DNA of 26,717 nt from a virus. The position numbers and the translations under genes are program-made. Numbering within the stretch: position 1 is the stretch's first letter; every line of letters starts with the position of its first letter. This document shows, in pieces, positions 1-26,717 of this stretch. Under the pieces are notes generated by a model. It was given only the letters and a program-made list of their open reading frames with translations. It ran no database searches and was not told the DNA's origin. The stretch is from the IMG/VR virus record IMGVR_UViG_3300047678_000801, positions 1-26,717 of that record, one strand, 5' to 3'.

Positions 1-867
1 TTATTTTCTTCTAATCGGCGTTGCCGATGATACATGTCGAACTTCGCCATTACGCTCAATTGATGTTACTCGCATAAGCTCGTCGCCTCTGTATGAAACA
101 GAAAATCGGACACGATTTAATTCTTCATCACGTCCACCAAAACATTGATGCATCGCATGGAGCAATCCAACGCTTTCAATCGTGTGTGGTTCCGGGTTTG
201 GATTATTGCGTACTGTAGGAACGGTAATCGGGAATAGATATATGCATGGTGGAGGAAGCTGAAATTGACCTACAGCCGTTCTCCGCTCTAGGGCATTCTC
301 CAGCTTGGGACAAGGGCGAGCGATGGTGCCACAAAGCCAATCCCATACAATTAAACCATCAACCAACTTTCCGTTTTCGATAATCTCTGCACTTAAGCGC
401 GTATGAATACCCGACCATACGTTATGTTTTGGATCTGCACCTGCATTGCTACAAACACTCCATATAACAAATTCTTGCGCGTGGGCTGGGCGTTCAAAAA
501 TAGTAGTGTTATTACCATCGAGGCAACCTTTTAACTCGATAACAGAAATACGGCCATCGCTTAAGGTTACTGTATAATCATGACGGTTGGATTCCCCGGC
601 CGATGCCCATTCACGAATACAACCTTGATCTTGCATGTAGTTTAAGACATTGCGTACAAAATCTCTTTTTTCACGCATGGTTGCGGAATATTGACCCCGT
701 ATGCGCTCAATGGCACCGCGAAACAATCCGCCTTGATAAAAATCAACTTCTGTTAAACCGTGCGTGCCTAGTGTATGCGCTTCGGTTTTCAGAATTTCTG
801 CGAATTCGTCGATCTGCTGCTTAAGATTAGAGTTTATCTGACAAGGTATCGACATATGACAATTCAA
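1..867 (-). CDS. Probable type II restriction endonuclease (PD-(D/E)XK fold)
   Basis: Likely cleaves DNA at the site protected by the adjacent C5-cytosine methyltransferase. The sequence shows a plausible PD-(D/E)XK core: Asp97 followed 14 residues later by E111-L-K113 at the end of a beta-strand (SVIELKG), preceded by a helical N-terminal half. The last base pairs of the methyltransferase gene overlap this gene: the stop TGA shares bases with a TTG at 867 (TTGA), giving 288 aa. An in-frame ATG at 855 gives 284 aa. The only Shine-Dalgarno-like GGGAG is badly spaced for both, so translational coupling is likely and the exact start is open. I do not recognise a specific endonuclease family or recognition sequence. 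The assignment rests on the catalytic-motif pattern and on its position next to a modification methylase. The region is more AT-rich than the phage genes, suggesting separate acquisition. Confidence 0.7.
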   Translation of the reverse strand: MNCHMSIPCQINSNLKQQIDEFAEILKTEAHTLGTHGLTEVDFYQGGLFRGAIERIRGQYSATMREKRDFVRNVLNYMQDQGCIREWASAGESNRHDYTVTLSDGRISVIELKGCLDGNNTTIFERPAHAQEFVIWSVCSNAGADPKHNVWSGIHTRLSAEIIENGKLVDGLIVWDWLCGTIARPCPKLENALERRTAVGQFQLPPPCIYLFPITVPTVRNNPNPEPHTIESVGLLHAMHQCFGGRDEELNRVRFSVSYRGDELMRVTSIERNGEVRHVSSATPIRRK

Positions 868-2087
868 GCTCCCGCATTGAGTAGGATTGGCTCGAAAAGA
901 TTTGCAGCAAAGTGCCGTACCACGGGAACAACTACGCCATCGCCAGTTAAATGATAGGCTTCATTATAATTCTGAGGCAGTTTATAATTATCAGGCAAAC
1001 CCATTAATCGGGCAGTTTCTCTACTTGAAATCAACCGCGATTTTATAACGTCACCTTTCACAGTGATTATCAGTTGCCGACTAGAGCCGCCGGCAGGGGT
1101 GCGTAAACACCCTGCGATATCATCAAAACGTACTTCCGCACGCTGCTCTTTAATGCCCTGTGAATTGAACCGCGTGCGTTTATATATTGTTCCCACCAGT
1201 AGTTTTTTTGACTTTTTGGCTGCTTCAACTTTTTTAAGATTTACGTCATTCATCATGGATAAAAGCGCAGTAGTTTCTTCGGCTGTATGCCACGAAACGC
1301 TACTTGGTTTATCTTCAATTAAATCGGCAAATTTTGATGTCCGTTTTTCTGGAAGCTTCATATTCCACCATAACCACGCCTGTTTTGTAGATGGTTTTAG
1401 GCGATCATATGCAGCACATAAAGCTTTAGAATGCCAATAGCCAACTGGAGTTTCACTTACTAAATTTTTTGGGAAAGGCACGTCCGCCTTAATGGCAATA
1501 ATAAATAAACGCGGCCTTGAATGAGGAACAAATGCGGCGGCATCAACCACCACGGCACCCAATTTATAGCCTGAACCAGCTAATGCTTCTGCAATAGCAG
1601 TAAAATCTTTGCCGCCATGCGACGTAAGGGTTCCGCAAACATTTTCTAGGACGATTAGGGAAGGATGCCTTTTTTCAGATTTCAATTTTTTAATTAAATT
1701 CCAAAACGGCCAAAATGCCCCTGACCGCTCACCACGCAATCCCGCACCTGCACCTGCAAGCGACAAATCTTGGCAAGGAAAAGAGGCCCAAACAAGATTA
1801 GGTTGTGCGGGTAATTCACTGGCTTTAAGTTTTCCAACGTCTTCTGTTTTAAGTACGCCATCACCCCAATTGTTGATATAGGCCGCACTTTTTTTGAAAT
1901 CAAAATCATTGGCAAAAAGGCATTCCCACTTAGCACCTAAGCCAGCACGAGCCATGCCACCGCCCGCAAAGAATTCATAGAAACCGAATTTGTTAATTTT
2001 AGGTTTGGATTGCACGATATAGTCCGCAGGCCGATAGGCGCTGTTTATCTCCCGGATATTATCTAATGTTTGCAATCCCTCGCTCAC
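864..2087 (-). CDS. DNA (cytosine-5) methyltransferase
   Basis: Transfers a methyl group from S-adenosylmethionine to C5 of cytosine in DNA. All main motifs are visible in order: motif I FYEFFAGGGMARAGLG (about residues 36-51), motif IV FPCQDLS with catalytic Cys105, motif VI LENV (147-150), motif VIII SRPRLFIIAI, then a short target-recognition region, motif IX (SSRETARLMGLPDNY) and motif X (GDGVVVPVVRHFAANLF) at the C-terminus. Length 407 aa is normal for the family. The start is GTG at 2087, with AAGGGA eight bases upstream. It is transcribed toward the probable restriction enzyme, which it overlaps by four bases, making a two-gene restriction-modification operon with its own promoter. It lies beyond the spanin genes, in the usual place for phage cargo genes. 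Confidence 0.95.
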   Translation of the reverse strand: MSEGLQTLDNIREINSAYRPADYIVQSKPKINKFGFYEFFAGGGMARAGLGAKWECLFANDFDFKKSAAYINNWGDGVLKTEDVGKLKASELPAQPNLVWASFPCQDLSLAGAGAGLRGERSGAFWPFWNLIKKLKSEKRHPSLIVLENVCGTLTSHGGKDFTAIAEALAGSGYKLGAVVVDAAAFVPHSRPRLFIIAIKADVPFPKNLVSETPVGYWHSKALCAAYDRLKPSTKQAWLWWNMKLPEKRTSKFADLIEDKPSSVSWHTAEETTALLSMMNDVNLKKVEAAKKSKKLLVGTIYKRTRFNSQGIKEQRAEVRFDDIAGCLRTPAGGSSRQLIITVKGDVIKSRLISSRETARLMGLPDNYKLPQNYNEAYHLTGDGVVVPVVRHFAANLFEPILLNAGA

Positions 2088-2113
2088 TTGGTGAATCCCT
2101 TAAGTTAATCAAA

Positions 2114-2148
2114 AATGAAGCTTATAAGCGCCATTTTTGTGTACGCAA
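2114..2148 (-). promoter_or_regulatory. Candidate sigma70-type promoter of the restriction-modification operon
   Basis: On the minus strand TTGCGT (2148-2143) is separated by 16 bases from TATAAG (2126-2121), matching the bacterial -35/-10 consensus at 4 of 6 and 5 of 6 positions. The predicted transcript would start near 2114, about 27 bases before the GTG start. The -10 element lies in a perfect 10-bp palindrome GCTTATAAGC (2120-2129), which could be an operator. Function is inferred from sequence only. Confidence 0.5.
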
Positions 2149-2162
2149 ACCCTTCTAATTTA

Positions 2163-2276
2163 TTACCGTTTTACATCTGCAAAAGCCAGTAATTTCTCAA
2201 AATACCCTCGATACATGCTATCATCCGCATAATCTGTGGTTTTACCATCCGCAAATTTTCCGGCCCACGCGGTTAT
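2163..2276 (-). other. Possible small ORF without a normal start codon, downstream of and overlapping Rz1
   Basis: In a frame different from Rz1, 37 codons run from an ATA at 2276 to TAA at 2163 with protein-like composition (it includes the stretch YRGYFEKLLAFADVKR). No ATG, GTG or TTG precedes the single Met at codon 21, and an in-frame TAG lies two codons upstream of the ATA. It could be a small gene whose ATG mutated to ATA, the remnant of a longer gene, or a chance open frame. I recognise no family. It covers most of the otherwise gene-free gap between the lysis module and the methyltransferase. Confidence 0.25.
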
Positions 2277-2439
2277 GCTCTAAAATTTCGCGGGCCGTGG
2301 TATCGCTTAAAGCGTCCTCCGGCCCGATCATGATAGGCTTGGCAATCTGGCAATAGCTGTTATTTGCGCGTCCAATCCCGGCGCAACTCGTCAAGAGCAG
2401 CGCCATCGCGCATGCCGCGCATATCGTTTTCAACTTCAT
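2242..2439 (-). CDS. Rz1-like outer-membrane spanin lipoprotein
   Basis: Outer-membrane partner of the two-component spanin, which fuses inner and outer membranes at the last step of lysis in Gram-negative hosts. The 65-residue product has a signal peptide (KLKTICAACAMALLLTSC) ending in the lipobox LTSC with Cys19 as lipidation site. The short mature part holds the C..AKPI...D...D.TAREI.EHN....CGW pattern seen in many phage o-spanins. The gene begins inside the i-spanin gene in another frame and overlaps it by 80 bases, an arrangement typical of Rz/Rz1 pairs. It ends with GW-stop, like relatives. Confidence 0.85.
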   Translation of the reverse strand: MKLKTICAACAMALLLTSCAGIGRANNSYCQIAKPIMIGPEDALSDTTAREILEHNRVGRKICGW

Positions 2440-2611
2440 TGGCTTTACCTACTGTTTCATTTTGCTGCAAAAGCTGGCTTGCGCGTTCATCATCACGGCC
2501 CGATTGCCGAATTTTGAACACCACCAGCACCACGGCGGCGGCGATTCCTAGCCATTTGAGAATTACGGCATAGGAACGCTGCCACCAGCTGAGTAAGAGG
2601 CCCCAAATCAT
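2360..2611 (-). CDS. Rz-like inner-membrane spanin
   Basis: Inner-membrane spanin subunit. The 83-residue protein has one N-terminal transmembrane segment (about residues 15-32, YAVILKWLGIAAAVVLVVF) followed by a charged periplasmic part predicted to be alpha-helical or coiled coil (RDDERASQLLQQNETVGKANEVEND). This is the expected layout of an i-spanin that would span the periplasm and meet Rz1. Its ATG overlaps the stop of the upstream muramidase-like gene (ATGA at 2608-2611), so translation is coupled. Identification rests on topology and the overlapping lipoprotein gene rather than on residue conservation, since i-spanins diverge quickly. Confidence 0.82.
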   Translation of the reverse strand: MIWGLLLSWWQRSYAVILKWLGIAAAVVLVVFKIRQSGRDDERASQLLQQNETVGKANEVENDMRGMRDGAALDELRRDWTRK

Positions 2612-3276
2612 ATTAGCCCCTTGCGGCGGTCATCCAGCCGCGCCAAGGCGATGTAAGCGGCGGCGATAACCACCAGCACCCCCAGCACGATTAAGAAGCC
2701 CAGCGCGTTATCTTTGACCATTTGCGAGAGCGCTGACAAAACCGGGATAGCGGGCGCGGCTTCAGCAATCACCCCGGAAGCAGCTGCAACCGCCCCGGCG
2801 CTTGCCGTGATTTGAGCGCCTTTCATAGTAGGGGTTTTTGCCAACGGCTTAGGCGCGGTTTCAACACCTGCTAGCACCAACGCCTTATCGATTTGCTCAC
2901 TGGTGTAAGGCTGTTGCGCGTTTTCATGCCAGATAATCGCCATTACCAGCGGCTTCAAATATTCATGCTGGTGAAGATCAAGCGGCTGGTCGGCATCAAA
3001 GCCGGTGCGCTCGGCCACGCGCTTAACATAGGCTTCTGTGTTATTCTCTGAAGCTGGGGCCCAACGGCTTATAAATTCGCGTATGGTATGCAGCGAATAA
3101 TCATCCTGGTACTTAATCAAAAGCCGAGCAATTGCACGGATGCCGTAAACCGGATTTTGAAATGTGAAAAATTCCGTGTCCGATTGCGATGGCGCCAGCC
3201 CTTGCCATTTGTCTTTTGAAAGCCGGATATTGCCGGGGTTATTATTGCGAATTCCGCGTGATACGTTTTTAGGCAT
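2608..3276 (-). CDS. Phage muramidase-like lysis or virion protein with C-terminal membrane anchor
   Basis: Probably degrades peptidoglycan. The N-terminus carries the signature RGIRNNNPGNIR, found in a family of phage proteins often named structural protein P5-like or lysozyme-like, continuing through about residue 135. A linker rich in Ala/Pro/Thr leads to a single strongly hydrophobic segment near residues 189-211 (ALGFLIVLGVLVVIAAAYIAL) and a short basic tail. No N-terminal signal peptide is visible, so the membrane anchor is at the wrong end for a classic SAR endolysin. The start at 3276 follows AGGAG with eight-base spacing. Placement before Rz/Rz1 supports a lysis role. I cannot identify the catalytic residues with certainty. 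Confidence 0.75.
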   Translation of the reverse strand: MPKNVSRGIRNNNPGNIRLSKDKWQGLAPSQSDTEFFTFQNPVYGIRAIARLLIKYQDDYSLHTIREFISRWAPASENNTEAYVKRVAERTGFDADQPLDLHQHEYLKPLVMAIIWHENAQQPYTSEQIDKALVLAGVETAPKPLAKTPTMKGAQITASAGAVAAASGVIAEAAPAIPVLSALSQMVKDNALGFLIVLGVLVVIAAAYIALARLDDRRKGLI

Positions 3277-3300
3277 GGTGTTTTCTCCTGTTGGTTAAAA

Positions 3301-3528
3301 TTATTTCCAAGTCAAATGACCGGCGGCGAAGCTGAGGAAAGCCACAAGGCCCGTCCATAACCCGCCGACGATTAAGAGCGTGCGAAGGCTCCCTTTGCCC
3401 TGATTTGCCAGCGCGGTAAGTGACTTCACTTCCTCCACCAGCCCATCCACGGTTTTTGTGAGTGTTTGAATTTGCGTGTTCATGACCGCAAGCTGCGCGT
3501 TCACGTTCTTTTCTTCAGTCGGTGCCAT
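3301..3528 (-). CDS. Small coiled-coil membrane protein, candidate holin or XhlA-like lysis protein
   Basis: A 75-residue protein with an N-terminal amphipathic heptad-like region (AQLAVMNTQIQTLTKTVDGL and following) and a single C-terminal transmembrane segment (RTLLIVGGLWTGLVAFLSFAAG). This resembles haemolysin XhlA-type lysis accessory proteins and small single-span holins. ATG at 3528 was chosen over the upstream ATG at 3552 because AAGGAGG stands directly before it at good spacing, while 3552 follows the U-run of a terminator. It is the first gene after that terminator and leads the lysis module: muramidase-like protein, Rz, Rz1. The exact function is inferred from topology and position. 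Confidence 0.65.
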   Translation of the reverse strand: MAPTEEKNVNAQLAVMNTQIQTLTKTVDGLVEEVKSLTALANQGKGSLRTLLIVGGLWTGLVAFLSFAAGHLTWK

Positions 3529-3552
3529 GTTTTCCTCCTTGGTTTTAGGCAT

Positions 3553-3576
3553 AAAAAAAGCCGCCCAAAGGCAGCT
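3553..3576 (-). terminator. Rho-independent terminator between tail and lysis genes
   Basis: On the minus strand AGCTGCC, loop TTTG, GGCGGCT forms a 7-bp stem (one G-U pair) followed directly by seven T residues. It sits just after the DUF2793 tail gene and before the true start of the small lysis gene, so it should separate or attenuate expression between the two modules. Confidence 0.75.
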
Positions 3577-3599
3577 CAGCTAATTGATGATCGAGAAGT

Positions 3600-4538
3600 T
3601 TAAGCGCTTAGGTTCGCGTACCACTTGGTTGCGGTCGCTGCCCAAAACAGCGCGTTTTTTCCTGCCGCTAAGGAAAATGCCGCGTTTGCGCCAAGCGCAT
3701 TAATGCTATGGCCGGAAGCCGGATAGACGTTGAGCGCATTGGCCCCGGCGTTTGCCACAAAGATAAATTCGCCTTGTTCCGGCGAAGGCAAAATCCCGCC
3801 GCTGCTTGCCGCTACGGTAGTAAATTCGTTGGTTTGGTTCGTAATGGCTAAGGCCGTGCCTTGCGTAGTGCCAGCTGCGGTTAATCCTGCTCCGTTTGCT
3901 TTCAGCGCGACGCGCCCACTGGCGGCGAGCATTTTCAGCGCATTGAAAAACGTGGATCCGTTAGCCGATACTTTCAGAGTGAAATTGTCATCGCCCAGCA
4001 AGCCGAATTCCGCTCGGCCGGAAAATCCAGTTTGAAATAAGAAGCTGGCCTTATCACCAATGGCGTTCTTGTTAATTTTCACCTGAATGTCATTACCGAT
4101 ATTGTTAAACAATATGGCCGAACTCGAAACCGAAAGCTTATTGGTGGCATCTGCCGTGGTGTTAATGCCAAGCATGGTAAGGTTGTTGAACTGGCTTAAA
4201 TTATACGTCGCGCCCCATGCCGCACCGTCATAAGTGTAAAGCTGGTTGGTATCGTTCGCCCAAACCGTCAACCCTTCCCACGGCACAATGAAATTCCAGC
4301 CGGTCGTATAAAACGCCACTGCTTTTGCTTGCGCCGACCATGCGCCGGTCGGTGATGTTCCCACCACATAGCAATCGCCGGCAGCGGGTGAGCCGGGCGG
4401 CGTGTTGACGCTCACACTTACGCATGCAGCTTGTAGCAGCGCATCGATTAGATCGAGGCCGCTATTATGTGTTACTTCCTTCTGCGATTGTGATTGCAAA
4501 ATATACGGAAGCTTCACCCGGTTAGTGGTGTTTGGCAT
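3600..4538 (-). CDS. DUF2793 phage tail protein
   Basis: Virion-associated protein that probably decorates the distal tail as a fibre or spike-like subunit. The first about 110 residues match the DUF2793 pattern: LPYILQSQSQKEVTHNSGLD, then PPGSPAAGDCYVVG, TGAWSAQAKAVAFY and GWNFIVPWEGLTVWAND. The remaining 200 residues are rich in Ala, Gly, Asn and Thr, as in beta-structured fibres, and end with a C-terminal module (NALNVYPASGHSINALGANAAF) common in phage tail proteins. The ATG at 4538 has AAGGAG eight bases upstream. The gene follows the large tail-tip protein, separated by a long perfect hairpin, and precedes a terminator, making it the last gene of the tail module. The receptor is unknown. 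Confidence 0.82.
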   Translation of the reverse strand: MPNTTNRVKLPYILQSQSQKEVTHNSGLDLIDALLQAACVSVSVNTPPGSPAAGDCYVVGTSPTGAWSAQAKAVAFYTTGWNFIVPWEGLTVWANDTNQLYTYDGAAWGATYNLSQFNNLTMLGINTTADATNKLSVSSSAILFNNIGNDIQVKINKNAIGDKASFLFQTGFSGRAEFGLLGDDNFTLKVSANGSTFFNALKMLAASGRVALKANGAGLTAAGTTQGTALAITNQTNEFTTVAASSGGILPSPEQGEFIFVANAGANALNVYPASGHSINALGANAAFSLAAGKNALFWAATATKWYANLSA

Positions 4539-4563
4539 AGTATTTTCTCCTTAAATATTTTTT

Positions 4564-4606
4564 TCACCGCTAAGCTCATCGTTTCACAAAGTGAGCTTAG
4601 CGGTGA
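4564..4606. repeat. Perfect 15-bp inverted repeat between tail-tip and DUF2793 genes
   Basis: TCACCGCTAAGCTCA (4564-4578) and its exact complement (4592-4606) flank a 13-base loop. In the minus-strand mRNA the stem is followed by seven A and then AUAUUU, not a U-run, and the Shine-Dalgarno of the DUF2793 gene lies about 12 bases further. It is therefore not a standard terminator for the late operon. It may stabilise or mark the end of the upstream mRNA, or be an operator. Confidence 0.7.
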
Positions 4607-4616
4607 TTTACATGTG

Positions 4617-7600
4617 CTAGAGTGTGGCAACGCCCACATAGCCCCGGCCAACTGCCGCCGAAAGCTGGTAAACATTCACCAAGATACTGCTTTGCGCCGA
4701 ACCAAAATCCGTCACCTGCTGCGCGGAGGTATAAAGCGCGGTCGGCGTGGTAAGGCCCGTAATCGTTCGCTTTAGCGTTACGCCAGACAGGATATCCACC
4801 TCGTATTTTTCCGATTCCTCGGAAAGCGGGATATCAACCGCATCGCGCCAATCGCCGTTAATGCGTGTGCGGCGCTTCCAGTTGATCGTTAAATCACCGG
4901 CACTGCGCGAACCCATGATATGCACCGGTGAATAAGGTTTAAGCGCCCGCGCTGCATAGGCGAAATCCTGCGCGGTGGTAGCGCCAAGCGTTGAACCGAT
5001 TGTGACCGGCTTAAACTTTTTGGATATACCCCAGCCCGATGATGCCATGAGTTCACGCGCCAGCGCGTTTGTGAGCATTACAAACCGTTCCCCGGCTATG
5101 TGACTACCTACAGCCCATTCCGTGCCTAGCCGCCCCCTCAGAAGCCCCGATAAACGATATTTGTTCGTATCGAGCAGCGTTGCGGTTTGGAACTGGATAA
5201 CTTCATCACCGATCACGCACACATTACCGCCATTCAGCACGGCGATATCGGTAACGCTTTGCAGCTGCCCGAAAGTAAGCAGCACATCGATGGTAGAAAT
5301 ATTATCCCAAGTGTAAACCGTTCCCGCGGGAATGATATTCAGCACCGCGCCGATGGTGGATTGCGCGGTAAGCGCTTGCATGAGGGCATAGTTAGCCCCG
5401 CCATCATCCGAACGATACACCGCCGAACCGCCCCAGTTGTCGCCCAGGCCAACCACGCCATAACGCAAATAGGCATCTGTTGCGCCATCCGTGGGGAAAG
5501 CTGGTAAATCCATTAATTCCAGCCGCGAGGTGGAAATAGTGGCCGGTGGCTGAAGGTTGGTTGAACTCGTGCCAGCCGGATTATAAAAATCGTAGCTGCT
5601 CACGTCTTCAGCTACCGCCGAAATATCCTGCTGCCCATTTCGCACCAGCTTGGTACCAGTCACCCTTGCAAGATATGCCGCGCCATCTTTGGTGATGGTG
5701 ATAACGTCGGTAGGCTCCACCAGTGCATATTTCGGCGGTAAGGAAAATTCATATTGCACCCGGCCCACCCACGCATTGTAGAGCGTCACATCAGACACCA
5801 CTTTTGCTTCTTGATCGGAAAGCACGATTGGCAAGTTTACGGTGACATAATCCACCGCTTTCACCGTTTGGCGCTGCGAAGATTGCGTGCCTGACTGAAA
5901 ATCAGCGGTGCGGCTAATATAAATTACGTCCACTTGGCGCGGTAAATCTAGTTCCTGCGTACGCGTAACCGAAAGCGCATCGCCGGAATCACCTGCCACC
6001 AGTTCCGTATAATCCACCGAAACGCTGGAAACCTTACCGCGCTTAATGAATTTCAAAAGCCCGTCCGATTCCACGCAATCGAAAAAATACGCGCTTGCCA
6101 GCTGCTCTAAACATGAGCGCACGGTTTGCCGGTTGGTGATGACAAAACCGGAAACGATATCAAGCAAGCGGCTGGTATCGTACATGGTGGAATCATACCC
6201 AACCTTTTTAAGTAGATCGGCTACAATTTGGCCGAGGCTGGAAAGCCCCAGCTTACCTTGCACCCAATGCCCGGTTTTCCAGTTGCCGCCATCCGCCCAC
6301 ACCGAAACCAAATCAGGGAAAAACGGAAATGGCCGTGCATCCCACGTCCAAACAAATTTACGCGGCACAAAATTAGCTTCAATCGCATTTTGCGCGTTTA
6401 GGTAATCAATCGACGCATCAAGGGCCGTGCGCTGCGCGAGGAAATCCACACGCCCGCGCGAACCGCGAGGGTAAAAGCTTTCTATCGAATCCGGGTCAAT
6501 AAATACATTCGGCTGATTCGCGCAGCCATCCACCGAAGGGAAGCCAACCTCCGAAAACCACACCGGCTTCATTTTTGCCGTCCATGCGGTCGTCGTGGTA
6601 TCCGGGTTAGTATGCGTAGAATTCCACCAGTTTTTTACATTCTTCCAAGCATAGGTTGGGCCGGAAAAGAAAGTTTTGCCGGTGCGGTTTACTGAATCGC
6701 TCCAATAATAATCCCAGCCTTCATCTTTCGTCCAACCCGCATAAACTGCGGCATAATCGATTTGCGTTTGCGGCAAATCCGGCGTTAGCGGAAAATAACA
6801 ATCGATTGCCACAACATCGATATTGGAATCAGACCAAAGCGGATCCATGTTATACCACCCGTTTACCGAGTGATATTCGCTCCAATCCCCGCCATACATG
6901 ACTTTTACGCCAGCGCCCACCGCCGTTTTAACGGATGCCGCCAGCGTTTTCAGCTGCGCTATTGCCGGGAATACGCCGGGGCTGCTCATATAGCTGGTAA
7001 GGCCCACCAACTCCGAGCCGATCATAAACCCATCGATATTGTTTTTCAGGTAAACGCCGCCCACCTGCAAATTTGCATACCAGTTAATAAATGCGGCATA
7101 GCCATTTGCACGGGTGAAGAATCCATTAGCTGCCGTACTATTCGCCGGGGTGATTCTGCCGCGCCACGGCTTTGCTTGTGGGGTGATCGTGTCAACCTGC
7201 ACCATCGGATAAAACAGCACATTATAGCCACGGCTTTTAAGCTCTTGGCATAGGTGGATAATGCTTTTATCCGTTGGCGTGCCGCCGAAAGTTGGGGAGC
7301 CATCGCCAAACGTCAAAAGCGTGTGGCCGGTCGCGCGGGTGAAACCGGCAACCGTCCATTCATCGGGCGTAACCCTTGCGCCTTGATTATCAAATTCCAT
7401 TGCCGGTTTGATGATGGAAACTGCCGGGTCAACGGAATCAGAATACCAATTTACCACCACGGAAATCCACTCAACATTCGGAAGCGTGGCTTTAAGATTA
7501 TCCAGCGAAACCAGCAAATCCGCTTTGTTGTTCAGATTATTCTGGTTGAGCTTATTAACCTTGCCGCCTTGCACGAAATTGCCGGAAACGTCTTGCTGGC

Positions 7601-8339
7601 CGTACTGCTTTTCGGCCACGACCGTATCGTAAACATACTCGCCCGCGCCCGGAATTAGGGTTATTTCCTTAATCTTATCTTCCAAATCGTAAGGCTTCTT
7701 GAGCGTGCGGCGCACCTCGAATGTAAAGTTAGGAATGCGGTTGCCGAAATCGCCCAGCGGGAAATCCTTGATCACCACATAAGCCATGCCGCGATATCCC
7801 GGCGTTTGCCCTGCCGGGAAAAATGAGGAGATAAACGTATCGGGCAGTTGCGTTTCATCGCCTAGATAAAGCGTGTAACTGCCTTGCGTTAAATCCAGCT
7901 GCTTACTATCCGCCCATACGCGCACCACCTCCGTAATCGGGCCTTCGCAAATCGCAATCGCCATGCTTGCGGTGTAGGTGTAGCTGGTAGTGGTGGTTTC
8001 AACGCTTCCACCACCGCCGCCGCCTTTACCGCCACCGGAGCTTTGCGTGGTGGTGGTGATATGTTCCTGAATAGGTTGCGACCAAATAATGTTACCGGCA
8101 ATGCGCGAATTGCCATACACCACGGGAATTGCTTTGCCGTAAGTAGAAGCTTGCACCATCAAATCGGTAACGCGCGAGCCTTCTTGACTTAGGCGGGTTT
8201 TGCCGGGGCCAAAAATAGCGCGATCGACAAAGCCGCCTAGAAATCCGCCCGCACCTCCGGCTACAGCGGCGAAAAATGTCCCTGCACCTAAAGAGGTGGC
8301 GGCGGAACTTGCCGCCGCTGCTAAAACTATTGCTGCCAT
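4617..8339 (-). CDS. GTA-like tail-tip / host-specificity protein with TIM-barrel domain
   Basis: Central baseplate or tail-hub protein, equivalent to gp15 of the Rhodobacter gene transfer agent. About 1,240 residues. The N-terminus (MAAIVLAAAASSAATSLGAG) and a Gly-rich stretch near residue 110 lead into a hub domain. Roughly residues 320-700 resemble the GTA TIM-barrel domain (WTVAGFTRATGHTLLTFGDG, YNVLFYPMVQVD, KPVWFSEVGFPSVDG). Residues about 740-920 resemble the phage tail-3 domain, followed by C-terminal beta modules. The start at 8339 (AAAGG upstream) was preferred over 8369. It overlaps the NlpC/P60 gene by 13 bases. Its position after DUF2460, DUF2163 and NlpC/P60 genes reproduces the GTA order gp12-gp15. 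Whether the TIM barrel hydrolyses glycans is not shown. Confidence 0.9.
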   Translation of the reverse strand: MAAIVLAAAASSAATSLGAGTFFAAVAGGAGGFLGGFVDRAIFGPGKTRLSQEGSRVTDLMVQASTYGKAIPVVYGNSRIAGNIIWSQPIQEHITTTTQSSGGGKGGGGGGSVETTTTSYTYTASMAIAICEGPITEVVRVWADSKQLDLTQGSYTLYLGDETQLPDTFISSFFPAGQTPGYRGMAYVVIKDFPLGDFGNRIPNFTFEVRRTLKKPYDLEDKIKEITLIPGAGEYVYDTVVAEKQYGQQDVSGNFVQGGKVNKLNQNNLNNKADLLVSLDNLKATLPNVEWISVVVNWYSDSVDPAVSIIKPAMEFDNQGARVTPDEWTVAGFTRATGHTLLTFGDGSPTFGGTPTDKSIIHLCQELKSRGYNVLFYPMVQVDTITPQAKPWRGRITPANSTAANGFFTRANGYAAFINWYANLQVGGVYLKNNIDGFMIGSELVGLTSYMSSPGVFPAIAQLKTLAASVKTAVGAGVKVMYGGDWSEYHSVNGWYNMDPLWSDSNIDVVAIDCYFPLTPDLPQTQIDYAAVYAGWTKDEGWDYYWSDSVNRTGKTFFSGPTYAWKNVKNWWNSTHTNPDTTTTAWTAKMKPVWFSEVGFPSVDGCANQPNVFIDPDSIESFYPRGSRGRVDFLAQRTALDASIDYLNAQNAIEANFVPRKFVWTWDARPFPFFPDLVSVWADGGNWKTGHWVQGKLGLSSLGQIVADLLKKVGYDSTMYDTSRLLDIVSGFVITNRQTVRSCLEQLASAYFFDCVESDGLLKFIKRGKVSSVSVDYTELVAGDSGDALSVTRTQELDLPRQVDVIYISRTADFQSGTQSSQRQTVKAVDYVTVNLPIVLSDQEAKVVSDVTLYNAWVGRVQYEFSLPPKYALVEPTDVITITKDGAAYLARVTGTKLVRNGQQDISAVAEDVSSYDFYNPAGTSSTNLQPPATISTSRLELMDLPAFPTDGATDAYLRYGVVGLGDNWGGSAVYRSDDGGANYALMQALTAQSTIGAVLNIIPAGTVYTWDNISTIDVLLTFGQLQSVTDIAVLNGGNVCVIGDEVIQFQTATLLDTNKYRLSGLLRGRLGTEWAVGSHIAGERFVMLTNALARELMASSGWGISKKFKPVTIGSTLGATTAQDFAYAARALKPYSPVHIMGSRSAGDLTINWKRRTRINGDWRDAVDIPLSEESEKYEVDILSGVTLKRTITGLTTPTALYTSAQQVTDFGSAQSSILVNVYQLSAAVGRGYVGVATL

Positions 8340-8767
8340 CTGAAAACCTTTAGAATTCGTAATTTCCAATCGTCATCGAGCCGATGCTCCACCACACGGC
8401 GGGCGGGCGCGAAACTGTGAATCATGCCAAGCGTGCCTTCGTAATCTGATAAAATGGCAAGGTGCTGCGGGTTTTCCCGCACTTTGAACAATCCCAAATC
8501 ACCGGAGCGGGCTTCCTCCACCGGCACTTCAAAAAGCAGGCCGGTGAGTTTTTCCGTAAGATATGCGCCATCCGGTTCACGCGAATATGTCACTTCATCA
8601 TATGCCGCCAGCTGCACGCCGTTTTTATCCTTCAGGCCCAGCTCATCCACCACGCCAACGACCAAGCCAAGGCAATCGCACCCTTTGCCCTTTAGCCGTG
8701 CCTGATGGTGAAACGGCGTACCCACCCATGCGCGGGCATGGCTTACAATGTCATTTGCTATGGTCAT
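8327..8767 (-). CDS. NlpC/P60 family tail peptidase (GTA gp14-like)
   Basis: A tail-associated cysteine peptidase expected to cut peptide cross-links in peptidoglycan during DNA entry. In 146 residues the catalytic set is visible: Cys32 in KGCDCLGL, His102 in PQHLAIL, and a third polar residue, probably His117 in MIHSF. The segment RSGDLGLFKV before the His is typical of the family. The ATG overlaps the stop of the DUF2163 gene (ATGA at 8764-8767) and its end overlaps the tail-tip gene, so these proteins are translated as a coupled set and probably assemble together at the tail tip. Confidence 0.92.
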   Translation of the reverse strand: MTIANDIVSHARAWVGTPFHHQARLKGKGCDCLGLVVGVVDELGLKDKNGVQLAAYDEVTYSREPDGAYLTEKLTGLLFEVPVEEARSGDLGLFKVRENPQHLAILSDYEGTLGMIHSFAPARRVVEHRLDDDWKLRILKVFRWQQ

Positions 8768-9624
8768 GCTGATTGCAGATCGTTAGAGGTTGCAGCGGTC
8801 GCCAGCATTTTATCCATGCCGGGAACGTAAGGTTCGCCGCGAAAATTCACGGCGTTGCTAAATTTGCTGAAGCAATTGTTAAAAGTTTTGTCGCAACCCG
8901 CGATGGCGTTGAAGGTGTCACCAACCGCAATATTGTTAGGCATTGGCAAAACCAGCGTGAATTGCTTATTGGAAAACTCTTTAATTTCCATCCTTCGGCC
9001 CGCGTTCGCGCCGGTAAGCCAGCGAATTTCACCACTGGAAAAATACCCAGCTGCTTGCGTCATGGAATTGCAGATAATTACTTGTCGGCTGGTAACAGTG
9101 TTGACCGTGCCGCCCACCGTGAAGCTGGCAAGATTTACCTTACAGCGCGTATCACCGAAAATGGCGCGGCATGTCGGACTATAAAGCTCAACAATATTTT
9201 GACTTAATTTCTGCGTCAGTCCGCGCACTTCTGCAATGAACTGGCTGTTTTTCAAGCTCACTTCGCCAAGCCAGCCGCGCCGGTGCGTGATCGTGCCTTG
9301 CGTTAAGTCGGTGACATTCACCATGAAAATTTCGATTTCGGCAAAATCATATTTCCCGGCCATGATATCCGCCTCGGTAATTGAAGCCGTATCCAGCACT
9401 CCCGCCACATCGAGATTATCGACACTAAACCTGTCTTTCGTTTCAATGCTGGTAGGTGAAAAGCCGGTGGCTGCTTTGTAAAGCTGGCTGCTTATGGTGA
9501 GGTCGGAAGTATGATCGGTAAAACCCATGACGGAGGTATCAACCAGCGTGAGCTTCCAGCAAATCGCAAGGCTGGTGACTTCACCGGCCAAATGCGCGTT
9601 TAAGGGTGATGATGCGGTTCTCAT
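8764..9624 (-). CDS. DUF2163 / BR0599-type tail-tip protein (GTA gp13-like)
   Basis: Structural component of the tail tip in GTA-like phages. The 286-residue product begins MRTASSPLNAHLAGEVTSLA, the usual DUF2163 start, and continues with the family pattern TLVDTSVMGFTDHTSDL, FSVDNLDVAGVLD and a C-terminal BR0599-like part with cysteines (YSPTCRAIFGDTRCKV, GCDKTFNNCFSKF). ATG at 9624 was chosen over the upstream 9657 because GGAG stands eight bases before it and it overlaps the DUF2460 stop (ATGA). The paired cysteines may bind metal, as in GTA hub proteins that carry an iron-sulphur cluster, but this is inference here. Confidence 0.9.
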   Translation of the reverse strand: MRTASSPLNAHLAGEVTSLAICWKLTLVDTSVMGFTDHTSDLTISSQLYKAATGFSPTSIETKDRFSVDNLDVAGVLDTASITEADIMAGKYDFAEIEIFMVNVTDLTQGTITHRRGWLGEVSLKNSQFIAEVRGLTQKLSQNIVELYSPTCRAIFGDTRCKVNLASFTVGGTVNTVTSRQVIICNSMTQAAGYFSSGEIRWLTGANAGRRMEIKEFSNKQFTLVLPMPNNIAVGDTFNAIAGCDKTFNNCFSKFSNAVNFRGEPYVPGMDKMLATAATSNDLQSA

Positions 9625-10223
9625 ATGCGTAACTCCACGATTGGTATTGCATCCCAAATGTAAATGCCGGGGCCATCCTGCCGAACGGCCAGCGTGTCGG
9701 TGTCAAAACGTGCTGGCACGTCAAAATCAAAATCGGCGCTTACCACCACCGTATTGCCCACCGCCGCCGCAAAGGTGATGATGCCGGTGGTTAAATCGAT
9801 AGTGAAACCGGAAACCTGCAACACGGCATTGAGATAGATTTTAACCGTACCGCTCACCGGCTTTTTGATTTCCCGGCTATAGCTGTTGCTGCCGCTGGTA
9901 TAGAGCTTGGTAAGCTGGAAAGCGGTAAGCACGCCGTTACCCGTGCCGATCACTTGCCCCACTGCCTGATAATCGCTCCAATCCTTGAAGCGGAAACCAT
10001 ACGCTTTGCCGAACCGGGCGCGGAAAAAGGCGATTGCCGCATCCATATCCGCCTTAACTTTAATGCCGGTGGAAATATCCCACCTCCCGCGCGACTTTTG
10101 CCAATTCACATTTCGCTGCTCAAACCCGCCTTGCGTGGTGACAATGCTGGTATTGAATTGCGGCCCGCCCGAAGCGCCATAAGCGATTTTCGGCGGGAAC
10201 TGGACTTCATGAAATGCGGGCAT
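9621..10223 (-). CDS. DUF2460 distal tail protein (GTA gp12-like)
   Basis: Distal tail protein that likely joins the tail tube to the tip. The 200-residue sequence matches DUF2460: FHEVQFPPKIAYGASGGPQF, IVTTQGGFEQRNVNWQKSRGRW, then ADMDAAIAFFRARFGKAYGFRFKDWSDY and the C-terminal beta module with IYLNAVLQVSGFTIDLTTGI. Its ATG shares a base with the TAA of the tape measure gene (TAATG), and its stop overlaps the DUF2163 start, so all tail-tip genes are translationally linked. Confidence 0.93.
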   Translation of the reverse strand: MPAFHEVQFPPKIAYGASGGPQFNTSIVTTQGGFEQRNVNWQKSRGRWDISTGIKVKADMDAAIAFFRARFGKAYGFRFKDWSDYQAVGQVIGTGNGVLTAFQLTKLYTSGSNSYSREIKKPVSGTVKIYLNAVLQVSGFTIDLTTGIITFAAAVGNTVVVSADFDFDVPARFDTDTLAVRQDGPGIYIWDAIPIVELRI

Positions 10224-12646
10224 TAGCTGTTCCTTGTGCGGTAGCGCTGCAAGCTTCCGGCGAACCGGGACATAATTTGCCCCTGCGATTCCATGAAACT
10301 ATCGGCGTTTGGTGTTGAAATATTAAAAGTCACGTTCATTCCGCTGCCCTTCATACCTTTAGGCAAAACGGTTTCGCCCTTCTGCAGGATGGCCGGGAAT
10401 TCATCGGGCATAAGGCCATTATGGAAGCGCGGCGCACCGGCGAATAAATGCGCTGGCACGGTGCGGCGGGTGGCAAGTGTTTCTCCCACCACGCCGCCCG
10501 AATGGAATAAGCTGCCAACCCATGACGCGGCGCTGCTAAATAAGCTGCCAAATATGCCGCTGCCACCGCTAGAAGCTCCTCCGGAAGCGGCGGAGCCGCC
10601 ACTACCGCCAAAAAGCCCGCCCAGCGCATTTGCAATAGGCCCGGTGACATTTTGCCGGATAAAGGCCCGGAGCAAATCTTTTTCGATATCCTGAATTAGA
10701 TCGCCAATTTTCTTGAATGAAAATTCGCCGCTTGAAACCATATCCACCAGCGTATCTTCAACCTTGCTGGCTGCGCTGCTAAATACCGTTTCAGCATTTT
10801 TTGCTGCGTTGGTTGCATCCGCGCCATAACGGTTTAAGGCACGCGCCGCGCCATCTTCCCATTTATCGCTATCCAGCTGCGCTTTATCATAAATGTTTTT
10901 GAGCTTTACCTTGTAAATCTGCTCCACCTTATCAACGTATTCCTCGTTGGCTTCGGTCGCGCCGCCCAAATCTTCGATTAGTTTTTCTTTCCAATCATCG
11001 AGCGCTTCTTTTGCCACTTCAAACGAAGGCTTGGTTTGCAGGATGCCTTGATTGATTTCTTCAATCGCGTGCTTATGTTTTTCCTGCGCGTCCGTTGCAT
11101 CTTTGGCGGCTTTTGATTCGTCGTAAATTGCCGCTGCAAGATCGGCTACCTTATCGCGCATTTCCTGCGTGGCTTCAGGATTTAGCTTATCAACTTCAGT
11201 TTGAACGGCTTTTTTGCGTGGGTCTAATCCTTCCACCACCTTGCGTTTTTGCAAGCTATCAATCAGCTTTTCGTTAGCTTCGGTTAGTTGGCGTGTTTCG
11301 CGGTTCGCCGTTTCCAAATATTTATCGTATTTGGTATCCGAAAGCTGGTCATTGAGCGCCTTCGCGCGTGCAATCGCTTCCTTATTGCTTTCGGTGGCTA
11401 AACCGTCCAGCTGCTTATTTACGCGGTCATGTTCCGCGATGATTTTATCACCATCGGTTTGCGTGGATTTTAGTAAATCATCGGAAAGCTTTTTGTTAAT
11501 GCCTTCAATTTTTTCTGCTTTGCCTTGCTCCACCGCAATTTCATGGTCGGCTTGTGCCTGTTTCTTTTCGGCCTGTTCTGCGGCAATTTTATCGTCAATT
11601 TCGGCTACGCGCTCCTTTGCTGCCGTATAAGCGGGATTATTCACCAACCCGAAAAGCAGGGTATCGTTACCAACGCCTTTGAGGAAATCGACTTTCTTTT
11701 GCTCGGCTTCACGCTGCTCATCGAGCGTGCCGCGCACACCTTTTTGAATTGCCGCCAGCCGGTTAGAAAGAAAATCCAGTGATTTATTTACCGCGCCGCT
11801 TTCGGCAATATTCGCACCAAACGCTTTTAGCAAATCATCCCATTCAACGCGCAGCCGGTGGGCCGAACCTGTTAGCCCGCCAGCTTCACCTTCGGAAGTG
11901 CCGCCAACCTTGCCCTTAACTTTTTCTAAAATGATGGCTAAGGCTTCACCTTCGCGGCCCGTATCCACAAGGCTTTTAATCATGTCGGCTTGCTGGCTGG
12001 TGAAGGTTACACCGGCTTTAGAAAGCGCGTTGATATTCTGCACGGGATCTTCGAGCAGCTTGCCAAATTTCAGAATGACGGAATTTAAGTCCGTTCCCAT
12101 GACCACCGATAAATCGGAAGCCAGCTTGATCGTTTCAAAAAAAGTATCGTGGCTTACGCCTTTGAAAGTAAGCAATTCAGCGGCGGCATTTTGGATTTCT
12201 TCATTGCCGCGCAGGGTGGAGCGTTCATAGGCTTCCGCGAATTCTGCAATCTCGCCTTTGGTCACACCGGCGGCATTACTGGTGGCTTTTAATACCGCTT
12301 GAAGGCGCAACTGCGCTTGCTCAAACTTTGCGTATTCCTTTAAGCCTTCCACCACCACATACGTTAAAGCGCCAATTGCAGCGGCGGCAGCAACACCAGC
12401 GGGGCCAAGTGCCGATAGAAATTGACCTGCACGGCCAGCTTCCCCGCCAAGCTCACGCATAACATCATGCGCTTGCTCACCTGCGGCGTTTAGCACCACC
12501 AATTCCTTAGAAGCCGGTTTGGTGGCTTCGCGGATTTTCTCTAGGGCTTTCTGGCCCTGTTCGCCGGTTAGCGTTAATTCACGGCGCACCTTATCGCCAT
12601 CAAGTACCGCTATCCGGATTGAAATGTTCTGTGTTGCTGTCGCCAT
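10223..12646 (-). CDS. Tail tape measure protein
   Basis: Sets tail length and passes through the tail tube with the DNA. The 807 residues show the usual layout: N-terminal Lys/Glu-rich helices, an Ala-rich hydrophobic segment near residues 83-103 (PAGVAAAAAIGALTYVVVEG), long coiled-coil heptads over most of the middle (for example AAEQAEKKQAQADHEIAVEQ), a Gly/Ser-rich stretch, and a conserved C-terminus (FHSGGVVGE, APRFHNGLMPDEFPAILQKG). Using the rule of about 1.5 angstrom per residue, the tail would be about 120 nm. The start lies inside the end of the T frame (47-base overlap) without a strong ribosome site, so expression is probably coupled to the G-T fusion. Confidence 0.93.
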   Translation of the reverse strand: MATATQNISIRIAVLDGDKVRRELTLTGEQGQKALEKIREATKPASKELVVLNAAGEQAHDVMRELGGEAGRAGQFLSALGPAGVAAAAAIGALTYVVVEGLKEYAKFEQAQLRLQAVLKATSNAAGVTKGEIAEFAEAYERSTLRGNEEIQNAAAELLTFKGVSHDTFFETIKLASDLSVVMGTDLNSVILKFGKLLEDPVQNINALSKAGVTFTSQQADMIKSLVDTGREGEALAIILEKVKGKVGGTSEGEAGGLTGSAHRLRVEWDDLLKAFGANIAESGAVNKSLDFLSNRLAAIQKGVRGTLDEQREAEQKKVDFLKGVGNDTLLFGLVNNPAYTAAKERVAEIDDKIAAEQAEKKQAQADHEIAVEQGKAEKIEGINKKLSDDLLKSTQTDGDKIIAEHDRVNKQLDGLATESNKEAIARAKALNDQLSDTKYDKYLETANRETRQLTEANEKLIDSLQKRKVVEGLDPRKKAVQTEVDKLNPEATQEMRDKVADLAAAIYDESKAAKDATDAQEKHKHAIEEINQGILQTKPSFEVAKEALDDWKEKLIEDLGGATEANEEYVDKVEQIYKVKLKNIYDKAQLDSDKWEDGAARALNRYGADATNAAKNAETVFSSAASKVEDTLVDMVSSGEFSFKKIGDLIQDIEKDLLRAFIRQNVTGPIANALGGLFGGSGGSAASGGASSGGSGIFGSLFSSAASWVGSLFHSGGVVGETLATRRTVPAHLFAGAPRFHNGLMPDEFPAILQKGETVLPKGMKGSGMNVTFNISTPNADSFMESQGQIMSRFAGSLQRYRTRNS

Positions 12647-12992
12647 TGTTTTTTACCGCTTCGCGTAAGCCTGATTCGGCGTATTCGAGCAAAAGCAAAA
12701 GCGCCTGGCTGTCATAGCCAAGCGCTTGTGTCATGCTCATGATTGTAGGGATTTCAAACCCAGCGATGGCACCACTGGGGTAGTATTTCAGCACGCTGCC
12801 GCCGCGCTGAACAAGCTCCCATGCTTCAAATCCCTCAATAGTTAGAGGCTCATTTTTGAAGTAAGGGCAAAACTCCCCGGTTAGCGGGTCGCTTTTACCT
12901 TCGCTGCACGGGAGGTTTTCCGCGATGCAGCCTTGGCAGTAGGAAGGCCCGCCGCTGAAGTGCCAGTTGCACCGGGCCTTGATTCGTTTCCC
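12600..12992 (-). CDS. T domain of the tail assembly chaperone, read only after a -1 frameshift (G-T fusion)
   Basis: C-terminal part of a G-T fusion made when about a fraction of ribosomes slip back one base at GGGAAAC (12992-12986) while translating the G gene. The fusion would have about 131 residues from G and 128 from this frame (259 aa). The T part continues KRIKARCNWHFSGGPSYCQG and holds four cysteines (YCQGC, LPC, EFC), a conserved-looking helix around EPLTIEGFEAWELVQRGG, and a C-terminus ending in NPDSGT. In lambda the equivalent fusion binds the tape measure and recruits tail-tube subunits. The frame has no well-placed start of its own, in keeping with frameshift-only expression. 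Confidence 0.8.
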   Translation of the reverse strand, partial: GKRIKARCNWHFSGGPSYCQGCIAENLPCSEGKSDPLTGEFCPYFKNEPLTIEGFEAWELVQRGGSVLKYYPSGAIAGFEIPTIMSMTQALGYDSQALLLLLEYAESGLREAVKNNGDSNTEHFNPDSGT

Positions 12993-13378
12993 TCGACTTC
13001 CAATGCAAAATACGAGGTGGTATATTGCTTCCAGAAATCTTGCCCGACAAACCAGATATCCATTAAATCGGAAATGCTTTGATCGGTAACGGGTGCTGGT
13101 GCATCGCCCGCCGCATTCATTACGCCTTCCCATTCAATAACACCGGCCACGGCCAACGCCTTGACCAGCAATGCTTCGGACATGCCATAACGCATATCTT
13201 CATTCTGCAGGTTAGGCCGGATAGTTCCGGCTTCCTCTGCCTGAAGCGCTTTTATCTGCTTAATGACATTGGATTGCGCGGCGTTCATGATCGCCGTGGA
13301 AAGCGGGCGAACGCGCACCCGCACACCGGATGGTAAATCCATCCAATACGGCTCTTTCTTTAAGTTTAGTCTTAACAT
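12881..13378 (-). CDS. Tail assembly chaperone G-like protein
   Basis: Non-structural chaperone of tail assembly, made from the zero frame. The 165-residue protein has a conserved folded N-terminal part (beta-rich start MLRLNLKKEPYWMDLPSGVR, then helices RPLSTAIMNAAQSNVIKQI and MSEALLVKALAVAGVIEWEG) and a basic, Ala-rich tail (KAASRKTSRAAKVKATR) produced only when the ribosome does not slip. It lies between the tail tube and tape measure genes, the fixed position of G in siphoviruses. A frameshift signal near codon 130 joins it to the T frame. Confidence 0.85.
   Translation of the reverse strand: MLRLNLKKEPYWMDLPSGVRVRVRPLSTAIMNAAQSNVIKQIKALQAEEAGTIRPNLQNEDMRYGMSEALLVKALAVAGVIEWEGVMNAAGDAPAPVTDQSISDLMDIWFVGQDFWKQYTTSYFALEVEGNESRPGATGTSAAGLPTAKAASRKTSRAAKVKATR
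12944..12992 (-). promoter_or_regulatory. Programmed -1 ribosomal frameshift signal (slippery heptamer plus hairpin)
   Basis: The slippery heptamer G GGA AAC occupies 12992-12986 in the correct register of the G frame (codons GAG GGA AAC). Five bases later a hairpin begins: AAGGCCCG (12980-12973) pairs perfectly with CGGGCCTT (12951-12944), and inside it GTGC (12972-12969) pairs with GCAC (12963-12960), leaving an eight-base bulge. Lambda uses GGGAAAG at the same gene. Slippery site, spacer and structure together are the classic -1 signal. Confidence 0.88.
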
Positions 13379-13390
13379 AATCCCTCCTGT

Positions 13391-14665
13391 TTATGGGTAG
13401 CTGGTAACGTCGTTTTTCAGCACGACGGTTGCTGACTTGCTCATTGCGTCATCGTAAACGCCCTGCCAATTGAAGCTGCATTGCACCCCACCGGGGCCAC
13501 TCACCGGAATGCGCGGGCGCGGCAAATAAACTTCGTGGAAAGTCCATGTGAGTGAGAAGTTATTGCCATCCAAACCCGCCATTTTATAGGCAAGCTCAAG
13601 CTCGATGGCGTTATTGTTGATCGCGTCATCCACCAGCACGGTATCGGCAAAGCGAACATCGATGCTGCCGGTGATATTCACGGTGGTAGGGTCAACACCA
13701 TCAATCAACCCGTCATTGCGGATAGTCGGCACGGTTTGCATGCCGTTGGCATAGGTGAATTGTGCGCCGGTGATATTTGCCAGCGCCGCGCTGTTACGTT
13801 TGATTGAGCCGTTAAACTGGCTAAATGGTTTGTAAATGCGGTTGGTTGGCGTGCCGCCTTGCGATGATGTGAAGCGGGTTTCACCTTGCGCGATGATATT
13901 CAGTGTGGCATTCGCCGCGCCGGAGCGCTGGAAGTTCAGCGCCATCGAATTCAGCATGCACCCCGTATGAACGAAATAGGCAGGCACGTTTGCATGGCCT
14001 ATTTCTGCCGCAAATGACGGTAGAGAAGCCGAACCGCTAATAAAGGTATGGGTATAGCCGCCGCCCGATAAAGTAGCGCCGCTAGGCACGCCATTGACGT
14101 TGCCGGATGCCAGAGTAAAGGCATTACCCGCGCCGCCTACCACGTCATACACCACGCCTAGCTGTGTGCCGCCCACGTTTGAATAAGTGGCCGGTGTTAC
14201 CAGCGGATTGACGGAAGCATTCAAATCCGTTGCCAGCTGCGTAAGCGTAGCAGCCAAGCTGCCGCCGATATTCGTTTGGGCCGTGGTTGCGCCAGATGCA
14301 ACAAATGTCCAAACCACGCCGTTAATCGTAATGGTATGGCCCGCGCTTGGATTCACGGTGAAAACAATATTGCCGGTTGCCGCCACACCCGCCGAAGTCG
14401 GATTGCCTAGGAGCAGTTGAAGCCAGCGGCCAAAATCGCGGGCTTCGACCGGCACAACCATATTGCCGGTGTCGTTAATCACGTCGCGGAAAGGCGCACG
14501 CGGCTCACGGCCTTGCCCCAGCAATTCCGAGGAAATGAGGTTTTGCTCGGCGCTGATATCCGATGAATTAAACGCGAATTTCTCCCAGTTACCTGTTGGC
14601 TTTACGCCGTAGGAACCTTCTTTTAAGGCAAGCAATGACGCTGCCGAACCGTAGGAACGGGCCAT
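13391..14665 (-). CDS. Phage tail tube (major tail) protein with inserted beta-domain
   Basis: Forms the hexameric rings of the tail tube. The 424-residue protein starts MARSYGSAASLLALKEGSYG and has tube-type sequence at both ends (SSELLGQGREPRAPFRDVIN; the region from AEIGHANVPAYFVHTGCM to FNWQGVYDDAMSKSATVVL). Roughly residues 98-210 form a separate beta-rich module (HTITINGVVWTFVASG, GGSLAATLTQLATDLNAS, GGAGNAFTLASGN) that recurs in other phage structural proteins and probably projects from the tube. The length, about 110 residues above a plain tube protein, fits an insertion. AAGGAG lies six bases before the ATG. It sits between the tail terminator and the G/G-T genes. Confidence 0.88.
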   Translation of the reverse strand: MARSYGSAASLLALKEGSYGVKPTGNWEKFAFNSSDISAEQNLISSELLGQGREPRAPFRDVINDTGNMVVPVEARDFGRWLQLLLGNPTSAGVAATGNIVFTVNPSAGHTITINGVVWTFVASGATTAQTNIGGSLAATLTQLATDLNASVNPLVTPATYSNVGGTQLGVVYDVVGGAGNAFTLASGNVNGVPSGATLSGGGYTHTFISGSASLPSFAAEIGHANVPAYFVHTGCMLNSMALNFQRSGAANATLNIIAQGETRFTSSQGGTPTNRIYKPFSQFNGSIKRNSAALANITGAQFTYANGMQTVPTIRNDGLIDGVDPTTVNITGSIDVRFADTVLVDDAINNNAIELELAYKMAGLDGNNFSLTWTFHEVYLPRPRIPVSGPGGVQCSFNWQGVYDDAMSKSATVVLKNDVTSYP

Positions 14666-14689
14666 AATATTCTCCTTGTTATGTTAAAA

Positions 14690-15127
14690 TTAATTAAGTG
14701 GGTCGTTGGTGTAGAATCGCACCATGATTTGAACAGTTGCCAGCCGAACGCTTGCAGCGCCTTCGATTGGTTCCTCCTCATAATCGGGTGATCTGGCCTC
14801 AACCCACTCGGCAAGGCCATCAAGGGTGCGATTTGCGTTTATGATGCTGCCAATACCCACCAGCAACGTATCGAGCGCGGTATCACGCGCAGCGGAATCG
14901 GGGTTTTGCACCATCGCTTCCAGCGTAATAATATGCTCGTAAATATAAGTTAGCGGCGATAGCAACACTTCGGGTTCTTCGCTGGCGCCATCGTGCATGC
15001 TGATAATGCCACCAGAGGTAATCTTCTGCGGCTTATCAAGATTGCGATACACTTTGACCGTCGCGCCTTCCAACGCTTTTATTTTCGTGTAAAAGGCGCT
15101 TAAAACTTGCTCACGTTTGCTCGTCAT
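14690..15127 (-). CDS. Tail terminator / minor tail protein
   Basis: Probably the gpU-like protein that caps the tail tube and joins it to the head connector. The 145-residue sequence fits the family seen in rhizobial-type phages at this position: N-terminal helix SKREQVLSAFYTKIKALEGA, a beta-strand run, ISMHDGASEEPEVLLSPLTY, a second helix, and the C-terminal strand AATVQIMVRF-like (VRLATVQIMVRF). GGAGG nine bases upstream fixes the ATG at 15127, and the gene overlaps its upstream neighbour by 17 bases. Related entries are sometimes misnamed acyl-CoA transferase. Position between DUF6441-like and tail tube genes supports the call. Confidence 0.7.
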   Translation of the reverse strand: MTSKREQVLSAFYTKIKALEGATVKVYRNLDKPQKITSGGIISMHDGASEEPEVLLSPLTYIYEHIITLEAMVQNPDSAARDTALDTLLVGIGSIINANRTLDGLAEWVEARSPDYEEEPIEGAASVRLATVQIMVRFYTNDPLN

Positions 15128-15776
15128 TTGAAGTGACCTCCGGCCAATTATTTAGAATTGATTGCCCCAACTGCGGTTGCCATTGATTCACCACGGCTTT
15201 GTAATCCAGCCGTTTTTTCAGCTTCGCTTGCGGCACTAAAATAAACATCACCACCGTTGTAAGGCCGCGCCCGGTGCGCTGCGCGGTATCAGAGGCTTTG
15301 CGGAATCCGCCGCGCTTCTCCGTTCCAACCCGCAAACCATCTACCACCAGCAACGATACCGCGCCGGGGCGATAGACAAACCGCAAGCGGCCGAGCGCTT
15401 GCTCTGGAAAATTTGCAGGGCTAATGCGCTTCCCGCCAACGCCGTGCTTTGGCGCTGCATCGGTAGGAATTGCCAGAAACCAGCCATCTTTGCTTTTAAT
15501 CACCGCACCTTCATTGAAAGCGCGAATAATCTTTGGTGCTTTGGAAAATATCCAGCCCGCCGCATCCAGTGATTTCTTGCCTTTCGGATAAACCTTTGCT
15601 TGCCAGCTTTTTGCCAGCTTAGAGCCGAGGCCCGCGCCGGTGACTTGCTGGCGTAAATCGTCCTTAATATGCGTAGTGATTTCCGATACGCCGCCTGTCA
15701 CCGCAGCTTCCGCAGCTTCTTGTTGCTGCTTCATAAACTTGGTGAGATTTCCTTTTATAGCTGCTTCAAGACGCAT
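15111..15776 (-). CDS. DUF6441-like minor tail / connector protein
   Basis: A virion assembly protein of alphaproteobacterial phages, in the slot of HK97-gp10-like tail completion proteins. The 221-residue product starts MRLEAAIKGNLTKFMKQQQE and contains the family-like blocks GLGSKLAKSWQAKVYPKGKK, WIFSKAPKIIRAFNEGAVIK, WFLAIPTDAAP and LRFVYRPGAVSLLVVDG. The second half is basic with a strand-rich core. ATG at 15776 was preferred because the family begins there and an AGG lies upstream. ATG at 15782 is also possible, and the longer frame to 15848 would overlap the FII-like gene heavily. Precise role unproven. Confidence 0.72.
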   Translation of the reverse strand: MRLEAAIKGNLTKFMKQQQEAAEAAVTGGVSEITTHIKDDLRQQVTGAGLGSKLAKSWQAKVYPKGKKSLDAAGWIFSKAPKIIRAFNEGAVIKSKDGWFLAIPTDAAPKHGVGGKRISPANFPEQALGRLRFVYRPGAVSLLVVDGLRVGTEKRGGFRKASDTAQRTGRGLTTVVMFILVPQAKLKKRLDYKAVVNQWQPQLGQSILNNWPEVTSNDEQT

Positions 15777-16077
15777 AGACATCAACCTGTAAAACGAGTT
15801 GTTCACTGTCGCGCCTTGGCGTTCCCTGCACGGTGTAGGTAATGCCATCGATCATGAATTGGTCGCCCGCCACGACAGAAGGGCAATCGGCAACCTGCAC
15901 CTCAAGCACAAGGCTTGGGGTTTCGATTACTGATTGCCCTATGTCTTGGTAGATATCCGGCGCACGGGTAATGACGCGAACGGACCTATCTGTTCCAATA
16001 ATCGGCAGGAAAAATGCGTCTTTTGACAGATTACGGTCATTGAATAATGTTAAAATCGCTAACGATAATGCTGTCAT
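15766..16077 (-). CDS. Head-tail connector protein, FII-like
   Basis: Small head-completion protein expected to bind the connector and provide the tail attachment surface. The 103 residues are mostly beta-strand after a short N-terminal helix (MTALSLAILTLFNDRNLSKD). The C-terminal pattern, AGDQFMIDGITYTVQGTPRRD followed by LVLQVDVY, is typical of the FII/Gifsy-2 head-tail attachment group. AGGA lies about ten bases before the ATG. The gene follows the decoration protein and overlaps the DUF6441-like gene, an order found in lambda-like heads. Confidence 0.75.
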   Translation of the reverse strand: MTALSLAILTLFNDRNLSKDAFFLPIIGTDRSVRVITRAPDIYQDIGQSVIETPSLVLEVQVADCPSVVAGDQFMIDGITYTVQGTPRRDSEQLVLQVDVYAS

Positions 16078-16126
16078 AAAACTGGTTCCTGTAATTTTCG
16101 GTAATGGATAGATCGTTGCTGCTAAT

Positions 16127-16462
16127 TTAGCTGATATAGGCCGCGTTTAGCCGCACGTTTCCTACCGTATCGCCGGTTAGAGCTGCTAAGGTGGCAACAC
16201 CAATCAGCTTGTTGGAAGCTGCGGTTGTGGTGCAGTTTTTGGCGGTGTTATCCCAATAAATAAGAGCGCCTTGCGTCCACGCTGCGCCGGTGGCTTTGGC
16301 AAGTGTGCCAACACCTTCCAGCAGCGTTTCAACATCCGCGCCGGAAAGCGCATCAAAAGCCGCCACGCCGAAAATGGAGCCGACAAGCAGCCCTTGCCCG
16401 GAGGTGACGTTATAAGGCGCAGTCAACGTGATCGTGCGGCCTTCCATTACAAAGTTTTTCAT
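16127..16462 (-). CDS. DUF2190 capsid decoration protein
   Basis: Likely binds the outer face of the capsid and stabilises it. The 111-residue protein matches DUF2190: a short start with EGRTITLTAPYNVTSGQGLLV, then GSIFGVAAFDALSGADVETL, KATGAAWTQGALIYWDNTAK and the ending TVGNVRLNAAYIS. It is small, lacks charged clusters and is predicted to be all beta. AAGGA precedes the ATG at about nine bases. It follows the capsid gene after a terminator hairpin, which may set its level relative to the capsid. Confidence 0.85.
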   Translation of the reverse strand: MKNFVMEGRTITLTAPYNVTSGQGLLVGSIFGVAAFDALSGADVETLLEGVGTLAKATGAAWTQGALIYWDNTAKNCTTTAASNKLIGVATLAALTGDTVGNVRLNAAYIS

Positions 16463-16488
16463 AATTAGTTTTCCTTTTTGTTAGACAT

Positions 16489-16511
16489 AAAAAAACCGGC
16501 TTGAAGCCGGT
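16489..16511 (-). terminator. Rho-independent terminator after the capsid gene
   Basis: On the minus strand ACCGGCT, loop TCA, AGCCGGT forms a perfect 7-bp stem followed by seven T residues. It lies about 30 bases after the capsid stop codon and before the decoration gene. It probably terminates part of the transcripts, giving more capsid than downstream tail mRNA. A similar hairpin plus seven T residues recurs at 3553-3576. Confidence 0.8.
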
Positions 16512-16542
16512 GGTTGGGTGGTTATTTAGAGAGGTGTTGGAA

Positions 16543-18627
16543 TTACGCGCCTGCGTTTTTCCACATACCGCGCCAGTCGATTGCTTTGGCGGCGAAGTCA
16601 AGGCGGGCTTTAAGTTCCAGCCCGTCAACATCGAAGCCTAAGCGACTTTCGAGGTAAACACCTTCCTGACCTTCCAAGAAGCAGTATTCGATAGTATCGA
16701 TCTGCGCCGGGTCAGCGGCTAAATACCAAGTAAGCGCGGAAGCAGCATCCAAACGCGGTTCGGCCAGCACTTGCAGGGCATTGGCAAACGGGTTGTAATC
16801 CGAGGCTTTGGTAGCAAGGATATTCGTTTGCGTTACATACTGCTGTGCAACGGTTTCAAGCGCTGCAGGAACCATCAGGTATTTAGGTTGCACGTTGATG
16901 AAGCGGCCATTTAACCCTTTCTGCTTACGCATACCGGCGCGACCGTTACCCAAGGCGGCGACAGTGATTGCAGCGTTCACCGCATCAAGGTTGCCGTGGT
17001 TGGCATGGAACAATGCCGTACCATCACCCATTGCGGCGTTTGCGGTGAGGATGCCCCACACCGTATCGCTTTGAAGGTCGGCGGCAGCGCGGCCAAACAT
17101 TTCAGGCAAGCGCGTGAACGCTGCAAGATCATCGTTGATGATTGTTTGGCGGTTGATTGCTACCACCTTGCCATAGGTTCCCAGCGCGTATTGTTCTTTA
17201 CCATCGCTGATCGTGCCACGCTTAAATTCGCCCGATTCATTCACCTTATCAAGCGTTGGCGCATCACCCAATTGAACGCGGGCAATGGTTTTGAAATCCG
17301 GCGCAGTAACTTGGCGAGAGAACGGTTTGAAGGTTTGCGGGGCCGCTTCGTAAGCATTACGCAGCGTTTTATTCGCCACATTCAACACGATATTAGCAAA
17401 GTCGCTGGTGGAGTGATAACCGCCGCGAACTTCCATGCCAAGCATAAGGCCCGCTGATTCCGATTTGGAAAGGCCGCGAGTATCGATGCCTTTTCGTTTC
17501 AGAACATCACGCCCCATTTCCATTAACGTCATGCCACGGAATTCACGCGCTCCCGAATCCAGCTTATAGGTGTTCGGGTCATGGCGATGAAGCAAGGCGT
17601 TTTCGGCCATCGCACGCACGCTATCCATTTCATCACGGGTAATGGTGATTTGCGAACGGATTTCGCCCCCTTCGCCGCTGGTGCGAGCAAGTTCATCCAG
17701 AACAAGCTTGCGGGCTTGTGGAATGGCTGTGCCATCATTCACCAGCTTTTGCGCGAACGTATCCGGCAGTTTTGCGGCGCGAACAATTTTGTTCACTTCC
17801 GTAACGCGAGAGCGTTCAAGGCGCATACCTTCGGCGCGGGCTTCTTCATTACCCGGCGTTTCAGTTGAAGCGGCAGGGTTTGCAGGATTTGCCGGTGCTT
17901 CGGCAGGATTAGCAGCGGGCGGATTTGCAGCCGGTGCTTCGGGATTCGCCGGATTTTCATTCGGCTGATTTTCATTGTTGGACATAGTGCGATTCTCCTT
18001 TGGGTTGGTTGAAAGATAGATAACCTCGCACGGGAAAGTGTGAGGGTTGGAACGGATGCCAGCGCCAGCATCCGCCCCGATGGGAACCAACGAAATTTCG
18101 TAAGGCTCCCAATCGATGATGCGGTAAAGTGGCACCGCACCTTCGTTTCTGATGACTTCGCGTTTGTGAACACGATAGCCAACGCTGACATTTTGAATGA
18201 TGCCATCGCGTATTTTGCGTATGACCGACTCATTTTCTGGCCCGGCATCGACCTTGAAGCTGGCATAACCAAGCCCACCAGCAATGCGGGCGGTTCCGGC
18301 GATCACCACGCCTTTGATATTTTCCAGCGAGCTATCGTTATGGGTATCTAATACCGGCGCACCGGAATTAAGCCGCCCAAGCCGCACTGAAGTATCATTT
18401 ACCACTAGTTCTTCGTCGTACATTTCATCGGCAAAGAAATCGTATTTGCGAACGGTCGCGCCGGTAGTGAAAACCATATTGAAAATGCGGTTTTCATTAT
18501 CGCCTTGCTCGGCATCAAGCGTCGCCAGCCTCGTCTGAAGCGGAAGGCTCACCCTCTCCATCAAGGGCGAGTTTGAGTTGCTTTCCGGCTTTTTTGCTAG
18601 GTTTTTTGGTTGGGGTTGTGTCTGCAT
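16543..18627 (-). CDS. Prohead protease / major capsid protein fusion
   Basis: One reading frame carries the maturation protease and the main shell protein. Of 694 residues, about 25-190 form a prohead serine protease: GAPVLDTHNDSSLENIKGVV gives the likely catalytic His, and IIQNVSVGYRVHKREV the Ser. A Pro/Ala/Asn-rich linker (about 215-265) and a helical scaffold-like region follow. The C-terminal about 300 residues resemble Mu gpT-type major capsid proteins (TLRNAYEAAPQTFKPFSRQV, YALGTYGKVVAINRQTIIND, WGILTANAAMGDGTALFHAN). ATG at 18627 was chosen for GGAGG five bases upstream. It overlaps the portal gene by 113 bases. A second in-frame ATG with AAAGGAG at 17985 should make the 480-residue scaffold-capsid part alone. 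Confidence 0.9.
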   Translation of the reverse strand: MQTQPQPKNLAKKPESNSNSPLMERVSLPLQTRLATLDAEQGDNENRIFNMVFTTGATVRKYDFFADEMYDEELVVNDTSVRLGRLNSGAPVLDTHNDSSLENIKGVVIAGTARIAGGLGYASFKVDAGPENESVIRKIRDGIIQNVSVGYRVHKREVIRNEGAVPLYRIIDWEPYEISLVPIGADAGAGIRSNPHTFPCEVIYLSTNPKENRTMSNNENQPNENPANPEAPAANPPAANPAEAPANPANPAASTETPGNEEARAEGMRLERSRVTEVNKIVRAAKLPDTFAQKLVNDGTAIPQARKLVLDELARTSGEGGEIRSQITITRDEMDSVRAMAENALLHRHDPNTYKLDSGAREFRGMTLMEMGRDVLKRKGIDTRGLSKSESAGLMLGMEVRGGYHSTSDFANIVLNVANKTLRNAYEAAPQTFKPFSRQVTAPDFKTIARVQLGDAPTLDKVNESGEFKRGTISDGKEQYALGTYGKVVAINRQTIINDDLAAFTRLPEMFGRAAADLQSDTVWGILTANAAMGDGTALFHANHGNLDAVNAAITVAALGNGRAGMRKQKGLNGRFINVQPKYLMVPAALETVAQQYVTQTNILATKASDYNPFANALQVLAEPRLDAASALTWYLAADPAQIDTIEYCFLEGQEGVYLESRLGFDVDGLELKARLDFAAKAIDWRGMWKNAGA
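17985..18001 (-). promoter_or_regulatory. Internal ribosome binding site for separate capsid synthesis
   Basis: AAAGGAG (18001-17995) stands nine bases before an in-frame ATG at 17985, whose product begins MSNNENQPNENPANPE. This is at the junction between the protease domain and the scaffold/capsid part. It resembles the nested start of Nu3 within lambda gene C, and would supply many capsid subunits per protease copy. Confidence 0.72.
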
Positions 18628-20128
18628 TACTGCCTCCGTTTGGTGTTTGTTGAGTGCCGCTTTTCGCCGTATATCGCGGGTCGCAATCAAGGATAATTTC
18701 CTTGTCATCGAGCAGCTTGTTAGTTGCCGCGATTTCTTCAATTTGCTTTTCAGGATCGAAGCCCTGCCGCGCGATAGCTTCTTTCAGCGTGAGCGTGCCG
18801 TTGCGAATCATCATCGTATCTGCTTGGGCATCTTTCAGCGGGTCAATCATCTCAAATTTTTGAGGTGTCCAGCCCACGCCATAATCGATTTTATTTATCT
18901 CCCCGGCGATAAAGGCCCGGTCGATAAACCTGCGCCAAACCGGAATGCAAAGTTTTGGTACGAATACTTGCCAGCGCAGCATTTCCACTAAACGCCGGAA
19001 TTCCAGCAAACCAGCGCGTAAGCTGCTATAATTTACTTGGCTTAAATCGCCGGTGAGCTGCTCGTAAGTAATGCCAAGCCCCGCCGCAATCGCATGCAGC
19101 TGCACACGCTCATAGGATTCATAATTGCCATCGCTATTAGGATTGCCGAAACGAATATCCTCGCCCGGTTGCAGATATTCAATCATGCCGGGGCGGAATT
19201 GCTCTAATTTATCCGGGTCATTGGAAGTGCTGCTTGAGCCTGTAGAGGCAGCTTTTTTCACCACATTGCCGACAATCGGGCCATCCGCACCGCTTACTTG
19301 CGTCACGAATGCAGCAAAACAGGCTTCAATTTTCTTGCGCCATAATTCCGCGTCATCGTATCCATCAAGATCGCGCATTCGCACGATAGAAGGTGCAAAA
19401 GCAGTAACGCCCCGAAACTGGCCGGGGCGCTGTTTACGGAAAAGGTGAATGATTTGATCGGCTGGCACGCGCACGCTTTGCAAGCGCATAGTGGCAACCG
19501 AATTCTCACCCGGATGCTGCGGCCACATCCAATAAGCCACGCGCCGGTTATATTTATCGAACTCCACGCCCTGATTAATAAAATTGCTACTGCCGGCAGG
19601 CATGGTTTTCGAGGTGTCGAGGAAATCCGCTTCCAGCACTTGCAGCTTGAAAGGAACGCGGGAATTTTCGCTATAAGACAGATCGCGGAAGCGGATAAAG
19701 CACTCACCGCTTTCAAAAATAGCGCGGGCAGCAAGGGATTGAATACCGTAAAAGTCTAAATCACCTTCGATATCGCAATTTTGCTCCCATTCATCCCATG
19801 CCGCCATAATCTGCTTGTTAAGGCGTTCCGTGCCGGTGCGGGCTTGCGGGATGATGCCCGTACCAATGGCATTACCCACGAATACTTCCACGGCTTTGCT
19901 GCCATAGGGATTATTACGCACTAAATCGCGGGCGCGTTCGCGCAGACGGTTGCCGCCGCTGGCAATTTCCCTATTCGCGGAAGCGCCGGTGGTAAGCCAA
20001 TCATCAATGCGCCGCCCGGTTTTCGCGCCTTCATAGCCACGCTGCATAACATCAAGCGCAAAGCGTGCTTGCTTGCGTTTCAACCCAGATAAGGGCGAAA
20101 AAACGCCAATGACATCATCTATCCACAT
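18515..20128 (-). CDS. Lambda-type phage portal protein
   Basis: Forms the dodecameric ring at one capsid vertex through which DNA is packaged and ejected. The 537-residue protein matches lambda gpB-type portals: RRIDDWLTTGASANREIASG, LRERARDLVRNNPYGSKAVE, the stem and wing regions (FIRFRDLSYSENSRVPFKLQ, ADQIIHLFRKQRPGQFRGVT), and AIAAGLGITYEQLTGDLSQV near residue 340. The C-terminus is low-complexity and charged. AAGGA lies five bases before the ATG, and the gene begins one base after the gpW-like gene. Its 3' end overlaps the protease-capsid gene in another frame. Confidence 0.94.
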   Translation of the reverse strand: MWIDDVIGVFSPLSGLKRKQARFALDVMQRGYEGAKTGRRIDDWLTTGASANREIASGGNRLRERARDLVRNNPYGSKAVEVFVGNAIGTGIIPQARTGTERLNKQIMAAWDEWEQNCDIEGDLDFYGIQSLAARAIFESGECFIRFRDLSYSENSRVPFKLQVLEADFLDTSKTMPAGSSNFINQGVEFDKYNRRVAYWMWPQHPGENSVATMRLQSVRVPADQIIHLFRKQRPGQFRGVTAFAPSIVRMRDLDGYDDAELWRKKIEACFAAFVTQVSGADGPIVGNVVKKAASTGSSSTSNDPDKLEQFRPGMIEYLQPGEDIRFGNPNSDGNYESYERVQLHAIAAGLGITYEQLTGDLSQVNYSSLRAGLLEFRRLVEMLRWQVFVPKLCIPVWRRFIDRAFIAGEINKIDYGVGWTPQKFEMIDPLKDAQADTMMIRNGTLTLKEAIARQGFDPEKQIEEIAATNKLLDDKEIILDCDPRYTAKSGTQQTPNGGSNADTTPTKKPSKKAGKQLKLALDGEGEPSASDEAGDA

Positions 20129-20129
20129 A

Positions 20130-20333
20130 TTAATCCTTCATAAAAGTTGCAAAGCTGGCACGGCTTTTCGGCGTTTGCGAGTCAACGGCCAGCTGGTTAC
20201 GGATAATTTCGCGGAGTCGAATCATCTCATCGAGCGAGTGGTATCGAACCTTCTTGTCGCCCACGCTTACTTCGAGCGTGCCAGCGGCAATGGCCGTTTC
20301 CAGCGCGTCTAATTGCGTTTGTGTAAATGCCAT
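20130..20333 (-). CDS. gpW-like head-tail joining protein
   Basis: Small connector protein that joins the portal before tail attachment. The 67 residues show the gpW pattern: MAFTQTQLDALETAIAAGTL, then a beta-hairpin with VSVGDKKVRYHSLDEMIRLR and a C-terminal helix. Length matches lambda gpW (68 aa). The ATG at 20333 was preferred to 20354 because AGGA lies just upstream and the family starts MAFT. It is placed between terminase and portal genes, as in lambda. Confidence 0.9.
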   Translation of the reverse strand: MAFTQTQLDALETAIAAGTLEVSVGDKKVRYHSLDEMIRLREIIRNQLAVDSQTPKSRASFATFMKD

Positions 20334-20370
20334 GTTGATTCCTATGATTTTCAATTGTTAATTATGTTCG

Positions 20371-20446
20371 CGCCATCGCCAGCCGCACCCATGCAAAGAT
20401 GCAGCTTCAAATCCCCGTTATGGGAGATGCGGCTAAGACGATGGCG
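20371..20446. repeat. Bipartite inverted repeat between terminase and gpW genes
   Basis: Three nested pairs of complementary arms face each other: CGCCATCG (20371-20378) with CGATGGCG (20439-20446), AGCCGCA (20381-20387) with TGCGGCT (20428-20434), and CCCAT (20388-20392) with ATGGG (20420-20424). Small internal loops separate them. In the late mRNA this would fold into a roughly 20-bp stem with a 27-base apical loop. It has no U-run, so it is not an intrinsic terminator. Its role is unknown. Confidence 0.7.
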
Positions 20447-20458
20447 GAATTTCAAAAA

Positions 20459-22300
20459 TCAACGCTTCATCCAATCATCCATGCGCGGAATCCACGCCTT
20501 GTCTTTTGGGTTTTGCGTTTCTTTCGTTTCACTTTCAGGCTTTATGCGTGGGGCGTTTTCGATTTCCTCGGTTAATTGTGTCAAATTGGGATTAAGCAGC
20601 TTAAAGGCGGCAAGCGCATACACGGTGCAATCCAGCACCTCGTTGCGTGTTCGCGTTTTAATCCATTCCCGTTTCGCCACGCCCTTAGTAAAGCGCACCA
20701 CCTGTTTTTCCGCCGTGAGCTGAAGGAAATATTCACGGTCACGTTCCAGCGGAAAGTGAAAGTAACCGTTGCCGGGTTCGGTGACGCGCAAGCGGCCAAA
20801 AATGACCTCTTTCGCGGTATCCGTACCAACCGGATAGAGCCGCATTTTATAGCGGTTATTCCGGCTCGGCCGTCCGATCAATGGCTTTGCGCTCTGGCTT
20901 AATCCTTTCACCGCGAACACGCCGCGCACGGCGCGTTTGCTGCAAAATTCATAAACCATTTGGGTATGATGACCGCCTGAATCCACGCACGCGCAGGCAA
21001 TATTAAGCTCCACGCCTAATTTGCTGCGTATCGGTTTGAGCAAATAAGCGTCAAGCTCCTGCCAAACTGAATCCTGCGCCGGGTCGCCATAGAAAACCCG
21101 GTAATCCAATGACCAACATTCCTCCCCAATGCCCCAGCCTTTAACTTCGATTTCAAGGCGATCACCTTGCACGTCCACGCCCGCCGTAACCAGCACCACC
21201 GGCTCCGGCGCATCATCGCCCCAGCTTTCTTTACGCTGCAGGAGGATATCGGCATCAAGCGTTTCACCTTCTTCTTCCCACGGTTCACCAAGCGAAGTGT
21301 TTACCCATGTTTTCAAGGTTTCCGGCAAGGCTTTCGCCCGCAGGAAATCAATTGCCATTTGCGCCCACGTCACCCACGGCGAGTAAAGCTCGTTGATATG
21401 AAACCCGGCGATATCACTAAACGGCCTGTCTGCCACCCAGCGTCCCGCTTTATTCATTGCCAGCCGTTCACCTTCCACGATGATGCAGCCGTGATGCTCG
21501 CAAACATAGTGCGCGGTTTCCGGTTTGTGGCCGGTTTCGCCGCGCTCCCACCGTACTTGCGCCCATTTCAACACCTGAAATTCGCCGCAATGCGGGCAAG
21601 GCACATGGTAATGCCTTTGATCGCTCTGCTCATAGGCCGCTTCAATCCGGCTTGCACCCTTGATAGTAGGGGTGGAAGTGAGGATTAATTTACGGTTCCA
21701 GAATGTCGTGGTGCGCTTTTTCGCCAAACTCACCGGGTCGCCTTCGGTGCCAGCCGAAACGGGGTAACGATCAACTTCGTCACCCAGCACAATGCGTATC
21801 GGGCGGCTGGCAAGCGAAGCGGGCGAATTAGCGCCAGCCATAGTGATATGCCCACCGGGAAAGCGCTTATAAAGAAGCGTATTCCCGCTATCGCGCGACC
21901 GCGCATCTCTCACCAGGCCGCGCAAAACATCCGTATCGCGCAGCATGGGCGAAAGCCGGTCTTTGCTCCATGCCTCTGCCATTTCCAGCGTCGGCTGCAA
22001 AAGCAGGATAGGCGACGGGTCAAGATGGATATGGTAGCCGATTATATTATTAATAATCTCCGTTTTGCCGATCTGCGCCGATGACATAATGACCACGGTT
22101 TCCACCCGTGCGTCACAAACCGCATCCATAATTTCACGCTGATAAGGTGCGCGGTCAGTATGCCATTTCCCCGGTTCGGCGCTTGCCTCACTACTAAGCT
22201 GGCGGAACTTGTCCGCCCACTGGCTTACCTTCATCGATGGCGGCGGTGCTAATAGCTTCGCCACCTCGCGTATCAATGCTGCTGCTCGATTCTGGGTCAT
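20459..22300 (-). CDS. Terminase large subunit, GpA family
   Basis: ATP-driven motor and nuclease that cuts and packages phage DNA. The 613-residue protein carries the GpA signatures SQWADKFRQLSSEASAEPGK and TDRAPYQREIMDAV, a Walker A-like SSAQIGKT (residues 73-80), a Walker B region IRIVLGDEVDRYP near residue 175, ILTSTPTIKGAS as coupling motif, a zinc-finger-like CPHC...CEHHGC, and the nuclease start VLVTAGVDVQGDRLEIEVKG. A further acidic cluster (RTRNEVLDCTVYALAA) near the C-terminus completes the nuclease. The gene overlaps the small subunit gene by 107 bases and has no strong ribosome site, suggesting coupled translation. GpA-type enzymes usually cut at cos sites. Confidence 0.95.
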   Translation of the reverse strand: MTQNRAAALIREVAKLLAPPPSMKVSQWADKFRQLSSEASAEPGKWHTDRAPYQREIMDAVCDARVETVVIMSSAQIGKTEIINNIIGYHIHLDPSPILLLQPTLEMAEAWSKDRLSPMLRDTDVLRGLVRDARSRDSGNTLLYKRFPGGHITMAGANSPASLASRPIRIVLGDEVDRYPVSAGTEGDPVSLAKKRTTTFWNRKLILTSTPTIKGASRIEAAYEQSDQRHYHVPCPHCGEFQVLKWAQVRWERGETGHKPETAHYVCEHHGCIIVEGERLAMNKAGRWVADRPFSDIAGFHINELYSPWVTWAQMAIDFLRAKALPETLKTWVNTSLGEPWEEEGETLDADILLQRKESWGDDAPEPVVLVTAGVDVQGDRLEIEVKGWGIGEECWSLDYRVFYGDPAQDSVWQELDAYLLKPIRSKLGVELNIACACVDSGGHHTQMVYEFCSKRAVRGVFAVKGLSQSAKPLIGRPSRNNRYKMRLYPVGTDTAKEVIFGRLRVTEPGNGYFHFPLERDREYFLQLTAEKQVVRFTKGVAKREWIKTRTRNEVLDCTVYALAAFKLLNPNLTQLTEEIENAPRIKPESETKETQNPKDKAWIPRMDDWMKR

Positions 22301-22751
22301 AGAGGGATAACTCGTTCAATGCTTCATGCACCAGATCCCTCAACGCATTTTCCACTTCATGAAACTCCTTGAGTCCGGTGGCTATATGTGCGCCCCGCGT
22401 CGGAAAACTCATCAAGCGGGCGCGGCACGAAACCGCCATTCCCGCCCAATATGCTTTGACCTCCGCAACGGTAATCAGGTCGCGTTTCATCACTCGCACT
22501 TCCATTTCGGTTTTATCGGCTTGGGCTTTGAGCAACCGGGCGCGTTCTTGGTGCGCGTCAATTGTCATCACGTCTTTGCCAAAAGCGCGTTCCTGTAGGA
22601 AACCGATATAGCCGCGCACACAGCCGACTAACTCGTATTTCCCTTTTTCAGCCTTCGGGATAATTCCATCCTTTGCCAGCTGTTGCACCCGGCGTTCGGA
22701 CACGCCAAAGAGCCGGGCAATTACGCCCACCTTGTATGTTGGTTCTGACAT
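22194..22751 (-). CDS. Terminase small subunit, Nu1-like
   Basis: Recognises the packaging start on phage DNA and recruits the large subunit. The 185 residues begin with a winged helix-turn-helix as in lambda Nu1 (YKVGVIARLFGVSERRVQQL, DGIIPKAEKGKYELVGCVRG), followed by a long helical region (QERARLLKAQADKTEMEVRV, a pattern common in this family) and an assembly/large-subunit-binding C-terminus that is Ser/Gly-rich. It begins four bases after the methyltransferase stop and overlaps the large subunit gene, so packaging genes are co-translated with the upstream block. Confidence 0.9.
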   Translation of the reverse strand: MSEPTYKVGVIARLFGVSERRVQQLAKDGIIPKAEKGKYELVGCVRGYIGFLQERAFGKDVMTIDAHQERARLLKAQADKTEMEVRVMKRDLITVAEVKAYWAGMAVSCRARLMSFPTRGAHIATGLKEFHEVENALRDLVHEALNELSLYDPESSSSIDTRGGEAISTAAIDEGKPVGGQVPPA

Positions 22752-22755
22752 ATGA

Positions 22756-23403
22756 TTACTTCGTAATTATCCAACCGGCGAAATCGCCAAAACGAAACCA
22801 CAAGCTTGCATCTTCACCCAGCATGGCCGGGTCAAGCGGGCGCTGCACGCCCGACAAGCTCAACTCTTTTGCAATGACGCTTTCGGCATCAACGCCCGCC
22901 GCGACTTTCCCGGCCAGCGTCAACCGCCAAAATACGGTTGCTTCATAACCCGAAGCCGCCTCGCATTTATCTATAATCAGCAACGCGCCTCCGGGCTTAA
23001 TCAGCGTTTTGAGATTATCGATAAATGCTTGCCGTTTATCTATCGGCATGAACATCACCACCAAATAACAAATCGCCAAATCGAAAGGCTGAAAGCGGTA
23101 ATCCAGCGCGTCAATCTGCACAAGTTCGCCGGGAGCAGCATACTTGGCGCACATTTCCGCGCTGGATTCGATGCCGATAAGCTGGGCTTTTCGTTCCTTC
23201 AGCGTTTCGGCAATTGATCGGCCTATGTTGCCGGTGGATGCACCAACATCATAAACCAGCCCGCCTTTCGGTATGTAATGGCGGGCAATATGTGCTATCG
23301 CGCCCGTCACCATGTCATACCAAGGCAGTTGTTCGCGGACGTGTTTATCGAACCCCGAGGCTACCGAAGTATTCTCGAACGTCCATTCTCTAGGGATTTG
23401 CAT
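22756..23403 (-). CDS. SAM-dependent methyltransferase, CmoA-like class I fold
   Basis: A class I S-adenosylmethionine-dependent methyltransferase of unknown substrate. Motif I is GLVYDVGASTGNIGRSIAET, motif II ends in the acidic GIESSAEM, a motif IV-like strand is FDLAICYLVVMFMP, and LKTLIKPGGALLIID is the common post-motif helix-strand. The order resembles CmoA and similar small-molecule or tRNA-cofactor enzymes. No DPPY/NPPY or PCQ is seen, so it is not an ordinary DNA methylase. ATG at 23403 (MQIPREWTF) was chosen because it lies just after the HAD stop, giving 215 residues. The in-frame ATG at 23445 would overlap that gene. It is the fourth gene of a coupled block in front of the terminase genes. 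Confidence 0.8.
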   Translation of the reverse strand: MQIPREWTFENTSVASGFDKHVREQLPWYDMVTGAIAHIARHYIPKGGLVYDVGASTGNIGRSIAETLKERKAQLIGIESSAEMCAKYAAPGELVQIDALDYRFQPFDLAICYLVVMFMPIDKRQAFIDNLKTLIKPGGALLIIDKCEAASGYEATVFWRLTLAGKVAAGVDAESVIAKELSLSGVQRPLDPAMLGEDASLWFRFGDFAGWIITK

Positions 23404-23407
23404 AATT

Positions 23408-23821
23408 TTAGCTCGGTAAGGTTTGCCATTCTTCACCCGGCTCAATTTTCACCGAGCGGATGCCATGCCGCGCATACATCGCGCGGGTGGCAGGGTTACT
23501 TTCAATCGCCAACATTTCAGCGCCGCCGTGTTTAGGCAGCACAAACTCTTTCAGCATGCCATCTTTCGCCAAGGGCGGCATAAGGCCGTAAGCGTTGAAG
23601 TACGCTTCATTAGGTTGCCACCCCGTTTTGCTTTGGATGCTGGCAAGAGTAGCTGCCCGGTATTTTACTGGCCGCGCCGTCATCAATATGACGTGGTGCT
23701 GCCTAACCAGCTTCACCAGCCATGCACGATATCGCTCTGCCTCAATCTGCTTTGTAAAAGGCTTTTGCTTTTCGGTGCTGTTTTCAACCAGCGTGTAATT
23801 AAGATCGAGAAGTATAATCAT
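23408..23821 (-). CDS. HAD-superfamily protein with altered catalytic motifs
   Basis: A small HAD-fold protein, possibly a phosphatase acting on nucleic-acid or nucleotide phosphates. In 137 residues, motif I is MIILLDLNYTLV, with the nucleophile Asp but Asn in place of the usual second Asp. Motif II is VILMTARP, a likely motif III lysine is in PLAKDGMLKE, and motif IV is LAIESNPATRAMY, where the usual Asp-Asp is Glu-Ser. The cap region is short. Its ATG overlaps the stop of the ParB-methyltransferase gene (ATGA at 23818-23821). The altered acids may change or remove hydrolase activity. Substrate unknown. Confidence 0.7.
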   Translation of the reverse strand: MIILLDLNYTLVENSTEKQKPFTKQIEAERYRAWLVKLVRQHHVILMTARPVKYRAATLASIQSKTGWQPNEAYFNAYGLMPPLAKDGMLKEFVLPKHGGAEMLAIESNPATRAMYARHGIRSVKIEPGEEWQTLPS

Positions 23822-25332
23822 AATTTTATTCCTAAACGCATTGAGAAGGCTTCAATCGCTTCATCTACCAGCCCCATCCGGCTACCGTCCGGGTAAGGTA
23901 GATCAAATTCAAACTCTAATGCCTTTCTAAGCGTTTTCTTATTAACTATTAGTGGCTTAGAGCATACAGCCTGCACGTTGTGATTACTATCATTCACGCT
24001 TACGATTTCAAAAAATTCCTTAAACAGACCGTAAAATTCTTTGAGCGTATGATACTTCTGCACCTTCGGCTGGTTGCTGATATCGCCCAGCGTAATGCCG
24101 GGTTCATATTCGAGCATGAACAGCTTTGCGGTGGCCTGTGTTTTGCTCAAATATTTCCCACCTTTCACCTGCCGCATGCCAGCCTGATTCATGCTGGTTG
24201 CCGCCGCATAAAGTTTGGTATGCGGCGATGCAAGCGCGGCGCATATGCAAGCGATATGGCGGCGGTCTTCGGCAAAAGGAACGCTATTCAATACGCTTGA
24301 TATGAAAATCGAAGTGTATTGCACCTGCCGGTGTGAAATGTCGTAAAGAAATTCGCGGGTCAGCGAAATGCTTTCCTGTTTGCTAATTTCCTCGCTTGCA
24401 TCCACACGATAGGGTTCAAATGGCGTAACCTGCATACCGATAGAACGCAGGATTTTCGTTTCGTATAAATGCCCCGCACCGAAATCCAGAATGACTTTGC
24501 CGTGTTCCTTCACCCAGCGTTCGGCATTCTTCGGCTCGGTCACGTCAAAATCCTTTGACGTTTTGCTGCCGGCAACGGCGAAGATGAAACCACGGCCCAA
24601 CTGTTTACGCACACCGCGCAAACGGCGGAAGGAATTATAGCGCAGCAGATCGCGGTAACGGTTATGGATATCGAAATCCATTGAAAGCAAATTGAGCATG
24701 GCATCGGCCAGCCGCGCTTCTTCTTCTGTCACGAACACCACGCCGATAGATGGCTTTTTGTTTTCCGCCAGCATTTGCAAGCGACCAATGCCGTTAACCA
24801 CCTTCAAATCCTTGGTTGCCACCACCGGCATTATCACGCCTTTAAGGTAAAGCGTTTTTGATATGCTGGCCGCATAGGTAATCCACCGGCCCGAATTAGC
24901 TTTGAGTAACGGAGCAAGCGGCATTTCCTGCGCTTTCATGCACGGGTAGAAATCCAAAGTGTCCGGCGTTTTATCCGGCACGGCGGCGGCTATGGCCTCA
25001 ATATCCACCCGGCCCAATGCTTCAGTAATGTTCTTCGGCGTATCACCGCAATCCAAATCATTCGTTGCGCGGTTGAAGGCTACGTTGACCGCTTTGCGTT
25101 CTGGCAATTCCATCGCCCTGGTGATCGCCACCGGCACTTGTTTAACGCCCATGCGTTTTGCAACGTGGTGGCGCTGGTGGCCGGAAATGATTTCACCGTC
25201 TGGCGTTGCGTAAATTGGCAAAACGAAACCGAGCTTACGCAAGGAAAGTTCGATTAAATCAAGGCGGCGTGGATCCGCTTGGCGTGGATTGTACGTTGAC
25301 GGGTTTAAGCTATCGATATTGACCAGTTTCAT
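23818..25332 (-). CDS. ParB-like domain fused to a SAM methyltransferase domain
   Basis: A 504-residue two- or three-domain protein of unknown substrate. Residues 1-75 form a ParB/Srx-like domain with the core GEIISGHQRHHVAKRMG (46-62). Residues about 150-220 look like a second, degenerate ParB-like unit (LKGVIMPVVATKDLKVVNGI, then GRLQML at 183-188). From about 278 a class I methyltransferase follows: motif I KVILDFGAGHL (279-289), an acidic motif II in TPFEPYRVD, a motif IV-like TSIFISSVLNSVPF. No exocyclic-amine DNA-methylase motif (DPPY/NPPY) is present. The gene overlaps the upstream ParB gene (ATGA at 25329-25332) and the HAD gene downstream. DNA binding and modification are plausible but inferred. 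Confidence 0.75.
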   Translation of the reverse strand: MKLVNIDSLNPSTYNPRQADPRRLDLIELSLRKLGFVLPIYATPDGEIISGHQRHHVAKRMGVKQVPVAITRAMELPERKAVNVAFNRATNDLDCGDTPKNITEALGRVDIEAIAAAVPDKTPDTLDFYPCMKAQEMPLAPLLKANSGRWITYAASISKTLYLKGVIMPVVATKDLKVVNGIGRLQMLAENKKPSIGVVFVTEEEARLADAMLNLLSMDFDIHNRYRDLLRYNSFRRLRGVRKQLGRGFIFAVAGSKTSKDFDVTEPKNAERWVKEHGKVILDFGAGHLYETKILRSIGMQVTPFEPYRVDASEEISKQESISLTREFLYDISHRQVQYTSIFISSVLNSVPFAEDRRHIACICAALASPHTKLYAAATSMNQAGMRQVKGGKYLSKTQATAKLFMLEYEPGITLGDISNQPKVQKYHTLKEFYGLFKEFFEIVSVNDSNHNVQAVCSKPLIVNKKTLRKALEFEFDLPYPDGSRMGLVDEAIEAFSMRLGIKL

Positions 25333-25919
25333 AAGCCCAACCTTTTTCTAAGTTCTTCAACAATCGATTCTTTATCGAAACCCACGCGCTGCCTGATTTC
25401 TTCCATCCATTCCAAATATGGCCCGCGCTCGATGACAAACGAGTAAGGGCCGATGGTTGCTTTGGTATCCGCTTCATCCACGTCACCTTCTTCTTCACCG
25501 GCGATGCCATCTTGCAAGCCTTCAAGGGAAAGCCGAAGGCTGTTTAATTCTTCTTCGTTGAAACCCAGCACGTCCGTTTTGTAATCGGCCGCATCGAGTT
25601 CGCCGATTTCCAGCTGCAGAAGTTCTTTATCCCACTCCGCTTCTTCGCCGGTTCGGTTGTCGGCAATGCGGTAAGCTTTAATCTGCTCTGGGCTTAAGCC
25701 TTCCATCACATGCACCGGCACTTTTTTAAGCGCCAATTTCTGCGCCGCTTGGTAGCGAACGTGGCCTACGATGATGACCATTTCGCTATCCACAACGATA
25801 GGCTGACGGAAGCCGAATTCTTGAATGGAAGCAGCCACCTTATCCACGGCATGCGCGGTTATCCTAGGGTTGCGGGCGTATGGCACCAGCTTATCGAGAT
25901 TGATTAACTCCACTTTCAT
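25329..25919 (-). CDS. ParB/sulfiredoxin-fold N-terminal domain protein
   Basis: First gene of the late operon in this window. The 196-residue protein begins with a ParB-type domain: INLDKLVPYARNPRITAHAV, IQEFGFRQPIVVDSEMV and the signature IIVGHVRYQAAQKL (about 49-62), then VPVHVMEGLSPEQIKAYRIA with DNRTGE. The C-terminal half is acidic and helical. Such stand-alone phage ParB-fold proteins often sit next to DNA methyltransferases or terminases and may bind, nick or help modify DNA, in some cases with nucleotide hydrolysis. AGGAG nine bases upstream supports the ATG at 25919. It is not a chromosome partition gene by context, as no parA is present. Confidence 0.85.
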   Translation of the reverse strand: MKVELINLDKLVPYARNPRITAHAVDKVAASIQEFGFRQPIVVDSEMVIIVGHVRYQAAQKLALKKVPVHVMEGLSPEQIKAYRIADNRTGEEAEWDKELLQLEIGELDAADYKTDVLGFNEEELNSLRLSLEGLQDGIAGEEEGDVDEADTKATIGPYSFVIERGPYLEWMEEIRQRVGFDKESIVEELRKRLGL

Positions 25920-26129
25920 GGCTTTTTTCTCCTGTAAATTGCGAAACGAAATCAGTGTGTAACCGCTGAATCTAGCGAAATGCCGGGCCTAGCGTCCCCG
26001 TATAGGTTCGGCGCGAGAAGGACCCGGACAGGCGGCCCCTCGTTTCATTAGGGCCGCACTGGGTATTGATCGCAGTCACCAGCATGCTAGAGCATAGCTG
26101 ATAACCGACTGTAATAAGAGGATAGTACA
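25920..26129. other. Divergent intergenic region with GC-rich inverted repeats; candidate cos or control region
   Basis: The 210 bases between the late operon and DUF3768 hold no ORF I can support. Two structures stand out. GCGGCCC (26032-26038) is complemented by GGGCCGC (26051-26057). CAGCATGCT with AGCATAGCTG around 26080-26101 forms a second imperfect hairpin containing the palindrome AGCATGCT. The string GGCGGCCCCTCG resembles part of the lambda cosN site GGCGGCGACCTCG, but on the strand opposite to the terminase genes. Promoters for both flanking units are expected here, but I see no convincing -35/-10 pair. Confidence 0.4.
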
Positions 26130-26468
26130 ATGAATACTGACCAACAAAACGCCACCATAATAGCCGCGCTTAATGACCGCTTTCGCCACACCTTTTGGGG
26201 TGGGCAGGTGATGACGACGTGCGGAGTTAATGAGCTAAGTGACGATAAACGTGCAGCTTTGTTCAATTCCGTGCGCGATTTCGATAACTTTGTGCAGGAT
26301 AACGACCCGCACGGTGAGCATGACTTCGGTAAGGTGGTGATCGATGACCAATCCTTCTTTTGGAAGATTGATTATTACGATCACACCCTTTGCTTTGGTT
26401 CTGAAAACCCGGCTGACCCGGCAGTAACCACCCGTGTTCTTACCATCATGTTAGCCAGCGAATATTAA
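26130..26468 (+). CDS. DUF3768 domain protein
   Basis: A 112-residue soluble protein of the DUF3768 family, widespread on alphaproteobacterial chromosomes, plasmids and phages, function unknown. The family pattern is complete: ALNDRFRHTFWGGQVMTTCG, VRDFDNFVQDNDPHGEHDFG, FFWKIDYYDHTLCFGSENPA and RVLTIMLASEY. The C-terminus falls at the usual place, so it is full length. AGAGGA lies about seven bases before the ATG. It is the only clear plus-strand gene in the window and is divergent from the late operon, so it may be expressed separately, for instance during lysogeny or early infection. Confidence 0.9.
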   Translation: MNTDQQNATIIAALNDRFRHTFWGGQVMTTCGVNELSDDKRAALFNSVRDFDNFVQDNDPHGEHDFGKVVIDDQSFFWKIDYYDHTLCFGSENPADPAVTTRVLTIMLASEY

Positions 26469-26563
26469 AAGCCTCGGGCTTGCCTTAGATTAGCCTGAGG
26501 CTTGCCCCAGTTTCGCACAGGGCTTGCCTAGTGCATGCACCGGGTTAGCATCGGGCTTGCCTC
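26465..26563. repeat. Nine degenerate 11-bp tandem repeats
   Basis: Read on the minus strand, nine consecutive 11-base units share GC at positions 4-5 in every unit. Four units carry the identical core GGCAAGCC (for example GAGGCAAGCCC, TAGGCAAGCCC, GGGGCAAGCCT, AAGGCAAGCCC) and alternate mostly with more divergent units such as GATGCTAACCC and CAGGCTAATCT. The array begins at the end of the DUF3768 gene and ends at the stop of the convergent small ORF. Two units also form an 11-bp stem (26470-26480 with 26492-26502, one G-U pair) that could work as a transcription terminator for either strand. Confidence 0.65.
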
Positions 26564-26717
26564 ATGCTGCTACCGCCAGCGGTTCCCATTGAAAGTTTCT
26601 TCCGGTTTGCAAATCTGAGCACTTGAACAGTTTGCCCATCCCTTGTAAAACCTCAATAAATGCACCAATCCGGTTCGAGGTTAGTCCGCGCTGGTGCACC
26701 AAATAGAAAAGGGGCAT
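26562..26717 (-). CDS. Small hypothetical protein, reaching the window edge
   Basis: An open frame of 51 codons enters at the window edge and stops at TGA (26562-26564). The last three bases of the window read as ATG on this strand, so it may start exactly there or be the 3' end of a longer gene. The translation looks protein-like (MPLFYLVHQRGLTSNRIGAF, then VLQGMGKLFKCSDLQTGR and NFQWEPLAVAA). I do not recognise the family. It is convergent with DUF3768, and its stop codon lies in the last unit of the 11-bp repeat array. Confidence 0.5.
   Translation of the reverse strand: MPLFYLVHQRGLTSNRIGAFIEVLQGMGKLFKCSDLQTGRNFQWEPLAVAA

Follow-up and report, generated by a model that had tools for sequence, protein, structure and literature searches.

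A phage ParB-methyltransferase gene found with a CmoA homologue points to a probable Cx-SAM-dependent DNA-modification module

Organization of the locus

We analyzed the open reading frames of a viral sequence of 26,717 nt (IMGVR_UViG_3300047678_000801), a 26.7-kb fragment hereafter called the window. At positions 22756-25919 of its minus strand lie the genes of a ParB-fold protein, a ParB-methyltransferase (abbreviated ParBMT, gene 2 of the block), a HAD-fold protein and a methyltransferase, with the terminase genes TerS and TerL directly after. The initial annotation had described four genes with 4-base overlaps or gaps running into the packaging genes, and direct reading of the sequence confirmed this organization: ATGA overlaps join ParB to ParBMT (25329-25332) and ParBMT to HAD (23818-23821), and 4-base gaps separate HAD from the ATG of gene 4 (23403) and gene 4 from TerS. 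The frame of gene 4 is open up to a TTG at 23445 (ORF 22756-23445), the ATG at 23403 being the more likely start. An AGGAG resembling a ribosome-binding site precedes the ATG of the stand-alone ParB gene. Promoter and terminator scans gave counts not above those of shuffled controls, and no RNA or tRNA was found by scanning the window. The PADLOC matches in the window, mad2 and MTase_II, are general methyltransferase and ParB matches. Since the same gene set turned up repeatedly in phages as well as prophages, across many bacterial phyla, the block is not a product of chance.

Table 1. Genes of the block, predicted ParBMT domains and adjacent terminase genes
Feature	Position	Strand	Description
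Stand-alone ParB-fold protein, gene 1	25329..25919	-	196 aa; PF02195 E 1e-8; phrog_620 E 3e-50
ParBMT, gene 2	23818..25332	-	504 aa; full-length phrog_5475 match, E 7e-106
ParBMT N-terminal ParB domain, residues 1-92	25057..25332	-	invariant NPR, SGHQR (Box II-like)
ParBMT putative second, degenerate ParB-like domain, residues 167-214	24691..24834	-	conserved NGxGRL
ParBMT methyltransferase core, residues 278-460	23953..24501	-	DFGAG, acidic EP, NSVPF..DR
HAD-fold protein, gene 3	23408..23821	-	137 aa; AF2 and PDB fold match
CmoA-like protein, gene 4	22756..23403	-	215 aa from ATG; TIGR00740, 4gek, phrog_4752 matches
TerS, terminase small subunit (context)	22194..22751	-	phrog_57 E 6e-30
TerL, terminase large subunit, GpA type (context)	20459..22300	-	PF05876 E 1.2e-100, PF20454 E 2.7e-95

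Structure of ParBMT

Structure modelling had been suggested as a check, and it upheld the domain assignments. The AlphaFold2 model of ParBMT (pLDDT 91.3, pTM 0.88) comprises a ParB fold, a second ParB-like fold and a class I methyltransferase, and its fold matches in the PDB are ParB/Noc CTPases and class I methyltransferases. The ParB_N domain of ParBMT, slightly under the Pfam cut-off, is clear by PHROGs and by fold, so that two genes of the block (1 and 2) have ParB-fold domains and two (2 and 4) class I methyltransferase domains, as initially annotated. The N-terminus matches the phrog_498 DNA methyltransferases (E 7e-22), a kinship with phage DNA-modifying enzymes that counts in favor of a role in DNA modification. 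Residues 167-214 adopt a beta-beta-alpha-beta-alpha order in the model and conserve N180, G181 and R184, which suggests a degenerate ParB-like domain.

The methyltransferase core indeed lacks the motifs of ordinary DNA methylases: it contains neither the PC motif with the cysteine of C5-methyltransferases nor the (D/N/S)PP(Y/F) motif of N6/N4 enzymes, in place of which NSVPF is conserved. The core has no N6/N4 methyltransferase match in Pfam or PHROGs, and ParBMT has no CmoB family match in Pfam/NCBIfam. The nearest solved methyltransferases in the PDB fold search act mostly on small molecules.

The CmoA-like protein

CmoA, whose original role is tRNA wobble modification, converts SAM and prephenate into carboxy-SAM (Cx-SAM). 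In December 2025, a phage CmoA was shown to supply CmoX, a C5-methyltransferase that forms 5-carboxymethylcytosine (PMC12783734). Gene 4 matches the CmoA family TIGR00740 under the family cut-off (E 5e-14), the CmoA structure 4gek (E 3e-12) and phrog_4752 (E 4e-48), and its product shares only about 22% identity with the E. coli protein. It has a Glu at the position of E. coli Arg199, and several E. coli ligand residues are changed. With such differences and a score under the TIGR00740 cut-off, one would wonder whether gene 4 encodes a SAM-dependent methyltransferase or a SAM sink instead of a Cx-SAM synthase, the block then serving anti-defence or regulatory methylation; SAM depletion has indeed been raised as a possible side effect (PMC12783734). 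We consider this very improbable, since Glu199 is common to the assayed SpCmoA (L007; PMC12783734) and to all 52 CmoX-linked CmoAs, Arg199 is kept in 58 of the 141 ParBMT-linked CmoAs, and the window protein groups with CmoX-linked CmoAs in a starred clade of the CmoA tree. The loss of Arg199 was therefore rejected as a disproof of Cx-SAM synthesis. The same tree contains at least 6 switches of partner between ParBMT and CmoX. By homology and clade, gene 4 is thus a predicted CmoA-family Cx-SAM synthase gene.

Association with CmoA and exclusion of CmoX

The initial annotation had asked whether the genes co-occur or are scattered. Around 100 distinct ParBMT genes with enough flanking sequence, we found CmoA (counted if at most 4 kb away) in 97 cases, a ParB gene in 98 and a HAD gene in 85, which excludes scattered homologues. 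In the scan on ParBMT, CmoA was present in 79/80 viral loci. A ParBMT from Nostoc was rejected as a CmoA-free case, given that its contig carries CmoA and two ParB genes some 10.4 kb further upstream.

ParBMT and CmoX exclude each other. Among 281 CmoA loci (a redundant set), 208 have ParBMT, 57 a CmoX-type C5-methyltransferase and none both; a scan on CmoA only gave 13 loci with ParBMT, 55 with a C5-methyltransferase bearing the Cx-SAM arginine of CmoX and again none with both. This arginine is absent from all 15 C5-methyltransferases found near ParBMT and from all 208 loci with ParBMT and CmoA. The window does encode a C5-methyltransferase (864-2087), which was rejected as a CmoX: it has SFPC and an Asp at position 350, where CmoX has SPPC and the Cx-SAM-binding Arg350. 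CmoX is thus missing from the block and its place is taken by ParBMT. Moreover, PF00145 is absent from the complete records of phages HJ05, SM1 and Evaa, which all carry CmoA and ParBMT, and no other modification gene recurs near the block, the neighbors being terminase, portal and other phage genes.

Altogether, the CmoA-like gene 4, the co-occurrence of ParBMT with CmoA and its exclusivity with CmoX point to ParBMT as a Cx-SAM transferase. The block is probably a Cx-SAM DNA-modification module, in which ParBMT would be a carboxymethyltransferase that depends on Cx-SAM, acts on phage DNA and belongs to a methyltransferase family other than that of CmoX. The likeness of its core to SAM-dependent small-molecule methyltransferases could also suit an ordinary methyltransferase acting on a product of CmoA chemistry, for example by esterifying a carboxymethyl base set in place by an unseen enzyme; an esterification of the CmoM type is known from tRNA (PMC12783734). 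However, an ester-forming enzyme should co-occur with CmoX rather than exclude it, none of the three complete phage records (HJ05, SM1, Evaa) holds a C5-methyltransferase to place the carboxymethyl group, and the neighborhood offers no other recurring candidate. We therefore regard this explanation as unlikely.

The HAD-fold and stand-alone ParB proteins

The HAD fold of gene 3 was detected by structure only (AF2 pLDDT 97.6); the gene has no HAD match in Pfam and its profile none among PDB sequences. The best 17 PDB matches are all T4 Pnkp (TM 0.64-0.77). Among 46 representatives, D6, T48, R50, K86 and E107 are invariant and N8 is found in 93%, so that in 93% the motif reads D-x-N-x-T instead of the catalytic D-x-D-x-T: the nucleophile Asp is retained and Asn replaces Asp at the general-acid position. 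The protein had been thought able to act on phosphates; the fold agrees with this idea, but the Asn suggests that it may not be an active phosphatase. The HAD gene is exclusive to the ParBMT form and is not found with CmoX, whereas the stand-alone ParB gene also adjoins many CmoX genes. The known CmoX chemistry has no place for a HAD protein.

A protein resembling a nucleic-acid 3'-end phosphatase and restricted to the ParBMT form, together with the tRNA origin of CmoA, could suggest that the carboxymethyl group goes to something other than DNA bases, such as tRNA, protein, free nucleotides or DNA ends, the HAD protein acting on ends or nucleotides. This seems improbable to us: ParBMT replaces a proven DNA enzyme with which it has the ParB partner in common, its own ParB domain has relatives among phage DNA methyltransferases, and it has no match of the CmoB type in Pfam/NCBIfam.

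Ligases, DAHP synthase and cultured phages

No ATP-dependent ligase of the CmoY type was found in the window, and most ParBMT loci likewise have none. Asparagine-synthetase-like ligases, which use carboxylates and speak for the Cx-SAM reading, are carried by cyanobacterial ParBMT loci and by HJ05: three PF00733 genes lie beside ParBMT in the Nostoc prophage with CmoA, as also seen in the viral contig L316, and HJ05 is the sole carrier of a PF00733 ligase among 50,697 phage records (PF00733 was found in 1 of the 40 block records searched). DAHP synthase, which opens the pathway leading to prephenate, is encoded by HJ05 and three other block records. It occurs in 209 phage records overall, T4-like phages included, which weakens it as evidence. 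The cultured phages with the block infect Pseudomonas aeruginosa (SM1), Gordonia (Evaa) and Aeromonas (HJ05), and our literature search found no account of DNA modification in them.

Proposed function

We propose that the CmoA-like protein would make Cx-SAM from SAM and prephenate and that ParBMT, in the place of CmoX, would then move the carboxymethyl group to a base of the phage DNA. The ParB folds of ParBMT would probably bind an NTP, DNA or both and regulate access to sites, and the stand-alone ParB could aid ParBMT or DNA loading. The HAD protein, with its T4 Pnkp 3'-phosphatase fold, could play an accessory part peculiar to the ParBMT form. The asparagine-synthetase-like ligases of some relatives could then convert the carboxylate into amides. 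The phage DNA might in this way be shielded from host nucleases. A modification role tied to packaging had been suggested initially; modification of DNA is strongly supported, but the proximity of the terminase genes is by itself no proof of a role in packaging.

Natural DNA carboxymethylation was first shown in December 2025, with CmoX as the one transferase class (PMC12783734). The block points to a second class, from another methyltransferase family and present in phages of many phyla. A more tentative hypothesis is that ParBMT founds this second class and that its members carboxymethylate DNA from Cx-SAM at a position other than cytosine C5, perhaps at an exocyclic amine. Such a base would be hitherto undescribed in DNA; were adenine N6 the target, relatives equipped with ligases could arrive at the Mom-type base N6-carbamoylmethyladenine along a new route. 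A Cx-SAM transferase activity would also assign phrog_5475, and with it one kind of ParB-methyltransferase fusion, their first function, and would provide new enzymes to set carboxylate handles on DNA. The cultured phages of P. aeruginosa, Gordonia and Aeromonas make the prediction open to immediate test.

Comparison with known systems

The initial analogy with DpdB and 7-deazaguanine found no supporting genes, neither a DpdA transglycosylase nor preQ0 genes being present among the genes scanned in this 26.7-kb fragment; the link is instead to the carboxymethyl system.

Like the CmoA/CmoB pathway of E. coli, which makes tRNA cmo5U (PMC3663124, PMC4482062), the block has a CmoA family member and a presumed Cx-SAM user that is not a C5-methyltransferase. 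It differs by the lack of a CmoB family match, its position beside a phage terminase and the Glu in place of Arg199. The phage ParB-N6/N4 DNA methyltransferase fusions of phrog_498 have a related N-terminal ParB domain, but ParBMT has another methyltransferase core without (D/N/S)PP(Y/F), a second ParB-like fold and nearly always a CmoA nearby. In a survey of the ParB fold, ParB-Methyltransf_23 fusions are described as enriched in prophages, and some ParB-methyltransferase fusions bound ATP; the parts of that source available to us give neither a function nor a CmoA link for the former (PMC12704722). They probably share the architecture of ParBMT and may be the same set. The 3'-phosphatase domain of T4 polynucleotide kinase shares with gene 3 the HAD fold (best PDB match, TM 0.77) and the nucleophile Asp, whereas the block protein has Asn for the general-acid Asp in 93%, no kinase domain and no sequence match to it.

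The closest parallel is the CmoA-CmoX-CmoY system of Synechococcus phage S-B43, which makes 5-carboxymethylcytosine and 5-glycylcarboxymethylcytosine (PMC12783734). Both have a phage CmoA homologue with Glu199, often a ParB-domain protein nearby and phage DNA as the likely substrate, and ligases occur in a few relatives. On the other hand, where S-B43 has CmoX, the block has ParBMT, from another methyltransferase family without the PC motif, and the window has a Pnkp-like HAD gene instead of a ligase. The block had been put forward as an undescribed system. Given this link, it is not wholly so and appears as a variant of the CmoA/CmoX/CmoY system, in which the presence of ParBMT in place of CmoX is new.

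Organization and conservation of the block

The four open reading frames of the initial annotation and their tight coupling are borne out by the window sequence, in coordinates as in strand, with an ATGA overlap at two joints and a 4-base gap at two. According to the gene annotation, TerS and then TerL (the small and large terminase subunits) follow directly, and the remainder of this 26.7 kb virus record is a head/tail region of phage type whose tail proteins are GTA-like.

Genes of the block and two further genes of the window
Feature	Position	Strand	Remarks
ParB, gene 1	25329-25919	minus	
ParB-methyltransferase (ParBMT), gene 2	23818-25332	minus	
HAD, gene 3	23408-23821	minus	
Methyltransferase (CmoA-like), gene 4	22756-23403	minus	from ATG; open frame reaches TTG at 23445
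DUF3768 gene	26130-26468	plus	PF12599, E 8e-36; divergent, upstream of block
C5 cytosine methyltransferase	864-2087	minus	PF00145, E 3e-44; motif SFPC; Asp where CmoX has Arg350

Whether the four genes travel together across phages had been left to be searched, and they do: in a viral-contig scan on ParBMT, CmoA was present in 79 of 80 loci. For 100 distinct, full-length ParBMTs whose flanks were long enough, CmoA lay within 4 kb in 97, a ParB gene in 98 and HAD in 85; some of these loci had been picked by CmoA or HAD, which makes 79/80 the cleaner figure. Further scans on CmoA, on HAD, on ParBMT in bacterial and archaeal genomes and on more distant ParBMTs recovered the same gene set from Alphaproteobacteria, Vibrio, Photobacterium, Verrucomicrobiota, Bacteroidales, Clostridia, Chloroflexi, cyanobacteria and others; loci from separate scans partly overlap, and most records are fragments, where gene absences are weak except in complete phages.

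The layout varies. Puniceicoccaceae-type prophages (L209, L213, L262, L270) have two HAD genes, one before the stand-alone ParB and one after ParBMT. In another order, seen mostly in Clostridia-type hosts, HAD leads and ParB is present as two stand-alone genes (L073-L079, L214-L226, L276-L291). In L295 an extra 258-aa frame, oxygenase-like by eye, lies between HAD and CmoA (2269-3045, plus strand).

Gene 4 and candidate downstream and supply genes

The class I methyltransferase assignment of gene 4 stands as far as it goes; it missed a match to the CmoA family (TIGR00740, E 5e-14, under the family cut-off; PDB 4gek, a CmoA, E 3e-12). The gene also matches phrog_4752, annotated as tRNA methyltransferase. 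CmoA converts SAM and prephenate into carboxy-SAM (Cx-SAM), and Arg199 of the E. coli enzyme binds the new carboxylate (PMC3663124). The window protein has Glu at this column, as does the assayed phage enzyme SpCmoA in our alignment. Residues were numbered on what we take to be the E. coli CmoA sequence, which fits the published numbering (Arg199, Glu164, Asp89, Asn132) and the 4gek alignment. Among 141 distinct block CmoAs, residue 199 is Arg in 58, Glu in 57 and Ala in 13. Judging from the alignments, Glu199 is a normal phage form, because SpCmoA, all 52 distinct CmoAs adjoining an Arg-bearing CmoX (a C5-methyltransferase homologue using Cx-SAM) and many block CmoAs carry it.

In a Nostoc linckia prophage, asparagine-synthetase-like ligase genes lie on both sides of ParBMT, with a third besides; the contig also carries CmoA and two ParB genes, some 10.4 kb upstream. 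The large terminase frame of this prophage (L299, 15683-18406; 907 aa) has an apparent intein-like insert. The same three ligases accompany an 89% identical ParBMT on a viral contig (L316), and a truncated Leptolyngbya contig (L302) has the start of one. Among 50,697 phage records, that of Aeromonas phage HJ05 alone has a relative of this ligase (25% identity over 361 aa). Directly behind the TerL of HJ05 lies the gene for DAHP synthase, the enzyme with which the prephenate-yielding pathway begins; three other block records have it too, as do T4-like phages. The window has neither such a ligase nor DAHP synthase.

ParBMT and the HAD protein

Phrog_5475 matches ParBMT over its full length. An AlphaFold2 model built from 47 aligned relatives (pLDDT 91.3, pTM 0.88) shows an N-terminal ParB fold and a class I methyltransferase core at residues 278-460; we read residues 167-214 of the model as a putative second, degenerate ParB-like fold. 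Foldseek matches were ParB/Noc CTPases and class I methyltransferases, and a profile search matched the sequences of Noc and Spo0J and, more weakly, those of UbiG-type O-methyltransferases. Near-invariant segments across 145 distinct proteins are NPR, SGHQR, NGxGR, LRYNSFRR, DFGAG, EP, NSVPF, DR and PKxQK; ParBMT has neither a PC nor a (D/N/S)PP(Y/F) motif. In a ParB-fold survey, ParB-Methyltransf_23 fusions are enriched in prophages and some ParB-methyltransferase fusions bind ATP (PMC12704722); ParBMT would belong to the fusions surveyed.

The 17 best PDB matches of the HAD model (pLDDT 97.6) all fall in the 3'-phosphatase domain of T4 polynucleotide kinase/phosphatase. Asp6, Thr48, Arg50, Lys86 and Glu107 are invariant among representatives, but in 93% of them Asn replaces the second aspartate of D-x-D. 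The protein may be a weak enzyme, act on an unusual substrate that has a good leaving group, or serve in binding. ParBMT or CmoA lies nearby in 186 of 187 loci of HAD relatives, none of which holds an Arg-bearing CmoX.

Proposed mechanism and comparison with the CmoX system

We infer all chemistry of the block. Most likely, CmoA would produce Cx-SAM, with which ParBMT would carboxymethylate phage DNA under the control of its own ParB folds and the partner ParB, HAD being accessory. Ordinary C5 chemistry is disfavoured because ParBMT does not contain the cysteine motif of C5-methyltransferases; as the target one might guess at an exocyclic amine or at a hydroxyl already present.

The window C5-methyltransferase, at the opposite end of the fragment from the block, is a separate methylase. 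Ordinary C5-methyltransferases have Asn at the place matching CmoX Arg350; the 15 found near ParBMT have Asn, Asp or no alignable residue there, and a later one (L336) has GNAIVP. A PF00145 gene is absent from all three complete block-bearing cultured phages (Aeromonas HJ05, Pseudomonas SM1, Gordonia Evaa).

Among CmoA loci without ParBMT (L142-L173), 25 hold a second CmoX-like group with GFPC for SPPC and the Cx-SAM arginine kept, which the published search, demanding SPPC, would have missed. In a Staphylococcus SPbeta-like phage (L008, 4980-6688), CmoA lies immediately ahead of an HhaI-like C5-methyltransferase whose residue in place of Arg350 is Gly; this enzyme may be another variant of CmoX.

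In the known system, CmoA from Synechococcus phage S-B43 was shown to be a Cx-SAM synthase, CmoX (key residue Arg350) draws on Cx-SAM to form 5-carboxymethylcytosine in DNA, and the ligase CmoY adds glycine (PMC12783734, Dec 2025). The same study saw ParB-domain genes near CmoX, assigning them no role, and its preliminary search yielded no candidate N6- or N4-carboxymethyltransferases tied to phage CmoA. In our scan picked on CmoA alone, ParBMT occurred in 13 loci, a C5-methyltransferase with the CmoX arginine in 55 and both in none; pooling all loci, which overlap in part, gave 208, 57 and none. ParBMT would thus take the place of CmoX. A CmoA tree of 82 rows, made by a quick method and with several long branches, requires the partner to have changed between ParBMT and CmoX at least six times, the mixed clades being well supported. 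Both transferases are thus served by the same cofactor enzyme, and it is chiefly on this ground that ParBMT, like CmoX, would use Cx-SAM.
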